A stretch of 64,000 bases of DNA, taken from positions 124,001 to 188,000 of the forward strand of contig JAHKLX010000003.1 of NCBI GenBank assembly GCA_020854835.1, read 5' to 3'. Positions 1-64,000 of this stretch are shown here, piece after piece. Each line of letters starts with the position of its first letter. Within the stretch, counting starts at the first letter, position 1. The position numbers were made by a program, and so were the translations under genes. The notes beneath the pieces are model-generated. The model was not told where the DNA came from. It ran no database searches and saw only the letters and a program-made list of their open reading frames with translations. This DNA is from Microcaldota archaeon. GTDB lineage: Archaea > Micrarchaeota > Micrarchaeia > Anstonellales > JAGGVH01.

Positions 1-2138
1 TATAGAAATTGTTCGTTTACTCCAATTTTATCTACAGCTTTTTCTTGGACAGCCATCCAGTCAATTTCATCTTTTTTTGTTTCTTCTATGATGAGTTTGA
101 TAATTGTGTTTGTATTGACACCAGTCCCTATACCTGAGTAACCTATCATATAATTATTTTCAGGGGCGTTTTCTAGATAACTGGGGATATCATGAGAACT
201 TCCACAGCTACCTATTAAAACAAGCGTGTTGCATCGTTTGTTTATAAAAAGAGGTGCAGGGAAATTTTCTTCAACTTGATAAGAATGCCCTCTGAATGTA
301 ATCATTTTGTTTGAATCGTCTTTTAAAAGATTGTTTAGATAATTTACATTTGCAGATACGTTTTTACCGATGAATAAAGTCATTACAACACCTTCGGATT
401 CTAAAACAACTCGATTATAAGAAGGCGTTTCATCAGTTGTTAAAACTTTCATTTTTTCATTATTTCTGAAATCATATAATGTTGAATTGAAAAAATCTGT
501 TTCAGTGGGGGAGAAAATTTGAAAAACGTTTAAGCGATTGTTAGATGTAAGCTGGTTTGTGGGAGTGGTTTTATTAGATAGTAAAGCTTCTATTATTTTT
601 CTATCGTTGGATGAAACAGAAGATGGATCGAAAACATAAGAAATAAATAAAAATAATTTTTTATTTTTTCTTTCGTTAACTTTTTCAGAAAACCTATTTG
701 AAAATTCTTTGTTGAGTGTGTCAAAGAAAACTTTGGAATTCGGATTGTGTTCTTTGATATAACTTAATTTTCCTATAAAATCTATAAATGAATAAATGTA
801 ACTATCTGTACCATCAAAAAGAGAATCAACAATTAATGATACAAGAAGTTGTGTGTCTTCGGGCTCAATAAATTCATATATTCTCCCTTGTGAAATTAAA
901 CGCATGAATAAATTTGAGGTTCTCTCTGATGATAAATATTCGTTGCCCAATACTGAACCCAAATATCCTAAAAATGTGCCTTCAAAATTATTATAATCTT
1001 TTTTAAGTTTATTAATCAAAAGCTCGTTTGTGGATGTAAAAAAAAGCGTTGGTTCATCAGATAAAATGTATAAAATTTGCTCTGGAGACATACTTTCAAC
1101 TTTTTTACGCCTGGATTCCGGATTAACATATAATCTATCTACCTCAGATCCTGAATCAACTGAATTTCCATCCCTAAAAAATAATTCAGCAGTTGCCGGG
1201 TTTTTTAGAACTCTGCTGAAAAAGAAGGGATCTTTATCCACCTGAGTTAATGCCTCCAAAACGATTTTTAGATTGTTTTTTTCAGACAAATCTAAAAACC
1301 ACGTGGGATCGTTTATAAAATGTTGTCTTAAACTACTGCTGCTTATAAGTTTTTTGAATAATCTCCAAGAACCACCTTTATAGGATTTTTCTATGTTGAT
1401 TAATAAATCCGTCATGGGACCGCTGTTTTCAGAGAAAAAGCTGAATACATCTTCTTGAGATAAAAAAACCAGCATTAAATTTACTTCATAGTACTTCCCA
1501 GGATTGGTCTCTAAAATTCTTTTGATTTCTTGACTATGTAATGTTAACAAACCAAGTAGATTATTGTTTACAGATTGACCCCATCCTGCACCATCAATTA
1601 AAAGAGATGCTAATTCCTCTTTTAATGGAGAAATATTAAAAAGATAATGTAAAGTATCAATAGATGAATCAATAAAAGATTTGGGATCTTCTGAAAACAG
1701 ATTTGGAGAATTTATAATAAATCTCAATAGTATATCGTAATAAGAAACGTTTGTATCTGGAATTGTTGTTTTAAAATTACTAAACACTCTTTCTATTTCA
1801 ATATAAACATTCTCTTTTTTTAATTGTGTTGCCCCTGGAATTTTGTTGAAGGGGTGGTTTTCAAAAAATAGATTGACAGGCAATTGTACTACAATATTTA
1901 TGGGGATGGTAGAATTATTTAAAAATTCGAATAGTCTTTTTAAATCGGGATCTGTTAAAACATTAATATTTTGATAACTTTTAAAATCATTTATTTGATT
2001 AATCAATGTTTGATTATGAGGTAAAGAACGCAACCAATCTGATAATAAAAACATATTATCTTTTAAATCTCTTATAAAATCTGGATTTATTCTGCTGTTA
2101 TCTTTATATTCAGAATATTGCAGATTTCTCGGAACCAT
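1..2138 (-). CDS. Caspase-like (clan CD peptidase-like) giant protein, C-terminus beyond window edge
   Basis: The frame opens at an ATG (2138-2136) and runs to the window edge without a stop, giving at least 712 residues with the C-terminus missing. Near the visible end a His in ITFRGHSYQ (about residue 618) is followed by a Cys in LVLIGSCGSS (about residue 645), each after a hydrophobic strand. This His-then-Cys order and spacing is that of the catalytic dyad in caspase-like clan CD peptidases (caspase, clostripain, CHAT). The family call rests on motif and strand pattern only. The roughly 600 residues before it are Asn/Lys/Phe-rich, probably helical, with no domain I recognise and no signal peptide. 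An ATTTAAAT box about 24 bp upstream suggests a leaderless mRNA. Confidence 0.7.
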   Translation of the reverse strand, partial: MVPRNLQYSEYKDNSRINPDFIRDLKDNMFLLSDWLRSLPHNQTLINQINDFKSYQNINVLTDPDLKRLFEFLNNSTIPINIVVQLPVNLFFENHPFNKIPGATQLKKENVYIEIERVFSNFKTTIPDTNVSYYDILLRFIINSPNLFSEDPKSFIDSSIDTLHYLFNISPLKEELASLLIDGAGWGQSVNNNLLGLLTLHSQEIKRILETNPGKYYEVNLMLVFLSQEDVFSFFSENSGPMTDLLINIEKSYKGGSWRLFKKLISSSSLRQHFINDPTWFLDLSEKNNLKIVLEALTQVDKDPFFFSRVLKNPATAELFFRDGNSVDSGSEVDRLYVNPESRRKKVESMSPEQILYILSDEPTLFFTSTNELLINKLKKDYNNFEGTFLGYLGSVLGNEYLSSERTSNLFMRLISQGRIYEFIEPEDTQLLVSLIVDSLFDGTDSYIYSFIDFIGKLSYIKEHNPNSKVFFDTLNKEFSNRFSEKVNERKNKKLFLFISYVFDPSSVSSNDRKIIEALLSNKTTPTNQLTSNNRLNVFQIFSPTETDFFNSTLYDFRNNEKMKVLTTDETPSYNRVVLESEGVVMTLFIGKNVSANVNYLNNLLKDDSNKMITFRGHSYQVEENFPAPLFINKRCNTLVLIGSCGSSHDIPSYLENAPENNYMIGYSGIGTGVNTNTIIKLIIEETKKDEIDWMAVQEKAVDKIGVNEQFL

Positions 2139-2157
2139 AAATATAATAAAAAGGCGT

Positions 2158-2167
2158 AATTTAAATT
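2158..2167. promoter_or_regulatory. Shared palindromic TATA-like box for divergent genes
   Basis: The palindrome ATTTAAAT lies midway in the 50-bp gap, about 24 bp from the ATG of the leftward giant gene and about 25 bp from the ATG of the rightward small membrane gene. This is the distance expected for leaderless transcription in both directions. Use by both genes is inferred. Confidence 0.4.
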
Positions 2168-2188
2168 GTTTTCGTTTGATGAATATGC

Positions 2189-2410
2189 ATGGCAGAAGAT
2201 TTGATGTTTGTTTTTCTTATTGGATTTCTTGAATTGTTAATAGGACTGTTTTTGTTGGCATTGTCTGCAGGACTATATTTTTTTGATATATTTAAATTTA
2301 AATTGGGAAAGAAAAGACAGTATACCGTCATTCTAATAATGTTTTTAGGTTGGGTATTTTTTATTGTTGGGGCAGTTCAGATTTTAAATAATTGTGGGGC
2401 TATAATTTAA
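2189..2410 (+). CDS. Small two-TM membrane protein
   Basis: 73 residues with two strongly hydrophobic helices (about 6-32 and 45-66) separated by a short Lys-rich loop (KFKLGKKRQ), so a hairpin membrane protein with the loop probably cytoplasmic. No Shine-Dalgarno site precedes the ATG, but a TATA-like box sits about 25 bp upstream, fitting a leaderless gene. Its last 11 bases overlap the end of the convergent Lrp-type regulator. I recognise no family. The membrane pattern and promoter spacing make it more likely a real gene than a chance frame. Confidence 0.6.
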   Translation: MAEDLMFVFLIGFLELLIGLFLLALSAGLYFFDIFKFKLGKKRQYTVILIMFLGWVFFIVGAVQILNNCGAII

Positions 2411-3380
2411 TTTGTTTGAGGGGATTGATGTATTTGTAGTTGTAGGACAATAAAACTGAATAATCAACTAATTGAGACGAAAATTTGTTTCTGAAATCCC
2501 TGAACAAGGTATGGAATTCTGTTAAATCTTTTGCGTCATAATCTATCTCTAAATCCCAAGAACCGGTTGTGGTAGTCACATGAGTTATGTTAGGGATACT
2601 TAAACAATAAGTTAAAACTTTATTTTTTACTTCTAATGAAAGATTATTGAAATACAATAAAGTTTTATATTTTCTATAACCTAATTGAGTTCTGTCCATA
2701 GAGGTCATATATCTTTTGATTACTTTGTTCTTTTCCAATTTTATAATTCTTTTTTTAATTAAACCCGGCGAAACGTTCATCTTTTGAGATATCTCTAGAT
2801 ATGAAATGCGCGCATTGTCATACAAATGAGCAATTATTTGTTTATCAAAATCATCTAAAATAACTATATCATCAGATTCTTCTTTAAAACTTTCAATCTG
2901 CTCGTTGGAATATTTTTCATATATGTGGTTATAATCTAGGAAAAAATCATTGACTTGGATACATATGGCTTTTTCAGATATATGTTGTCCAAATTTTTGC
3001 ATTATTTTGCTCATGTGGCTATCAAATTCCAAAGGTCCTTTAACCAAAACCCCAAACATAATATCCCATTCGCCATACATGTAACCCACCCAAATTGAGG
3101 GCAATGTGTGTAAATATTCTCCAATTTCTGCTTCTAATTTTTCATCAATATTGTTTAATTTGAGGGCCACTCTGAAAATTGTCATTCTCATCCTATGGAA
3201 ATTTAACTCTGGTACAAATTTAGATAAGATCCCTTTATCAACCATGGATTTAAGTCTGTAACTTGCAGATTCTTTGCTCAAACCAACTTTTTTTGCTAAG
3301 GTTGTAAGAGGTATTCTGGCATTAAATCTAACAAGATTAAGCATTTTTTTGCCTTTCTCATCTAATTTGATATCGGTCAT
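2400..3380 (-). CDS. Tandem-duplicated Lrp/AsnC family transcriptional regulator
   Basis: 326 residues, twice the usual 150-160 of Lrp/AsnC proteins. Two copies of the same architecture are visible: an AsnC-type HTH (about 8-58, with IPLTTLAKKVGLSKESASYRL) followed by an alpha/beta effector-like segment (about 65-150), then a second HTH (about 176-225, ISYLEISQKMNVSPGLIKKRI) and second sensor-like segment (about 235-315, with THVTTTTGSWDLEI). Lrp proteins bind DNA as dimers and sense amino acids through the C-terminal domain, so this chain is probably a covalent pseudo-dimer. The TPR gene lies upstream on the same strand with a 4-bp gap, so they form a two-gene operon. Confidence 0.85.
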   Translation of the reverse strand: MTDIKLDEKGKKMLNLVRFNARIPLTTLAKKVGLSKESASYRLKSMVDKGILSKFVPELNFHRMRMTIFRVALKLNNIDEKLEAEIGEYLHTLPSIWVGYMYGEWDIMFGVLVKGPLEFDSHMSKIMQKFGQHISEKAICIQVNDFFLDYNHIYEKYSNEQIESFKEESDDIVILDDFDKQIIAHLYDNARISYLEISQKMNVSPGLIKKRIIKLEKNKVIKRYMTSMDRTQLGYRKYKTLLYFNNLSLEVKNKVLTYCLSIPNITHVTTTTGSWDLEIDYDAKDLTEFHTLFRDFRNKFSSQLVDYSVLLSYNYKYINPLKQIKL

Positions 3381-3384
3381 TTAA

Positions 3385-3912
3385 TCACTTTAATTTTGCT
3401 AAAAGTTTTGATATTTGCTCTTTATGGTTTTTAGGGATATTTTCATTTTTTGAAACTATATTATTTATTATTTTTGAAAACATTTGTTTTGTATGTTTTT
3501 TATCAACGTCTTTTGCCTTGTGATAATATTCTGCTGCTTTCTCAAAATCATCTGTTAGAAGGTAAGATATTGATATATAAACAAGTGAATTTATTCTGTC
3601 TTCATTTTTTTTCGCTAAAGAATACGATTTTTCATACATTTTTTGAGCGGTTTGGTATCTTCCTGCCAAAAGATTAGCTTCTCCCGATTTGAAAAATATA
3701 TTATAAGAAGGCACGTATTCCCCCAATTTTGAATATAAATCTGAGAGCTTGTTATAATCTCCGTTCAATCTTGTTATGTTTATTAACATGACCAAAGCCA
3801 TTAATTTTGTTGTTAAAGTGGGTTTAGATGAAATAATATCTTCTAGAAGAGTATTTGCTTTATCATACTCTCCATTAGAAATGTGTTCCGAAGCCTTCTT
3901 TAGTCGTTCCAT
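3385..3912 (-). CDS. TPR-repeat protein
   Basis: 175 residues built of helical pairs with TPR spacing: an N-terminal ISNGEYDKANTLLEDI unit, then LAGRYQTAQKMYEKSYSLAKK and LTDDFEKAAEYYHKAKDVD, which match the TPR consensus of small residues at turn positions and aromatic residues near each helix end. It is soluble with no signal peptide, so it probably acts as a protein-protein adaptor in the cytoplasm. It is the first gene of an operon with the duplicated Lrp-type regulator (4-bp gap) and may modulate it. That last point is inference. Confidence 0.8.
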   Translation of the reverse strand: MERLKKASEHISNGEYDKANTLLEDIISSKPTLTTKLMALVMLINITRLNGDYNKLSDLYSKLGEYVPSYNIFFKSGEANLLAGRYQTAQKMYEKSYSLAKKNEDRINSLVYISISYLLTDDFEKAAEYYHKAKDVDKKHTKQMFSKIINNIVSKNENIPKNHKEQISKLLAKLK

Positions 3913-3990
3913 ATTTTGATTTCAACAATCACTTTTAAAAATGTTTGGAAATACAAATAACAAAGTCCTACGCACTTTATCGATCTTTAT

Positions 3991-4065
3991 GCTCCGGTCG
4001 TCTAGTCCGGTCAAGGATGCTAGGCTTTCACCCTAGCGACCCGGGTTCGAATCCCGGCCGGAGCA
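3991..4065 (+). tRNA. tRNA-Glu (anticodon TTC)
   Basis: A full cloverleaf can be drawn: acceptor GCTCCGG pairs with CCGGAGC, the anticodon loop reads CTTTCAC with TTC as anticodon, and the T arm is CCGGG-TTCGAAT-CCCGG. The discriminator base is A at 4065 and no CCA is encoded. There is no intron. A CYTH-domain gene starts 29 bases downstream on the same strand and may be co-transcribed. Confidence 0.96.
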
Positions 4066-4094
4066 CATTATTATACCATTACCTGGTGAAAAAT

Positions 4095-4646
4095 ATGAAA
4101 ACTGAATATGAGACTCAAATTTTGGGAATTGATAAACAGAAAATAATTGATAAATTGATAGGTTTGGGCGCTAAAGAAACACCTGAAATTCTTCAAAAAA
4201 GATGGGTTTTTGATATCGAATGCCTGAATCATGAGAATCCGGGAATGGGCGAATGGATCCGACTTAGGAAAGTAGGTGAGAAAACAACCATTACATATAA
4301 AAACAAAAGGGGAACTGCTGTTGATGAAACGCAAGAAATAGAAATTGAAGTAGAAGATTTTGAAAAGAGCGCAGAAATTCTTTCTAAGCTTTCGTGTTTC
4401 AGTGGAAAATATTATCAAGAAAATAAAAGGCACAGATTTGTTTTGGAAAATGTTGAATTTACAATAGATACCTGGCCCAAAATTCCTAGTTTTTTAGAAA
4501 TTGAAGGTAAAACAGAAAAAGATGTGGAAAAAGGAATTGAAATGTTAGATTTGAAGGGTAAAGAATCCGGCCATTTAGGTTTGATAAATATCTACCAAAA
4601 ATACGGAATTGATTTGCATTCTTATAAAGAAATAAAATTTGATTAG
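4095..4646 (+). CDS. CYTH domain protein (class IV adenylate cyclase / triphosphatase-like)
   Basis: 183 residues covering one CYTH (triphosphate tunnel) domain. The N-terminal ExExK motif is seen as E4-Y-E6-T-Q8, with Gln in place of Lys. Further tunnel strands carry basic and acidic residues: WIRLRK (54-59), TITYK (65-69), EIEIEV (81-86), KRHR (111-114) and FLEIEGK (133-139). The family hydrolyses or cyclises triphosphate substrates using two metal ions, and the substrate cannot be read from sequence. I start at ATG 4095 (GGTGA just upstream) because a longer frame from 3945 would run through the tRNA-Glu gene. Confidence 0.85.
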   Translation: MKTEYETQILGIDKQKIIDKLIGLGAKETPEILQKRWVFDIECLNHENPGMGEWIRLRKVGEKTTITYKNKRGTAVDETQEIEIEVEDFEKSAEILSKLSCFSGKYYQENKRHRFVLENVEFTIDTWPKIPSFLEIEGKTEKDVEKGIEMLDLKGKESGHLGLINIYQKYGIDLHSYKEIKFD

Positions 4647-4658
4647 TCGGGTCAAAAA

Positions 4659-5597
4659 TTAAAAAGGTCTGTTGTCCCTTCTTTGTATTTGATTAAACAT
4701 ATTGAACTCTCGTGATATGTTTTCGATTTCATGAGGTTTTAATTTAACTTTTAAATCGATATCGACCAAAGGGGGAGGGTATGCGTAATGTCGGTTTAAA
4801 GAACATAAAGAATTGACCATTTCATACGTTTCTTGATAATTCTCAAATAGATCAACTACCTCAACCCTCAATACAGAATCTAAATCTGAAGGCCTTAAAT
4901 AAGAAACTACTATTTTTGCAGGAAATTTGATATCTTCAATAGTGGGGTGAAGGCCAGCACCATAATTTAAAAATTCTGTACGGGTTTGGGGTTTCATACA
5001 TGTATTCAACAAGAAACTATCCGTAACTGAAAGAGTTTTATTTTCTTTAAGACTTTGGATCAATATTTTCCCATACGTGTCCTTAATAACTCCTGCCAAA
5101 TGAATTTTATTGGTTTTACATAGAGAATATAATTTTTCATAAAGCTTTATTAATTCCAAATATTGCTGATAAAATTCACTGCTTTTTTGGGGTTTATTTA
5201 TGGGCAGAGGAACTATAGAACCATCAAGAAGAAGGAGGTTTGGGGAATGGTCTGTTAATTTTATGGCATTTTCGATTTCTTTTTTTAATCTGTAAATGCT
5301 GTGGGGGGCACCAGTGTAAATCTCTTCATCAGAAAAAATTATTGTTTGCTCTGGTTTAAATGAATTGTTTAGATATGTAGTTTTGATTAGTTCATTGTTT
5401 TGGTAGTTGTATATCGCACCAGACGCCCGGCATATCACCACATCAAAACCCATCTGTTTTTTTACAACAAACCCACTATCAACTGCCCCTACTGAAAAGT
5501 TTATTGGATCATGTTTTATATCATAAAAAGTTAAACTTGAGCAGATATCCCTACATTTTGATTTTATAGTTTTTATGTGCTCAAGAGCGTTTGTCAT
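4659..5597 (-). CDS. nurA: NurA family 5'-3' nuclease
   Basis: 312 residues. NurA signatures are in order: GAVDSG with Asp40, LLLLDGSI with Asp125, GVIKD with Asp173, and a C-terminal HYAYPPPLVDIDLK block (H270, D279, D281). These acidic residues form the Mn-dependent RNase H-like active site. NurA normally works with the HerA translocase (and Mre11-Rad50) to resect DNA ends. HerA is not in this window. The gene follows GAPDH by 4 bp, at the end of the pilin/KaiC operon, an unusual setting for a repair nuclease. Confidence 0.85.
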   Translation of the reverse strand: MTNALEHIKTIKSKCRDICSSLTFYDIKHDPINFSVGAVDSGFVVKKQMGFDVVICRASGAIYNYQNNELIKTTYLNNSFKPEQTIIFSDEEIYTGAPHSIYRLKKEIENAIKLTDHSPNLLLLDGSIVPLPINKPQKSSEFYQQYLELIKLYEKLYSLCKTNKIHLAGVIKDTYGKILIQSLKENKTLSVTDSFLLNTCMKPQTRTEFLNYGAGLHPTIEDIKFPAKIVVSYLRPSDLDSVLRVEVVDLFENYQETYEMVNSLCSLNRHYAYPPPLVDIDLKVKLKPHEIENISREFNMFNQIQRRDNRPF

Positions 5598-5601
5598 GAA
5601 C

Positions 5602-6597
5602 TCACATTTTTATGGCAAAATCGCCAGCACGACAACTATAACCCCATTCGTTATCATACCATGCACAAACTTTTATGATATTTCCATTGGCCCTTGTACA
5701 TAATGAATCAATTATTGAAGAATTTTGATCGCCTATAATATCTGTCGAAACAATGGGATCTTCAGAATAACTCATTATATTTTTGAGTCGGGTTTTTGAT
5801 GCAGTTTTTAAAACTTTATTAACTTCTTCGGTTGTGGTCTTCTTTTTCACGTTTAACGTTAAATCACTAAGAGAACCTGTTGGCACGGGAACGCGTAAAG
5901 CCATACCATCTAGTTTGCCCGTAAGTTTTGGCAACACAAGACCAACTGCTTTCGCAGCCCCTGTTGAAGTGGGTATGATGTTAATTGCTGCCGATCTAGC
6001 TCTCCTATAATCTTTAGTGTGTGCCCTATCCAAAAGCACCTGATCAGATGTGTAAGCATGAATTGTTGTTAAAAATCCTCCCGTTATTCCAAATTCTTCA
6101 TCTAAAATCATGAGGGGAGGGGCAACACTATTTGTGGTGCACGATGCCAAGGATACAATTTTGTGAGATTTCTTATAATCTTTATCATTAACTCCAGGCA
6201 CAATTGTTGAATCAGGATCTTTTGCTGGTGCAGTTATCAAAACTTTTTTAGCTCCTCCTGCCAAATATCTGCTCGCACCTTTTCTATCTTTGAAAACTCC
6301 TGTTGATTCAATTGCAATATCAACACCCAAATCGCCCCAAGGGATATTTTCGGGTTCTCGGCCGTTGACAAGTAGGATTTTATAATCGTCCAAGTAAAAA
6401 TATTTTGAATCGGTTTTTACTTTTGCATCCATCGGACCATAGGTACTATCATGTTTGAATAGATAAGCATATTGTTCAGGATCAGGTAAATTGATTGCAG
6501 TTACATCTACTTTGCTACCCAATAAATCATTAACATAAAGATATTTTAAAATACACCTTCCAATTCTCCCAAATCCATTTATTGCAATGTTATTCAT
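5602..6597 (-). CDS. gap: Type I (phosphorylating) glyceraldehyde-3-phosphate dehydrogenase
   Basis: 331 residues, typical length. The NAD-binding GFGRIGR motif is at residues 8-14, the catalytic Cys153 in SCTTNS and the base His180 in TTIHAYTSDQ. It converts glyceraldehyde-3-phosphate to 1,3-bisphosphoglycerate in glycolysis/gluconeogenesis. This is the bacterial/eukaryotic-type enzyme rather than the archaeal type II form. After the second beta strand the sequence reads AINLPDPEQ, where most NAD-specific enzymes have ND with an Asp that binds the adenine ribose. That Asp appears missing, so NADP use is possible (inference). Its ATG overlaps the stop of the preceding 59-codon ORF (TAATG), so translation is coupled. 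Confidence 0.95.
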   Translation of the reverse strand: MNNIAINGFGRIGRCILKYLYVNDLLGSKVDVTAINLPDPEQYAYLFKHDSTYGPMDAKVKTDSKYFYLDDYKILLVNGREPENIPWGDLGVDIAIESTGVFKDRKGASRYLAGGAKKVLITAPAKDPDSTIVPGVNDKDYKKSHKIVSLASCTTNSVAPPLMILDEEFGITGGFLTTIHAYTSDQVLLDRAHTKDYRRARSAAINIIPTSTGAAKAVGLVLPKLTGKLDGMALRVPVPTGSLSDLTLNVKKKTTTEEVNKVLKTASKTRLKNIMSYSEDPIVSTDIIGDQNSSIIDSLCTRANGNIIKVCAWYDNEWGYSCRAGDFAIKM

Positions 6598-6776
6598 TAA
6601 ATCACCTCAGAAATATTTATACTTTCGTTGTTTATTTTAACAGTTGTGTTTAAATCCTTTTCATTTAAAATGTAATTAGTTCTCTCGATTTCGTATCTTG
6701 GAAAATCAACAGCAAGTATTGATAAAAATAAGAAACAAATCAACAATATAGACAAAGATAAAAAAAATCCTTTCAT
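6597..6776 (-). CDS. Small single-TM peptide, pilin-operon component
   Basis: 59 residues beginning MKGFFLSLS, with one hydrophobic segment (about 3-23) and then a short extracytoplasmic tail containing two N-glycosylation-type sites (LNTTV, ESINIS). It starts in an ATGA overlap with the preceding pilin-like gene and ends in a TAATG overlap with GAPDH, which argues strongly that it is translated. The N-terminus resembles the neighbouring pilin-like proteins but lacks a clear class III signal. The function is unknown; it may be a minor pilus component. Confidence 0.65.
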   Translation of the reverse strand: MKGFFLSLSILLICFLFLSILAVDFPRYEIERTNYILNEKDLNTTVKINNESINISEVI

Positions 6777-7093
6777 TGGACCACCGAATTACAGTAAACT
6801 ATTTCATAATTATTTATATTTTTAACATACACATCATTTTTGTTTGGGTCGCAGGCTTTGTTTATTGTTTGGCCGTTGAAGGAACCACCATATCCTTTAT
6901 CAGAAAACATTTTATTAATAAGTGTTATATCACCTGTTGTGCTGTACACATTTGCAACATCATATGCAAATTGATCTTCAAAGAAAATTGTTTGATAAAC
7001 ATTTGTTGGAGAATGAGATATGATGTAAATAAATGATGAAACTATTAGTAATGCAAACATCAAATCCAACATAAAGAAAATTCCTTTTTTCAT
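6773..7093 (-). CDS. Pilin-like single-TM protein
   Basis: 106 residues: a short basic N-terminus (MKKG), a hydrophobic helix at about 5-26, and a small extracellular domain with two Cys (CDPNKN and YCNSVV) that could form a disulfide. The MKKG-hydrophobic start is of class III signal type although the Gln/Glu positions are not conserved. It lies 4 bp after the previous pilin-like gene and overlaps the next ORF by four bases. Position and topology suggest a minor pilin of the same appendage or secretion pseudopilus. Confidence 0.7.
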   Translation of the reverse strand: MKKGIFFMLDLMFALLIVSSFIYIISHSPTNVYQTIFFEDQFAYDVANVYSTTGDITLINKMFSDKGYGGSFNGQTINKACDPNKNDVYVKNINNYEIVYCNSVVQ

Positions 7094-7097
7094 ATGC

Positions 7098-7526
7098 TCA
7101 CTCTGTCGAAGCCTCTAAAATTAATTTGTATACAGTATTGTTCAGTGGAAAATATCTAGAACTTATGAATTTGTTTTCTCCTTTTTCGCCATCCTCCCAA
7201 CGGCCCAAAAGAACGTTATCCAGATTCCTGATCTCTAGCGAGTATCCAATAACTCTACCTTCTTTTAAACCTTCTCGATACACTCCTAAACAAACATTGT
7301 TAATAGATTTGTTGAAATTTATTTGATTGTTTTCGATTAGTGCACATTTTGAATCTTCTGATAAAAGTGATGACATTACAGAACGCTGGACAGATAAAAT
7401 ACTGTATTCAGGATAAAGTATATTTGAATTTATCAATTGTATTACTAAAAACATCAGCATAAAAAATAACAAAATGGCAAAGGAAGCATCTATAACTTGG
7501 ACTTGGGCCTTTAAATTTCCTGCCAT
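7098..7526 (-). CDS. Pilin-like single-TM protein
   Basis: 142 residues with a hydrophobic helix at about 16-33 preceded by LKAQVQVIDASF, a form resembling a class III prepilin N-terminus with Asp in place of the usual Glu five residues after cleavage. The soluble part has two Cys (SKCALI and NVCLGV) and mixed strands. The start overlaps the end of the preceding pilin-like gene by 16 bases. It probably encodes another minor pilin. Confidence 0.7.
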   Translation of the reverse strand: MAGNLKAQVQVIDASFAILLFFMLMFLVIQLINSNILYPEYSILSVQRSVMSSLLSEDSKCALIENNQINFNKSINNVCLGVYREGLKEGRVIGYSLEIRNLDNVLLGRWEDGEKGENKFISSRYFPLNNTVYKLILEASTE

Positions 7527-7852
7527 CCAACCACTTCCCCACTTATTCCTGGCCTAAATCCTCCTGGAATTGGACTAACAACAATTAAATTTTTTTCCCT
7601 TTGACAGACTAGGAAATTGTTGCTGTATTTGAATGTTGTTTCTTTAGGTATGAAAATCCTGACGGTGTTCCCCATAACTTCTTTTTCCACAATGAGATCA
7701 GCAATTGAATTGCATATATACCTTAATTCTGCTAAATCTTTTTCATAAATCATTTCTTTTTGAATTGTTCTCACTGCGGTTAAAATAGATAAAAATGTAA
7801 TTAAAAGAAGTGTTAGAATGATTGTAAATTCCAATGTAACCTGACCCTTCAA
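7511..7852 (-). CDS. Class III signal peptide pilin-like protein
   Basis: 113 residues beginning MKGQVTLEF followed by a hydrophobic helix. KGQ with cleavage before Gln, and Glu five residues on, is the class III signal peptide motif cut by archaeal prepilin peptidases; a candidate peptidase is encoded at 58.7 kb. The mature part after the helix is about 85 residues with two Cys (YICNS, FLVCQR). There is a 4-bp gap to the preceding pilin gene. Confidence 0.8.
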   Translation of the reverse strand: MKGQVTLEFTIILTLLLITFLSILTAVRTIQKEMIYEKDLAELRYICNSIADLIVEKEVMGNTVRIFIPKETTFKYSNNFLVCQREKNLIVVSPIPGGFRPGISGEVVGWQEI

Positions 7853-7856
7853 AATA

Positions 7857-8252
7857 TCACCTTATAACTACCCCCCTATCTGTTCTTTCTAAAATAAGCC
7901 TTGTTTTCCCATAGGATGAAGGAGGCTGACCATCAATAGGAATTTGAGAAACGCAATTTAAATCAGAATCTGCAACTCTCAAGTTTATCACATTATCTTT
8001 CAGAAACGATTTCTCAGGATTGTAGTTGGGGGGTAGGTACACTTCGATATGCTGAACTGTGCCTTTGTCGAAACGCGAGATATGATCAATAGATGCACAT
8101 ATTTTTTGAGCAGCAGTTTGACCTTCGAGTACATATATTTCGTTTTCTAGATTTTTATATTGTGAATAAGCAAATATTATCACTCCCAATAAAACAAAAA
8201 GAAACAAGCCTAAAAGAACTGTGTATTCAACAGAGACCTGTCCCTTTCTCAT
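7857..8252 (-). CDS. Class III signal peptide pilin-like protein
   Basis: 131 residues starting MRKGQVSVEY and then a long hydrophobic helix (LLGLFLFVLLGVIIFAY). This is an excellent archaeal class III signal peptide: cleavage G|Q with Glu at +5. The mature domain contains two Cys (KICAS, LNCVS) and Pro-rich turns. The start codon overlaps the KaiC-like ATPase stop (ATGA), which ties the pilins to the ATPase. It is likely the major or first-processed pilin of the set. Confidence 0.85.
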   Translation of the reverse strand: MRKGQVSVEYTVLLGLFLFVLLGVIIFAYSQYKNLENEIYVLEGQTAAQKICASIDHISRFDKGTVQHIEVYLPPNYNPEKSFLKDNVINLRVADSDLNCVSQIPIDGQPPSSYGKTRLILERTDRGVVIR

Positions 8253-8944
8253 TTGTTAAACACCCCTTGAGTAGGATATACTGCAATTCCCTCTTTAACA
8301 ATTTTCATTGGCACAAGACGGTGACTGTGTTTTGTTCCTCTCATTTTAACTATTTCAAGTGCTTTGTCTTTAACATCTCCTTTCCTAACAGTATGAACCG
8401 CAACAACCCCATCAACTAAATATTCTATATTGAATTTAGGAACTAAGCGATCTCCTTTTTGTGTTCCTTCAGATGTTAAAAGAACCGTACAACCCCATCC
8501 ACTTATAATGCTCATTAGTTTTAAAAAAATCTGCCTCCTAGCATAAGCATCTTTTTGTAAAAGCATCAGCGATGTTGCAGAATCAATTACAACTCTTTTA
8601 ATTTTGTGTTCTTTTATAAGATCCTTTAAATAGGGTGCATCTTCAATAAATTTTTCTATTTGCTGTGCAGGATAATGAACAAAAACAAACTTGTTTTTCT
8701 TCTCTAAATCTTCTAAATTCCAGCCGAATCTTTCTGTATGCACATAAACTCTTTCTTTTTTTTCTTCGAGAGAGATATAGATTCCGTTTTCTTTATATTT
8801 AGTTATACCATTATACAGAAAATTTAAAGCAAATATAGTTTTACCTGTTCCTGCACTGCCGACAATAATATTTGTACTGTTTTCATCGAATCCGCCTTCA
8901 ATTAATTCATCAAAACCAGGTATACCGGTAGGTATTCTTGTCAT
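8249..8944 (-). CDS. KaiC/RAD55-like RecA-superfamily ATPase
   Basis: 231 residues, a single KaiC-like domain. Walker A GSAGTGKT is at residues 29-36, and the Walker B strand is VVIDSATSL. The N-terminal RIPTGIPGFDELIEGGF is typical of KaiC/GvpD/ArlH-like proteins. I choose ATG 8944 because GAGGTG stands five bases before it; an earlier in-frame start at 8986 would overlap the upstream gene by 31 bases. It sits directly before four pilin-like genes, so a role like ArlH (FlaH), the regulatory ATPase of the archaellum motor, is plausible but inferred. Confidence 0.85.
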   Translation of the reverse strand: MTRIPTGIPGFDELIEGGFDENSTNIIVGSAGTGKTIFALNFLYNGITKYKENGIYISLEEKKERVYVHTERFGWNLEDLEKKNKFVFVHYPAQQIEKFIEDAPYLKDLIKEHKIKRVVIDSATSLMLLQKDAYARRQIFLKLMSIISGWGCTVLLTSEGTQKGDRLVPKFNIEYLVDGVVAVHTVRKGDVKDKALEIVKMRGTKHSHRLVPMKIVKEGIAVYPTQGVFNK

Positions 8945-8955
8945 ATTTTTCACCT

Positions 8956-9342
8956 CTATTCCAATACATTGAGAATTTCTTTGCACGATATTTTCACTCT
9001 TTCAATAAAAGAATCCATTTCATCGTCATTCATCGAATCAATAAACAAAACTAATGTATGAGAAGCGTCCACAGGATAAAATATGTAATCGTGCTTATCC
9101 CCTTTAATAAAAACATATGTTTTTTCAGATGTGGCTTTAGAATCATTAGTCAACTCAGAATGGATGTATTTGCTAATGTTGTTTATGGACGCAATTGGTT
9201 GGACAGATTGCTGTGTGATTAGAACATCTTTTGATTTGAAAATATAAGGAATACCATCATCTCTGATTAAGCATACGGCAAGAACTTTTTCAAGCATTAT
9301 GCCAGATACGATTCCATCTAGTAATTCACGTGTTTCAACCAT
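8956..9342 (-). CDS. Roadblock/LC7-like domain protein
   Basis: 128 residues with the roadblock/LC7 pattern: N-terminal helix (ETRELLDGIVSGIM), strand VLAVCLIRDDG, central helix, then strands ending HTLVLFID and a C-terminal helix. Prokaryotic roadblock proteins are small dimeric regulators of NTPases. Here it lies between two KaiC-like genes (8-bp gap upstream, 11-bp gap downstream) and preceded by GGTGG. The assignment is by fold pattern rather than a strict motif. Its probable partner is the adjacent ATPase. Confidence 0.6.
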   Translation of the reverse strand: MVETRELLDGIVSGIMLEKVLAVCLIRDDGIPYIFKSKDVLITQQSVQPIASINNISKYIHSELTNDSKATSEKTYVFIKGDKHDYIFYPVDASHTLVLFIDSMNDDEMDSFIERVKISCKEILNVLE

Positions 9343-9350
9343 AAAACCAC

Positions 9351-10112
9351 CTAAGGTATTGTTAAACCATTATTGTTAAATTCAGCAGGAAGAGATACTG
9401 GATGGCCCGCCCATGAAGCATTTATGTGCCAAATTTTATTTTTTTCTAATTTTATCAACGCATCTGTTAGATGTTGAAGTGTTGACATTGTTTTTCCATC
9501 ATGCATTTTATCCTCTAGAGTATAAATAATTGTTGCGTTTAAACTTTTTAATCTCGCACCTGTGATTTGTAAAAATTTGAAAACAGTGTCATTGTTGTTA
9601 TACAATAAAAGAGTGGATACTGAATTGAATATAACACGGACTTTTTTGCCGGGTGAAGCTATTTGTTCCATTACTTTAGATAACGCGATAGATATATCAT
9701 TTAATGCATTTGGACCAGGAATTTGGGTGGTTCCATATGCTTCATCATCTTTAATTTCTTTTCCCAATGTCCATGAATAACAATCAATTATGTGTAACTG
9801 TCCTTTTTTATGTGCTTCTTTTAATTTCCATTTGAATTTATCGGAATATTTAAATATTTGATCAGGACTTTTATCGGTTGTGATATATATCACATTTTCA
9901 CCATTTTCTATACCTGCATTAGCAAACTGAATTAAAAATATATCTCTTTCGTTTGATGAAGGAGATACAAATAAAATGTTGCTCCTATCTGGGAGTCCAC
10001 CGTATAAGGCTATATCTAACCTTTTATTGCCCATAGATGCAGATGAACCACTTATATCACCATATAGGCCTATTATTTTACTTTTTGAGGGAACACCTAG
10101 TGGAATTGGCAT
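9351..10112 (-). CDS. Degenerate KaiC-like protein lacking Walker A
   Basis: 253 residues. The strand order matches KaiC-like proteins (NILFVSPSS, NVIYITTD, HIIDCYSW, VRVIFNSVSTLLLY, ATIIYTLED), but where the P-loop GxxGxGKT should be the sequence is SPSSNERD, and the Walker B acidic position is Asn (IFNSVS). It should therefore not hydrolyse ATP and is probably a structural or regulatory partner of the active KaiC-like ATPase two genes downstream. It is the first gene of the pilin operon, with a TATA-like box about 25 bp upstream suggesting a leaderless start. Confidence 0.7.
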   Translation of the reverse strand: MPIPLGVPSKSKIIGLYGDISGSSASMGNKRLDIALYGGLPDRSNILFVSPSSNERDIFLIQFANAGIENGENVIYITTDKSPDQIFKYSDKFKWKLKEAHKKGQLHIIDCYSWTLGKEIKDDEAYGTTQIPGPNALNDISIALSKVMEQIASPGKKVRVIFNSVSTLLLYNNNDTVFKFLQITGARLKSLNATIIYTLEDKMHDGKTMSTLQHLTDALIKLEKNKIWHINASWAGHPVSLPAEFNNNGLTIP

Positions 10113-10132
10113 AGTTGAATAAAAGAGGGCTA

Positions 10133-10142
10133 CTTTTATAAG
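10133..10142. promoter_or_regulatory. Shared TATA box of the divergent KaiC-like genes
   Basis: CTTTTATAAG in the 61-bp divergent gap reads as TATAAAAG on the minus strand about 25 bp before the leftward ATG, and as TTTATAAGG on the plus strand about 35 bp before the rightward ATG. The rightward message would then carry a short leader containing GGTGGT (10165-10170). Confidence 0.45.
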
Positions 10143-10173
10143 GTTTTTGATACCAGTATAATAAGGTGGTCAT

Positions 10174-10896
10174 ATGAATTTAAATTCTGGTATAAAAGGT
10201 TTTGATAAAGTGTTGGGAGGAGGATTTCCTAAAAATTCGATTGTTTTAGTTATTGGAGGGCCAGGCGCTGGAAAATCTATTTTTGCAGAACATTATGTTT
10301 ATGAAGGTTTGAAAAAAGGTAAAAAAGCTGTCTTTTTGACATTTGAATTAAATAAAAAAATATTATTGGAACAGGGGAAAATGTTTGGTATTGACTTACA
10401 GGAACATATAAATAAAGGAACTTTAATTTTGAAGGAATACGATATGACAAAAACAAACATAGTTGATATATTTAAAGATCTTAAAACCACTATCGAAACC
10501 AATAATCCTGAAAGAGTTGTCATAGACTCTCTCTCAATATTGAGCATGTATGCAGAAATAACTGCAGGTGTTGAAGTTTTGAGATCCTTGGATTTGGCAC
10601 CGAGAGATATTCACTTATCTTCAGAGGTACTTAAAAGGGGTGCGGTTGTTGGTTTGATAAACATGCTTAGGAAATATGAAATCAATGCTTTGTTAATAGC
10701 AGAAATGGCCGAAGGGCATCATTATTTAACACGAGATTCTTTTTCAGAATTCTTGTGCGATGGTGTGGTTAAGTTAAGTGTGCTGGAAACCAGTGGCAAA
10801 AGATATATAACGGTTGTTAAAATGAGAAATGCAAAACATGATTTGATCCCCCATAAACTTGAATTAACTCAAAAAGGAATGGTGGTTAAAGAATAA
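10174..10896 (+). CDS. KaiC/RAD55-like RecA-superfamily ATPase
   Basis: 240 residues, one KaiC-like domain with intact Walker A GGPGAGKS (28-35), sensor strand AVFLTFE and Walker B RVVIDSLSIL. The N-terminus NSGIKGFDKVLGGGFP is characteristic of the family. The C-terminal strand TVVKMRNAKHDLIPHKLEL matches the KMR..H motif of RadA-related KaiC-like proteins. It starts after GGTGGT and is transcribed divergently from the pilin/KaiC operon, so it may regulate or assist it. The sequence does not reveal a substrate. Confidence 0.85.
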   Translation: MNLNSGIKGFDKVLGGGFPKNSIVLVIGGPGAGKSIFAEHYVYEGLKKGKKAVFLTFELNKKILLEQGKMFGIDLQEHINKGTLILKEYDMTKTNIVDIFKDLKTTIETNNPERVVIDSLSILSMYAEITAGVEVLRSLDLAPRDIHLSSEVLKRGAVVGLINMLRKYEINALLIAEMAEGHHYLTRDSFSEFLCDGVVKLSVLETSGKRYITVVKMRNAKHDLIPHKLELTQKGMVVKE

Positions 10897-11989
10897 ATCT
10901 GAGAAAAGTCGGACCAATTATAACATTCATTAAATTTGTTTTCTTGGAGTTTAAAGTGTTTGAAAGCAACCCCAGACTAGTTGCACAGATTAAAATAATT
11001 AAACCGATCCATTCATGAAAAATAAATGTTAAAAAAAACAGATAAGCAATCAATATAGAACTTATGAGCTGAATTTTGTTTCTTTTTATTTGAATTTTTG
11101 TTATTTTGTTTAGGATAATATAAAGTATAAATGCACCTACAATAACTCCGAATAATAAAAAAAGCCAGCCAAATTCTGGTATTTCTATAAAATTATAGGC
11201 ACCGATTCTTGGTTTTCCCAAATCAGTTTTCATAGAAAGTGCAAAAAAGTGTTTTGAAACGAGTATTGCTGTACTCAAAACAAGAAATGCCTCAGAAGAT
11301 TGAATGAAGGGTGTCGCAACAACCGCAAGTTGAGCCGGGGAGGATACAGCAGGAAGAACTGCAGCAAAAATTCCTAAAACTATACCGATTAAAACAAAGA
11401 CGATAGGGAATTGTGTTTTTTGTTTGATTTGTCTGGGAAATGTTGTTTCTTTATTGAAAGATGCTAGCAAAAAAGGAATTGCAAATAAACCTGCAAAGGT
11501 GGGTAGTAAAACATCTTCGGTAGGGAGATTGAATAAAATAAATCCAAAAACTGATGATAAAATTATTACTACTCTATCTCCCCAAGATCCCGTAAAGATA
11601 TTATACCCTATAAAAAAAGCCAGTATGAAAGGAATGATACTTTGTATAAGAAAATATGAATCGACAACCATAGTTGGAAAAATGTTTATTAAAAGACTGG
11701 ATAATAGTGCAGACAAAATAGAGGATAAGATAATTAAAAATATTCCTTTTCTGAGTCCTCCTTCTGCCATAAATCTTTGAATTGGGAAAAAAGAGCCGAT
11801 TGTGTCTGCATCAGGAACGCCGATAAAAATTGAAGGGAGTATCCCCACAACAGAAAATAAGCCAATTCCTATTAATGTTGATTCAGATGTTAGAACGCTC
11901 GAAAATAAAAAAACAAAAGTATTTATGTGGACTCCGGGAAGAAATGCTGTTACCATACCAAACAAAATTCCAATTATTACATCTATCAA
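10886..11989 (-). CDS. TctA-like (archaeal DUF112-type) integral membrane permease
   Basis: 367 residues with about 9-10 hydrophobic helices. The N-terminus GMVTAFLPGVHINT matches the G..tGl.PG.h.N signature of the archaeal branch of the tripartite tricarboxylate transporter TctA family, and the loop GVPDADTIGSFFP and the second repeat GIFAAVLPAVSSPAQ support an internal duplication. TctA proteins transport small organic acids, but archaeal members usually lack the TctB/TctC partners, and none are seen here. It overlaps the 3' end of the convergent KaiC-like gene by 11 bases. Confidence 0.75.
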   Translation of the reverse strand: MIDVIIGILFGMVTAFLPGVHINTFVFLFSSVLTSESTLIGIGLFSVVGILPSIFIGVPDADTIGSFFPIQRFMAEGGLRKGIFLIILSSILSALLSSLLINIFPTMVVDSYFLIQSIIPFILAFFIGYNIFTGSWGDRVVIILSSVFGFILFNLPTEDVLLPTFAGLFAIPFLLASFNKETTFPRQIKQKTQFPIVFVLIGIVLGIFAAVLPAVSSPAQLAVVATPFIQSSEAFLVLSTAILVSKHFFALSMKTDLGKPRIGAYNFIEIPEFGWLFLLFGVIVGAFILYIILNKITKIQIKRNKIQLISSILIAYLFFLTFIFHEWIGLIILICATSLGLLSNTLNSKKTNLMNVIIGPTFLRFIL

Positions 11990-11999
11990 AAAAACAACC

Positions 12000-12287
12000 T
12001 CAACATCTTTTTACATTTTGATATTCTCTCCCGCACAAGACAACATGCTCGCCGGGAAAGAAAAACTCTTTTGTGACATAAGTTTTACAGCAATCATTGC
12101 AAACTTTTATAGAATAACCTTCTTGAGTTTTGAAAACAGAGTATACCCCTCCTGAAATTCTAAAATTTTTTTCTGGAGAACAGATAGAGGATACTGTGTA
12201 TTCTTCTGAAAGAAAAACTAATATTGAAAATGACAATAGAAAGATAATTGCATAAAATACAAGTTTTTTGGTTTTTGTTTTTTCCAC
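12000..12287 (-). CDS. Small membrane-anchored Cys-rich protein
   Basis: 95 residues: a basic N-terminus (KTKTKK), one TM helix at about 9-26, then an extracytoplasmic domain of about 65 residues with six Cys, including a CNDCC cluster. The strand-rich pattern (FRISGGVYSVF, YSIKVC, HVVLCG) could be a small beta barrel. It lies 10 bp upstream of the TctA-like permease on the same strand, so it may be an accessory subunit. No family recognised. Confidence 0.6.
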   Translation of the reverse strand: MEKTKTKKLVFYAIIFLLSFSILVFLSEEYTVSSICSPEKNFRISGGVYSVFKTQEGYSIKVCNDCCKTYVTKEFFFPGEHVVLCGREYQNVKRC

Positions 12288-12309
12288 AAAAATATTTCGA
12301 AAAGCAACA

Positions 12310-12318
12310 ATTATAAAT
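12310..12318 (+). promoter_or_regulatory. TATA box of debranching enzyme gene
   Basis: The sequence ATTATAAAT ends about 20 bp before the ATG at 12339. With no Shine-Dalgarno site in between, this supports a leaderless transcript and the choice of ATG 12339 over the upstream TTG at 12321. Confidence 0.45.
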
Positions 12319-12338
12319 GATTGTTTGGTTTTTTAATT

Positions 12339-13922
12339 ATGGCTTCCCCGATATTGTTTGAACAAAATGACGATAGAGAATTTATTATTGGAAGCACCTT
12401 AAAATTTTTTAATACGCTGTCTTTGACCCCAACAAGAAAATATCACGGCCTTAGAAATGATTATGATTTGATTTTAACAACTTTGGACGACGCGGTTATA
12501 ACAGAAAAAAAAGAATATTGTTTGAGTACTTGGTTTCATGATGATTACACATCTAAAAAACTTCCTTTTTTCGAAGGAAAGTTAGGAAAAAATTGGATTG
12601 AACATAATTTTAGTATAGACGATAAAAAAGTCGTAAGAAAAATAGAAATATCGAATAATGGTTTTGAAGTTGTGTATAAAATACCTGAAGATATGGTTTT
12701 GAAAATTAAACCTTTTTTTGTGTATAGAAACATTAATCATATCCAAAAAGATGGTTTGCATATCCCCCCTTATCTGAAGATTTCACAAACCAAATATAAC
12801 AAAACAATCAAAACAGTTAGGGTCATAAGATATCCACGAGAAAACTTTAGGGGATATGATGATACAGAATTGATGACCTCTTTTAACGAATTTTATTTTG
12901 AAAAGAAAGCAATTTTTGAGATGAATTTTGAAAATAAATCTGAAGATAAATGGTATAGTAAATATATCCTAAGGGACAGTTTGTTAGCAGGACTACCATG
13001 GTTTGATGATTATGTTAGAGATGTCATGGTTGTTTTTGATTTATTAGATGCGAAAATGCAAAAAAAATACATTGAAAAAATACGAAAACAGATTGTGGGA
13101 GGTAGAGTCCCAAATATCCACAAAACAAGTTACAACACAGTTGACGCAGGTCTTTTATATGTGAATAATCTTTTGGATGTGGAAAAGGAAGAAGGATTAC
13201 ATACTGCAAAAAAAGTTTTAGATTCGTATGTCTGTGGAAACGAAGATTACAAAATGGATGGGGATTTTTTGATAAAAACTTTGAAACCGAGATTGACATG
13301 GATGGACACTTTAGATAGACGTGGAAAACCTATAGAGATAAACGCATATTGGCAAAGTGCGATTAAAAAATACAATGAATTGTCTGATGATAAATTTCCT
13401 TTTGAAAAAAATATTGAACACTCAATTGAAAAGTTTTTTGAAAACGGGAAGATTTGTGATATTTTAGAACCTGAAAACAAAGAGGATTTGGAGAACAATG
13501 AAAAAAGACCTAATTTTGTTATTGCCCTAGAATACTTGAATCCTCCTACAAATGTGAAAAAAAGAATTTTGGGACATATGGAAAAATTCTATACTCCTAG
13601 AGGATTGTATTCTTTATTGCCAAACAGTTTTGGTTACCAGGAGGAGTATATAGGAAATCAGGAAAAAAGAGATTTTTCATATCATAGAGGGATTATTTGG
13701 CCATGGTTAATGATTCCTTACATAAAAGTTTTGAAAAAATTTGATGAGAACAAAACTGATAGATTGGATGAAATTTTGGGCGAATTAGAAATTATGAAAA
13801 ATGAGAGATGTGTTGGACACATTTCAGAACTTGTTGAACCAAAAACAATGCAACAATGTGGCTGCCCTGCACAGTTATGGTCTGATGCAATATTAGAATA
13901 TTTGAAAAAATTGAAAAACTAG
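12339..13922 (+). CDS. Glycogen debranching enzyme (amylo-alpha-1,6-glucosidase family)
   Basis: 527 residues. The N-terminal GDE_N domain shows TPTRKYHGL; the C-terminal (alpha/alpha)6 barrel shows AGLPWFDDYVRD, TWMDT, then RGKPIEINAYW and FSYHRGIIWPW. These are conserved blocks of archaeal/bacterial GDE-type glucosidases (GH133-like) that cleave alpha-1,6 branches of glycogen. Members usually have 600-650 residues, so this form is compact, with the shortening mostly in the N-terminal domain. The ATG at 12339 is chosen because it fits a leaderless promoter. No glycogen synthase or phosphorylase is in the window. Confidence 0.88.
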   Translation: MASPILFEQNDDREFIIGSTLKFFNTLSLTPTRKYHGLRNDYDLILTTLDDAVITEKKEYCLSTWFHDDYTSKKLPFFEGKLGKNWIEHNFSIDDKKVVRKIEISNNGFEVVYKIPEDMVLKIKPFFVYRNINHIQKDGLHIPPYLKISQTKYNKTIKTVRVIRYPRENFRGYDDTELMTSFNEFYFEKKAIFEMNFENKSEDKWYSKYILRDSLLAGLPWFDDYVRDVMVVFDLLDAKMQKKYIEKIRKQIVGGRVPNIHKTSYNTVDAGLLYVNNLLDVEKEEGLHTAKKVLDSYVCGNEDYKMDGDFLIKTLKPRLTWMDTLDRRGKPIEINAYWQSAIKKYNELSDDKFPFEKNIEHSIEKFFENGKICDILEPENKEDLENNEKRPNFVIALEYLNPPTNVKKRILGHMEKFYTPRGLYSLLPNSFGYQEEYIGNQEKRDFSYHRGIIWPWLMIPYIKVLKKFDENKTDRLDEILGELEIMKNERCVGHISELVEPKTMQQCGCPAQLWSDAILEYLKKLKN

Positions 13923-14011
13923 GAAATATACCTGTTTTATCCCTTATTTTAGATAAAAAAAATTAAAAAAGTTATAAATAAAGATTTTGCTAATATATTT
14001 AGGTGACCATG

Positions 14012-14503
14012 ATGCATGCAAAAATAGAAAACAAACAAATCCCCCCAACAAAAAGAGAAAATATCAAGAGATTTGTCATACAAAGACAAAACGATATAAG
14101 CTTTAATTTTGGAGTTTTCCACAGAAATGTTGCAAACTTTAAAAGATTAATTAAAGAGGGATATCATCCATTCGAAGTGTTCCAAGCTGTGGAAAGTGCA
14201 TTTACGAATAAAAGAAATGGGACAGTTAAAGCGATTTTAATTTGTAAAAATGCTTTGGGGGTTAATGAAACACTTGATCTTTTAGATAATTTCCAAAGAA
14301 AACCTGAAATAGCTCTGGCACAGGCATTTAGAAAAAATACTTCATTTTATGGAACTGCAAAAATATTTGCCTCCCAAAATAAGTTGTCCGAATCGGTTAA
14401 GGAAATGTTTGATACTGCAGAAGTATACTTGTGGATAAGTATAGTAGACAATCCCTCATTAATGAAATCAGAGCAATTTGAGATGGTTTGTCAATCTGTT
14501 TAA
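14012..14503 (+). CDS. Hypothetical protein
   Basis: 163 residues from ATG 14012 (AGGTGA five bases upstream; ATG 14009 and GTG 14003 are alternatives in the same frame). It is predominantly helical, basic near the N-terminus ([13 protein letters not shown]), without membrane segments or Cys/His clusters. A TATA-like box (TTATAAATA, 13972-13980) lies upstream. The end overlaps the convergent Pth2 gene by 36 bases. I recognise no family. Confidence 0.7.
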
Positions 14504-14812
14504 AACATCATCATACCAGGGTCCTATTCCAATACACGTTGCGGTTCCTGGAGCCACTTGAGTATGGCCTGCATCGCGTATTACTGCACAAGGTACTTCT
14601 TTTGAAACATCCTTGAAAACATTAAATAACTCTTTTTCAGAATTAACTTTGAGGACAACTTTTTTCTGGCCTTCTTCAAGCCAAGTTTTAACGACTTGGG
14701 GAGCAATTTTTTTGGTTTTGATCATTGCTTCTATTGCAGCATGACTAGATTGGGCTGCAATTTTACCCTTCTGCATTTTAAGATCATTTCTTACAATAAT
14801 AACTTGGCGCAT
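14468..14812 (-). CDS. pth2: Peptidyl-tRNA hydrolase, Pth2 type
   Basis: 114 residues, the full length of archaeal/eukaryotic Pth2. Conserved blocks are present: [22 protein letters not shown] near the N-terminus as one run of the family signature, [21 protein letters not shown] and the terminal CIGIGP. The enzyme frees tRNA from peptidyl-tRNAs that drop off the ribosome. It is monocistronic, and its 3' end overlaps the convergent hypothetical gene by 36 bases. Confidence 0.95.
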
Positions 14813-14854
14813 AATAATTAAAGGAAATGTTGAGAATATAAACCTAACTGAAAA

Positions 14855-15235
14855 TTAACATTTTCCTTCATAGCATCCTTTTTCAATCGCACGTATGCCA
14901 TCTTGCCATGACTGTTCTTCTACTATTTTTTGACAGTCTTCGCCACCACATGTTGCTTCCAGCTCTTCTAAACTAAATTTTTTACATCTTTTAGAACCAT
15001 TTGAAGGAAAGTTAGCAGCATCATTCATTATCTCTTCAGTTGTTGGAGGAGAATGTAATAAAATCGAACGCGCTTCTTTACCCATATTAACTAATGCTAC
15101 TAATTTTTCAACTGGTAATTCAAGATCATGTTTTGAACTGAATTCATTTTGATCTATTCCAGAATTTTCCTTTTGAGTATGAGAAGAACTGGAATCGGGT
15201 GATAGGTATACGTGTACTTTCGTTCTGGGTGTCAT
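14855..15235 (-). CDS. Hypothetical soluble protein with Cys-containing C-terminus
   Basis: 126 residues, no TM or signal peptide. The N-terminal third is Ser/Asn/Glu-rich and probably disordered; the C-terminal half is helical with four Cys (KRCKK, TCGGEDC, GCYEGKC) that might bind a metal or form disulfides. No known family recognised. The start is followed upstream by a TTAATATATGG stretch that could be a promoter. Confidence 0.55.
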   Translation of the reverse strand: MTPRTKVHVYLSPDSSSSHTQKENSGIDQNEFSSKHDLELPVEKLVALVNMGKEARSILLHSPPTTEEIMNDAANFPSNGSKRCKKFSLEELEATCGGEDCQKIVEEQSWQDGIRAIEKGCYEGKC

Positions 15236-15383
15236 AAACAGTTAATATATGGAAATGTTTAAAATCATTTCTAGAATTCGGAAATGCTTATTTGGTGAAA
15301 TGGAACATTGTTAAAAATAACGGTAATTGATCCTATGCCAACCTTTTAAAATTTATCTCGTGCATATAAAGGAAGGTGATTTG

Positions 15384-15956
15384 ATGATTGAAATTGTTAT
15401 AATTGGGGGAGTTTGTATTGTTGTAGGGGGCGGATTGGCTGTTGTTGGTGCTGCGGTTTATATGTACAACACTATTGTTGTTCTTAGAGAAAGATGTGAA
15501 AATGCATGGGCACAGATTGATGTTCAATTGAAAAGAAGATTTGATTTGATACCCAATCTTGTTGAAACTGTTAAGGGATATGCAAAGCATGAAAAAACAA
15601 CATTTGAAAATGTTACCAAAGCAAGAACCTCTTTTATGAATGCTAAAGGTCCAAAAGAAATGGCTGAAGCAGAAAATATGTTATCTGGTGCTTTGAAATC
15701 TTTATTTGCTGTGGCAGAAAATTATCCAAATCTAAAAGCAAACGAAGGCTTTGTCAAGATGCAAGAGCAATTAGAAGAAACAGAAAACAAGATTTCTTAT
15801 GCAAGACAATTTTACAATGATATCACAACACAATACAATATTTTAATTCAAAAAATACCTTATGTTCTTATTGCCCCCTTAGTAGGTGCAAAACAAAGAG
15901 AACTTTTTGAGATAAAAAGCCAAGAAAAAGAAAATGTGCAAGTCAAATTCTAATTT
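15384..15956 (+). CDS. lemA: LemA family protein
   Basis: About 190 residues. A short N-terminal TM ([22 protein letters not shown]) is followed by the LemA signature [30 protein letters not shown] and a four-helix bundle ending with [10 protein letters not shown]. The ATG at 15384 is preceded by GGAAGGTGAT, a strong Shine-Dalgarno site, and by TTTTAAAATTTA as a likely TATA element. LemA proteins are membrane-anchored with unknown biochemistry and often occur with DUF2207/TPM proteins; a DUF2207 protein is encoded 9 kb away. The stop (TAA at about 15951-15953) lies at the end of the convergent neighbour, and a poly-T run follows. Confidence 0.9.
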
Positions 15957-16675
15957 TTTCTTTTTTTGATTTGTGTGAAAGTTGCTTGTTTTTCTGCTAC
16001 TTCAAAAATATATTCAACGGGATTTTCCAATGAGTTTTCACTTATTGGAAATCTCAACATGCAATCAACGATTTCAGAGGGATTGTAAACGCCAAGCATT
16101 TCTTTGAAAAAATTATCTATAAGTTCGGATGTGAAGTGAGAATTTGAAGGCGTTTGAGAAAATATGTACTCATTCACAAAAAAACTTGACACCAATCCCA
16201 AAACTGCACTGGTATTGGGAGAAATGAAATGTAAAAAATCGCCTTCGATATATGGGGGGTGGAGAGCATAATCTCGGATATAGATACTATCTAAAATCAT
16301 GCATTTTACACATGCGGAAGTAAATAAAATTCTATCTAATTCTACAGAGTTGCAAATTGTGTGTGTTATTCTTTTAATTTTTTTATCATACTCGGGAGAG
16401 GGCTTTCCCCAACCAACTTTAACATTGAAACCATATGCAGAGTTATTGCATTTTTCTGCAATAATAGAGTAGGGATCAACTTGCAAACGTATTTTTGGAA
16501 TGAAAATTCCTTTTGAATTCAATTTGCTTAAAAGAGCATAACGATCCCAAAAAAGAGTTTCAACATGTTTTTCTGCATCAACAACCATGGAAGAAATTTT
16601 AGGCGATATGCTATCAGTTTCACTGAAGAGGAGTGTATTTTTTGTTTGTGCATATTTGCGTGTTTGGTTTCTCAT
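15950..16675 (-). CDS. Hypothetical protein, last gene of HAD-methyltransferase-HD operon
   Basis: 241 residues from ATG 16675 (GTGAT just upstream; a GTG at 16684 is also possible). It is mixed alpha/beta with no membrane segment. It has a CVKC pair near the middle and a conserved-looking [15 protein letters not shown] segment. I recognise no family. It follows the HD-domain gene with the stop directly abutting, so it belongs to the same transcript. Confidence 0.7.
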
Positions 16676-16684
16676 TAAAATCAC

Positions 16685-18096
16685 TTAATCCTTTGGTGGA
16701 AAAGCTTCAACTAAAGCAGCTTCAAATTCGTTTAAGAATTCCTTGCCTCCTTCTCTGTAAGCCTTGATTTTTCTGACCCATTCTTTACCTTTTTCGCTTT
16801 TTATTGCCTCTTCAAAATATTTTGAGAAAGTTATATGATCCATGGTTGTAGAATTCTGAAGACAATTGGCCGCATCGGTTTCACTGATAACCCTATAAAA
16901 CTCAGAAAGTTTGTTTTGAAAAGAAATTGAATTTAGAATAGCTTCCAAATCAAACTGGGAACGCCCTTCATCAGTTAGTCCATAATAAAAAACGGCCAAT
17001 GAATAGTAACTAACTAAACTAAAAGCATCATTTGGAGTGTCTGACATAAAATCAACTTTGCCACCATATGACAATTTCCTATATTTTACTTCTAAATCAA
17101 AAAGTATTGTTTGGATTTTATCTGCATCGAATTTAGGAAAATTCATTTTTTCAATATCTTCAACTAAATTAACCAAATCACCAAATCTATAACCTAATTC
17201 AGCAACTAAATTAAAAAAAACTTCTTCTTCAACACTTGATTGTAATTTAGAAACAAATGGTTGCAGTTCTTTAGGATATGAACTTATTGGATTTCTGATG
17301 GCCCAGCGTATAAGTGTTTCACCCAGGAAAGCAAATGCTGAACTTTCCATTGCAGCATTGGGTCCAAAAACAGGATGGTTGTAAGCAACTAAATGTTTGA
17401 GATCCCCTTTCCAAAGTCTTTCGCCTGAAACAAAATAAGCTCTTCTTTCAGCAACTCTTGGACCCTTAGCTTCTGCTATTTTATCAGCAATAATAATTGC
17501 TTTTAAAACAACTTTTTGTTGTTTTGTACAGGTTATTTGAGAAAACTCAATTTCTGAAATGGGTTTTGACAACATTAAATTAATCACATCATCAATTGGA
17601 GTTATTTCATTTTTATCTGAAACCCGTATTTGCTCTGCTTGTTCATAGTTTATCTCGTGAAGTGCTACAACAAATTTAACTGTATCAAGTTCCTTACAGT
17701 GGCAAACATCAATAAAACCGCGGGAAGCCAAGCGACCGATTACTTTTGCGCCTTGCGGACCGTGAGGTTTATTTTCAACATTTCTCCTTTCAATATCATG
17801 CAACCAACCTGTCTTTTCAGCAACCTTTGATATTTGTTTAGCTTGGTCTTCAGTAAAACCTTCGTGTTTTGCTAAAACTTTAGCTGCAACTGATGCACAG
17901 TGTGCAACTGATTCAACATGGTCAATGTTATGAGCTTCAGATAGAACTCCTCTTTCGCTTCGTGTAGCAAAATACCTTGTAATTGAATCGGATACTGGTT
18001 CATCAGTATGTTTGTGACAATGACTTTCTTTCTCAAAACCATTCTCTGGTTTCGCAATTTCAATTTTAACAATTTTTCTGTGGCTCGTTTAATCAC
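16685..18096 (-). CDS. HD-domain protein with apparent -1 frameshift near its start
   Basis: A GTG start (18096) overlaps the stop of the methyltransferase gene, but after eight codons the frame must change at an A5 run (18073-18077) to continue. One extra A would give a continuous 470-residue protein. The continued frame encodes an HD domain: HNIDHVESVAHCASVAA, KTGWLHDIERR and PHGPQGAKVIG supply the His and His-Asp metal ligands. Without the shift, only a TTG at 17803 could start the rest, and that would cut the HD domain in two. The C-terminal 300 residues are helical and unrecognised. HD proteins are metal-dependent phosphohydrolases. It could be a sequencing slip, a real mutation or slippage. 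Confidence 0.75.
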
Positions 18097-19343
18097 CTAT
18101 TTCTTTTGCCTGCGACCATGACAGCAGCTAAATCACTTATTCCTTGAGGAGTTTCAATCATTCGGTGTACATTTCCCTTTTCAACATATTTACCTGTTCT
18201 TTTTAAATGTTGAAACATTTCTTGAACTTTTATAGAATCTGTTTCTATTCCAGAAACCGCCATAGTTCTCTTACGTTGAGGTATGGGCTCATGCGATTCC
18301 AAAGTATCAATAGTTGCTGTGACTTTTTCCCCTCTGTTTTCAGATTCTTTTTTAAATTCATTATTTACAGAAACCCAAAATTGTATTATTTGATCATCTG
18401 CAATTTTTTGAGCTTTTGTGTGAGGATAAAGTTCACAGAATTTTAAGGCGAATTCATAGAAACTCTTGTTAAGAGATGTTTGCATATACATATCCAAAAA
18501 CATTGATGGTCTTGAACCTTCTGCAAATAATTCAAAATAACCTTTGAAAAATGAATCCAGATCATTTCCTTCCAAACTTAAAAGCTTTGGATATAGCTTA
18601 ACAGCAAATTCAATTGGGTCATGCCAAACGTCATTATGCCAGTCGCCATTTACAAACATCGCACCTTCTTTCATGGTTTCAGCTATTCTTCTCAAAGATC
18701 TATCTAAAACTGCATTATGATGGATTGCAGCGTTGGAAATAACAATGTTAATTGAATTGGGATCGACATCTATATCTATATCCTTACAAAATTGGAATTC
18801 GATACTGTCTGCAACCCTCATAGGCATATGGAGATCATTTTCAATAGAATCAAGAATAGATAAAACTCTTTTTTCAGATGGTTCAACTAAAATAAATTTG
18901 GTTCGGTCTAAGAGGGTTTTCCATTTTTCAGGGATAGATATCATCGCTCTCAAAGTTGCCAATGTCGTAGCACCTGTTCCTGCACCAATATCCAAAACTC
19001 TTAATTCTTTATCTGAAGATATATCAGCTAAAAAACTGGCTGCTATTTTTCCAACCAAATTATTCATATCTGCATTAACATCTCCCAATCCTGCATTAAC
19101 AGAAGCAACACCAACAAGTTTGTTTAGAGAAGCATCTGTTTCGCCCCATTCTTTTTCATACGCCTTTTGTGAAAGATAATAAAGTTCTTCAATGTTATCA
19201 TCTGTTAATTCAATTCCCCAATCGCCCCACGCATAACTTGGAACTCTTAGAACAGAACCGGGATTTAAATAAACACCTTTGAAACTGGTTAAATATTCTG
19301 TCAATCTTTCATCAAACTCCAAAATCTCTTTTATTTTTTCCAT
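18093..19343 (-). CDS. Class I SAM-dependent methyltransferase
   Basis: 416 residues from ATG 19343. Motif I VLDIGAGTG is at 116-124, motif II ends at ILVEPS, and the post-II strand is NIVISNAAIHHN, typical of class I methyltransferases that modify small molecules. About 110 residues precede the Rossmann domain and about 190 follow (helical, unrecognised), so the protein is longer than a minimal methyltransferase. It overlaps the HAD gene upstream and the HD gene downstream, in an operon of four. The substrate is unknown. Confidence 0.82.
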   Translation of the reverse strand: MEKIKEILEFDERLTEYLTSFKGVYLNPGSVLRVPSYAWGDWGIELTDDNIEELYYLSQKAYEKEWGETDASLNKLVGVASVNAGLGDVNADMNNLVGKIAASFLADISSDKELRVLDIGAGTGATTLATLRAMISIPEKWKTLLDRTKFILVEPSEKRVLSILDSIENDLHMPMRVADSIEFQFCKDIDIDVDPNSINIVISNAAIHHNAVLDRSLRRIAETMKEGAMFVNGDWHNDVWHDPIEFAVKLYPKLLSLEGNDLDSFFKGYFELFAEGSRPSMFLDMYMQTSLNKSFYEFALKFCELYPHTKAQKIADDQIIQFWVSVNNEFKKESENRGEKVTATIDTLESHEPIPQRKRTMAVSGIETDSIKVQEMFQHLKRTGKYVEKGNVHRMIETPQGISDLAAVMVAGKRNR

Positions 19344-19348
19344 ATAAA

Positions 19349-20173
19349 TCAACCAAATCTTATTTCCACGTTCTCATAATTTTCAATATAATCAATTGCT
19401 TCTTTGAAGGTATTAACTGCTAAAATACCTGCTTCTCCAAATTTTTCCCTGTGGGCTTGTGTAGGAGCATATGCAATTCCTATCCTATGCATCTGCATCA
19501 TAGGTATATTGGCAGAAGAATCATCAATCATAATTGATCCATTAAATACTCCAAAAGAATTTTGCTGGATCCCCCACCCTCTATATACCTCTTGAGCAAT
19601 TTCCATTTTATTTATTTGGATAAGTTCTCCCTCGTAAACGCCATTTACAAAAACAGGTGTGTTCCCTAAAGCAAAATCAACTGTTATTCCTTGATCTTTG
19701 AAAAAAGAAGCTATCTGTTGGACAATTGGATCCCAACCGTCACTCAAAAGAATGCTCTTTGAGGAAACAGAATTCACAAATCTCATCCATTCTATTGCTT
19801 CTGGATTCATATGACCCACAGCAGCTTTGGATGCAAAAACAACATCTCCTTCTGTTATACCAACTAAAAGTTCACTTTTTATGCCAACGAGATCTTTTTT
19901 CTCTAATTTAAAGTCACTGTCACATTGATATAAACCATATTCACCAACTTTTGCAATATTAACTAAATTATCTGTGGCAAATTCAATTGGTTTTTTCATT
20001 CCGAGCATAAAAAACTCAAATTGCAAAGGACTCATAAGACCTTTATCGAAAATTCTGGTCAATGCTTCCTTAGGATCTGCCTTGTTGGCGTTAATCAAAA
20101 TTGTTGTTCCAAAATCGCTAATCAATGTTTTATCAACATCAGTATTGATAACTTTAATTATTCCTTTTCTCAT
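19349..20173 (-). CDS. HAD-superfamily phosphatase-like protein
   Basis: 274 residues from ATG 20173 (GGTGAT four bases upstream). HAD motif I is VINTDVDKTLI with Asp12 and Asp14; motif II is SILLSDGWD; motif IV is IMIDDSSANIPMM. The layout with a long insertion between motifs I and II resembles phosphoserine-phosphatase-like HADs. These enzymes hydrolyse phosphomonoesters with an aspartyl-phosphate intermediate. It is the first gene of the HAD/methyltransferase/HD/unknown operon. The substrate cannot be deduced. Confidence 0.82.
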   Translation of the reverse strand: MRKGIIKVINTDVDKTLISDFGTTILINANKADPKEALTRIFDKGLMSPLQFEFFMLGMKKPIEFATDNLVNIAKVGEYGLYQCDSDFKLEKKDLVGIKSELLVGITEGDVVFASKAAVGHMNPEAIEWMRFVNSVSSKSILLSDGWDPIVQQIASFFKDQGITVDFALGNTPVFVNGVYEGELIQINKMEIAQEVYRGWGIQQNSFGVFNGSIMIDDSSANIPMMQMHRIGIAYAPTQAHREKFGEAGILAVNTFKEAIDYIENYENVEIRFG

Positions 20174-20219
20174 TGTCATCACCGTGTTAATATATGGTAA
20201 GTAATGTTTATAAAGGTAT

Positions 20220-20969
20220 TCACGGCAATATAGATGTTCCCACTTTTTTACCTTGGACTGCTTTGGCCAAGTTTTGAGGATTGGTTATAACAGAAGACAC
20301 TTTACTCTTCATTATCTCCATCAGTTTCCCATACATGCCTCCTGTTACATCTACTTTTGCAGAGCCGCCTAGATGAGATTTGATAGAAGAAAGATTGGAT
20401 TTTGTGATTTTTGGGAAAACTTTTCCATCAACATAAACTCCCTCAACATCAGATATAAAAACCATTTTGTCTGCTTTCATTTTCTTTGAAACTAGCTTCA
20501 TTATTTGATCTCCAGATAAAACTGAACCGTTTAGTTTTTTATCTAAAACCATATCTCCATAAAGGATAGGGAGATACCCTGCATCAAGAAAGTCTTTCAC
20601 AATTTTATCATTAAAAGAACATACTTTTTTGTTGTTTTGTTTAAACAAGAGGGTGGGAGTCAAAGAAACTGCAGAAACTCCGTGAAAGATCAATGCTTCA
20701 ACAATCATATTGGATAATTGGGAAACAGATAAATGAGTATCTGCAAAACCAAGTTTGTGTTTTTTTGTTTTTATTCCGTTGTTTATTTTATACTTCACAA
20801 CAGGTGCATGGCCAAAAGAACCTGCACCATGAACCAATATAATCTTGTATTTATTGTTTATTTTGGAAATTTCTCTTGCCAATTGAGAAATCATTTTCTT
20901 GTTTGCTTTTTTATAGTCCTTTTTCTCAGTTAAAACACTGCCCCCAAGTTTAATTACAATGGTTTTCAT
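20220..20969 (-). CDS. ipk: Isopentenyl phosphate kinase
   Basis: 249 residues from ATG 20969. It is an amino-acid-kinase-fold protein: Lys7 in IKLGGSVLT, HGAGSFGH at 47-54 with the catalytic His54 specific to isopentenyl phosphate kinases, and DVTGGM with a following Lys near the nucleotide site. It phosphorylates isopentenyl phosphate to isopentenyl diphosphate, the last step of the archaeal mevalonate route. A longer frame from 21026 exists but has no start signal. It is divergent from UbiX/UbiD/AcnX, which make its substrate. Confidence 0.95.
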   Translation of the reverse strand: MKTIVIKLGGSVLTEKKDYKKANKKMISQLAREISKINNKYKIILVHGAGSFGHAPVVKYKINNGIKTKKHKLGFADTHLSVSQLSNMIVEALIFHGVSAVSLTPTLLFKQNNKKVCSFNDKIVKDFLDAGYLPILYGDMVLDKKLNGSVLSGDQIMKLVSKKMKADKMVFISDVEGVYVDGKVFPKITKSNLSSIKSHLGGSAKVDVTGGMYGKLMEIMKSKVSSVITNPQNLAKAVQGKKVGTSILP

Positions 20970-21028
20970 AATAAAACATAGAAATGAGAAATTTAAAAAT
21001 ATGTTGTTTGGGTTTAAACGAACCATAA

Positions 21029-21040
21029 GTTATATAAATT
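21029..21040 (+). promoter_or_regulatory. TATA box of the UbiX-UbiD-AcnX operon
   Basis: GTTATATAAATT lies 21-32 bp before the UbiX ATG (21061) and there is no Shine-Dalgarno site between, so the operon message is probably leaderless. Confidence 0.5.
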
Positions 21041-21060
21041 AAATTAAAGAATAATTTAAT

Positions 21061-21594
21061 ATGAAAATTCTAGTTGTTATTTCAGGAGCATCAGGAGTAA
21101 TTTATGGAAAAAAACTAGTTGAAAAACTAAAGGAAAATAAAATTAATACAAAGGTGATTGTAACTGAAGCAGCAAAAAAAGTGGCGCATTATGAAAAGGT
21201 TGAATTGCCTGAAAGTGATTACGAAGAAAAAGACATTGCTGCGAGTCCTGCGTCCGGGACATCTGCACCAGATGTCATGATCGTTGCACCTTGCAGCGCT
21301 AAAACTTTGGGCCAAATAGCGAACGGAATCGGAGACACGTTGGTTACACGAGCTGCAGAAGTTGCTTTAAAAGAAAGAAAAAAATTAATTCTTGTAACAA
21401 GGGAAACTCCCTTATCTTATATAATGATAAAAAACATGGAAACTGTTACCTTGGCAGGAGGTATTATTTTACCTGCTTGCCCAGGCTTTTATCATAATCC
21501 GAAATCAATCGATGAACTTGTGGAGCATATAATAGTTAAAATTTTAAACTTGGTTAATGTTGAACATAAAATAGGAATTAAATGGGGTGAATAG
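21061..21594 (+). CDS. ubiX: Flavin prenyltransferase UbiX
   Basis: 177 residues. The FMN-binding N-terminus VVISGASGVIYG, the APCSAKTLGQIANGIGDTLV block and the TRETPLS motif are standard UbiX signatures. UbiX joins a dimethylallyl group to FMN to make prenylated FMN, the cofactor of UbiD-type decarboxylases. It is the first gene of the operon and directly precedes its client UbiD; the UbiD ATG lies one base after the UbiX stop. C-terminal residues after LNLVN are an unusual short tail. Confidence 0.95.
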   Translation: MKILVVISGASGVIYGKKLVEKLKENKINTKVIVTEAAKKVAHYEKVELPESDYEEKDIAASPASGTSAPDVMIVAPCSAKTLGQIANGIGDTLVTRAAEVALKERKKLILVTRETPLSYIMIKNMETVTLAGGIILPACPGFYHNPKSIDELVEHIIVKILNLVNVEHKIGIKWGE

Positions 21595-21595
21595 A

Positions 21596-22906
21596 ATGGT
21601 AAGTTTCAGAGATTTTGTTGAAAAACTAAAAAAAGAAACCAGAGTTATTGAATTGAAAAAACCAGTTGACAAAAAATTAGATATGGCGGGTGTTTTCAAA
21701 ACATTAGAAAATGAAAAAATACCTATCTTAGGAGAAGACAAAGATTCAGGAATGAAAGTTGTATGTAATGTTTACGGAGACAAAAAACTAGTTGCTGAAG
21801 CAATTGGGTGCGAACAAGGAGAATTGGTAAAAAAATTAACAAAAGCAATTGCAAATCCAAGTGAACCTACTGTTATTGAAAAAACAGAGGCTCCAGTTTT
21901 GGAAAAAGAAGAGGAAGTTGATTTAACTAAATTGCCAATACCTCTGCACACAGATAAAGATGGCGGACCTTATTTTTCATCAGCAGTTATATTTGTTTAT
22001 GATAAAGAACTTGGGAGAAACGCATCATTCCATAGGATGGCAGTTATTGATAAAGATAAATTAGTTATTAGAATGCTTCCGAGAAACTTAAATGCTTTCA
22101 GAGACAAGGCAGAAGAAAGAGGAGAAAATTTGAAGATTGCATTTGCTGTAGGAATACCAATAAATGCCTTGTTAGCAGCAGCAACATCTGTGGAATTGGG
22201 ATTTGATGAAATGACTATTGCAAACTCCCTTTCTCCAATAAAAATGGTAGAAATTGAAAATGGAATCAGAGTTCCTGCTGAGGCAGAATATGTTTATGTT
22301 GGAGAAATCACAAAAGAAGAACATGACGAAGGCCCTTTTGTTGATTTGACAGAAACCTTTGACATTATCAGAAAACAAAGAGTAATTAAAATCAACAAAA
22401 TTTATCATAGGAAAAATTCAATTCACCATGTTTTATTGCCTGGTGGTTTAGAGCATAAAGTTTTGATGGGCATGCCACGTGAACCAACAATTTGGAGAGA
22501 AGTTGAAAAAGCAGGCATCTCTGTTAAGGGTGTTAATGTAACACCAGGGGGATGTTCTTGGTTGCATGGTGTTGTTTCAATTGATAAAAAAACAGACGAA
22601 GATGGTAAAAACGCGATTGAAGCTGCCTTCCAAGGACATAAAAGTATGAAACACGTTGTGATTGTTGATGAAGATATTAACATCTTTGATCCGAATGAAG
22701 TTGAATGGGCAATTGCTACAAGATTCCAAGCAAACAGAGATGTAGTTATGAAAGAAGGCGCAAAAGGTTCATCTTTGGACCCATCATCCGACCCCGAAAC
22801 AAGAGCAACAACTAAAGTAGGTTTGGACTGTACGAAACCCTTAGTAGGAAAAGAAAACTTTGAAAAAGCAGAATACAAAAAAGTAAATGTTGAGGAGTAT
22901 AGGTGA
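21596..22906 (+). CDS. UbiD-family decarboxylase, probable anhydromevalonate phosphate decarboxylase
   Basis: 436 residues from ATG 21596 (GGGGTGAAT upstream). The UbiD fold is indicated by RNASFHRM, NALLAAATSVELG, LPGGLEHK, and VTPGGCSWLHGVVSI followed by VVIVDEDINIFDPNEVEWA with the catalytic acidic residues. Because it sits between UbiX and the two AcnX subunits, its likely substrate is trans-anhydromevalonate 5-phosphate, giving isopentenyl phosphate, as shown for the homologous archaeal pathway. Related UbiD enzymes act on other aromatic or unsaturated acids, so the specificity is from context. Confidence 0.9.
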   Translation: MVSFRDFVEKLKKETRVIELKKPVDKKLDMAGVFKTLENEKIPILGEDKDSGMKVVCNVYGDKKLVAEAIGCEQGELVKKLTKAIANPSEPTVIEKTEAPVLEKEEEVDLTKLPIPLHTDKDGGPYFSSAVIFVYDKELGRNASFHRMAVIDKDKLVIRMLPRNLNAFRDKAEERGENLKIAFAVGIPINALLAAATSVELGFDEMTIANSLSPIKMVEIENGIRVPAEAEYVYVGEITKEEHDEGPFVDLTETFDIIRKQRVIKINKIYHRKNSIHHVLLPGGLEHKVLMGMPREPTIWREVEKAGISVKGVNVTPGGCSWLHGVVSIDKKTDEDGKNAIEAAFQGHKSMKHVVIVDEDINIFDPNEVEWAIATRFQANRDVVMKEGAKGSSLDPSSDPETRATTKVGLDCTKPLVGKENFEKAEYKKVNVEEYR

Positions 22907-22910
22907 TTGA

Positions 22911-23516
22911 ATGAAATTAGGTTACCTATGTGTAACTGGAAGTGTTGGTTGGGGGTATTACATCGCAGATAGTTCAGATGTAGATTTAAGGGGAGTTTTT
23001 TATAGGACAAAAAAGGAAGAATTGTTAGACTGTAAAAGTGATCAAATAGAAAAAGAAATAGAACCTATAGAATCTGTATTTTGGTCATTTGACAAATTTT
23101 ATTCATTGCTTTTGAATTCTAACCCAACAGCGATAGAATGGTTGTTGTCACCTGTCCTATTTGAAGACGTACTATTCAAAAACTTAAGAAAACAAATCAG
23201 AGCCAAAAATTTTAACAAATACAGATTGGCCAAACACTATATCTCACTTTCTAGAGGCAACTATGAGAAATACACAAAAAAATTGACAGAGAAAAAAAGA
23301 ATCTATATAACGAGAGGTTTGATTAGTTGCCAGAGAGTTTTGGATGATGAATTGCCCCTAATGGATACAAGAGAAATGAAAATAATGACAAGAAAAAATA
23401 TCACGGAAGGAATCAAAAAATATGAAACTATGCTCAAAAAGGTTAAGTTTTCAGAATATGACTTAATAAAAGAAAAATATGATGATGTTTTAGCAAAATA
23501 TTATGAAGGTGATTAA
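22911..23516 (+). CDS. Predicted nucleotidyltransferase (COG3541/RlaP-like)
   Basis: 201 residues. The N-terminal VTGSVGWGYYIADSSDVDLRG as two adjoining blocks gives the pol-beta nucleotidyltransferase signature GS...D-x-D of the YcgL/RlaP-like family; the rest is helical. Proteins of this family are thought to transfer nucleotides to RNA or small molecules. It starts 4 bp after UbiD and ends one base before the AcnX large subunit ATG, so it is translated as part of the isoprenoid operon. Its role there is unknown. Confidence 0.75.
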   Translation: MKLGYLCVTGSVGWGYYIADSSDVDLRGVFYRTKKEELLDCKSDQIEKEIEPIESVFWSFDKFYSLLLNSNPTAIEWLLSPVLFEDVLFKNLRKQIRAKNFNKYRLAKHYISLSRGNYEKYTKKLTEKKRIYITRGLISCQRVLDDELPLMDTREMKIMTRKNITEGIKKYETMLKKVKFSEYDLIKEKYDDVLAKYYEGD

Positions 23517-24683
23517 ATGGAATTAACTGATGAAGAAATGAGAATGTTGAACGGCGAACAAGGAGAGGCTGTTCAACAAGCAATGGAAATTTTAGTTGCT
23601 TTGGGAAAAATATACAAAGCAGAAAAAATGATTCCTGTATCGAGCGTTCAGGTTGCTGGTGTGTCCTATAAAACAATGGGTGACGCAGGCATGGAATATG
23701 TTGAGGATTTGGCAAAACTTGGGGCAAAAGTTAGAGTTCCAACTTATATTAATCCTGCGGGCATGGATAGAAATAGATGGAAAGAATGTGGGGTGCCAGA
23801 GGATTTTGCCAAAAAACAAATTAGGATAATGGATGCTTATGAATCAATGGACATGAAACCAACCTATTCTTGTGCACCCTACCATATTGGAATACGTCCT
23901 TCAGTTGGGGAGCATATCGCATGGTCGGAATCAAATGCTGTGAGTTTTGCAAATTCAGTTCTAGGAGCAAGAACAAATAGGGAAGGAGGGCCTTCTGCAT
24001 TGGCTGCTGCAATTACTGGTAAAACCCCTTGCTATGGACTTCACCTTGAAGAAAATAGAATATCAACAACCTTAGTTAAAGTTCATACGGACATAAGTAC
24101 ACGATTTAAATTTGGTGCTTTAGGCGCTTTGGTTGGAAAAATGGTTAAGGGAAAAATACCTAGTTTTGAAGGTTTGAAAAATGCAAACGATGTAACAATG
24201 AAATATTTGGGTGCTGCTATGGCTGCTTCAGGCAGTGTTGCTTTGTATTATGTTAAGGGTGGAACCCCTGAGTTTAAACTTGCAGATCATTATGAAACAA
24301 TTGAAGTTGATGAAAAAATGATTGAAGATGCAATAAAAGAAATAAACACATCTGAAAATCCAGAACTTTTAACAATAGGATGTCCGCATGCCTCTTTAGA
24401 GGAAATTAAAGAAATTTCAGATATGATCCAACAAAGCAAAATAAAAAAGGTTTGGGTTTTTACTGCAAGAGAAATTTTAGAGCAGACAAAAGAAAAGGGA
24501 TATTTTAAAATTATTGAAGATGCAGGGGGCAAAGTTTTGGCTGACACTTGCATGGTTGTGAGTCCATTATATGAGATGGGTTATAGGTGTGTTGGTGTGA
24601 ATTCTGGAAAAGCTGCCAAATACTTGCCTTCATTCAATAAACAAAAAATAAAATATAACTCCATGGAGAACTTGATGAAATGA
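23517..24683 (+). CDS. Aconitase X large subunit (phosphomevalonate dehydratase large subunit)
   Basis: 388 residues, the AcnX catalytic domain as a stand-alone large subunit. Family blocks include SSVQVAGVSYKTMGDAG, YINPAGMD, YSCAPYHIG with Cys119, SNAVSFANSVLGARTNREGG in two parts, IGCPHASLEE and DTCMVVSP; the three Cys are positioned to hold the Fe-S cluster. It dehydrates mevalonate 5-phosphate to trans-anhydromevalonate 5-phosphate. The small subunit follows 9 bp downstream. ATG 23517 directly abuts the stop of the nucleotidyltransferase, with GGTGAT overlapping. Confidence 0.93.
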   Translation: MELTDEEMRMLNGEQGEAVQQAMEILVALGKIYKAEKMIPVSSVQVAGVSYKTMGDAGMEYVEDLAKLGAKVRVPTYINPAGMDRNRWKECGVPEDFAKKQIRIMDAYESMDMKPTYSCAPYHIGIRPSVGEHIAWSESNAVSFANSVLGARTNREGGPSALAAAITGKTPCYGLHLEENRISTTLVKVHTDISTRFKFGALGALVGKMVKGKIPSFEGLKNANDVTMKYLGAAMAASGSVALYYVKGGTPEFKLADHYETIEVDEKMIEDAIKEINTSENPELLTIGCPHASLEEIKEISDMIQQSKIKKVWVFTAREILEQTKEKGYFKIIEDAGGKVLADTCMVVSPLYEMGYRCVGVNSGKAAKYLPSFNKQKIKYNSMENLMK

Positions 24684-24692
24684 GGTGTTTTT

Positions 24693-25094
24693 ATGATTGT
24701 TAAAGGAAGAAGTATTGCAAAAGGAATTGGAAAAGGAAAAGTTTTGTTGACAAAAGATCCAATATCATTCTTGGGGGGTGTTGATCCAGAAACAGGAGAA
24801 ATAATCGATCAAGAAAATGAAGCATATGGGAAATTTATTTCGGGAAAAATACTTGTTTTTCCAAGAGGAAAAGGTTCAACTGTGGGATCATATGTTATGC
24901 TACAATTAAAGAAAAACGGTGTTGCGCCAGCAGGAATAATAAATTTGGATTCAGAAACAATTGTTGCTGTTGGGGCGATAATATCGGAAATACCTTTTGT
25001 CGACAAACTTGAAAGAGATCCCTATGAAATTCTGAAAGAGGATATGGAAATTCTTATAGATGGGAATCAAGGATTAATTAGTTTGGAAGCATAG
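24693..25094 (+). CDS. Aconitase X small subunit (phosphomevalonate dehydratase small subunit)
   Basis: 133 residues, the swivelling domain. Typical sequence: KGRSIAKGIGKGKVL, ISGKILVFPRGKGSTVGSYV with the substrate-contacting GKGST and a terminal EI-x-F-x-D-x-L segment. It pairs with the large subunit (9-bp gap, GAGGTG upstream) to form the phosphomevalonate dehydratase. It ends the isoprenoid operon, 21 bp from the end of the convergent DUF2207 gene. Confidence 0.93.
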   Translation: MIVKGRSIAKGIGKGKVLLTKDPISFLGGVDPETGEIIDQENEAYGKFISGKILVFPRGKGSTVGSYVMLQLKKNGVAPAGIINLDSETIVAVGAIISEIPFVDKLERDPYEILKEDMEILIDGNQGLISLEA

Positions 25095-25115
25095 TTATTT
25101 TTGAGTTTTGAAAGG

Positions 25116-26864
25116 TTATCTTGCTCCAAATCCTCCGCCTCCAAATCCTCCCCCCGATCCAGAAAATCCACCAGACCAACCACCACTAAATCCGCTAGAC
25201 GATGTTGAAGAGGGAGGGGAGTATCTGGTTGCAAAATATGTGCCCACATACATATAAGTAAATGTATTGAAATTGTTAGAGGTTTCAATAAATTCAGGAT
25301 TTATTTGTTTCATATGTTTTATTGTTTCTTTTGCAACGCCAAACGCAACAGCATAAGCAAGATAGTGCTCCCACAATACAACGCTCTGAGGAGGATGTTC
25401 TTTTAATAAAGAATAGTCGCTTAAATATTTTTTGAAGTTGTTCCATTTAAGATTGAGAACTCTGCCCTCAGAATTCCATCTTCCAAGCCAAATTCTTTTT
25501 TTAGTTAATATGAAGGTGGAAAGTAAACATGATCCAAGACTTAACAGAGTTAGAACAAGAAATATGTCTCCGATTTCATAGGGTATTATGAGAAAAACTA
25601 TTAAAAGAAGAAACAATGCCACTGCAAAAATAGTTGAAAATTTTTTGAATATTTGAAATCCCAAATCATCCATATATTGATTGATTTTCAACGAATTTTC
25701 AACCTTATTCATCCAAGATTGATACCAATAATAAAATTCACTTCTGTTTGCAATTGTGTTTTTGAATTTCTTTAGGTTTAAAGTCAATGGATCTTTGTCG
25801 TTTTTACAGTAGGATTTGAGTTTTTCATAAACATCATTTTCAAAATCTTTTAGTTTTTCTCCTTTTTCAGTGAATTTCAAAACAAATTCTTCTTTTTCTT
25901 TTTCAATTTTTATCCAATTCTTTGCCGCAAGAAAAACGATTGTTGCTTGCAGACTGTTTTCTTCAGCATATTTTCCCGTTATAAAAGATTGGACTTCAGC
26001 AGGCGTGTGTGCACTCGGAGGATCTCTTTCATATAATCCAAAATACCCCACCTTATCTTTAGATAATTCAGTACCGTACACAAAATAACAAACCAATCCT
26101 GCCAGCCAAGGGACAAAAAAGGAAATTGATATTAAAACGAGAAAAATTATTGACAAAATAAAAAAGATTCCCCCGCACGTTTCATCGTTTTTTTCTCCTT
26201 TGATTATTTCTTCTTTGTTGGATGTTCCTTCAACAAAAACGTTTTGTGGTGAATTTGAAAACCAATTTGGCGGCATTAGTAAGTTGATTTCAACAAAAGT
26301 TTCGCGAGGATAATTTTTTCCTGAAATTTTTATAGAATTCGTTTGATTTTTTACATCCAAATCGTGCGACCATGGATGAATAAAATAAGTTGTTTCCGAA
26401 AAAGAACCAGGCATATTAACAGAAATATCTAAATTTTTAATCTCTTGAGAAGTATCCCCCCACAATTTATAATAAAACTGGACAGTGTCAGGGTGTTTGA
26501 TTAAGGTTCTAACTTCATACTCATAAACCGCATCAACTATTCCACAACCTTTTTCTAATATCAAAATCAATTCAGGAGTTCCTGAAACTGATTGCAGATG
26601 ACTTTCTTGTTTGAATTGACAATTTTGATTTAAACACTCTCCTTTTGCATTATACAATTCTAACCCAATAGGAAAATCTTTATAAACCTCGGAAAAAGAT
26701 TCTCCAGGGGCACATTTTAGGTTATACCTTACTTGTTCTGTAACTTTGACCACACCATTATCCTGAATGGTGTAATCAATGTTTGCAGATTCTAGGATAA
26801 AACTCTTTGAATAAACCAAAAGAGTCATTAATATTAAAAATATACTTATTTTTTTAAAGTTCAT
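25116..26864 (-). CDS. DUF2207 membrane protein
   Basis: 582 residues. A signal peptide (ISIFLILMTLLVYSKSF) is followed by an extracellular beta domain beginning with YTIQDNGVVKVTEQVRY, the DUF2207 signature, then a TM hairpin at about 230-265 (two helices), a cytoplasmic winged-helix-like segment (AEVQSFITGKYAEENSLQATI), two further TM helices around 415-470, and a Gly/Ser/Phe-rich tail (GGFSGSGGGFGGGGFG). Proteins of this architecture often accompany LemA, which here lies 9 kb away. The function is unknown. Confidence 0.85.
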   Translation of the reverse strand: MNFKKISIFLILMTLLVYSKSFILESANIDYTIQDNGVVKVTEQVRYNLKCAPGESFSEVYKDFPIGLELYNAKGECLNQNCQFKQESHLQSVSGTPELILILEKGCGIVDAVYEYEVRTLIKHPDTVQFYYKLWGDTSQEIKNLDISVNMPGSFSETTYFIHPWSHDLDVKNQTNSIKISGKNYPRETFVEINLLMPPNWFSNSPQNVFVEGTSNKEEIIKGEKNDETCGGIFFILSIIFLVLISISFFVPWLAGLVCYFVYGTELSKDKVGYFGLYERDPPSAHTPAEVQSFITGKYAEENSLQATIVFLAAKNWIKIEKEKEEFVLKFTEKGEKLKDFENDVYEKLKSYCKNDKDPLTLNLKKFKNTIANRSEFYYWYQSWMNKVENSLKINQYMDDLGFQIFKKFSTIFAVALFLLLIVFLIIPYEIGDIFLVLTLLSLGSCLLSTFILTKKRIWLGRWNSEGRVLNLKWNNFKKYLSDYSLLKEHPPQSVVLWEHYLAYAVAFGVAKETIKHMKQINPEFIETSNNFNTFTYMYVGTYFATRYSPPSSTSSSGFSGGWSGGFSGSGGGFGGGGFGAR

Positions 26865-26917
26865 AATGATAACTACTAAAGAAAATATTTTAAATAAGTG
26901 CCTATCAAAAAAGTTAT

Positions 26918-29371
26918 ATGGGTAGCGGATTTAAACAAACAAAAAAAGGATATGGGTTATCAATTGATAAAATAAGTGATGACCTGACAAAAGTGTTATG
27001 GAAACGATTTATGAGTATGTATAAAGAAAACAAAGAAGTATACGATCCTATATTTAACACCTATAGTAATGGTCGAGAAGGTATTGTGGTTTTATCATAT
27101 GATGAAAGAAAAAAAAGAAACTTTGCAGAATCAATGATAGAATATAATTTCTATAATTCGGTCGTGAGTATGAGTGAAAATATTAGGGTTTTAGATAAAA
27201 AAGGATTAAAACAATTTATCTCTCTTTGGTTGAATAATAACCTCCCTTTAAATAAAATAAATGATGATGAATTTGTTACTGGGAAAATAGATGAATTTTT
27301 GAAAAGAATGAGATATGATGAAAAAACAGATAAAATTCTGAGTAAAATTCCGAAAAGGATTGATAAAGCATATAGCAAAGCAGGGTATGAAAATCGATCA
27401 GGAGTCGGAGCAAATTATGATAGTATTGAAAGAAGACTCACTTTTGGAATTACACACGGCCCTTTTGGAATAAATTGGTCCAAAGGGGGAGGAACAAACA
27501 TTATGTATGGCCCTTTAACATTGAATGTGGTTACAAAAAATAATTTTGGTTTGAGTTTTGGAACTCAAATTCTAGGAATGCAAAGTTCAGTGTGGGGGAG
27601 ATATAATGAAGAAGTGTTTAAAGGTGCGGGGTACAGTATTGGAACTCCATTGATGAAAGCGCAAATGACATATGGGAATGGAGTTTTGAATTTTGATATT
27701 GGAACTATTTCTGATATAGGAAAAATGGGCCCTCAGATGGCTATGATGTTCATTAATAACTTTATTTCTACTCCTGAATTTTTAAGAAGACGGGATACGT
27801 GGTTTGGAAAAAATATAACAAATAGAATAGAAAATGCAGTATACTCCTCTTCCTTAGATATGATTGCACCATTATTTAGTTTTGGAGAATATTTATACAG
27901 AACAGGAGTGGCAGTTTCGAAAGTTTTTGGAATAAAACCACAATTTAAAGAAATGGGAGATATGATAGAAACCTTAAATAATATTGAAGAAACTTTGTCC
28001 ACTCCAAGAGCACTTTATGCAGTAACTAGAAACCCATCTATTCTGGCGCCTTCTTTAGTTAAAATGAGTGAATCTGAGAATGGAGGGTATGTATCAGGAT
28101 ATGGACGGGCCTTGATGGAAATAACTAATTTTAGTAAAGCAAGAAATAAACGATGGAAAGTTTTTGCTTGGCCCCCTTTCCAGAACGCAGAATTTTATGA
28201 GATGAAAAAATTTAGGAAACGTATTGAGAAGGCTATGGATTATAATAAAAATATTTGTCAAAAAATTGACAATGGAGAAAAAATAACCGAGAAAGAAACG
28301 AGAGAATTTAAGGCAAATATAACCTATTTATCCCATATTCCCTCTATAGCCTCAAACTTTATTGGTGCAATTCCTCATGAAATGGAAAACATACTAACTG
28401 CTTTGAGCGATTCAGTATCCTCTTTGAAAAACTATGTTAAGAAACATGGGCTGGGACACGATAAAACTTCTATTGATTTATATAATGACGGCTTGTTTTT
28501 CCAAAATGTAGGATATATGTTTGACGACAAGGATATGGTGCAAACTGGAACTCTGCTTTTGGTAGAATCACATTTGTCTTCGAGTCCAAACGAAAAATAT
28601 CATCCCGCTTCTGCACTTTTAGATATATACTCTGAAATGGCGTATAGTTGCAACTATGAGAATGAGTGTATTGAAAAAAATCTGGAGAAAACTAGTTTGA
28701 TAACCCCCAGTCTCTCATCAAAAAACCTACATCAAAAAATTAGAAATGTTATATTGAATGCGCCCCTAGACGCTTTTGAAATAATGAACAGAAATAGAAC
28801 AATGCAAAACGGAATTATGAGTAAAAAACCAGAAATGGAAGACAGGGCACATTATGAATATATTTATTTGAGTTCTTTGGATGAAATGGGATTGTTGGAT
28901 CTGGAAACAAAAGGAAATGTTGGAATTGTGAAGCAATATTATGAAATACGGATGAATTCTTTTGAAACTGAAAGAACTTATGATTATGGATCTTCGAAAA
29001 AAACCAGTAAAGGTTCTGGTGCTTTTAAGACATTTTCTTTGGCAATTTTTGGAAACCCAAATTTTGATGAAGTCTTGAGTAATTTGCATAGGAAAAGAAC
29101 TTTTAGAGAAGTGCTTGAATTGGTTGAAAATCAAGAGATTAGTGATAAAGATAAAATTGAACGTTTAATTTATTTGAAACAAGCAATAAATTATAATTTA
29201 CAGATATACTCAGATATACTTAAAAATATGGAAAATGTTGAACCCCAAAACAAAAAAGAAAGGCGCTTTTTGAATAAAATTTATAAAAGAATTGAGAAGG
29301 ATATGGAACAACTCCAAAAAAACAAAGACCAACTTGATAAAGAGATTAGTGAATTGCAGCATAAGGCATAA
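26918..29371 (+). CDS. Large uncharacterised protein with Gly-rich strand region and C-terminal coiled coil
   Basis: 817 residues, no signal peptide. The N-terminal 150 residues are helical. Residues about 165-275 are Gly-rich and alternate hydrophobic/polar (FGITHGPFGINWSKGGG, NNFGLSFGTQILG, AQMTYGNGVLNFDIG), as in beta-hairpin arrays. The middle is helical, and the last 70 residues form a charged coiled coil. Hydrophobic stretches flank 275-330. A TATA-like box (TTTTAAATA) about 25 bp upstream of ATG 26918 suggests a leaderless gene. I recognise no family. An exchanger gene follows 11 bp downstream. Confidence 0.75.
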   Translation: MGSGFKQTKKGYGLSIDKISDDLTKVLWKRFMSMYKENKEVYDPIFNTYSNGREGIVVLSYDERKKRNFAESMIEYNFYNSVVSMSENIRVLDKKGLKQFISLWLNNNLPLNKINDDEFVTGKIDEFLKRMRYDEKTDKILSKIPKRIDKAYSKAGYENRSGVGANYDSIERRLTFGITHGPFGINWSKGGGTNIMYGPLTLNVVTKNNFGLSFGTQILGMQSSVWGRYNEEVFKGAGYSIGTPLMKAQMTYGNGVLNFDIGTISDIGKMGPQMAMMFINNFISTPEFLRRRDTWFGKNITNRIENAVYSSSLDMIAPLFSFGEYLYRTGVAVSKVFGIKPQFKEMGDMIETLNNIEETLSTPRALYAVTRNPSILAPSLVKMSESENGGYVSGYGRALMEITNFSKARNKRWKVFAWPPFQNAEFYEMKKFRKRIEKAMDYNKNICQKIDNGEKITEKETREFKANITYLSHIPSIASNFIGAIPHEMENILTALSDSVSSLKNYVKKHGLGHDKTSIDLYNDGLFFQNVGYMFDDKDMVQTGTLLLVESHLSSSPNEKYHPASALLDIYSEMAYSCNYENECIEKNLEKTSLITPSLSSKNLHQKIRNVILNAPLDAFEIMNRNRTMQNGIMSKKPEMEDRAHYEYIYLSSLDEMGLLDLETKGNVGIVKQYYEIRMNSFETERTYDYGSSKKTSKGSGAFKTFSLAIFGNPNFDEVLSNLHRKRTFREVLELVENQEISDKDKIERLIYLKQAINYNLQIYSDILKNMENVEPQNKKERRFLNKIYKRIEKDMEQLQKNKDQLDKEISELQHKA

Positions 29372-29382
29372 CAGGAGATTGG

Positions 29383-30342
29383 ATGGAGATTATTTTACTT
29401 TTTTTAGCTGTGGGAGTTGGAATAATTTTACTCACAAAATCATCAGATATAATCTTAGACAAAATAACCGCTTTGGGCATAAAAATTAAATTAAATGATG
29501 TTGTTATGGGGATGGTTTTTCTTGCTTTTGCAACAGCCCTGCCTGAAATAAGTATAACAGGGTATTCTATAAGTAACGGAACCGGAGAAATTGCTTTGGG
29601 AGGTGTTTTGGGATCAAATATTACAAATTTTGGATTGGCCCTGGGAATTGCATTTTTAATGCTCGGTAAAAAGGAAAAAATATTTATTGAAAAAAATAAC
29701 GTCAAAAAACTTTTAATATATCTAACAATTGCAATTTTTGTAGTTTTGGTCGCCTTAACCGCACCAATTACGGGGTTTGTGATAGGCCCGATATTGATAT
29801 TTATTTTTTTTAGTTATGTATTATACTGCGTAAAAACAGGAAAAGAATACGCTGTGGAAACGACCGGAAAAAAATTTGGCATAACCTCAACTATTGTTCT
29901 CCTCCTTGCAGTTCTTATTTTAATTTTATCATCTAAATTAGTTGTTGATAACGCAGTAGATATATGTGTATACTTCAATCTCCAAGAGAGTTTTGTTGGT
30001 GCAGCAATTATAGGTGTGGGAACTGCACTGCCAGAAATAATAATTCTAATGAATACGGCTAAAAGAAAAAAATACCTGCTGGTGATAGGCAATGCAATTG
30101 GTAGCAGCATAATAAATATAACTTTAGTGATAGGGATTTTGGCAGTTTTTTCAACAACAAGTATTGACCTTCCAATTTTATTTGTATTAGGTCTTTATAA
30201 TCTGCTTTTGATAGGTATATTGGGGTATTTTGTGGCAATTAGAAAAGTGATTGATAGAGAGGCAGGTTTGATGTTGATAGGAGTATATGTACTCTATTTG
30301 ATTATACTATCGAGCACTCAACTACTAACCCTATTAAATTAA
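29383..30342 (+). CDS. CaCA-family Na+/Ca2+ exchanger-like antiporter
   Basis: 319 residues with about 10 TM helices and the two inverted alpha repeats of the CaCA family: FLAFATALPEISITG with GGVLGSNITNFGLALG, then IIGVGTALPEIII with GNAIGSSIINITLVIG. The paired Glu in ALPE and Asn/Ser in GSN/GSS form the ion sites. It resembles YrbG/NCX_Mj exchangers. The start is 11 bp after the large unknown gene, so they are probably co-transcribed. The final 9 bases overlap the end of the convergent aminopeptidase gene. Confidence 0.92.
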   Translation: MEIILLFLAVGVGIILLTKSSDIILDKITALGIKIKLNDVVMGMVFLAFATALPEISITGYSISNGTGEIALGGVLGSNITNFGLALGIAFLMLGKKEKIFIEKNNVKKLLIYLTIAIFVVLVALTAPITGFVIGPILIFIFFSYVLYCVKTGKEYAVETTGKKFGITSTIVLLLAVLILILSSKLVVDNAVDICVYFNLQESFVGAAIIGVGTALPEIIILMNTAKRKKYLLVIGNAIGSSIINITLVIGILAVFSTTSIDLPILFVLGLYNLLLIGILGYFVAIRKVIDREAGLMLIGVYVLYLIILSSTQLLTLLN

Positions 30343-31254
30343 ATCTAAGGGAGTCAATTGTTTTACACCCTCTTTTTCAACAATAACGGTTATCTCTGCT
30401 TGGGTTACTAGTTCAGTATCTTGATCCCTTAAAACAGGATATTGAAATAAAATATCGTTTCTTGCAAGTTCTCTCAATGATGCATTCACAGTAACTGTTG
30501 AATTAAAACTTTTTTGAATCCATCTTCTAGCAAAAGGCAAAGTACTATACTCTTTTAAGATGTGTGTCATTAATTTTCTTGAAGAATTAAGTCTCACATT
30601 TTTTATCTGTTTTAATGAAAAAATTTCAACAATCTCGCTATCAACTACTCTGCCAGTTTTTCCAGAAGTAACAAAAGGTTCGATGGCAAAAACATCTCCT
30701 TCCCTCAATTCATAATTGCTGCTAGCATCTTTTGAATCTGCAACATTGGGAATAAATACTCCCGCGTGTAAAAGACCAGGTTTGATTAAATGCCCTCCCA
30801 AATTTGAAATGGGACGGAATCCATCTGAAATAACAGTGTTTTCTATTGCCTTAGATATGTCATAAACTTTTACACCTTCTTTCATAATGTTTACTGCGTT
30901 TGTTAGGGCTTTTTTGGCTGTTTCTACCTGTTTTGTGTGTTTTCCTGACAAATCTACAGTGGTAGCTTGATCAGATACACAACCATCAACACTGACACCA
31001 AAATCAATCTTAACTAAATCATCGTTCTGAAACACTTTTTCATCATTTAAAGAGGGAGTTGCATGTGCTGCCAAAGAATTAACGCTGATATTTGTTGGGA
31101 ATGCTGGCGCAGCCCCAGCATCAATAATCATTTTTTCTATGGTTTCTGCCGTATCCAAATGGCCCTGACCCTCAAAAACAAGCCTTGAAATTTCTTTAAG
31201 GATTTTGTTAGATATCTCACCTGCACTTATAAATGCTTCTAAATCTTTACTCAT
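30334..31254 (-). CDS. map: Methionine aminopeptidase, type II
   Basis: 306 residues, archaeal size. Substrate His64 (AAHATPS), metal ligands Asp84 (KIDFGVSVDG) and Asp95 (VSDQATTVDL), then His in GGHLIKPGLLHAG, Glu in FAIEPFVTSG and Glu in TQAEITVIVEKEG are all present. A winged insertion typical of type II lies near residues 190-255. It removes the initiator Met from new proteins. Confidence 0.96.
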   Translation of the reverse strand: MSKDLEAFISAGEISNKILKEISRLVFEGQGHLDTAETIEKMIIDAGAAPAFPTNISVNSLAAHATPSLNDEKVFQNDDLVKIDFGVSVDGCVSDQATTVDLSGKHTKQVETAKKALTNAVNIMKEGVKVYDISKAIENTVISDGFRPISNLGGHLIKPGLLHAGVFIPNVADSKDASSNYELREGDVFAIEPFVTSGKTGRVVDSEIVEIFSLKQIKNVRLNSSRKLMTHILKEYSTLPFARRWIQKSFNSTVTVNASLRELARNDILFQYPVLRDQDTELVTQAEITVIVEKEGVKQLTPLDLI

Positions 31255-31325
31255 AAATTCAACATTTAAACGAAAAGTATTTAAAACTAAATGGTCTCAT
31301 ATATTCAAAGTGTAGAGGTGATCAT

Positions 31326-31652
31326 ATGGCTAAATTGGTAATCGCAAAATCATTAGGCGGTAAAAGAGTGATAACAAACGACGGTGAAGAAATCGGAAAA
31401 TTGATTGATGTATCAATTCAGGATACTACTGGCAAAATAGAGGATATAGTTATTGAACCGAATCCTGACAGCAGAGTTGCTCAATCCTTAACAGGGGACG
31501 ATGGTTATGTATGTGTTCCTTTCTTGTCTGTTATCGCAGTTAGTGATTATGTTGTTGTTGAACGAAAAAGCATATCTGGGTCTAGTTCAGGAATTTTAGA
31601 GTATGGTGCTGGAACTGGTGGCGGTTACGGATATGCTGGTGGGAATAGATGA
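31326..31652 (+). CDS. PRC-barrel domain protein
   Basis: 108 residues. The PRC-barrel domain covers about residues 5-78 (KRVITNDGEEIGKLIDV, TGKIEDIVIEP, VCVPFLSVIAVSDYVVV), and a Gly/Tyr-rich tail ends the protein. Archaeal PRC-barrel proteins have been linked to RNA metabolism and cell division. GAGGTGATC precedes ATG 31326 as an excellent Shine-Dalgarno site. Its 3' end overlaps the RNase HII start by 20 bases. Confidence 0.9.
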   Translation: MAKLVIAKSLGGKRVITNDGEEIGKLIDVSIQDTTGKIEDIVIEPNPDSRVAQSLTGDDGYVCVPFLSVIAVSDYVVVERKSISGSSSGILEYGAGTGGGYGYAGGNR

Positions 31653-32280
31653 GGCAGGTAGGGGTTGTGTTTTTGGTCCCCTAGTAATTGCGGCTGTTGC
31701 GGATAGTAGCACCTCTAAACTTTTTTTATTGGGTTTGAAGGACTCGAAACTTCTTTCTCCTTCTAAAAGAAAATCTTTGTTTCAAGAAATTAAAAATACT
31801 TCGATTATTGAATATGTAATAATACCTGCAAAAAAACTTAATACTTTGATGAATAAAATGTCTTTAAATCAAATCGAATTCAATTATATGGTCCAAGTTT
31901 TGAAAAAGATAAACTATAACAATAAAATTGAACGCGTGTATATTGATTGTCCAGAAAACAATACAAAAAAATTTAGCTATGAGATTAGAAGAAAATCAGG
32001 AACAGAAGCAGAAATAATCGCAGAACACAAAGCAGATTCTATATACCCTATTGTTTCCGCTGCATCAATTATAGCAAAAGTAATACGTGATGAAGAAATA
32101 GAAAAAATAAAACAAGAATTGGGTTTTGATTTTAATTCAGGTTATTCATCTGACGAAATAACTCAGAAATTTTTAAAGGAAAATTATAAAGATCCAAAAG
32201 TTCTCCAATATGTTAGAACGAAATGGAGCACGTACACAAGGTTATTGGAAAAAACTAAACAAACAAAATTAGAATTTTAA
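31633..32280 (+). CDS. rnhB: Ribonuclease HII
   Basis: 215 residues from ATG 31633. The active-site motif VGIDEAGRG gives Asp6 and Glu7, with later Asp in YIDCPEN and Asp in HKADSIYPIVSAASIIAK. It cuts RNA in RNA/DNA hybrids, including single ribonucleotides. The start lies inside the last 20 bases of the PRC-barrel gene, so its translation is probably coupled. A start further upstream (31603) would add residues not found in the family. Confidence 0.95.
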   Translation: MLVGIDEAGRGCVFGPLVIAAVADSSTSKLFLLGLKDSKLLSPSKRKSLFQEIKNTSIIEYVIIPAKKLNTLMNKMSLNQIEFNYMVQVLKKINYNNKIERVYIDCPENNTKKFSYEIRRKSGTEAEIIAEHKADSIYPIVSAASIIAKVIRDEEIEKIKQELGFDFNSGYSSDEITQKFLKENYKDPKVLQYVRTKWSTYTRLLEKTKQTKLEF

Positions 32281-33803
32281 AGTATTCCCAATTGTTTAAA
32301 CATTGTTTCCTTTGTTAGAGGTAGTTCTAAGTTAAGAACTTTGTGGATAAAAATAAATATGTCCACCGCACGTTCTGGATTTATTCCACTCTTGGTTACG
32401 ATTTCTTTGAAAGAAGATACGTTACCTATTAATTCGTATATCAAAACTCCTTCTCTCCCGTATTTTTTATATATTGAAAGTCCTTCCTCGCCGTATTTTT
32501 TAGATATGTCCTCTCTCGACATTGTTCTGAATAGTATTGCCCCTTCTTTAGACAGAAATTCCATATATTTATCCATATTAGGTAAAGACATGTTAGCTTG
32601 TAAACATAAATCAACCAATCCTTTTTGACCATCAATTAAATCGTAAACTTTTTTGATTTTCCCCCCTTCTGCAGATAAAAGTTTTGGTAAAAAAACAACT
32701 TTTTTCATTATTGGTAAAGCATTTTTAACAGGAATATCTACGGGAACTATATCTGAACCTATAATTTCTGTTGCTTGTTCTGAAGGTTTTGTCTCGGATA
32801 AAAGAGTTGCTTTTTGTTCAGCCATAGGTCTTAGTTCTGCTAGTTTCTTTCTTTGTTCGGGTTTTTCTAGTTTAATTATTCTTTCAGTATCCAAATATTC
32901 TAATATTTCAATTAATTTAACATCGCTTATTTTTGTTTCTTTGAGAATTTCTTCTGCTGTTTTTTCACCATCTATTAAAGAATAAACTTTTACTCCTGTT
33001 TCGCCAAATCTATCATAAACTTTTTTCTCAATGGGTGTTAAAGTTTTTGCAAAACTATCTTCTTTTTCTTCGGTTTCAACTGAAGGTTTTATCTCAAAAG
33101 GTTTTGAATCAGTTTGAGGTCGAACAGGAGGAGGAATATCCTGTTTAGGAGAATCTTTAGGTTTTGAGGGTGGGGGAGAGCTTGGAGGTTTTGGAGAAAT
33201 AGTTCTAGAAGGGAGTGGTGGAGGAATATCCTGTTTAGGAGAATCTTTAGGTTTTGAGGGTGGGGGAGAGCTTGGAGGTTTTGGAGAAATAGTTCTAGAA
33301 GGAGCAAGCACAGGTTTTATTTCTTCATCCTCATTAACAAATTTATCTAATTCTTTTTCTTCAGAATCAATTGTTGGATCTGAAGCATATTCTGGTGAAA
33401 TTAGGGATATATCTGCATCCTCTTCTTCATAAAGGGGAGTTCTGACAGTCTGCTTGGAATGTGGTGGACTTGGAGGAGTTTGTATTTCGGCTTCTAATTC
33501 TTTTTCTTCAGATTCTATATCATAATCACTTGATCTTGAAGATATTCTCGAATCCAGATCTTCAGCAGGAGATGAACCCACAATATCAATCATGTTGTGC
33601 TCAATCATAAAATCCAAAACTTCTGAAAAAACGTTCTCAGATATTCCAGTTTCATCCAATATTTGATTAACGGATTTTGTGTTATCAATTGATGAATAGA
33701 TCAATAATCCCTCTTTTCCAAATTGGGTTATTAATAAATTATGATTTGTCAATCTATCTAAAGGTCCCTTATCTAACCTTTTTATTGTAGCTCCTTTATC
33801 CAT
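32277..33803 (-). CDS. Multi-module winged-helix-like protein with proline-rich linker
   Basis: 508 residues. A module of about 45 residues occurs four times: FGKEGLLIYSSID (near 28), FGETGVKVYSLIDG (near 265), GGKIKKVYDLIDG (near 380) and YGREGVLIYELIG (near 440), each followed by an HTH-like helix pair such as AEEILKETKISDVKLIEIL. Between modules 1 and 2 is a long acidic and Pro/Ser-rich linker containing a perfect 83-bp duplication at a 90-bp period. No membrane segments. The repeats look like winged-helix or DprA/HTH-type units that may mediate protein or DNA binding. No named family. Confidence 0.75.
   Translation of the reverse strand: MDKGATIKRLDKGPLDRLTNHNLLITQFGKEGLLIYSSIDNTKSVNQILDETGISENVFSEVLDFMIEHNMIDIVGSSPAEDLDSRISSRSSDYDIESEEKELEAEIQTPPSPPHSKQTVRTPLYEEEDADISLISPEYASDPTIDSEEKELDKFVNEDEEIKPVLAPSRTISPKPPSSPPPSKPKDSPKQDIPPPLPSRTISPKPPSSPPPSKPKDSPKQDIPPPVRPQTDSKPFEIKPSVETEEKEDSFAKTLTPIEKKVYDRFGETGVKVYSLIDGEKTAEEILKETKISDVKLIEILEYLDTERIIKLEKPEQRKKLAELRPMAEQKATLLSETKPSEQATEIIGSDIVPVDIPVKNALPIMKKVVFLPKLLSAEGGKIKKVYDLIDGQKGLVDLCLQANMSLPNMDKYMEFLSKEGAILFRTMSREDISKKYGEEGLSIYKKYGREGVLIYELIGNVSSFKEIVTKSGINPERAVDIFIFIHKVLNLELPLTKETMFKQLGIL
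33130..33302. repeat. Two-copy direct repeat, period 90 bp, in proline-rich linker
   Basis: Bases 33130-33212 and 33220-33302 are identical over 83 bp. The repeat encodes 30 residues of the Pro/Ser/Lys linker (PPSSPPPSKPKDSPKQD) in the multi-module protein. Identity at the DNA level suggests recent duplication or slippage. Confidence 0.9.
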
Positions 33804-33899
33804 TTCAATCCATAGAATTAAAGGTAATCACGTTTATAAATTTTTGCTGTGGCAATCGTTTAAAAAATAAAACAGGAGAATAACAAGAGAGTGTTATTT

Positions 33900-35201
33900 A
33901 TGGATAAAAAAGCTGAAAAATTGATTGGACGAGGGAGTGAAATTTTAGAAGAAATTAAAAAAATGAAAAATCCCTTGATTGTTCATCATTATGACTGTGA
34001 TGGGATAAGTAGTGGTTCGATAGTGGTTAAAGGTTTGATGGATAATGACATAAATTTCACAAAAAAAAGCTTGAAAAATCTTGATGAAGAAAATATAAAA
34101 AAGCTGAAAAATTATCAGAATATAATTTTTGTAGATTTGGGGAATACGCCCTATATAGATGAACTTAAGGAAAATATAATTATAATCGACCACCATCCAC
34201 TAAAAACAAAAACCCATTTGCAGATAAATCCCTTGCAATTTGGTTTTGATGGAGGAATGGAATTGAGTGCATCAGGAACTGCATATTTTGTTTTTAATCA
34301 TATGGAGGATATTGCGATAGTTGGTGCTGTAGGAGATATGCAAACTCCTTTAACAAGTCTTAATAGATATATATTAGAAAAAGGAATTAAAAAAGGGGTT
34401 TTGAAAAGAGAAAATGATATTTTATTATATGGGAAATCGTCCAGATCGCTACCACATATGTTGTCATATTCTGATGATCCTTTTATCCCTGGCATAAGTG
34501 GAAATGAAGAAGAGGCCGTTAGGTTTTTGATAGATAAGAATATACCTCTAAAAAAAGGGAGTAGGTGGAACACGTATTATGATTTAGGTGAAAAATCAAA
34601 AGAGGTTTTGAGAGGTTCACTTATTGAATACATGTCTATGTGGGGGGTTTCAAAACAAACACTTTTTGGAGAAGTATACCTTTTGCCCAAATGGCCTAAA
34701 AAAACACCATATTATGTGGCACAGGAATTTGCAACAATATTGAATGCATGTGGACGAAATGGAAAAGAAGATATTGGGGTAGATGTATGTTTAAAAAAAT
34801 CAAATGCGTTCAAATCTGCCGAAGAATTGTTATTGTTACATAAAAAAAATCTTAAAGAAGGGTTAAACTACGCAAAACAAAATCTAGTTGAATTTTCAAA
34901 TTTTTATTTTTTAGATGGGAGAAATATGATCTCTGATACAATAATAGGTGTGGTTATTGGAATGCTTTTTTCAATGAAAAGAAATAAACCCTATGTAGGG
35001 GTATCTGACTATTCTGAATCTGAATTTAAAATTTCTGCTAGAGCAATAGAAAAAAACGATGTTGATTTGGGGGGAGTAATTAGCAATATAATAAAAAAAA
35101 TTGGCGGGGTTGGTGGAGGGCATAAGCTTGCAGCAGGCGCCGTTATTCAAAAAGATAAACTAGATGATTTTCTACTTTTGTTCAATGATGAACTCATATA
35201 A
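33900..35201 (+). CDS. DHH-family phosphoesterase (archaeal RecJ-like)
   Basis: 433 residues from ATG 33900. DHH domain motifs: VHHYDCDGISSG (D32, D34), IIFVDLGN, IIIDHHP, and VGAVGDMQTP; the C-terminal DHHA1 domain has GGVGGGHKLAAGAV. These are Mn-dependent single-strand exonucleases or phosphodiesterases. Archaeal homologues include the RecJ-like protein (GAN) attached to the CMG helicase. A GTG at 33891 is an alternative start. The last 30 bases overlap the convergent secreted-protein gene. Confidence 0.88.
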   Translation: MDKKAEKLIGRGSEILEEIKKMKNPLIVHHYDCDGISSGSIVVKGLMDNDINFTKKSLKNLDEENIKKLKNYQNIIFVDLGNTPYIDELKENIIIIDHHPLKTKTHLQINPLQFGFDGGMELSASGTAYFVFNHMEDIAIVGAVGDMQTPLTSLNRYILEKGIKKGVLKRENDILLYGKSSRSLPHMLSYSDDPFIPGISGNEEEAVRFLIDKNIPLKKGSRWNTYYDLGEKSKEVLRGSLIEYMSMWGVSKQTLFGEVYLLPKWPKKTPYYVAQEFATILNACGRNGKEDIGVDVCLKKSNAFKSAEELLLLHKKNLKEGLNYAKQNLVEFSNFYFLDGRNMISDTIIGVVIGMLFSMKRNKPYVGVSDYSESEFKISARAIEKNDVDLGGVISNIIKKIGGVGGGHKLAAGAVIQKDKLDDFLLLFNDELI

Positions 35202-35681
35202 ACCATCAGATTCATATTGGTATATTACAGTTGTATCTTTAGATGTTGAATCTTTTAAACTCATTTCAAATTCATCAAATACATTGTTTATTGCAACCCG
35301 CATCGAGTCCGTGAATTGTTTAATATAGAAGGAACGCACACTACTATAGAGAGAGGAATAAACATAAATAGAATCCATACACACTTTTTGTTCTTCTCCT
35401 TCTAAAAACATACACTCGACAGGAACCAAAGATAAGGCTTTTACACATTGATTACCCATTTTCTTATCTTCAGGATCTGTAGACCTTAATAATTGGCCTA
35501 TTTTAAATGCCCCAAGACAATTACATTCATCTTTAAATTGTTGTTCGTAGAAAGTTGGTTTCCGAATGGAGGGCCTGTTAATTTGATCAGGGACGGGGAG
35601 GGATTGAGAAGCTGTAAAAGTTAATATTAATGTTGTTGCAAGAATTGTTGATCTCATTAAGCTTTTTGGTCCAGGTGGCAT
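35172..35681 (-). CDS. Secreted Cys-containing hypothetical protein
   Basis: 169 residues. The N-terminus has a signal peptide (MRSTILATTLILTFTASQ; ATG 35681 or an inner Met) and the mature part has five Cys (CNCLG, QCVKA, ECMF, VCMDS), which could form disulfides outside the cell. TTTAAA lies 23-28 bp before ATG 35681, consistent with a leaderless start. No family recognised. It is convergent with the DHH gene. Confidence 0.65.
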   Translation of the reverse strand: MPPGPKSLMRSTILATTLILTFTASQSLPVPDQINRPSIRKPTFYEQQFKDECNCLGAFKIGQLLRSTDPEDKKMGNQCVKALSLVPVECMFLEGEEQKVCMDSIYVYSSLYSSVRSFYIKQFTDSMRVAINNVFDEFEMSLKDSTSKDTTVIYQYESDGLYEFIIEQK

Positions 35682-35746
35682 AATGTATTTATGTTAGAAT
35701 ATGTTTAAATATGTTTGTTTTTTATAGTTTGGGTTTTTTTCTAGGA

Positions 35747-38700
35747 TTATTCTATTTCTTCTTCATAGATTATATCTGTATTAACTCTTGTTAATCTTAA
35801 GGTCATTTTTCTTCCTTTTGATGTTATAGTTTTATTGTTGATTTCAATGTTTTTTTTACCTTCCCATGTGGTGTACCATCTATGCCCGTGTTTTGTTAAA
35901 CGAGGAGAAGGAGGTTCAAAATCTATTTTAGAAATCTCATTATTTTTTGCAAAATCCACCAATATTATTTTTCCTTGGGAATCAAAAGTAAGAATACCAT
36001 GGTGATCAGAGTTTGTATATGGCGAACATTTTTCAAAACACATCCATTTGCCCACCAAACTATTGTGAGGTATCCCTCCCTCATAATAATAGCTTAGTTT
36101 AAATTCGTTCAGCGAATTTGGCAGTTGTTTTTCAGCTCTCCAGCTCCCCACGAGGTGATTTCCAGATTCTCCCCTAACTAAACGTTTGACTAGGAAGAAA
36201 TTTTTTGTGATGTTGGTGTTCATTTTTGAAGGTGCTGGATCAAATTCGTTTAATTCAACTAATAATTTTGAATACTCGAAAGGATTAAGAGAAGTTTCGT
36301 CCGCACCTTTTATGTATGCATACATTGTAATTAATATTCTCTTGTTTTGATCATCCCAAGATTTTGAATTTATCGATCTTTTTAAAACCTGTTCAACAAG
36401 TTCTTTTTGATTGTTTAAGAAGGTTTGGGAGTTTTTTTGGGTGTTGCTGATTTTGGCAAATCTGTATCTGAATTCGGCCAAACCACCCCCTCGAGTGGAA
36501 ATATAGATATAAAAAGCCTGCATTTCATCAAGACTATGAAAAACCAATCCTAAATCGGACATAGTAGTTACTGCCGATGCGAAATCATAACAATCATTGA
36601 CTCCCCCAGACCTATATTCTCCTGGAGTAAATAATCCCCCATTCTGGTTTAAATAAAAAAGAGAGGAAGCTAGTAGTCCTCTCCTAGCCTCTATATATCC
36701 TTGAATTTTTTGTTCGGGTGTGTCAAGATCTATTATTGAACTTATTCTTTGGTGGATTATATGATTGTAAACTTTATCAATATCAATATAACTAAACAAT
36801 AAATTGATTCTTTTGTCCGGATCGGATATATTTATCATTTCACGCAATATGCACAATTGAATATTTTGTGCTGCATCCTCAAAATCATTTCTCAAAACTT
36901 CTAATTGTTCGTCAAAAGAATTTATGGGAAAATTTGAAGTTGTTAAACTATCAGGATCAAGAGTGGCAGTTGCCAAATTTAGATTTGAACTTGGGAAGTT
37001 TTCTATATTTTCTTTTAGGGATATGAAAAAAGAAGCCAATTCTGTGTTTTTATTTTTTGACCATTTTATGAGAGAATCGAAATCTGATTTGTTTAAATAA
37101 TAGATGATATCTTTTTTCTCTTTGTTAGAACTGAAAGAAATATTATATTTTTCAACCATTATTTCGTATAAAAGGGGATTGAAAATGATTTCATTAAAAT
37201 TTTGTCTTAAAGAATCAAGTAATTCTTGGGGAGGGGTTGCTTGATTTGATACAAATTCAGAAAGTGTGTGAAAGAGGATAACATGATTTACTGAATCAGA
37301 AAAGCTTATGCTAGCCATATTACTGTAATTTTGCGCTATTTGATCTATTTTATCCTTCAATTCAAAATTTTGAGGGTAGAAATAAGAACGTGTTTTTTTG
37401 ATATAGGAGGAATGAAATTGAATTAAAACATTTATGTCAGATGAAATATAGTTAGTAATGCTAGAAACAAATTCGGGTTGTGATGAAAAAGATATTAATA
37501 TATCATTTAACGTATCTGAAATTTCTGATTGTGTAGTATTGATATAATCTTGAAAACGATCGATTAAAATTTGATTATGTACATTTTGATTTATTTCTTC
37601 TCTGATCATATCAGAGGGTGAGGGAGTGAAAGGCCTAGTAACAATAGAAGGGGGTGGAGTTTGTGTAACTGTGTCTGTGGGAGCTGGAGAAGTTTGTGTA
37701 ACTGTGTCTGTGGGAGCTGGAGAAGTTTGTGTAACTGTGTCGTCTTGTGTGATTTGATCGCCCAAGGGAGGGGGTGGAGTTTCTGGAATTTGTTTCTCTC
37801 TAATCATCTCTTGTCTGGGAGCGGGGGGTTTTGTTTGTGTTTTTGCCTTCGCTTCCAAATCCTCAACTTTTTTTGAAAGTTCTTCTATTTCTTTTATTCT
37901 TTCAGTTCTAGATTGAGCAGCTAAATCATCTGAAATTAGATTATTTGTAAAAAATAATAAATTTCGGTTATATGACGAACCTAAATCGCCAAATAGATTA
38001 ACATAGGGGATTTTATTTATATTTTCTTTGAATTGTGCAATTATGTCTGCAGCATTTAACAATTCATTGTTGAAAACAGAATCAAATGTTTCTTTTCCTA
38101 TTTTTCCTCCCCCCATAATAAACCAATAATTGCATGCAAGCAAATAAATTATTTCTTTGTTAGTATCTGATATGTTTTTTCCTCCAAGATATTCATCTAT
38201 AGATGTTATTGCCAAATCATAAGCGCCTTTTATTTTTTCGCTGATATCTTCTGAAGCTCCGAATCGTTTTATGGCAATTTCGTGGAATTTATTATATGCT
38301 CGATCTTTAATATTTGTTTCTTTTTCGAGAGAAGTTTCGGCAGGTGGTTTGGATAATGGTTCCCTCGAGGAGACTCTTGTAGAAATGGCCTCTGCAGCAA
38401 CAGGATCTGGAATTAGTTCTTCTAAAGATATTCTCCCCGGGGAGGGCCCGATCTCTAAATCAGAATGAACTTGGGGAGGGGGAGTTTGTTTTTTAGGAGA
38501 TGAAGTGGCAGGTGGAGACTTTGTGGAAACTGTTATTTTTTTAGGTTTGTAATCTTCTTCCAAACCCTTATTTCCAAAAGCATACCCCGTAATTAATATA
38601 GTGTCTTCCGCATAAGGAATTGGTTTGATTTTGTCCGTTTTCAAATAAGTAATTACTGAATTAAAGCGTGCAACAGGATCTTTTCCTTCTTCGATTCCTT

Positions 38701-39025
38701 TTATTACTTCATTGAATATAAAATCAATATGTGCATTGCCAATAGGGATACCATTAACAAAATAAAGTATTGCGCCCAATCTATGTAAAGTATTTATTTG
38801 TTCTTGATTTAAATTTTTACCAGATATAAAATTAGCTAGGTTACCAGTCCCTGAGAAAACAGAAAAAACAGAAGAGGATAATTGTTCTCTAAAATTTTCA
38901 TCAGACATGTTGGAGTATCTTTTTTTTAAGTGTATTTCCAATTCCTTGTAGAACTCGTGTGCTCGATCATTATCCAAATTTTCCATTCTTTTTTCCCAAA
39001 AACCCTTTTCTTTAACTTCCACCAT
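35747..39025 (-). CDS. Giant uncharacterised protein with TP-rich repeats and C-terminal beta domain
   Basis: 1092 residues from ATG 39025 (GGTGGTAAT upstream). N-terminal about 150 residues helical, then a Pro/Ser/Lys linker, a second helical segment (about 235-390), a coiled coil (about 380-400) and a TP-rich linker with an 11-residue unit (DTVTQTSPAPT) repeated at a 33-bp period. A 500-residue helical region follows, then a C-terminal domain of about 110 residues rich in strands (HLVGSWRAEKQL, SLVGKWMCFEK, GILTFDSQGKIILV, KMTLRLTRV). The GSW/GKW strands recall lipocalin-like barrels, but this is weak. No signal peptide or TM. Unrecognised overall. Confidence 0.75.
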   Translation of the reverse strand: MVEVKEKGFWEKRMENLDNDRAHEFYKELEIHLKKRYSNMSDENFREQLSSSVFSVFSGTGNLANFISGKNLNQEQINTLHRLGAILYFVNGIPIGNAHIDFIFNEVIKGIEEGKDPVARFNSVITYLKTDKIKPIPYAEDTILITGYAFGNKGLEEDYKPKKITVSTKSPPATSSPKKQTPPPQVHSDLEIGPSPGRISLEELIPDPVAAEAISTRVSSREPLSKPPAETSLEKETNIKDRAYNKFHEIAIKRFGASEDISEKIKGAYDLAITSIDEYLGGKNISDTNKEIIYLLACNYWFIMGGGKIGKETFDSVFNNELLNAADIIAQFKENINKIPYVNLFGDLGSSYNRNLLFFTNNLISDDLAAQSRTERIKEIEELSKKVEDLEAKAKTQTKPPAPRQEMIREKQIPETPPPPLGDQITQDDTVTQTSPAPTDTVTQTSPAPTDTVTQTPPPSIVTRPFTPSPSDMIREEINQNVHNQILIDRFQDYINTTQSEISDTLNDILISFSSQPEFVSSITNYISSDINVLIQFHSSYIKKTRSYFYPQNFELKDKIDQIAQNYSNMASISFSDSVNHVILFHTLSEFVSNQATPPQELLDSLRQNFNEIIFNPLLYEIMVEKYNISFSSNKEKKDIIYYLNKSDFDSLIKWSKNKNTELASFFISLKENIENFPSSNLNLATATLDPDSLTTSNFPINSFDEQLEVLRNDFEDAAQNIQLCILREMINISDPDKRINLLFSYIDIDKVYNHIIHQRISSIIDLDTPEQKIQGYIEARRGLLASSLFYLNQNGGLFTPGEYRSGGVNDCYDFASAVTTMSDLGLVFHSLDEMQAFYIYISTRGGGLAEFRYRFAKISNTQKNSQTFLNNQKELVEQVLKRSINSKSWDDQNKRILITMYAYIKGADETSLNPFEYSKLLVELNEFDPAPSKMNTNITKNFFLVKRLVRGESGNHLVGSWRAEKQLPNSLNEFKLSYYYEGGIPHNSLVGKWMCFEKCSPYTNSDHHGILTFDSQGKIILVDFAKNNEISKIDFEPPSPRLTKHGHRWYTTWEGKKNIEINNKTITSKGRKMTLRLTRVNTDIIYEEEIE
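37660..37741. repeat. 33-bp tandem repeat in TP-rich linker
   Basis: The segment beginning TTTGTGTAACTGTGTC recurs at 37660, 37693 and 37726, a period of 33 bp with near-identical copies. It encodes the 11-residue unit DTVTQTSPAPT in the 1092-residue protein. Confidence 0.9.
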
Positions 39026-39104
39026 ATTACCACCAAATAACAATATATCTATTAATATTAGTTAAACGAAAAAGTTATAAAAGAATCATAGTAAAGAAGA
39101 CTGT

Positions 39105-40331
39105 ATGCTAATGGTAGAAAGTGTATTAAACACAATGACTTATTTGTCAGCCTTTATTTTAACCTATTTTAGCGTGTTTTTAATACTTGTTTATTTTGAT
39201 AAAAAAGAATATATTCAAACGTACAAAGGAAAGAAAGTGTGGGAGCCTACAGTTTCTGTTGTTATACCTTGCTATAATGAAGAAAAAGAGATTGGGAAAT
39301 GCATTCAATCTGTTTTGAATTCAAATTATCCAAAAGAAAAACTGCAAATCATTGTTGTTGATGATTGTTCAAAAGACAACAGCTTCCAGGAAGCAAAAAA
39401 ATATGAATCAAAGGGTGTTATTGTCTGCCAAACTCCAAAAAACACAGGGTGTGCTGCAGGCTCAAAAAATTACGGGGTTAAACTTGCAACGGGAGAGATT
39501 CTTGGATTTTTGGATTCAGATTCATTTGTTGAACCCGATACTTTAAGAAAAATGCTTCCTTTCTTTGAAGAGAGAGATGTTGGTTCAGTTACTCCTAGTG
39601 TTAGAATTTTGAATCCGAAAAACATCATGGAACAGTTCCAGTGTATTGAATACGAAGTGGTTATATTTTTAAGAAGGCTCCTAATGGCAATAGACGCGGT
39701 TTATGTTACCCCTGGACCTTTTAGTTTATTTACAAGAGAAGCTTTTGAAGAAACGGGGGGTTTTGATGAGAGTAGCATAACTGAGGACCATGAAATTGCT
39801 TTATCTATTCAATCGAAAGGATACAAAATTAAATCAACTTTTGATGCAAATGTTCATACAATACCTCCTAATACAATACCTTTATGGATAATGCAAAGAA
39901 CGCGCTGGCTTAGAGGAGGGGTTTACAACCGGTGGAAGTATAAATACCTAATAAATCTTTCAAAATGGGGAGATTTTGGGTTTATGGCGCTGACATTAGA
40001 CATGATTTTGATCATACCCATAATGATGTTGCTCATAACGCCAATTTTAAGATTTCTTTTGTATGATCATTGGATGGAGAGGATTGGCTTGCTTTCCGTA
40101 TTTTATTCAGTTGACGCCCTTTGGTATATTGGATTCGCAATTTCAGTTATATCTATACTTTGGTTATATAATGTGTGGAGCACTATGAAAAACTACGCAC
40201 CGAAATACAAAATAAGCTGGTACATATGGCCATCCTACCTTTTTGTTTATGGGATAAGCATGAGTTATGTTTGGCTATTTGTTATTTGGAAGGAAATAAC
40301 TCGACAAAAAAAAGGATGGGACACAAGGTGA
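39105..40331 (+). CDS. Processive-type family 2 glycosyltransferase
   Basis: 408 residues: N-terminal TM (about 10-31), a GT-A domain with VIPCYNEE, D86-D87 (VVDDCS), DSD at 137-139, TED at 226-228 and Q264-R-T-R-W268, then three to four C-terminal TM helices. The D, DxD, TED, QxxRW set is that of polysaccharide synthases (cellulose, hyaluronan, poly-GlcNAc). It probably builds or exports a surface polysaccharide from a nucleotide sugar. A TATA-like box (GTTATAAAAG) about 25 bp before ATG 39105 suggests leaderless transcription. A membrane thioredoxin-like protein follows 4 bp downstream. Confidence 0.92.
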   Translation: MLMVESVLNTMTYLSAFILTYFSVFLILVYFDKKEYIQTYKGKKVWEPTVSVVIPCYNEEKEIGKCIQSVLNSNYPKEKLQIIVVDDCSKDNSFQEAKKYESKGVIVCQTPKNTGCAAGSKNYGVKLATGEILGFLDSDSFVEPDTLRKMLPFFEERDVGSVTPSVRILNPKNIMEQFQCIEYEVVIFLRRLLMAIDAVYVTPGPFSLFTREAFEETGGFDESSITEDHEIALSIQSKGYKIKSTFDANVHTIPPNTIPLWIMQRTRWLRGGVYNRWKYKYLINLSKWGDFGFMALTLDMILIIPIMMLLITPILRFLLYDHWMERIGLLSVFYSVDALWYIGFAISVISILWLYNVWSTMKNYAPKYKISWYIWPSYLFVYGISMSYVWLFVIWKEITRQKKGWDTR

Positions 40332-40335
40332 GATT

Positions 40336-40995
40336 ATGAAAAGAAAACTTAGTGTTCATCTTTATGTTGGTGCATTTGTAATAACTTCTTTGATTTTTAT
40401 TATAGGATTTGCACTTGGGAGCTGGAATCAAGAAAAAATTTACTCTGAAATTGGAAACGAAGTGGTATTTTTGCAAGAGAGAATGAGGGATATAGAACTT
40501 CTTTTAGTTACTGAAAATACAGATTATTTTTGCGATTTGTATGATGAAAAACTCCCAAATTTGAACAAAGATAGTTATTTTTTATGGGAAAAATTAGAGT
40601 ATATGGAAAGTGAAAGGGGTTTTAGTGATCCTGAACTAAAAAAACAATATTTTGAATTGGAACTTAGAGATTTTATTTTAACAAAAAAAGCAAAAGAAAA
40701 ATGTGATTTGGACATAAATATAATTTTGTATTTTTATAATAATGTTGAATGTAGAGATTGTAAAAAACAAGGTTTTGAAATAACTAAAGTTAGAAGTACT
40801 GCCGAAAGTGAAAATATTTCTCTTAGACTTTATACCTTCGATGGAGGAATGAATGATAGTGCAGTAGTTAAAACTCTTTTGAATGAATTTGAGATAGTTG
40901 AATATCCCTCAACTGTTTTGATCAAAGAAGATATAGAAATCATAAAAGGATATCATTCCAATAGTGAAATATACAAAAAAATAAAGGGGAATTAA
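40336..40995 (+). CDS. Membrane-anchored thioredoxin-like protein with CxxC
   Basis: 219 residues. One TM helix at about 10-28 and a short coiled region are followed by a thioredoxin-like domain: strand NIILYFYNNV, C139-R-D-C142, helix, then strands ISLRLYTFDGG and VEYPSTVLIK, where the cis-Pro appears as EYPST. The Cys pair is likely redox-active, on the outer face if the N-terminus is cytoplasmic. It sits 4 bp after the glycosyltransferase and abuts the CysRS ATG, so the three share a transcript. Confidence 0.78.
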   Translation: MKRKLSVHLYVGAFVITSLIFIIGFALGSWNQEKIYSEIGNEVVFLQERMRDIELLLVTENTDYFCDLYDEKLPNLNKDSYFLWEKLEYMESERGFSDPELKKQYFELELRDFILTKKAKEKCDLDINIILYFYNNVECRDCKKQGFEITKVRSTAESENISLRLYTFDGGMNDSAVVKTLLNEFEIVEYPSTVLIKEDIEIIKGYHSNSEIYKKIKGN

Positions 40996-42393
40996 ATGTT
41001 AAAATTTTATAATACTCTCTCAAGAAAAATTGAAGAATTTAGACCCATCGAAGATAAGAAAGTGGGATTATACACTTGTGGACCCACAGTTTATAATTAC
41101 GCACACATTGGAAATTTAAGATGTTATATTTTTGAAGATGTTTTGAAAAGATGGCTCGTTTATAGAGGATATAATGTGAAACATGTGATGAATATAACTG
41201 ATGTGGATGATAAAACAATTCGTGATTCGCAAAAAGAAGGTGTTGCCCTTAAGGAATTTACAAATAAATACACACAATCTTTTTTTGAAGATATTAAAAT
41301 ATTGAATATTTTACCAGCTGACTACTATCCTGCAGCAACAGAAACAATTCCAGAGATGGTGGCCATAGTAAAAAAATTAATAGACAAAGGGTATGCTTAT
41401 CAAGGAGAAGATAAAAGTTGGTATTTTTCTGTTTCTAAATTCAAAGACTATGGAAAACTCGCGCACATGAATATTTCTGAATTAAAATCTGGTGCGCGTG
41501 TTTGCCAAGATGAATACGAAAAACAAGAAGCTGCAGATTTCGCATTGTGGAAAGCTTGGGATGCTAAAGATGGAGAGGTATATTGGGAAACAGAACTTGG
41601 AAAAGGAAGACCGGGTTGGCATATTGAATGCACTGCCATGAGCACCAAATACCTGGGGAATCATTTTGACATTCATTGTGGGGGAGTTGACAACATGTTT
41701 CCCCATCATGAAAATGAAATTGCACAAACTGAAGCAGCAACTGGTGAAAAATTTGTGAACTACTGGCTACATTCAGAACATTTGATTGTTGAAGGAAAAA
41801 AAATGTCAAAAAGCTTGGGAAATTTTTACACTTTAAGAGATCTTCTTGATAAGGGTTATGACCCCCGTGCAATAAGATGGTTATTTCTTTCAACGCATTA
41901 CCGCGAGCAATTAAATTTTTCTTTCGATGCATTGAAAAGCGCTACTGAAACAATTCAAAATATTGATTTGTTTATCCAAAGAGTCATGCTTAAAGAAAAG
42001 GAAACAGACACGGGGAGAACGCAGGAAATAGACAAATTTATTGAGGATGCAAGAAATGGTTTTTCAGAAGCAATGAATAATGACCTTCAAATTTCGCAGG
42101 CCCTCCCCAACTTGTTCGGGTTCATTAACAAAATAAACACTAAGATAGATTTAATGAAAAAAGATGATTTCAAAAACGTTCTTGGATTTTTAGATGAATT
42201 GGATTCTGTTTTAGGAGTTATGAAATTTGAACTTCCAGAAATACCTAAAGAAGTTGAAAATCTTCTTGAAAAAAGAAACAAAGCGCGAGCTGAAAAAAAT
42301 TGGGAAGAATCTGATAGACTACGCGACGAAATAAAAAGTAAAGGTTTTGAAGTTCATGATGATAAAGGAAAAAGTTACATAGTAAAAAGGTGA
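40996..42393 (+). CDS. cysS: Cysteinyl-tRNA synthetase
   Basis: 465 residues, typical. The class I signature appears as YAHIGN, the zinc/substrate Cys in YTCGPTVYN, GWHIECTAMS and HCGGVDNMFPHHENE, and KMSKS as KKMSKSLGN. It charges tRNA-Cys. It is immediately downstream of the CxxC membrane protein (no gap) and followed by a small membrane protein 4 bp later, so it sits in the glycosyltransferase-to-DMT operon. Confidence 0.97.
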   Translation: MLKFYNTLSRKIEEFRPIEDKKVGLYTCGPTVYNYAHIGNLRCYIFEDVLKRWLVYRGYNVKHVMNITDVDDKTIRDSQKEGVALKEFTNKYTQSFFEDIKILNILPADYYPAATETIPEMVAIVKKLIDKGYAYQGEDKSWYFSVSKFKDYGKLAHMNISELKSGARVCQDEYEKQEAADFALWKAWDAKDGEVYWETELGKGRPGWHIECTAMSTKYLGNHFDIHCGGVDNMFPHHENEIAQTEAATGEKFVNYWLHSEHLIVEGKKMSKSLGNFYTLRDLLDKGYDPRAIRWLFLSTHYREQLNFSFDALKSATETIQNIDLFIQRVMLKEKETDTGRTQEIDKFIEDARNGFSEAMNNDLQISQALPNLFGFINKINTKIDLMKKDDFKNVLGFLDELDSVLGVMKFELPEIPKEVENLLEKRNKARAEKNWEESDRLRDEIKSKGFEVHDDKGKSYIVKR

Positions 42394-42397
42394 GGAG

Positions 42398-42583
42398 ATG
42401 TTGGAAAATTTTAATAAACAGAAACTTTTCTTGCATTTTGTGCTTGGGACCATCTTCTTTGGGTTGGTGGCAGTAAACTTTTTAGAAGCATTTTTTAGAT
42501 TAGAGATTATTGCAGGAATATCAATTATTGCAGGTTTGGTCATTGCATACCTGACTTCAAAAAAAGAAAATATTGAAAGGTAA
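42398..42583 (+). CDS. Small two-TM membrane protein
   Basis: 61 residues with two hydrophobic helices (about 10-32 and 35-53) and a basic C-terminus (TSKKENIER). It begins 4 bp after CysRS behind GAGG and ends 5 bp before the DMT transporter, so operon position supports translation. No family recognised. Confidence 0.65.
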   Translation: MLENFNKQKLFLHFVLGTIFFGLVAVNFLEAFFRLEIIAGISIIAGLVIAYLTSKKENIER

Positions 42584-42588
42584 TTGTT

Positions 42589-43458
42589 ATGGAAAGTTTT
42601 GATCTTGGCATTTTATTTGGGATAATAGCTATGTTCGGGTATGGGCTAAGCAATGCTATGAGCCAACCACCTTCAAAAAAACTTGGAGCTGAAAAAACTA
42701 TATTTTTCAGAAATGTATTCATATCTGCTTTTTTGCTGATACTTGTTTTATTTTTTATACGCGAATCTATTTTTTCAATTGAATATATAATTATTGCGCT
42801 GGGCATCTCCCTTATCGGATTCATCCCACTATTAACATTTTTGAAGGCTTTGAAAGTGGGGAAAGTAGGAATTATTTCTCCGATCTCCAACTCTTCAGTT
42901 ATATTTACCATCATACTGTCCATTTTATTTTTTGGGGAAACGCTTTCAATTGAACAAGGTATTTCGATCGGAGTTATACTTCTCGGAATTGTTTTAGTTT
43001 CCTTGGATTTTAAAGACCTTAAACAATCAAAATTGTTTCAAATGTCAAGCGGTGTCCCATATGCGCTCATAACTTGTTTGTTATGGGGTGTTGTATTCTT
43101 TTTATTTAAAATTCCTGTGAATGTCTTGGGGCCTATTTTGACATCATTTATTATTGAATTTGGAATAATGTTACATGGGGGCCTATATATTTTAGTATCA
43201 AAAATAAAATTTGAAGTGCCAGATAAAAAAATGCTTGTGCATATTGGTTTGATTGGATTTTTTGGTATGCTAGGAACGTTGTTCTTTAATTTGGGCATAA
43301 GCACTGCAAATGTTAGTATTGTGGCTGCTTTGACTTTTGCCAATCCGTTGGTTGCATCTATATACGCAAAAATATTTTATAAAGAAGAATTAAGTTCACA
43401 GCAATATCTCGCGATATTATTAATTGTTTTAGGGGTTGTTGCTCTTTCGTATTTTTAA
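42589..43458 (+). CDS. EamA/DMT-family transporter
   Basis: 289 residues, 10 TM helices in two EamA repeats. Each repeat ends with the typical pair: VGIISPISNSSVIFTIILSILFFGE across two blocks, and NVSIVAALTFANPLVASIYAKIFYKEE. Members export or import small metabolites; the substrate is not predictable. It is the last gene of the operon from 39105. Confidence 0.88.
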   Translation: MESFDLGILFGIIAMFGYGLSNAMSQPPSKKLGAEKTIFFRNVFISAFLLILVLFFIRESIFSIEYIIIALGISLIGFIPLLTFLKALKVGKVGIISPISNSSVIFTIILSILFFGETLSIEQGISIGVILLGIVLVSLDFKDLKQSKLFQMSSGVPYALITCLLWGVVFFLFKIPVNVLGPILTSFIIEFGIMLHGGLYILVSKIKFEVPDKKMLVHIGLIGFFGMLGTLFFNLGISTANVSIVAALTFANPLVASIYAKIFYKEELSSQQYLAILLIVLGVVALSYF

Positions 43459-43495
43459 GAAACAGCAAATATTGAAAAATAAAAAGAAAAAATAA

Positions 43496-46120
43496 TTACT
43501 TGTTTTTCAAAACAGCTTGGGCTGCTGCCAACCTAGCAATTGGCACTCTATAGGGGGAACAGCTGACATATGACAAACCAACCATATTACAAAACTCTAT
43601 TGAATCTGGATCCCCACCATGTTCTCCACAAATCCCGAGTTTTATGTTGGGTCTCTTTTTTCTTCCAAGCTCACAAGCCATCTTAATTAATTTGCCAACA
43701 CCTGTTTGATCTATAGTTTGGAAAGGATCTTTTTCGAGGATTCCTACTTTTTTGTATTCGTTGATGAATTTTCCTGCATCATCTCTTGAATAACCAAAAG
43801 TCATTTGAGTCAAATCATTGGTTCCAAAAGAAAAAAATTCTGCATGTTCTGCAATTTGATCAGCAGTTAAAGCAGCGCGAGGTATTTCAATCATTGTTCC
43901 AACTTTATATTGAAGAGACTGCGCGGATTCTTTTATTATTTCATCTGCTGTTTTTCTTATTATATCTTCCAAGAAAACTAATTCTTCGACTTTGCCAACT
44001 AAAGGAATCATTATTTCTGGAATGACTTTAATACCTTGTTTTTGGGCTTTTAAAGCAGCACCAATTATTGCTTGTGTTTGCATAACTGCGATTTCAGGAT
44101 ATGTGATTGCCAGCCTACACCCTCTGTGTCCCAACATTGGATTGAACTCGTGCAAGTCTTGTATTACTTCCTTTAATTGGGAAGTTGTAGTTTCCATTTC
44201 ATTTGCGAGTTCTTGAATATCATTATCCTCCTTTGGTAAAAATTCATGTAGAGGAGGATCCAATAGCCTTATAGTAACAGGATATCCCTCCATCGCCTTG
44301 AAAATACCATAGAAATCTCCTTCCTGCATAGGTCTTATTTTTTGAAGAGCTTTTTCCCTGCCTTCTTTGTTTCCTGATAAAATCATTTCCCTTACAGTTT
44401 TTATTCTTTCCTCATCGAAGAACATGTGTTCTGTTCTACACAATCCGATTCCTTCTGCACCAAATTTTCTTGCAATATCGGAATCTTTTGGATTGTCGGC
44501 ATTTGTTCGGACTTTTAATTTTCTTATTTCATCTGCCCATGTCATTAAAGTTTCAAAGTCTTCTCCCAACTCTGGATCAATAACCCTTACTTCACCTTTG
44601 ATTACCTCTCCAGTTGTTCCATCGAGAGTTATGTAATCTCCTTCTTTTATTAATACTCCCTGTTTGGTTGTAAACTGTTTATTCTCTTCATCAACATTAA
44701 TGTCTCCGCAACCAGCAATGCAACATTTTCCCATGCCCCTAGCAACAACCGCAGCATGAGAAGTCATTCCGCCAGTTGATGTTAGAATTCCTGATGCTGC
44801 ATCCATACCCTCTATATCCTCAGGAGATGTTTCTTTCCTTATAAGTATTGCTCTGTTCCCATCTGATGCTGATTTTTGAGCTTCTAAAGCACTGAAAACT
44901 GCATTTCCAACCGCGGCTCCGGGAGATGCAGGCAATCCTCTTGCGATTACTTTAGAATTATTTTTTGCAATGGGATCAAGTTGTTTGTGTAATAATTGGT
45001 CTAATTGATTCGGTTCAATTCTCATCAATGCAGTTTCCTTATCTGTTAATCCTTCTTTAACCATATCAACTACGATCTTTACTGCAGCTGCTGTTGTTCT
45101 TTTTCCATTTCTTGTTTGGAGAAAATACAACACTCCTTCCTGGATTGTGAATTCTATATCCTGCATGTCCTTATAATGGGTTTCTAATTTTTTCATAGTT
45201 TCAGAGAATTGTTTATAAATTTCTGGATTCTCTTTTTCTAGTTCAGATATTGGGAGAGGAGTTCTGATCCCTGCAACCACATCTTCTCCTTGTGCATTCA
45301 TTAAATATTCACCATATAATCTATTTTCCCCATTTGCAGGATTTCTTGTAAATGCAACACCCGTTCCAGATGTTTCACCCATATTGCCAAATACCATGAC
45401 CTGTATATTTACTGCAGTCCCGATTAACCCCTTTATTTCATTTAAACGCCTATAAGAAATAGCCCGATCATTGTTCCAAGAACCAAATACCGCATCTATT
45501 GATTTCCATAATTGAGTTTTTGGATCAGAAGGAAAATCCGAACCAGTTTCATTTTTGATTAGTTGCTTGAATCTCACAACAATTTTTTTTAAGTCGCCCA
45601 CAGATAAATCAGTATCAAAAATAACCCCTCTTTCATCTTTAACGGCTTGAAGATTTTTTTCAAAAAGAGAGTGTCTTACGCCTAATACAACATCTCCAAA
45701 CATTTGCAAAAATCTTCTGTACGAATCCAAAGCAAACCTTTCGTTTCCGGTCTTTTTGGCTAGTCCTTCAACAGTTTCATCGTTTAAACCTAAGTTCAAA
45801 ACAGTATCCATCATTCCAGGCATTGAAACTGCAGCACCAGATCTAACCGAAACAAGAAGGGGATTGCTTGCATCACCAAATTTTTTTCCTATTTTTTCTT
45901 CTAATTTTTTCAGATTTTCTTCAACTTGTTTTTTAACTTCATCAGAGTATGTTTTGTTATTTTCATAGAATTCTTTGCATGTTTGTGTGGTTATTGTAAA
46001 TCCAGGCGGAACAGGAACTCCGATGTTGATCATTTCTGACAAATTGGCCCCTTTACCTCCTAACAATTGTTTCATTTCTGTTTTTCCTTCTCCAAAAAAA
46101 TAAACGTATTTTTCAGTCAT
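43496..46120 (-). CDS. ppdK: Pyruvate, phosphate dikinase
   Basis: 874 residues from ATG 46120 (GAGGTGAATTTG upstream). The ATP-grasp N-terminal domain starts LLGGKGANLSEM; the phospho-His domain has TSTGGMTSHAAVVARGMGK with the catalytic His; the PEP-binding TIM barrel shows LCRTEHMFF and ICGEHGGDP. It interconverts pyruvate, ATP and phosphate with PEP, AMP and diphosphate, and with the GAPDH here suggests gluconeogenic or reversible glycolytic flux. Monocistronic. Confidence 0.97.
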   Translation of the reverse strand: MTEKYVYFFGEGKTEMKQLLGGKGANLSEMINIGVPVPPGFTITTQTCKEFYENNKTYSDEVKKQVEENLKKLEEKIGKKFGDASNPLLVSVRSGAAVSMPGMMDTVLNLGLNDETVEGLAKKTGNERFALDSYRRFLQMFGDVVLGVRHSLFEKNLQAVKDERGVIFDTDLSVGDLKKIVVRFKQLIKNETGSDFPSDPKTQLWKSIDAVFGSWNNDRAISYRRLNEIKGLIGTAVNIQVMVFGNMGETSGTGVAFTRNPANGENRLYGEYLMNAQGEDVVAGIRTPLPISELEKENPEIYKQFSETMKKLETHYKDMQDIEFTIQEGVLYFLQTRNGKRTTAAAVKIVVDMVKEGLTDKETALMRIEPNQLDQLLHKQLDPIAKNNSKVIARGLPASPGAAVGNAVFSALEAQKSASDGNRAILIRKETSPEDIEGMDAASGILTSTGGMTSHAAVVARGMGKCCIAGCGDINVDEENKQFTTKQGVLIKEGDYITLDGTTGEVIKGEVRVIDPELGEDFETLMTWADEIRKLKVRTNADNPKDSDIARKFGAEGIGLCRTEHMFFDEERIKTVREMILSGNKEGREKALQKIRPMQEGDFYGIFKAMEGYPVTIRLLDPPLHEFLPKEDNDIQELANEMETTTSQLKEVIQDLHEFNPMLGHRGCRLAITYPEIAVMQTQAIIGAALKAQKQGIKVIPEIMIPLVGKVEELVFLEDIIRKTADEIIKESAQSLQYKVGTMIEIPRAALTADQIAEHAEFFSFGTNDLTQMTFGYSRDDAGKFINEYKKVGILEKDPFQTIDQTGVGKLIKMACELGRKKRPNIKLGICGEHGGDPDSIEFCNMVGLSYVSCSPYRVPIARLAAAQAVLKNK

Positions 46121-46204
46121 CAAATTCACCTCAAAATTAAAATAAACACTAATTCAACTCTAATACTTAAAAAAGTAGTTGTTGGTTAAAAAAAGAAAAG
46201 GGGG

Positions 46205-46447
46205 TTAACAGTTCCCCCAGCCCCATTTTTTAGAACACCCGTTTCCGTTATTTGGAAAGTTTGGAACTTGGTTCGGTTGTGATGGGGGCGAAGAGATAGG
46301 AGGTAAAACATCTGGTTGGATAACAGGTTCATCAACTATAACCTCTGGCGAGGAATAGAAAAACGAAAATATGATTGCTATTCCCACTGCCAAAATGATG
46401 AACGTTGCAAAAACCAACATTAAAGCAAACAATATTTCTGTTTTCAT
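46205..46447 (-). CDS. Small single-TM proline-rich surface protein
   Basis: 80 residues: a TM helix at about 5-30 (LFALMLVFATFIILAVGIAI) and a short outer tail rich in Pro and Gln, ending CSKKWGWGNC with two Cys. It follows the 742-residue secreted protein by 8 bp on the same strand, so it is probably an anchored partner in the same operon. No family recognised. Confidence 0.6.
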   Translation of the reverse strand: MKTEILFALMLVFATFIILAVGIAIIFSFFYSSPEVIVDEPVIQPDVLPPISSPPSQPNQVPNFPNNGNGCSKKWGWGNC

Positions 46448-46455
46448 ATCATCAC

Positions 46456-48684
46456 CTAATTAGGTAATGTAGGAGGTTCCATACTCCCAAAACCATCTGA
46501 TAGATAACAGCTTGATATTGTTTCGACTACTAATATCTCTCCAATATTGTCCCCACTGATCCTGAAACTATTTGGTGCAGGACCTTCCCATTCTTGGGTT
46601 TCAGCATTCCAACTAAACACTTTTTCCACATTGCAGTTTTTAGTTATGTCTTGGAAATCTTTTCCTCCCATCCAAGGCATCACCTGGACGAAATTCCAAC
46701 CATTGGAAAGCCTTACAGAATCCAAATTATTTTTTCCGTTGGGTTGGGGCATGTTAGTATAGTCGTATTCCACCTTAAAATCACAGTTGTGTTCAGAATA
46801 AACCCAGGCTCCACTGTAGGGCACATAGAATCTTGGATTTGTTTCATCTCCGTATATACTAACAAAATCCTCTCCTTCCATCTCATTTAAGAACTCGAAA
46901 TTGTTGTTTAATTGGATATATCTTTTTTCAATTGGGGAATAGACCCAGACTACTTCAAAATTTGGGCATCCATAAACACTTGCGCCATAGATATACGGAA
47001 CCAAGTTCCATCCTTGTTTAACACTAACTGTATATCTTTCAGGATTTGTTTGTTCTTCAACCCTATATGTCAATCTTGCTTCATAGGAGTATGATGGTTC
47101 TGCTATATCATAAAACAGAAAATTGAATGTATAATCCCCTGCAGGCGTATCTGACTTTGGTGTCAAGGTTATATTGAATGTAGTACTCTCTCCTGGTTCT
47201 AACCTATAAGATTTTTGTCCTTCTATATCGAAATATTCTGTGTCAGAATCACTTGAAAACATTGCTTGAAAACTTCTTCTATCACAATAGTCTCCATCAT
47301 TGTTTTTTGCTGTGACAGTATAGTCAATGTAATTGGAGTATGAGGTTGCCATTATATTTGCTGTAGGTTTTGTTTTAATGCATTCATTTTCTTCTCCTTT
47401 CACTGTATAGTAAACAGTTTCTCTTTCAATGTTTCCTGTTTCTTCATGTTCTACGTTGATATGTATATAATAAGTTCCAGGTTCTGCATTACTGGGCACA
47501 TGAAATCGCATTGTTATTTCCGCACTCCTGCCACTTGAAATTGAAATTTCATCCCATGAATCATAATTGGTAGTATATGCAAGCCCGTTTATTGTGTATG
47601 TGCTTACAAAAGTCACCCTATTGCATGATTCATCATTGTTTTCTATTTCCAATTCATATTCAATACTTTCCCCGGGATAAACAGATTTTCTGCTAGGAGT
47701 AATTTCAATATTTTGGGGCCTATACCTGCACACAACTTCTTCAGAAACATCTGCAGTTATACTTGTAACTTCGATTGTATTTCCTCCGATTACAATTGAT
47801 TCTCCTTCTCTCAAAGTAATTCTAGAATCACCCAAGATATCTCTTTCTATTATTCCTAGTTTTGCCCATCTCTGGTAAGTTTCATAACCATATGCTGTTT
47901 CCTCAACACAAACTTTTACTTCATCGCCCATTATTTTACATTCATTTGGAAATATTTTTTTACTTTCAACAATATATCCTGTAGATCTATCCATCAAATC
48001 TAATAGTGCCCCGTGGGCGTTGTAATCGTCACCATGTCTTTCAGCAACACCTATGTCCGATAATTTGACATAGTATCTATCTACAGTGAATTGGTCTCCT
48101 AATGCCAATATGCGATATGAACTAAAATCCATTTCATATATTTTTACTTCTGCCCATCTCTGGTAAGTTTCATAGCCATATGCTGTTTCCTCAACACAAA
48201 CTTTTGCACGGTGTGAGAAAAACATTTTACATTCACCAGGGCTTATCTGAACATTTCTTCTAAGAGCAGGTATGGCAGGATTATGGTTTATGGTGAGCAA
48301 AGCATTATGCACACTTGATTCTCCAACTGCCACAGATATATCGTCTAATTTAACTTTTATTCTACCGCAAGAAATTTCATCTGTCAATGCTAAAATTGCA
48401 GATGCACAGGGAGATTCATCTGAATAACTATCTCCTCTACCTACTGCATGGAATGTTGCACTTTTGTCAACAACATCGCATGCAGAATTTGTTTCGATAT
48501 CTATTTCCTCAACAGTTAAGTCAAGATTTCCATATCGAATATTACTCCCAATAGAACTTTCCCAAGTACCATAACCTGAGGGAGTTCTGATACTGTATGC
48601 AACTCTTTCATTTTCAACAATGCATGATGCATTTACAACTGCTGTAAATACTATCAGCATCAAAACCAAACTTATTTTTTTCAT
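46456..48684 (-). CDS. Secreted multidomain surface protein with Ig-like and GWN domains
   Basis: 742 residues. A signal peptide (MKKISLVLMLIVFTAVVNA) precedes two related N-terminal domains, each ending VCVEETAYGYETYQRWA (about 55 bp of nearly identical DNA), then two CARDB-like Ig domains (about 345-425 and 435-540, with PGESIEYELEIEN and LEPGESTTFNITLTP), and a C-terminal pair of motifs KQGWNLVPY and SNGWNFVQV common in archaeal surface proteins. Many Cys suggest disulfides. No TM or sorting signal is visible. GGTGATG precedes ATG 48684. It is expected on the cell surface. Confidence 0.85.
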   Translation of the reverse strand: MKKISLVLMLIVFTAVVNASCIVENERVAYSIRTPSGYGTWESSIGSNIRYGNLDLTVEEIDIETNSACDVVDKSATFHAVGRGDSYSDESPCASAILALTDEISCGRIKVKLDDISVAVGESSVHNALLTINHNPAIPALRRNVQISPGECKMFFSHRAKVCVEETAYGYETYQRWAEVKIYEMDFSSYRILALGDQFTVDRYYVKLSDIGVAERHGDDYNAHGALLDLMDRSTGYIVESKKIFPNECKIMGDEVKVCVEETAYGYETYQRWAKLGIIERDILGDSRITLREGESIVIGGNTIEVTSITADVSEEVVCRYRPQNIEITPSRKSVYPGESIEYELEIENNDESCNRVTFVSTYTINGLAYTTNYDSWDEISISSGRSAEITMRFHVPSNAEPGTYYIHINVEHEETGNIERETVYYTVKGEENECIKTKPTANIMATSYSNYIDYTVTAKNNDGDYCDRRSFQAMFSSDSDTEYFDIEGQKSYRLEPGESTTFNITLTPKSDTPAGDYTFNFLFYDIAEPSYSYEARLTYRVEEQTNPERYTVSVKQGWNLVPYIYGASVYGCPNFEVVWVYSPIEKRYIQLNNNFEFLNEMEGEDFVSIYGDETNPRFYVPYSGAWVYSEHNCDFKVEYDYTNMPQPNGKNNLDSVRLSNGWNFVQVMPWMGGKDFQDITKNCNVEKVFSWNAETQEWEGPAPNSFRISGDNIGEILVVETISSCYLSDGFGSMEPPTLPN

Positions 48685-48738
48685 ATTTCATCACCTTTTT
48701 CCTAAAGTTTTTTTGTTACACCCTCTTTATGTCTGGCC

Positions 48739-48749
48739 TTTTAATTATA
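48739..48749 (-). promoter_or_regulatory. TATA-like element before surface-protein gene
   Basis: On the minus strand the sequence reads TATAATTAAAA, 55-65 bp before ATG 48684. A transcript started about 25 bp downstream would have a leader with GGTGATG, so the surface protein may have its own promoter separate from the regulator gene. Confidence 0.35.
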
Positions 48750-48802
48750 GTTTTTGTGGGACGCTAACGTCGGGAACGCTTGGGAAAAACGTTCCAAAAA
48801 CT
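48749..48802 (-). promoter_or_regulatory. Compound inverted-repeat element (three-way junction-like)
   Basis: The outer pair AGTTTTTG (48749-48756) and CAAAAACT (48795-48802) enclose two inner inverted repeats: GACG-CTAA-CGTC (48760-48771) and GGAACG...CGTTCC (48773-48795). The element is more GC-rich than its surroundings and overlaps the stop codon of the HTH regulator gene and the upstream region of the surface-protein gene. It could be a terminator or processing site, or a binding site for the regulator. Confidence 0.5.
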
Positions 48803-49775
48803 ATTTTTCTGTAAACCAAGCTGTTAATTCAACACTAACTCTGTTGCCATATTTTGACATATGAATTATATTTTTTCTTTCTAGTTTTTTCAAGTATCTG
48901 AAAAAAGAAGTTTTGGGTATGTTTGTTTCTCCCCTAACTTTATAGCTTTTTGTTTTTCCGTACTGAATTAGATACTCAATTATTTTTATTTCGTGCTCAT
49001 CAAGAGTTTTCATTAGATCAGTTTGTCTTTTGGTTTGTAAAGCTTTTTTCTTCTGTGGAGATTTGGATATATTATAAAATATTAAGCCTAGTGCTATTAA
49101 AAAAATCAAAAAGACAATTGAAATATAAATTGGAAAAAAGTCTGTTGTTTTTTGTTTGATAGGTATATCTTGTGTTAAAATCTCTCCTTTTGAAATCTCA
49201 ACATACACAAAACCAATATCATCTGAATGTGCGGCAGAAATTGTACATTGACCAGATGGAAGGTATTCAAAACTATAAACCCCATCGAACTCTGTTATAG
49301 TTTTTCCTTTTGAATTAATATGTTTTCCAGGACAGGAGTATTGGACTTCTGCACCAGATACTATGTTTCCAGAATTATCATACACTCTTCCAATCACATT
49401 TCCGACAGGCCACATATAAACAGATTTTTCGGATTTTGAAGTCAAATTTATCATTTCTTTTGATGACATATAATCCCCACATTCTGTAGAGGGATTATTT
49501 ACTTTTATTATAAATATATATTCATTTTTTTCTAAATAGAGTTTGACCATTCCATCTTTTGAACTTCTTCTAAGAAAATCTTTTTGTGTCCCTGATGGCA
49601 AAGTTGTTAATTGTACAAAAACAGTGCTGTTACTTATGAAAGTATTTGATTCAATGTCTACCAACTGTAATGTTAATTCAATCTGATCTTCTTGAGGTAT
49701 ATCGGGAGGTAATAAATTTTGTGTAAAAATTAGATTGATAAATAAAATGAAAATAAACCAAGATACATATTTCAT
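48801..49775 (-). CDS. Membrane-bound one-component regulator: extracellular Ig-like domain, TM, wHTH
   Basis: 324 residues. Signal peptide (WFIFILFINLIFTQ), two extracellular beta domains (about 30-110 and 118-205; the second, with GRVYDNSGNIVSGAEV and GVYSFEYLPSGQCTI, resembles carboxypeptidase-regulatory-like domains), one TM (about 213-238), and a cytoplasmic winged helix (about 258-320) with PKTSFFRYLKKLERKNII and a wing KYGNRVSVEL. Sensor and DNA-binding domain in one chain suggests a membrane one-component regulator. The next gene downstream is the large surface protein, which it may control (inference). Confidence 0.82.
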   Translation of the reverse strand: MKYVSWFIFILFINLIFTQNLLPPDIPQEDQIELTLQLVDIESNTFISNSTVFVQLTTLPSGTQKDFLRRSSKDGMVKLYLEKNEYIFIIKVNNPSTECGDYMSSKEMINLTSKSEKSVYMWPVGNVIGRVYDNSGNIVSGAEVQYSCPGKHINSKGKTITEFDGVYSFEYLPSGQCTISAAHSDDIGFVYVEISKGEILTQDIPIKQKTTDFFPIYISIVFLIFLIALGLIFYNISKSPQKKKALQTKRQTDLMKTLDEHEIKIIEYLIQYGKTKSYKVRGETNIPKTSFFRYLKKLERKNIIHMSKYGNRVSVELTAWFTEK

Positions 49776-49875
49776 AATATAAACTACTGGTTAAATTATT
49801 TAAATGTTGCTGAACTGTGCTGTTGAATCATAGGAAAGATGAAACTTTATTAAATCTTTGTAGAGTAGCCTATAT

Positions 49876-50433
49876 ATGGGCATAGTAGATGAAATAAAAA
49901 CTTTTGTTGAACAAGAATGCAACAAACCTACAAGCAAATATGGTTATGAGCCGTTTCCATATCATTTTACTCCTACAGTAAAATACGCCGGGCAGCTGGC
50001 TGACGTGCTCGGGGGAGATAAAGAAGTGATTCTGATTGCTGCGTGGATGCATGATATTGGTTCAATAGTTCATGGAAGAGATGACCACCACATTACCGGC
50101 GCAAGAATAGCTGAAGAAAAATTAAAAGAGTTAAAATATCCCGAAGAAAAAATTGAATTAGTTAAAAAATGTATTCTGAATCATAGGGGTTCGCAAAACA
50201 GAGAAAGAAAAAGCTTGGAAGAACAAATAATTGCTGAAGCAGACACAATGAGCACTTTTGATAATTTGAGCGGCTTGTTTAAGGCCGCCTTTGTTTATGA
50301 GCACCTGGACCAGAAAGAAGCCAATACTTCAGTGAAAGAAAAAATGAAAAGAAAATGGAATCAGCTTCATTTTGAAAAATCAAAAGAAATATTAAAACCA
50401 AAATATGAAGCTGCTATGTTGCTTTTAGAATGA
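49876..50433 (+). CDS. HD-domain phosphohydrolase
   Basis: 185 residues. Metal ligands: His30 (FPYHFT), His59-Asp60 (AAWMHDIG) and Asp123 (AEADTMSTFD); HH in DDHHITGA adds a further conserved site. This is the single-domain HD phosphatase/phosphodiesterase family of cytoplasmic nucleotide or small-phosphate hydrolases. TTTATTAAA about 22-30 bp upstream with no Shine-Dalgarno site suggests leaderless translation. It is convergent with the histidine phosphatase gene, 4 bp apart. Confidence 0.9.
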   Translation: MGIVDEIKTFVEQECNKPTSKYGYEPFPYHFTPTVKYAGQLADVLGGDKEVILIAAWMHDIGSIVHGRDDHHITGARIAEEKLKELKYPEEKIELVKKCILNHRGSQNRERKSLEEQIIAEADTMSTFDNLSGLFKAAFVYEHLDQKEANTSVKEKMKRKWNQLHFEKSKEILKPKYEAAMLLLE

Positions 50434-50437
50434 AAAA

Positions 50438-51097
50438 TTAAATGAAAAACTTGGAGGGGAGTTCTTCTAATGGGAAGTCATTAACTAAAACTACATCAAT
50501 CTCTCCATTCACACAATTGAGTTGGGTTGTGCTCACGTTATCAATAGGTATTGAATAAGCTAAATTTTTATCAAAATGATAAATATTGGCTAACAAGCAT
50601 TTGATCGCGACCCCATGTGTAAAAGCCACTACAATTCCCTCTGAATATTCCCCTGTGATAAAATTAAACCATTCTTTCATTCTTGTTGCAACCGCGCGCT
50701 GGCTTTCGCCTTTGATAATGTCCCCAGGGATAAAATTCCAACAATCTTCATCTAATGCAAATCGGACTTCAGGTATAGAATAAACTTTTTCTCTTTGTTT
50801 GCCCACCCAGTCTCCTTGATCCAATTCTATAATTCTACTTTCAAGTTGAATGTTTGGCGAAATTCCCATTGCTTCAAAACAGTATCTTGCAGTTTGTTGA
50901 GTTCTAATTGCTGGCGAACAAAAAACAGCTTTGAAAAAAACATTTTCCATCCTTAAGTTTTCACCTAACGCTTTAGCTTGTGAGATTCCTCTTGGAGTTA
51001 ATTCGGCCCAGTTACTTCTCCCCCCAATAAATTTATTCATAGGTGAAGCGTTTGCTTCAGATTCAGCATGTCTAATCAAACGAACTTCTAAAACCAT
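50438..51097 (-). CDS. Histidine phosphatase family protein
   Basis: 219 residues. The catalytic His10 is in LIRHAESEAN, the second conserved His in VAFTHGVA, and the core helix CSPAIRTQQTARY fits the phosphoglycerate mutase-like fold. Members are mostly small-molecule phosphatases; mutase activity is less likely without the cofactor-dependent PGM insertions. It follows the TrmB-like regulator by 4 bp, so these two genes form an operon. Confidence 0.9.
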   Translation of the reverse strand: MVLEVRLIRHAESEANASPMNKFIGGRSNWAELTPRGISQAKALGENLRMENVFFKAVFCSPAIRTQQTARYCFEAMGISPNIQLESRIIELDQGDWVGKQREKVYSIPEVRFALDEDCWNFIPGDIIKGESQRAVATRMKEWFNFITGEYSEGIVVAFTHGVAIKCLLANIYHFDKNLAYSIPIDNVSTTQLNCVNGEIDVVLVNDFPLEELPSKFFI

Positions 51098-51101
51098 ATT
51101 A

Positions 51102-51944
51102 TCACTTCCTTTTTGAAAAAGTTCTCAGGTCCTTGAGCCTTTTTTCAGCAGGGATTCCTTTGTTGTAAATATCCCAGAAAATTGACTTTAGGAATTTAAC
51201 CCACTCAGAATCTTTTATTTCATAAAAAACAAACCTTTTTTTGTTTTCAGAAAATTTAAATGTTTCAGTTAAACGGACAAAATCATCATCAATTATTGCT
51301 CCCCTCAAGGGTTGGTTTACATGCCGAATTGAAATTGCTTCTTTTCCAATTTTTTTGTTTATTGATAACAACTGTTCAACATTATCAATATTGTTGAATT
51401 CAACTCTGCCAATAATCTTAATTGAAACTCCTTTTAGAGCCATTTTTTCCAATGTTTTCAAAGCCAATAAAGGGCCCTTATCTTTTTGAAGAGTCCATGA
51501 AAAATCTCCTGAAAAAGAAAGGTATTCGTATTTTGCAGAAGTTAAAAATTTGTTTATGTTTTCTGTACCGTATTCATATATAGATGAGGAAGTTTTATCA
51601 TCCCAAAACGCTTTGCGTTGTTCAGTAGCAGCATATTGGTAGATGTCAAAAGGAGAGAATTCTTCTTTGGTTTTTGCACTTAAAATTTGACCTTGTATAA
51701 GCCCTTGTTGTTTTGAAACTGGAGATGTGAAAATGTTTTTCCAATATATCACTTTTAATCCTCCACGAATGCCTGATTTGAAAAAATGGGTTTTTAGTTT
51801 TGGCGATAAATCTGTGATATTTTCTAGATAACGGTTGCAGGTCTTTCTTGAAACTTCTAAACAATGTGATAACTCAGATACACTGCGAGGACGTTCAAAA
51901 ACAAGTTCTTCGATTTTTTTTATTTTATCATGTGTCAAAACCAT
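51102..51944 (-). CDS. TrmB-like transcriptional regulator
   Basis: 280 residues. The N-terminal winged helix (about 5-75, RSVSELSHCLEVSRKTCNRYL) is followed by a PLD-like sensor domain (about 110-260, with IYEYGTENINKFL and VSIKIIGRVEF, IRHVNQPLRGAIIDDDFV), the architecture of archaeal TrmB sugar-responsive regulators. In TrmB the C-terminal part binds the sugar. The last 15 residues are basic (KRLKDLRTFSKRK). It probably regulates the following phosphatase. Confidence 0.72.
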   Translation of the reverse strand: MVLTHDKIKKIEELVFERPRSVSELSHCLEVSRKTCNRYLENITDLSPKLKTHFFKSGIRGGLKVIYWKNIFTSPVSKQQGLIQGQILSAKTKEEFSPFDIYQYAATEQRKAFWDDKTSSSIYEYGTENINKFLTSAKYEYLSFSGDFSWTLQKDKGPLLALKTLEKMALKGVSIKIIGRVEFNNIDNVEQLLSINKKIGKEAISIRHVNQPLRGAIIDDDFVRLTETFKFSENKKRFVFYEIKDSEWVKFLKSIFWDIYNKGIPAEKRLKDLRTFSKRK

Positions 51945-51990
51945 TACAACACCCTTTTAAAGTAGATAAAAAAGAATAAAAAGGGGAATG

Positions 51991-52956
51991 TTAAACCATT
52001 GTTTCTTTGTTTAGGGGAAAGGTTGTTGTATCTCTAATATCCGATGCATTGGTAACAAATTGTGTTATCCTATTTAACCCAATCCCACATCCCGAATGAG
52101 GAATGTTTGATTTATCTTTTATTAAATTTAAATACCAGCTGAAATCGTCAATGCTGCCCCCCCTTTTCTCAAGTTGTTTAAGCATGAACGATTCTTTTAG
52201 TCTGCGCACCATATGGTCGTGTCTATGTTCTCTTTCAGCAGAACCCACTGCTTCACCACTTACTGGCAGAATGAGATCTGCGCTGTTAACAATAGAGGAG
52301 TCACTGTCATTTTCTTTCATGTTGAAAAATTTTATTGCTTTTGGAAAATGAGTTATGAAAACTGGGTTGTTGTTATTCAATTCTACAAGCTTTGCTTCGT
52401 GTTTTGATTTTAAATCGTCTCCCCAACCAATTTCAAAACCTTGTTCTTTCAGTTTTTCAATTGCAAATGTATAACTGATTCTTTGAAAATTGTTTTTGAT
52501 TCCCTTAAGCTTCTCCGCTTGGACTCCTAAAAATTCTAATTCTTCTTTGCAATTTTCTGCAACTCCAAAAACCATTTGGGTTGTTAACTCTTCAATGTGA
52601 TCCAATAATTCGTTGAATCCGCACGGCAGTTCAATTTCAACTAAAGTAAATTCGGTTAGATGTCTGTTGTCAACTCTCGGTTCTGCCCTAAAACTCGGGC
52701 CAATGCAAAAAACATTTTTCAAGTCAGGTATTAAAGATTCCAAATATAGCTGACCTGTTTGTGTTAGGTATCCTTGCTTTCCAAAATAATTTAATCCAAA
52801 AAGTGTATCGATGTTTTCGCATGCTCCTGTAGCGCGCGTCACATGAGGCACCACTACTTCTGTGTAGTCATGTTTGTCAAAAAACTCCCTTGCAGATTTT
52901 AAAAGTTGAGCTTCAACTTTTGCCACAGCAACTTTGGGTTTTGCAAATTGTTTCAT
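51991..52956 (-). CDS. Asparagine synthetase A related to asparaginyl-tRNA synthetase (AS-AR)
   Basis: 321 residues from ATG 52956 (TTGGAGGTGG upstream). It is a class II synthetase core with motif 2 RAEPRVDNRHLTEFTLVE and motif 3 GCGIGLNRITQF, but it has no N-terminal anticodon-binding OB domain; the catalytic core begins within 20 residues. This is the AS-AR type described from Pyrococcus, which makes asparagine from aspartate and ammonia using ATP. A misread AspRS/AsnRS fragment is the alternative. The full core with both ends intact favours the synthetase. Confidence 0.87.
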   Translation of the reverse strand: MKQFAKPKVAVAKVEAQLLKSAREFFDKHDYTEVVVPHVTRATGACENIDTLFGLNYFGKQGYLTQTGQLYLESLIPDLKNVFCIGPSFRAEPRVDNRHLTEFTLVEIELPCGFNELLDHIEELTTQMVFGVAENCKEELEFLGVQAEKLKGIKNNFQRISYTFAIEKLKEQGFEIGWGDDLKSKHEAKLVELNNNNPVFITHFPKAIKFFNMKENDSDSSIVNSADLILPVSGEAVGSAEREHRHDHMVRRLKESFMLKQLEKRGGSIDDFSWYLNLIKDKSNIPHSGCGIGLNRITQFVTNASDIRDTTTFPLNKETMV

Positions 52957-53072
52957 TTTACCACCTCCAAAACTACAAGGATGGACAAATAAATATGCAT
53001 TTGGGGATAAGAAATGCACGAGCGATAGGACAAAACGCTAATTTTATATAAGTTTACTTTGAAACCTTTTTT

Positions 53073-55829
53073 ATGCTTAAACCTATGCTTACACTCAAAC
53101 CCAAAGAATATTCTTTGGCTCACGCACAAACAGATAGTTATTTGTTTGAAAAACTTAATACTAGTAAAAAAGGTTTAGAAGAGAAGGTGGTTTTGGAAAA
53201 AAGGAAAGAGTATGGAGAAAATGTTTTGCCCGAAGCAAAAAAAGCAAGTCCATTGATCTTGTTTTTAAAGCAATTCAAAAGTCCGTTGGTTTATGTTCTG
53301 ATTTTAGCTGCAATTATTTCTTTTTTGGCACATCCCGAAGATTTGGACCACTATATTATTTTAGTAGTTATTTTTATCAACGCATGTATTGGTTTTTATG
53401 AAGAAAACAAAGCTGAGAAAGCAATGCAAGCACTGAAAAAAATGGTTGTTGTAAAAACTAAAATTTATAGGGGAGGAGAAATTGTTGAAGTTGATTCGAA
53501 AGAATTGGTTCCAGGGGATATTATTATTTTAGAACAAGGAGATATGATTCCTGCGGATTGTAGATTGATTGAAACGTATAATTTTCGTACTGTTGAATCC
53601 TCATTGACTGGAGAGTCTTTTCCAATCGATAAAAACACAAAAATAATGGATAAGAAAACTCCGATGGCAGATAGAAAAAATATGGTTTGGATGGGAACAT
53701 TTGCTGTGAATGGGGAAGCGAAGGCATTAGTAATTGGAACCGGTATAAGAACATTTATTGGACAACTTTCAGAACGTATTGGATCCGTACAATCGAAACC
53801 AAGTCATTTTGAACAGAAAACAAACCAACTAGTAAAAATTATGGGGGGAATCGCTTTTTTGGGAGCAATTGTTACTTTTTGTATAGGATATTTTTTAAGA
53901 GATCTTGCATTTAGTGAAATTTTTATTTTTTCTATATCTGTTTTGGTTTCGGGTGTCCCCGAAGGATTACCTGTTGTTATGGCAGTTGTTTTATCAATTG
54001 GTGCCAATCGTATGGCATTTAAAAATGCAATTGTGAGACATTTATCAGCAACAGAAAATGTTGGGATTACAACAGTTATTGCAACAGATAAAACTGGCAC
54101 GCTGACACAAAACACGATGATGGTAAAAAAAATATATTTGCCAAACGGAGAAGAAATCTCAGTGGGAGGGGAAGGATGGGAACCTAAAGGAGAATTTTAT
54201 TTAAATGAAAAGAAAATAAAACCTTTAGAGAATAAATCTTTAAAAAATCTTTTGAAGATTGCTTGTTTTGGAAACAATGCCCATCCAACAAAAAAAGATG
54301 GCATGTATCAAATAATAGGAGATCCTACAGAAGGGGCTCTTGCAGTTTTAACGACTAAGGCAGGAATGCTTAAAGAGATACTTGAGAAAGAAGAAAGAAA
54401 AATTGAAGATATGCCTTTTAATCCTGAATTGAAATATCGTGCTTCATTATCTGTTTTGGTCAGAGAAAAAAACAAGGCAAAGATTTATGTGGTTGGTGCC
54501 CCAGAAGCAGTGCTTTCAAGAAGTTCGAAGATAGATTATAACGGAAAATGTATTAAATTGGATGCGAACCATACTGACGAAATAAATCAAAAAATTTATG
54601 AATTTGGATCACAGGCAATGAGAGTTATTGGTTTTGGTTATTTGGAAGTTCCTAAAGATACAAAAGAATTAAAGGACGCAATGATAAAAAATTTGACATT
54701 CGCAGGGGTTGTTGGGATGTATGATCCTCCTCGCCATAATGTTAAAAAAGCAATTTCGCAGGCCCATAAAGCAGGAATTAGAGTTATTATGAAAACAGGG
54801 GATCATAAAGAAACTGCACTGGCGATTGCAAAAGAAATAGGTTTGATAAAGAAAAATCAGAAACCTGGTAAATACCCTTTAGGCATGAGTGAGAGCGAAT
54901 TGAAAGAGCTATCTGAAAAAGAATTGAATGAGGTTGTTAAAGAGGTTAATGTTTATGCACGCCTTACTCCTGAAATGAAATATAGATTAGTAGAATTACT
55001 TCAAAAACAGGGAGAAGTTGTGGCTATGACAGGAGATGGAATAAATGATGCGCCAGCTTTGAAAAAAGCAGATGTGGGCATTAGTATGGGTTTAGTTGGA
55101 ACTGATGTTGCAAGAGAAGCAAGTGAAATTGTTTTAGCAGATGATAATTTTGCCACCATAATTGATGCTATTGAAGAAGGCCGTATTATATTCACAAATA
55201 TGCGACAAACTAGCATGCATTTGACCACCACATCTATTGCCGAAGTTGTGACTATAGTGGGAGCACTTGCCATGGGTTGCCCCCTCCCATTGTTACCAAT
55301 CCATGTTTTATGGCTCAACTTAGTTACAGAAGGAACAGGAGATGCAGCATTAGCAACAGAACAAGGTCATGGAGATATGATGCAAGAGCCACCAAGAAAT
55401 AAAAATGAGGATATTCTCTCATTTAAACAGGTACCCTTCATACTCATAATTGTGGGTGTGATGGCCTCATTGGGTTTATGGTTGTTTACACAATACTTGT
55501 CTTATGGCGAAGAAAAAGCTCGGACAGTTATTTTTTTGTTTTTGGTTTTTAGTCAATTATTTAATATTTGGAATTTTCGTTCGTTAAAACAATCTGTTTT
55601 CAAAATAGGTTTCTTTAGTAACAGGTGGATTGACTTGTCAATTTTGATATCGATAATTTTGGTGTTGATTGCTGTATATTTGGAACCAGTTCGTATGATT
55701 TTCAAATTCACGCCAGTTGGTTTGAATGAGTGGTTTTTGATTGTTTCTTTATCCTCTTTTATATGGATTACTGGAGAAATATATAAAAGCATAAAAAGAA
55801 AATATTTCAAAGATTTTTTTGGTTATTAA
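53073..55829 (+). CDS. P2-type (SERCA-like) cation-transporting ATPase
   Basis: 918 residues. It has a cation-ATPase N-terminal domain, M4 with PEGLP, the phosphorylation motif DKTGTLT (Asp339), nucleotide site with PDG-like KAKIYVVGAPEAVL, hinge TGDGINDAPALKKADVG and ten TM helices. The M6 segment NLVTEGTGDAAL corresponds to SERCA NLVTDGLPATAL, with Glu where SERCA has the Ca2+-binding Asp. It is therefore a Ca2+/Na+/H+-type pump with uncertain ion. It starts at ATG 53073; the exact first Met (53073 or 53085) is not fixed. Confidence 0.93.
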   Translation: MLKPMLTLKPKEYSLAHAQTDSYLFEKLNTSKKGLEEKVVLEKRKEYGENVLPEAKKASPLILFLKQFKSPLVYVLILAAIISFLAHPEDLDHYIILVVIFINACIGFYEENKAEKAMQALKKMVVVKTKIYRGGEIVEVDSKELVPGDIIILEQGDMIPADCRLIETYNFRTVESSLTGESFPIDKNTKIMDKKTPMADRKNMVWMGTFAVNGEAKALVIGTGIRTFIGQLSERIGSVQSKPSHFEQKTNQLVKIMGGIAFLGAIVTFCIGYFLRDLAFSEIFIFSISVLVSGVPEGLPVVMAVVLSIGANRMAFKNAIVRHLSATENVGITTVIATDKTGTLTQNTMMVKKIYLPNGEEISVGGEGWEPKGEFYLNEKKIKPLENKSLKNLLKIACFGNNAHPTKKDGMYQIIGDPTEGALAVLTTKAGMLKEILEKEERKIEDMPFNPELKYRASLSVLVREKNKAKIYVVGAPEAVLSRSSKIDYNGKCIKLDANHTDEINQKIYEFGSQAMRVIGFGYLEVPKDTKELKDAMIKNLTFAGVVGMYDPPRHNVKKAISQAHKAGIRVIMKTGDHKETALAIAKEIGLIKKNQKPGKYPLGMSESELKELSEKELNEVVKEVNVYARLTPEMKYRLVELLQKQGEVVAMTGDGINDAPALKKADVGISMGLVGTDVAREASEIVLADDNFATIIDAIEEGRIIFTNMRQTSMHLTTTSIAEVVTIVGALAMGCPLPLLPIHVLWLNLVTEGTGDAALATEQGHGDMMQEPPRNKNEDILSFKQVPFILIIVGVMASLGLWLFTQYLSYGEEKARTVIFLFLVFSQLFNIWNFRSLKQSVFKIGFFSNRWIDLSILISIILVLIAVYLEPVRMIFKFTPVGLNEWFLIVSLSSFIWITGEIYKSIKRKYFKDFFGY

Positions 55830-55879
55830 AATAGAAAGATTTATATAGTGGGAAAATTATAATAATAGTGGTGAAAACA

Positions 55880-56120
55880 ATGAATTTAAAAAACAAAAAA
55901 TTTAATTTTTCCGATTCGGATATTCAGAGGGGTTACCTTCATCCGTCTAGATAAAAAGAACCGGCTAGTTTTACCTGAGACAATTAGAAACGAATTAAAA
56001 GATTCAGCGATAGCGCTAGAAATTCTAAAAACTGAAAAAAATACGGTTATTGTGAGATTTAGATCAGCAAAAGAAAGTGATAAGCAGTTGAGGTATTCAA
56101 AAAATATTTGGGAGTTTTGA
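55880..56120 (+). pseudogene. AbrB/SpoVT-like swapped-hairpin protein, apparent +1 frameshift
   Basis: ATG 55880 follows GGTGAAAACA and reads MNLKNKKFNFSDSDIQR; after a G4 run (55929-55932) the frame must skip one base to continue as VTFIRLDKKNRLVLPETIRNEL and on to TGA at 56118-56120, 79 residues in all. The second part matches the AbrB/SpoVT-AbrB hairpin (RLDKKNRLVLP-x-x-IR). Loss of one G would fuse both parts. AbrB domains bind DNA as dimers, often as regulators or antitoxins. The stop lies one base before tRNA-His. It could be a pseudogene or an assembly homopolymer error. Confidence 0.6.
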
Positions 56121-56121
56121 T

Positions 56122-56194
56122 GGCAGTTATGGTGTTAAAGGTAGCATAAAAGCTTGTGGAGCTTTGGGAAGGGGTTCAAATCCCCTTAACTGCC
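56122..56194 (+). tRNA. tRNA-His (anticodon GTG)
   Basis: An 8-bp acceptor (GGCAGTTA with TAACTGCC) includes the G-1:C73 pair that HisRS requires. The anticodon stem is AAAGC/GCTTT with loop TTGTGGA, anticodon GTG; the T arm is AGGGG-TTCAAAT-CCCCT. The D stem is weak (about 4 bp with wobble). No intron and no encoded CCA. It is 626 bp before the HisRS ATG and one base after the AbrB stop. Confidence 0.88.
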
Positions 56195-56202
56195 CTAAAA
56201 AA

Positions 56203-56210
56203 GGAGGTGA
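56203..56210 (+). promoter_or_regulatory. Full Shine-Dalgarno site deciding the GNAT start
   Basis: GGAGGTGA, complementary to the archaeal 16S 3' end, lies five bases before ATG 56216. It marks this ATG as the real start even though the frame is broken six codons later. Confidence 0.7.
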
Positions 56211-56215
56211 ATAAA

Positions 56216-56774
56216 ATGAAAACAAAGGAAAGGGATTTGGTTCACAACTATAAATATAAAAGAAGTTAGAAAAAGAAGGGAGAAACTTAATGAGTTGTTT
56301 CAATTATACAAAGAAATCTTTGAAGGGCCACCATGGTTTGAGAAGTGGGACGTAAAAAATGTTGAAGAATTGTTTTGGAACGAATGTGAATACAAAGGAT
56401 TTCAAGGCGTGTGTTTAGAGAAAGATGGAAAAATTTGCGGATTCTCTTGGGGATTTTTATTACCTAATGTGAATACAGAAGGGATATATTTCAGTGATAT
56501 TAAAAAAATGTTCGAAAATAAAGGTCTTGATGCAGAAAAGATATTCTATGGGGCAGAAACAGGAATTGTCCCTATTTTACAGGGCGAAGGATTGGGAAAA
56601 ATTATTGTTCAAGAAAGATTTAAACTAATAAAAAGATCAAATGTAAACTGGGTTTGTTTTAGAACGATAAATCCTGCTATGATTAAAATAAACCAAGAAC
56701 TATTCCAAGAGGTGATAAAGGATTTCTGTGACCCAAAATATCCAGAAAGAATTTGGTGGAGAGTAAAAGTTTAA
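56216..56774 (+). CDS. GNAT-family acetyltransferase-like protein with apparent frameshift near start
   Basis: ATG 56216 behind a perfect Shine-Dalgarno site reads MKTKER, but after a GGG run (56232-56234) the frame must skip one base to enter the long frame that ends at 56774 (185 residues). The continuous frame reads TTINIKEVRKRREKLNELF and later EGPPWFEKW, and the acetyl-CoA loop ILQGEGLGKIIVQERF matches the Q/R-x-x-G-x-G/A of GNAT motif A. Without the shift only a TTG at 56295 could start. It uses acetyl-CoA to acetylate an unknown acceptor. Confidence 0.72.
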
Positions 56775-56819
56775 AGCAAACTTTTATAATTTAAAGGCAT
56801 TTTATTAGAAGTGATTAAT

Positions 56820-58112
56820 ATGGAAATGCAAACACTCAAAGGTACAAAGGATTATCTGCCAGAAGAACAGGTTATTAGAAATTACATTAGTGACACACTT
56901 AGAAAAATTTTTGAAAAATATGGATATAAACCAATCGAAACAAGTGTTTTGGATTTTTGGGAGATTGGTTCTAGTAAATATGCTGCAGGCGAAGGAAGCG
57001 ACGTGTTAAACGAAACATACAAACTAACTGATCAAGGAAAAAGAAAGCTTATGTTAAGATACGAATTAACTTTTAAACTTGCCAAACTTATTGGTATGAA
57101 TCCAACAATGAGAATGCCTTTTAAAAGGTATGAAATCGGCCGCGTTTATAGAGACGGTCCGATCAAAACAGGAAGACTGAGGGAGTTTACACAGTGTGAT
57201 GTGGATGTTGTTGGTCTAACAACACGAGCTGTAGATGCAGAACTAGTTAAAATGGCAATTGAAATTTTTCAAGAATTGAAATTGGATGCTTATGTCAAAG
57301 TAAATTCAAGAAAATTATTGTTTGGAATTTTTGAATGGGCAGGGATTGATAAAAAATATTTATCTGGTGTGGCAGTAAGTATTGATAAAATTGAAAAATA
57401 CGGTGAAAAACAAGTTAGAAAAGAATTAAAAGAAAAAGGAATTGGAGATAAAATAATTGATAAACTATTTGAGATTTTGAATTTGTTAGAAGGAAAAAAT
57501 AATGCACAAATAATTGAGATTTTGAATGAGAAACTACAAAATGAGAATGGAAAACAAGGATTAGAAGAAGTGAGTGCCTTTATGAGATATGTTGAGATGT
57601 ATGAATTAAAAAACATAGTTCTAACTCCTACTTTGGCAAGAGGATTGGGGTATTATACTGGAATGATTTGGGAATGCTTCTTGAAAGATGGAAAAATTTC
57701 TAGCAGTATTGCAGCAGGAGGTAGATGGGACAATATGATCCAAGAATTTATTAATTCTGAAAGACAGTATCCTGCAACAGGAATAAGTTTTGGATTGGAA
57801 GCGTTGTATACTAGTGTGAATAAACAGAACATTCTTAATTTACCAAAAATTTTAATTATTTCTATTGATGAAAAACAGATGAGATACTGTTTAAAAGTTG
57901 CTGATATTTTAAGAAAAAGTGGAGTGAGTTGTGATATTGCTTATGAAAAAAAACTTATGAAAGCGATAAATTATGCAGATAAAGAAAAAATACCATTTAT
58001 TATAATTATAGGTGAAGAAGAAGAAAAGTTAAAAAAATTGAAATTAAAAAACATGATCACGGGAGAAGAGAATTTACTTGGGTTTGAGGAAGTGGCAAGG
58101 AGATTGCAATGA
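56820..58112 (+). CDS. hisS: Histidyl-tRNA synthetase
   Basis: 430 residues from ATG 56820. Class II motif 2 appears around FKRYEIGRVYRDGP; HisA motif near LARGLGYYTG; HisB-like ISSSIAAGGRWDNMI across two blocks; C-terminal anticodon domain from LPKILIISIDEKQ. It charges tRNA-His, whose gene is 626 bp upstream. The last four bases overlap the DUF92 gene start (ATGA). Confidence 0.96.
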   Translation: MEMQTLKGTKDYLPEEQVIRNYISDTLRKIFEKYGYKPIETSVLDFWEIGSSKYAAGEGSDVLNETYKLTDQGKRKLMLRYELTFKLAKLIGMNPTMRMPFKRYEIGRVYRDGPIKTGRLREFTQCDVDVVGLTTRAVDAELVKMAIEIFQELKLDAYVKVNSRKLLFGIFEWAGIDKKYLSGVAVSIDKIEKYGEKQVRKELKEKGIGDKIIDKLFEILNLLEGKNNAQIIEILNEKLQNENGKQGLEEVSAFMRYVEMYELKNIVLTPTLARGLGYYTGMIWECFLKDGKISSSIAAGGRWDNMIQEFINSERQYPATGISFGLEALYTSVNKQNILNLPKILIISIDEKQMRYCLKVADILRKSGVSCDIAYEKKLMKAINYADKEKIPFIIIIGEEEEKLKKLKLKNMITGEENLLGFEEVARRLQ

Positions 58113-58744
58113 AAAAAATTGAAAAGATTTTGTTGTTGGATGTGCCCGGATTAATTCTTGCAGTACTTTTAGGATTTTTTGTTTTGTTTTTTGGTGGGAT
58201 TTATTATTTGCTTACGCTAATTTTATTTTTGGTTTTATCTGTTATTGCAACCAAATATGGATATAATATAAAAAAAAGTTTGGGGATATATGAGCATGAA
58301 AGAAGTTGGGAAAATGTAGTTGCTAATGGATTCGCACCGGCTGTTGCAATCGGACTTCAGTTCTTTGGAATTTTTCCCCTAGGGGCGTATATTGGAAGCA
58401 TCGCAGCCATAACAAGTGATAAATTTGCTTCGGAATTAGGGGCGTTGGCAGGAAAACCGATTGATCTTTCAACAATGAAACCTGCAAAACAAGGTAAAAG
58501 TGGATGTGTTTCTGTTTTTGGTTTGTTGATGTCATTTACAGGCGCTTTGTTGATAGGTTTGATTGCAAGTCTGTTTTTTGGTTTCGGCCCAAGCAAAATT
58601 ATTTTTATTGGTATAATAGGGTTTGTTGGTTCTTTGATTGATAGTTTGTTTGGGGTTTTAGAAGAAAAAGGGATTGGAAATAAAACAACAACAAATATTA
58701 TATGTTCTTTGGTAGGATTGGTTTTAGGACATCTACTCCTATAA
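58109..58744 (+). CDS. DUF92 (TMEM19-like) membrane protein
   Basis: 211 residues with about six TM helices. Family signature HERSWENVVANGFAPAVAIG and the loops AAITSDKFASELGALAG and GFVGSLIDSLFGVLEEKG are typical of DUF92/TMEM19 proteins, some of which are phytyl-phosphate kinases. It overlaps the HisRS stop by four bases. The substrate cannot be assigned. Confidence 0.87.
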   Translation: MKKIEKILLLDVPGLILAVLLGFFVLFFGGIYYLLTLILFLVLSVIATKYGYNIKKSLGIYEHERSWENVVANGFAPAVAIGLQFFGIFPLGAYIGSIAAITSDKFASELGALAGKPIDLSTMKPAKQGKSGCVSVFGLLMSFTGALLIGLIASLFFGFGPSKIIFIGIIGFVGSLIDSLFGVLEEKGIGNKTTTNIICSLVGLVLGHLLL

Positions 58745-59659
58745 AAGATAGTTTAAAAACATCCCAGATATTATATAATATAAAATATCTCCCATAAATA
58801 TTTGAATTAGTAAAGCTATAAAAATAAATGGAAGAAAAGGGGGTAGTTTTGTCATTACAATTAATTTTACTTTCTCTCTCTTGAGTCTTTCAATTTCGGT
58901 TTTTGTTAAAAGTTTAGGGATACTATGTTTTACGATATGCACTCTATCCATTAGTTCCAACGCAACCACGTCTTCTGGCTCAATTTTGGAAGCATCTGAT
59001 TTTTTTGAAAGGTCTATTTCTTCAGACATTATTAATGTTAAATCCTCTCTATATAAAGTATGGAAAAGAGTGACTAAAACTATAAATCCTAAAAGTAAGA
59101 TAAAGGGCAGAGGATTGCCCATGCTTATATCTGACAAAATAAAAACAACCACTGCAAACATAAAAATCAATGCTATCGCATAAAAAAGTTTATCTGCCCT
59201 CATTTTTATTTCTCCTTTTATTGTTTTAAGTATTAACTTCGGACCATATTTCAGAATGATAAACATCATTAAAAAAAGTCCTGAAAGAATAACTAATGAG
59301 AGTATAAGAGGCATGAAGAAACTTTCATTAACAAATAATACGGGAGTTGTTGGGAGTAATAAAGTTAGAGCTACAAAAATTATAACATCTGCTCCACCCA
59401 GCTGTCCTGCGCGATATAAGAGATAAGTAGTTATTCCGACCAATCCGGCCCAAAATAAAGAAGGAAGCAGGACTGCAGAATCTATAATTAAAAACACGCA
59501 TGAAATTAATAAAAAACCATAAAGGAATTTTTCAGGGATGTTTTTATTGTTGAATAAATCAAAATAAGTTGCTATTCCAGTTCCTAAAACTGCTACTATC
59601 ACTCTAAATATCTCAAAATTCATTCCTGAAGGAAGAACTGATAAAATAAACGATAACAT
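58739..59659 (-). CDS. A24-family prepilin (class III signal) peptidase
   Basis: 306 residues with about eight hydrophobic helices. Catalytic Asp34 (TYFDLFNNKNIPE) and Asp91 (QLGGADVIIF, the GxGD motif) define the A24 aspartic peptidase family of FlaK/PibD/EppA enzymes. A soluble loop of about 50 residues (around 205-255) is unusual. It probably cleaves the class III signal peptides of the pilin-like proteins at 7-8 kb. The start is at ATG 59659; its end overlaps the DUF92 gene by six bases. Confidence 0.87.
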   Translation of the reverse strand: MLSFILSVLPSGMNFEIFRVIVAVLGTGIATYFDLFNNKNIPEKFLYGFLLISCVFLIIDSAVLLPSLFWAGLVGITTYLLYRAGQLGGADVIIFVALTLLLPTTPVLFVNESFFMPLILSLVILSGLFLMMFIILKYGPKLILKTIKGEIKMRADKLFYAIALIFMFAVVVFILSDISMGNPLPFILLLGFIVLVTLFHTLYREDLTLIMSEEIDLSKKSDASKIEPEDVVALELMDRVHIVKHSIPKLLTKTEIERLKREKVKLIVMTKLPPFLPFIFIALLIQIFMGDILYYIISGMFLNYLL

Positions 59660-59830
59660 ACTTTGATAAAGAATGCAATACTTAAAAAACTTATGTTGGG
59701 CCAGATCTTTTTATAAAAAAAAGAGTTGTTTTAAAATATGATAAAAATTGTAAGAAAAAGCTTTATAAACTTTCTTATTTTAAGAAGAGTGTTATATTGT
59801 TTGTGTGAAAAAGGGGAAATAAAAGAAAAG

Positions 59831-59840
59831 TATATAAAGG
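59831..59840 (+). promoter_or_regulatory. TATA box before triplicated HTH gene
   Basis: TATATAAAGG lies 43-52 bp before ATG 59883. With a start site about 25 bp on, the short leader would contain GAGGG (59872-59876). The rest of the gap 59660-59830 shows only AT-rich sequence. Confidence 0.45.
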
Positions 59841-59882
59841 TTTACATACATAATAATAAATTGTTATAAAAGAGGGATGTGC

Positions 59883-60605
59883 ATGGGAAGAAAAAAAGCG
59901 TTCGAATTGAAATCAAAATCCGATCCTGTTATAGGTAAAATTAAAAAAATTGATATTGAAGATATGGCTACAAGTAGAATGAGTGAAGAAAAAGAAGTTC
60001 ATGATGCCGTATACCAGATAGTATCCACCGCTCAAAATTTAGTTGATCAAGGTAGAATAGAAAAATCATCACTAAAAGATTATGGTTTGTTTACTATTGA
60101 AGAAGCGTATCAAGAGATTAAGAAAAATAAAATCCCAATCTCGTTTAGAGCTTTTGGTGGGAGGGTTGAGAGGAATAGCATTTATTCTACAAAAATTGGT
60201 AGAAAAAGATATATTCCAGAACCCGTTTTGAAGGATTGGGTAGGTTTGTATAAAGATTATTACACTGTTAGAGAAGCTTATAATAAAATCAAAAAACATC
60301 TTGATTTGAATATGAGAGCATTTATTGGAAGGGTTGAAAAAAATTCTGTTCCGTCTATTAAAATAGGGACACAAAGATGGGTTCCTAGAGAATATGTGGA
60401 TGGACTTACCTATGTTGCACAAAATTATTATGATGTTTCTTCTGCCATCAAATCAATGAAAAAAAGCAATGTTAAAATAAAAAGAAACGCTTTTGAAAGA
60501 CGTTTAGATAGAAAAAGAATCCCTCATGTTAAAATAGGTGGGAGACGTTTTATACATCAAGAAGTTTTGGAACAATTGATTAAAGTTGAAAAAACTAAAA
60601 AATAA
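59883..60605 (+). CDS. DNA-binding protein with three excisionase-like HTH modules
   Basis: 240 residues from ATG 59883 (GAGGG six bases before; ATG 59877 is alternative). After a 60-residue charged N-terminus come three copies of a 50-residue module: FTIEEAYQEIKKNKI..FGGRVERNSI..KIGRKRYIP (about 70), YTVREAYNKIKK..FIGRVEKNSVPSIKIGTQRWVP (about 125) and YDVSSAIKSMKK..FERRLDRKRIPHVKIGGRRFI (about 178). This is the helix-turn-helix plus wing of excisionase/MerR-like domains. Three in a row should bind a long or multi-site target. Soluble; no partner gene nearby. Confidence 0.75.
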   Translation: MGRKKAFELKSKSDPVIGKIKKIDIEDMATSRMSEEKEVHDAVYQIVSTAQNLVDQGRIEKSSLKDYGLFTIEEAYQEIKKNKIPISFRAFGGRVERNSIYSTKIGRKRYIPEPVLKDWVGLYKDYYTVREAYNKIKKHLDLNMRAFIGRVEKNSVPSIKIGTQRWVPREYVDGLTYVAQNYYDVSSAIKSMKKSNVKIKRNAFERRLDRKRIPHVKIGGRRFIHQEVLEQLIKVEKTKK

Positions 60606-60635
60606 TTTCTTTTTTTATATTTTTTGTTTTTTAAT
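60606..60635 (+). terminator. Poly-T terminator
   Basis: After the stop (TAA, 60603-60605) the plus strand carries runs of T (TTTCTTTTTTTATATTTTTT and more), the usual archaeal termination signal. The same region separates it from the convergent ureohydrolase-like gene. Confidence 0.5.
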
Positions 60636-61401
60636 TTAGTAAATTTTCGAAGATGTTTATTATTCTTTCAATTATTTCTGTTGCTTTTCTTATATTTTCG
60701 TCAGAATAAATTCTTCTTAAAAAAGAGCTGCGGTACTTGGATTTCCCACCATAAATATTTGTTTTGAAGTCCCATTCCTTCGGAGGTATCCAAATTCCCC
60801 CCACATCTAACCTAACAATATCTAGTTTAGATAATATCTCAATTATTTCAAAAAACCTTTTTTGAGAAAAACCAGCATTAATAATTAAATAACCAGGTTC
60901 TGTAGGAAATAAATTTATGCAATCTAAATCAATTGTTAATTGAATTCTCTTGTCTGACAGTGTTTCAATTATTTTGGAAGGGGGAAGTAATTTGATGTCC
61001 AAAGAAGGATCATAAAGTTCGGGAGGATAGGCATAACATTTTTTTGGGATGATTAAACGAACAGAATGCCCTTTTCTTTGTGCAGAATATCGCATATGAT
61101 TTGCATAATTGAGTCTTGAATCCTCACATAAACTATTAACATCTAAATGCTGATCAAGACCAACTTTAACGATTTTTTTTCTGTTTCCTTTGTTTAAATA
61201 ATCAAAAAAATACGACCAATCATGTTCAGAGCCTGATCCCCATATCATGATTCCCCTACTATGGAAGTTAGTTAGAACAGATGATTCTTTGAGAGATAAA
61301 GGATGGAAAGTATGTTTTGACCCTAATTTTCCTTTTTTTAGAATGTCGGCAGTGTGCCATGCTGAATTTTGATTATGGTTGCTGTAAAAAATGGTGCCCA
61401 T
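60631..61401 (-). CDS. Ureohydrolase-fold (arginase-like) protein
   Basis: 256 residues. The metal motif D83-Q-H85-L-D87 (GLDQHLDV) and the D158-L-D160 pair (LTIDLDCIN) match the DxHxD and DxD signatures of the arginase/agmatinase/formiminoglutamase fold; GSGSEHD (His60) fits the N-terminal GGxH position. The rest is divergent, so it is not a classical arginase; a UPF0489-like relative is possible. Substrate unknown. A chain of Arg/Lys-rich residues near IYGGKSKYRSSFLRR may bind a phosphate-rich ligand. Confidence 0.72.
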   Translation of the reverse strand: MGTIFYSNHNQNSAWHTADILKKGKLGSKHTFHPLSLKESSVLTNFHSRGIMIWGSGSEHDWSYFFDYLNKGNRKKIVKVGLDQHLDVNSLCEDSRLNYANHMRYSAQRKGHSVRLIIPKKCYAYPPELYDPSLDIKLLPPSKIIETLSDKRIQLTIDLDCINLFPTEPGYLIINAGFSQKRFFEIIEILSKLDIVRLDVGGIWIPPKEWDFKTNIYGGKSKYRSSFLRRIYSDENIRKATEIIERIINIFENLLN

Positions 61402-61435
61402 AATAATATATATATTACAAACAAATTAAAAATAC

Positions 61436-62779
61436 TCACATGCCTAATCCTCCAAAACCTCCCCCCATATTGCCCATTTGTCCGGATTTCATCATTTTTT
61501 CAACTTTTTTCCGCATGCCTCTGTTTTTCTTGAAAACATTAACCATTTTTGTGATTTTTTCAAATTCTCTTATGAGTTGTCGAACTTCTGTTGATTCAGT
61601 TCCAGAACCCTTAGCTATACGCTCTAAACGACTTTTGTTTTTTTTGATCAATTCAGGTTTTTCTTTTTCTTCTGGGGTCATAGAATTAATTATGGCCTCA
61701 AATTTGGCCAATTTGTGCTCACCCTGCTGCGTTAATTCTTTGGGAAGATCTGGGGCACCGAACATTCCAAAAACTTTATCTAGAGGGCCCATTTTCTTTG
61801 CTGCTTTGATTTGTTCTTTAAAATCCTCAAGTGTGAATTTTTCAATGGCTTTTTCCTTTATACCCTGTTCTTCGCTAACTGTTTTAATTTTTTCAATTAA
61901 TGCTTCAAAATCAGGAAATCCTAATAATCTGCCCACAAATTTTTCTGAGTTGTAGATTTCGAGATCATCAATTTTTTCACCATGACCTAAATATGAAACT
62001 TTTGCTTGATTGGAAGCTGCAACAGCACTTAATGTTCCTCCTCCTTTAGCAGAACCATCCATTTTTGTTACTATAACTCCTGTGATACCTACTGAATTAT
62101 CAAATTCCTCAGCTTGTTTTCCTGCAACTTGTCCAATATCTGCAGACAACACAAGAAACTTTTGGTCTGGAATGAAAGCTTCGTCTATTTGTTTGAGTTC
62201 TATTGTTAATTCGCTATCAAAAGCACTTCTGCCTGCCGAATCAAGAATTAAAACATCCTCTTTGGAAGTTTTTAAAGCCAAATTTATAATTTTTTTTACA
62301 TCAGTTTCTCCAGAAATGCCATAAAAAGCGCATTTAACTTTTTCAGATAATTGTTTTAATTGATCGTATGCTGCAGGTCTTTCAACATCACATGCGATCA
62401 AAGCAGGTTTTAGACCTTTGTTTTTATAGAAATGTGCTAATTTTGCAGCTGCTGTTGTTTTTCCACTACCAAATAAACCCAAAAGCATGATTTTTTGAGG
62501 TTTTAAGATGGGAGAATAGGTTTCGCCCAGCAACTCAACTAGTTCTTCATAAACTACATTCATAACATGTTCTCTAACTGTTAAATCTTTCATCAACTCT
62601 TTATCTAATGCTTTTTTTTCTATTCTTTTACTCATTTCTAAAACAATTTTAACATTTACGTCACTAGATATGAGAACTCTCTGAAGTTCTTTAACAATGC
62701 TTTTGACTGTTGATTCATCAACAATGGTTGAACCTGTGAGTGTTTTTATAACATTTCTAAGTCCTCTACCCAAATCCAT
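61436..62779 (-). CDS. srp54: Signal recognition particle protein SRP54
   Basis: 447 residues. The N domain, the G domain with GTPase G1 GLFGSGKTT (101-109), DSAGRS and TKMDGSAKGGG, and a Met-rich M domain (FGMFGAPDLPKE ... MRKKVEKMMKSGQMGNMGG) are complete. It binds signal peptides and SRP RNA and targets ribosomes to the membrane. Promoter-like TTATAAAATTTATA lies just upstream of ATG 62779, so the message is probably leaderless. It is divergent from the unknown gene at 62833. Confidence 0.97.
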   Translation of the reverse strand: MDLGRGLRNVIKTLTGSTIVDESTVKSIVKELQRVLISSDVNVKIVLEMSKRIEKKALDKELMKDLTVREHVMNVVYEELVELLGETYSPILKPQKIMLLGLFGSGKTTAAAKLAHFYKNKGLKPALIACDVERPAAYDQLKQLSEKVKCAFYGISGETDVKKIINLALKTSKEDVLILDSAGRSAFDSELTIELKQIDEAFIPDQKFLVLSADIGQVAGKQAEEFDNSVGITGVIVTKMDGSAKGGGTLSAVAASNQAKVSYLGHGEKIDDLEIYNSEKFVGRLLGFPDFEALIEKIKTVSEEQGIKEKAIEKFTLEDFKEQIKAAKKMGPLDKVFGMFGAPDLPKELTQQGEHKLAKFEAIINSMTPEEKEKPELIKKNKSRLERIAKGSGTESTEVRQLIREFEKITKMVNVFKKNRGMRKKVEKMMKSGQMGNMGGGFGGLGM

Positions 62780-62832
62780 AATATAAATTTTATAAGAAAA
62801 GTTTATAAAACACTACATACATAGATATACAT

Positions 62833-63561
62833 ATGACACCAAATAAAAAAATCACTACTGATCCTAAGTTAGTTAATAAAAAAATTAAAGAAAAATTAAC
62901 TGTTTTGGAAGAAAAAATTGGGCCCCTTACATTAGAGATAATAGTAAAGAAAGGTTTGCCAAAAGGTTTTCAGTCAAATGAACAGTTTATAGGGGCAGTG
63001 ATTCATTCTTATTTATTGTGTGGAGGCATGGATGAAGAGGAATTAAATCTATTTCTTGAAAAAAGAAAGAATGGAGGATGTGATGAAGCTTTTGATATAG
63101 TTTTTTCTAAATTTTTAAAACTTGTTGAAACGGAAATGTTGGATTTTTTGAGGGAGTTGGTGTTGATAGATGTGGAAAATAGATACTATGATTCAAAAAA
63201 AATTAGTGAATTGTTGAAAGATGAAAATTTAGATTTGTTTAGGGGGGAAAATTTTTATGAATCTCCTCAAGAAACAGATCATATTTTCCAGTTGCTTAGG
63301 GTAACGCAAGTTCTATTAAAAGAAGAAATAGAAAAACGAAAAGGATTCAATGGAGAAACTTATGATCAAAATGTTTTAACACTTTTATCTAAAGAATTAG
63401 ATATAAAAGCAGAAGATATTAGAGAAATTTTAAAACCTTCAATCTACAACCAAATTCCTTCAAATTCTGATTCTGTATTGTTTGATAATTTGCCCCTTTC
63501 TTTAATGGAATTTAGATTGCAAAATATTAACAGTCATCTACAAGTTATGAGAAATAGATAG
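62833..63561 (+). CDS. Hypothetical helical protein
   Basis: 242 residues, no TM or signal peptide, helical throughout, with acidic stretches and one or two Cys (HSYLLCGG, GGCDEAF). GATATACATATG-like sequence precedes ATG 62833. Its last bases abut the convergent tRNA-Tyr gene. I recognise no family. Sequence composition matches its neighbours. Confidence 0.68.
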   Translation: MTPNKKITTDPKLVNKKIKEKLTVLEEKIGPLTLEIIVKKGLPKGFQSNEQFIGAVIHSYLLCGGMDEEELNLFLEKRKNGGCDEAFDIVFSKFLKLVETEMLDFLRELVLIDVENRYYDSKKISELLKDENLDLFRGENFYESPQETDHIFQLLRVTQVLLKEEIEKRKGFNGETYDQNVLTLLSKELDIKAEDIREILKPSIYNQIPSNSDSVLFDNLPLSLMEFRLQNINSHLQVMRNR

Positions 63562-63678
63562 TCCCGCGGGGGAGATTTGAGCTCCCAACCTATCGGTTTC
63601 AAAGCGACTTAGTGCACTAATCATCAGATTAGTGTAAACAAACTACAGCCGATCGCTCTACCATTGAGCTACCGCGGG
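63562..63678 (-). tRNA. tRNA-Tyr (anticodon GTA) with intron
   Basis: On the minus strand the acceptor CCCGCGG pairs with CCGCGGG, with discriminator A at 63562. The D arm is GCTC-AATGGTA-GAGC, the anticodon stem ATCGG/CCGAT, anticodon GTA (63646-63644), and the T arm GGGAG-CTCAAAT-CTCCC with C at position 54 instead of T. A 45-base intron (63598-63642) sits after position 37 and forms an 8-bp hairpin (CACTAATC-TGAT-GATTAGTG), the canonical archaeal place and structure for splicing endonuclease. No CCA encoded. Confidence 0.9.
63598..63642 (-). other. tRNA-Tyr intron
   Basis: 45 bases between anticodon-loop positions 37 and 38, containing an 8-bp hairpin and flanked by bases able to form a bulge-helix-bulge with the anticodon stem. 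Removal gives a 72-base tRNA. Confidence 0.82.
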
Positions 63679-63760
63679 GCAGATTATAATATTAATTATT
63701 TTAAGAAGGTTTTTTAAAGTTCTCGTTGATATATCCTACTGTATATAAAGGGGGATATGT

Positions 63761-64000
63761 GTGAATAAGGAATATAAAGACAGACTTTTAAGTAATGTGT
63801 TAGACATAAATATGAGCTTGATGGAAGCCTCGCATGATTTTATGCGCACTATACTAGATAGGGGGGTTGTAGATAGCCATTTTGAATTTAAAATAGAATT
63901 ATTATCTATGAATATGCATCTGAATTTGCACATGTTAGGATATGGGGATAAAGAAATCGCCGAGAATATTTTGTTTTATAAACAAATGGGATTTTCTCTT
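63761..64000 (+). CDS. Partial hypothetical gene at window end
   Basis: From a GTG at 63761 the frame stays open to the window end (80 codons): it begins MNKEYKDRLLSNVLDI and is helical and Met-rich. GGGGGAT lies just upstream and a TATATAAA box at 63742-63749. The GTG could instead be a later GTG (63797) or ATG (63812). The C-terminus is outside the window. No family recognised. Confidence 0.6.
   Translation, partial: MNKEYKDRLLSNVLDINMSLMEASHDFMRTILDRGVVDSHFEFKIELLSMNMHLNLHMLGYGDKEIAENILFYKQMGFSL

What the first reader, a model, noticed from the sequence alone, without database searches (positions are those of the whole stretch)
20220..25094. Diagnostic half of the archaeal (AcnX/UbiD-type) mevalonate pathway in one locus
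Isopentenyl phosphate kinase diverges from UbiX, UbiD, and the AcnX large and small subunits. Together they turn mevalonate-5-phosphate into isopentenyl diphosphate through trans-anhydromevalonate phosphate. Co-location supports one functional unit; mevalonate kinase, HMG-CoA reductase and IPP isomerase are not here. If the organism is a DPANN archaeon, retention of lipid precursor synthesis would matter for its lifestyle.
Basis: partly seen in the sequence, partly recalled or inferred. Interest (0 to 1): 0.68.

Follow-up and report, generated by a model that had tools for sequence, protein, structure and literature searches.

The report
Archaeal mevalonate-pathway operon in a micrarchaeon
A tiny-genome archaeon (Micrarchaeota) carries in one gene cluster the late steps of the standard archaeal route to membrane-lipid building blocks, and the rest of that route sits elsewhere in the same genome, so it can probably make its own lipid precursors; the pathway itself is already known and widespread.

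Summary
At 20220-25094 the window carries isopentenyl phosphate kinase (minus strand), diverging from UbiX-UbiD-AcnX-large-AcnX-small. One gene was missed: an RlaP-type nucleotidyltransferase (22911-23516) sits between UbiD and AcnX-large.

AcnX has the three [4Fe-4S] cysteines and nearly all mevalonate-5-phosphate contacts of the solved Thermococcus enzyme, and lacks the third ligand of the hydroxyproline-dehydratase type. UbiD groups with AcnX-linked archaeal UbiDs and carries their Asp at the usual catalytic Glu.

The rest of the genome supplies thiolase, HMG-CoA synthase, HMG-CoA reductase, mevalonate kinase, type-2 IPP isomerase and GGGP synthase. In 59 genomes of the order, AcnX and UbiD occupy exactly the same 33.

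The organism is a micrarchaeon. Archaea-type mevalonate pathways in DPANN are published, so this is a new member of a known kind. A by-product is more interesting: within this order some genomes have the archaea type only, some a classical PMK/DMD operon, and 16 have AcnX, UbiD, IPK and a DMD-like decarboxylase together.

The parts
20220..20966 (-). Isopentenyl phosphate kinase (IP + ATP -> IPP); divergent from the rest
   Evidence: NF040647 213.6 bits, cut-off 120; best PDB match 8u0k isopentenyl phosphate kinase, E=3e-40; conserved GAGSFGH motif with the IPK histidine seen in the alignment
21030..21038 (+). Candidate archaeal TATA box (TTATATAAA) for the UbiX operon
   Evidence: read by eye; inference only
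21061..21594 (+). UbiX-type flavin prenyltransferase, makes prFMN for UbiD
   Evidence: TIGR00421 185.5 bits, cut-off 108.9; PDB matches are UbiX flavin prenyltransferases
21587..22906 (+). [quoted passage not shown] GTG start at 21587 or ATG at 21596
   Evidence: TIGR00148 356 bits; groups with AcnX-linked UbiDs; EGPFVD motif with Asp in all AcnX-linked members in which the motif was found
22911..23516 (+). RlaP-type nucleotidyltransferase, lineage-specific insertion within the operon; probably not part of the pathway
   Evidence: PF10127 E=2.2e-24; absent from the AcnX loci of relatives; family found in only 3 of 59 genomes
23517..24683 (+). Phosphomevalonate dehydratase large subunit (AcnX type IIb); Fe-S ligands Cys119, Cys289, Cys345
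   Evidence: Pfam AcnX 518.5 bits; 347 bits to TkAcnX-L 7cnr against 223 bits to type I; ligands and substrate contacts conserved
24693..25094 (+). Phosphomevalonate dehydratase small (swivel) subunit
   Evidence: Pfam AcnX_swivel E=1.6e-33, PRK03955 182 bits; TkAcnX-S 7cnr_B E=1e-35

Best explanation
The locus encodes the late half of the archaea-type (modified) mevalonate pathway of a micrarchaeon. AcnX large and small subunits form a [4Fe-4S] dehydratase that converts mevalonate 5-phosphate to trans-anhydromevalonate 5-phosphate. UbiX makes prenylated FMN. The UbiD protein uses it to decarboxylate trans-anhydromevalonate 5-phosphate to isopentenyl phosphate. IPK phosphorylates that to IPP. 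The substrate comes from thiolase, HMG-CoA synthase, HMG-CoA reductase and mevalonate kinase encoded on other contigs. Type-2 IPP isomerase makes DMAPP, and GGGP synthase begins ether-lipid assembly. Shown here: gene identities, active-site residues, genome complement, co-occurrence and phylogeny. Inferred: the reactions, which follow from characterised Aeropyrum and Thermococcus homologues.
For: Family models. AcnX cysteine ligands equivalent to Tk Cys110/283/342 in all 31 relatives plus the window, with MVA5P contacts G48, V49, S50, N79, E129, S130, K361 and Y365 kept (residues from PMC8184944 and PMC10040528). HMGR, HMGS with adjacent thiolase, MVK overlapping IDI-2, GGGPS. Only one GHMP kinase and no TIGR01240 decarboxylase. 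AcnX and UbiD present in the same 33 of 59 genomes, IPK in 32 of these 33. UbiD clade containing only AcnX-linked members, apart from HmfF, AnInD and AroY. UbiD near AcnX in 68 of 80 loci from several archaeal phyla.
Against: No activity data. The MAG is 87% complete with 5.6% contamination, so absence of PMK/DMD is not certain. MVK scores just under its curated cut-off (158.4 against 163) and HMGR under its equivalog cut-off (317 against 442), although both are clearly of those families. Two AcnX contacts differ from Thermococcus: N53 is Thr (as in 26 of 31 relatives) and S131 is Asn. The characterised Aeropyrum and Methanosarcina UbiDs were not available for the tree.
Confidence: 0.95

Rival explanations
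1. [quoted passage not shown]
For: The only NCBIfam hit of AcnX-L is the hydroxyproline dehydratase model NF051439, and UbiD/UbiX are generic families.
Against: NF051439 scores 291 against a cut-off of 700. The protein is split into two subunits, has the type IIb cysteine set and MVA5P contacts, is 347 bits from TkAcnX against 223 from type I, lies next to IPK, and the rest of the mevalonate pathway is present.
Confidence: 0.02
2. The organism also has, or mainly uses, a PMK/DMD or PMD route that is missing from this incomplete MAG, so the cluster is one of two routes.
For: 16 relatives, mostly of another family, carry AcnX/UbiD/IPK plus a DMD-like decarboxylase; completeness of G000 is 87%.
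Against: Neither G000 nor the same-genus G001 nor G002 has any TIGR01240 match, and G000 and G001 have only one GHMP kinase each.
Confidence: 0.05
3. The cluster comes from a contaminating archaeon binned into this over-sized (2.04 Mb) MAG.
For: Contamination 5.6%; the genome is twice the size of its same-genus relative.
Against: AcnX-L is 76% identical to the same-genus genome G001 and forms one clade with G001 and G002 at full support. The window contig is 286 kb at 33% GC, the same as the contigs with HMGR, MVK and HMGS.
Confidence: 0.02

Closest known systems
Archaea-type (modified) mevalonate pathway of Aeropyrum pernix (PMDh = AcnX pair; AMPD = UbiD; IPK), Hayakawa et al. 2018
   Same: Same enzyme set, two-subunit AcnX with the same three cysteine ligands, UbiX/UbiD and IPK, with HMGS, HMGR, MVK and IDI in the genome
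   Different: Host is a DPANN micrarchaeon; late genes form one divergent cluster with an extra nucleotidyltransferase gene inserted
Thermococcus kodakarensis AcnX (TK1248 small subunit; PDB 7cnr/7cns)
   Same: Fe-S ligands and nearly all mevalonate-5-phosphate contacts conserved
   Different: N53 to Thr and S131 to Asn, both also seen in relatives
IPK-UbiX-UbiD-AcnX clusters of other Micrarchaeota (loci L035, L038, L045, L048, L056 and others)
   Same: Same gene order and divergent IPK
   Different: No nucleotidyltransferase; some have other lineage-specific genes between UbiD and AcnX

Membership tests
Archaea-type mevalonate pathway | Two-subunit AcnX type IIb with three specific cysteine ligands and no CxC third ligand | tested here: met
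Archaea-type mevalonate pathway | UbiD-family AMPD linked to AcnX and not in another UbiD subfamily | tested here: met
   characterised Aeropyrum and Methanosarcina sequences not available as references
Archaea-type mevalonate pathway | Isopentenyl phosphate kinase present | tested here: met
Archaea-type mevalonate pathway | Upstream HMGS, HMGR and MVK, and an IPP isomerase | tested here: met
Archaea-type mevalonate pathway | Enzymes convert MVA5P to tAHMP to IP | not testable with these tools
   needs assay
Classical (eukaryote-type) mevalonate pathway | PMK and DMD present | tested here: not met
   one GHMP kinase only, no TIGR01240 match; MAG 87% complete
Haloarchaea-type or Thermoplasma-type mevalonate pathway | PMD, or M3K plus MBD (GHMP-family decarboxylase homologues) | tested here: not met
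   no second GHMP protein in the genome
[quoted passage not shown]
   291 against 700 bits; two chains; TCMVV in place of the type I motif in the alignments

The most novel reading that the evidence does not exclude
Within this single micrarchaeal order the mevalonate pathway is caught changing type. Some lineages (including this one) have only the AcnX/UbiD/IPK route, others a classical PMK-DMD operon without IPK. A large group carries AcnX, UbiD, IPK and a DMD-like decarboxylase together, often side by side. In the dual genomes examined no PMK was found, so the decarboxylase may act on mevalonate 5-phosphate and give a second route to isopentenyl phosphate through the same IPK. That would be the intermediate predicted for the switch from the archaeal to the haloarchaeal or eukaryotic pathway.
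Probability: 0.3. Interest if true: 0.55.

Novelty: new member of a known kind. Interest (0 to 1): 0.22.

Why it matters
It supports self-sufficient isoprenoid and ether-lipid precursor synthesis in this DPANN lineage. The cultured relative Ca. Micrarchaeum harzensis, by contrast, is reported to lack HMG-CoA reductase and to depend on host lipids or precursors (PMC8975820). The comparison set also shows that the pathway type varies inside one order, which gives a compact natural series for testing how archaeal and eukaryotic-type mevalonate pathways replace each other. The finding itself confirms published generalisations: archaea-type is dominant, including in most DPANN (PMC11052028), and Micrarchaeota have mevalonate pathways with IPK or mvaD endings (PMC12892359).

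Tried and rejected
Hydroxyproline-dehydratase reading of AcnX: rejected on score, subunit structure and cysteine ligands. Classical, haloarchaeal or Thermoplasma pathway in this genome: searched with PF00288 and TIGR01240, nothing beyond MVK. Contamination origin: same-genus clade and matching GC argue against it. A functional role for the inserted nucleotidyltransferase in the pathway: not supported, because it is not conserved in any relative's cluster. The genes found at the same place in other genomes (L035, L038, L042, L053) have no Pfam match and look unrelated to it by eye. Whether the DMD-like protein of the dual genomes is a PMD: scores favour DMD (302 against 135 and 293 against 158 bits; PDB matches), while genome context (IPK present, no PMK found) favours PMD; left open.

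Full report
Observation. The plus-strand genes overlap or are separated by 0 to 9 nt. GGTG-type Shine-Dalgarno sequences precede NTase, AcnX-L and AcnX-S, and a TATA-like element precedes UbiX (by eye), so they probably form one operon diverging from IPK.

Active sites. PMC8184944 and PMC10040528 give the ligands and substrate contacts of the Thermococcus and Aeropyrum phosphomevalonate dehydratases. In the window protein and all 31 relatives tested, the three cysteine ligands (window Cys119, Cys289, Cys345) are kept. So are the contacts equivalent to Gly48, Val49, Ser50, Asn79, Glu129, Ser130, Lys361 and Tyr365. Asn53 is Thr in the window and in 26 of 31 relatives, and Ser131 is Asn in the window. 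The protein scores 347 bits to the Thermococcus chain and 223 to the type I hydroxyproline dehydratase. The third ligand of the type I CxC motif is absent in the alignment.

UbiD. The tree places the window UbiD with UbiDs that lie next to AcnX in Micrarchaeota, Thermoplasmatota, Methanobacteriota, Hadarchaeota and Aenigmatarchaeota, apart from HmfF, AnInD and AroY. All AcnX-linked sequences in which the motif was found (88, including the window and duplicates) have Asp where HmfF and AnInD have Glu in the EGPFxE motif. This looks like a marker of the AMPD group; it is an observation, not a tested specificity determinant.

Genome. The window is contig C5, 124001-188000, of a 2.04 Mb, 145-contig MAG (87% complete, 5.6% contamination). 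The same genome encodes archaeal HMGS with adjacent thiolase, HMGR, MVK overlapping type-2 IDI and GGGPS. MVK is the only GHMP-kinase match, and no diphosphomevalonate decarboxylase match was found. The chain from acetyl-CoA to IPP and DMAPP is therefore complete by the archaea-type route, and no second route was detected. The nearest named AcnX (76% identity, same genus) is from a Micrarchaeota MAG, so the organism is DPANN.

Co-occurrence. In 59 genomes of the order, full-length AcnX and UbiD are present in exactly the same 33 genomes, and IPK in 32 of these (tabulated). The Fisher value of 2.5e-17 ignores relatedness, so it overstates independence, but there is not one exception. In 68 of the 80 best named loci UbiD lies near AcnX, across several phyla.

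The inserted nucleotidyltransferase. It is absent from the AcnX clusters of relatives, and its family occurs in only 3 of 59 genomes. Other relatives have other, unrelated-looking genes at the same place. It is most likely a passenger.

Relation to the literature. PMC11052028 reports the archaea-type pathway as the dominant archaeal one, including in most DPANN, and reports classical and archaea-type genes together in Hodarchaeales. PMC12892359 describes mevalonate pathways across Micrarchaeota with mvaD or ipk endings. PMC8975820 describes a cultured micrarchaeon with an incomplete pathway. The finding is therefore a clean new member of a known kind.

Side finding. The 59 genomes split into 16 with AcnX/UbiD/IPK only (including this one), 18 with a DMD-like decarboxylase and no IPK, 5 with the decarboxylase and IPK, 16 with all four, one with AcnX, UbiD and the decarboxylase only, one with IPK only and 2 with none. 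The 18 without IPK include G015, which has a DMD-PMK-MVK operon. In G012, G027, G050, G052, G056 and, a few kb away, G033 the decarboxylase gene lies near the AcnX operon. In two dual genomes (G021, G030) the other GHMP proteins detected are MVK, a pantoate kinase or a sugar-phosphate-type kinase, and no PMK (sugar-kinase identity by eye). What the decarboxylase does there is open.

Noticed in passing
G012, G019, G021, G024, G027, G030, G033, G039, G044, G046, G050, G052, G054, G056, G058, G006 (loci L035-L066, L069-L076): Relatives carrying AcnX, UbiD, IPK and a DMD-like decarboxylase together; the decarboxylase gene lies next to or near the AcnX operon in several, and no PMK was found in G021 and G030.
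   Followed up: partly
window 22911-23516: RlaP-type nucleotidyltransferase inserted between UbiD and AcnX-large, with its own Shine-Dalgarno; family in only 3 of 59 genomes of the order.
   Followed up: yes
AcnX-linked UbiD proteins (window 21587-22906 and relatives): Asp replaces the usual catalytic Glu in the EGPFxE motif in every AcnX-linked UbiD in which the motif was found; possible signature of the anhydromevalonate phosphate decarboxylases.
   Followed up: partly
G001 (L034, L203): In the same-genus genome AcnX, UbiD and IPK lie on three different contigs, and a gene resembling an IS transposase (by eye) lies upstream of AcnX; the cluster appears broken up.
   Followed up: partly
whole genome G000: At 2.04 Mb it is larger than the Micrarchaeota genome sizes given in PMC12892359 (up to 1.59 Mb) and twice its same-genus relative; may be partly contamination (5.6%) or strain mixing.
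   Followed up: no
window 15327-15953 and 25116-26864: LemA-family protein and a DUF2207 membrane protein flank the region at a distance.
   Followed up: no
window 26918-29371: 817-aa protein with no Pfam match, shortly downstream of the cluster.
   Followed up: no
window 63562-63678: tRNA gene match of 117 bases, probably intron-containing.
   Followed up: no
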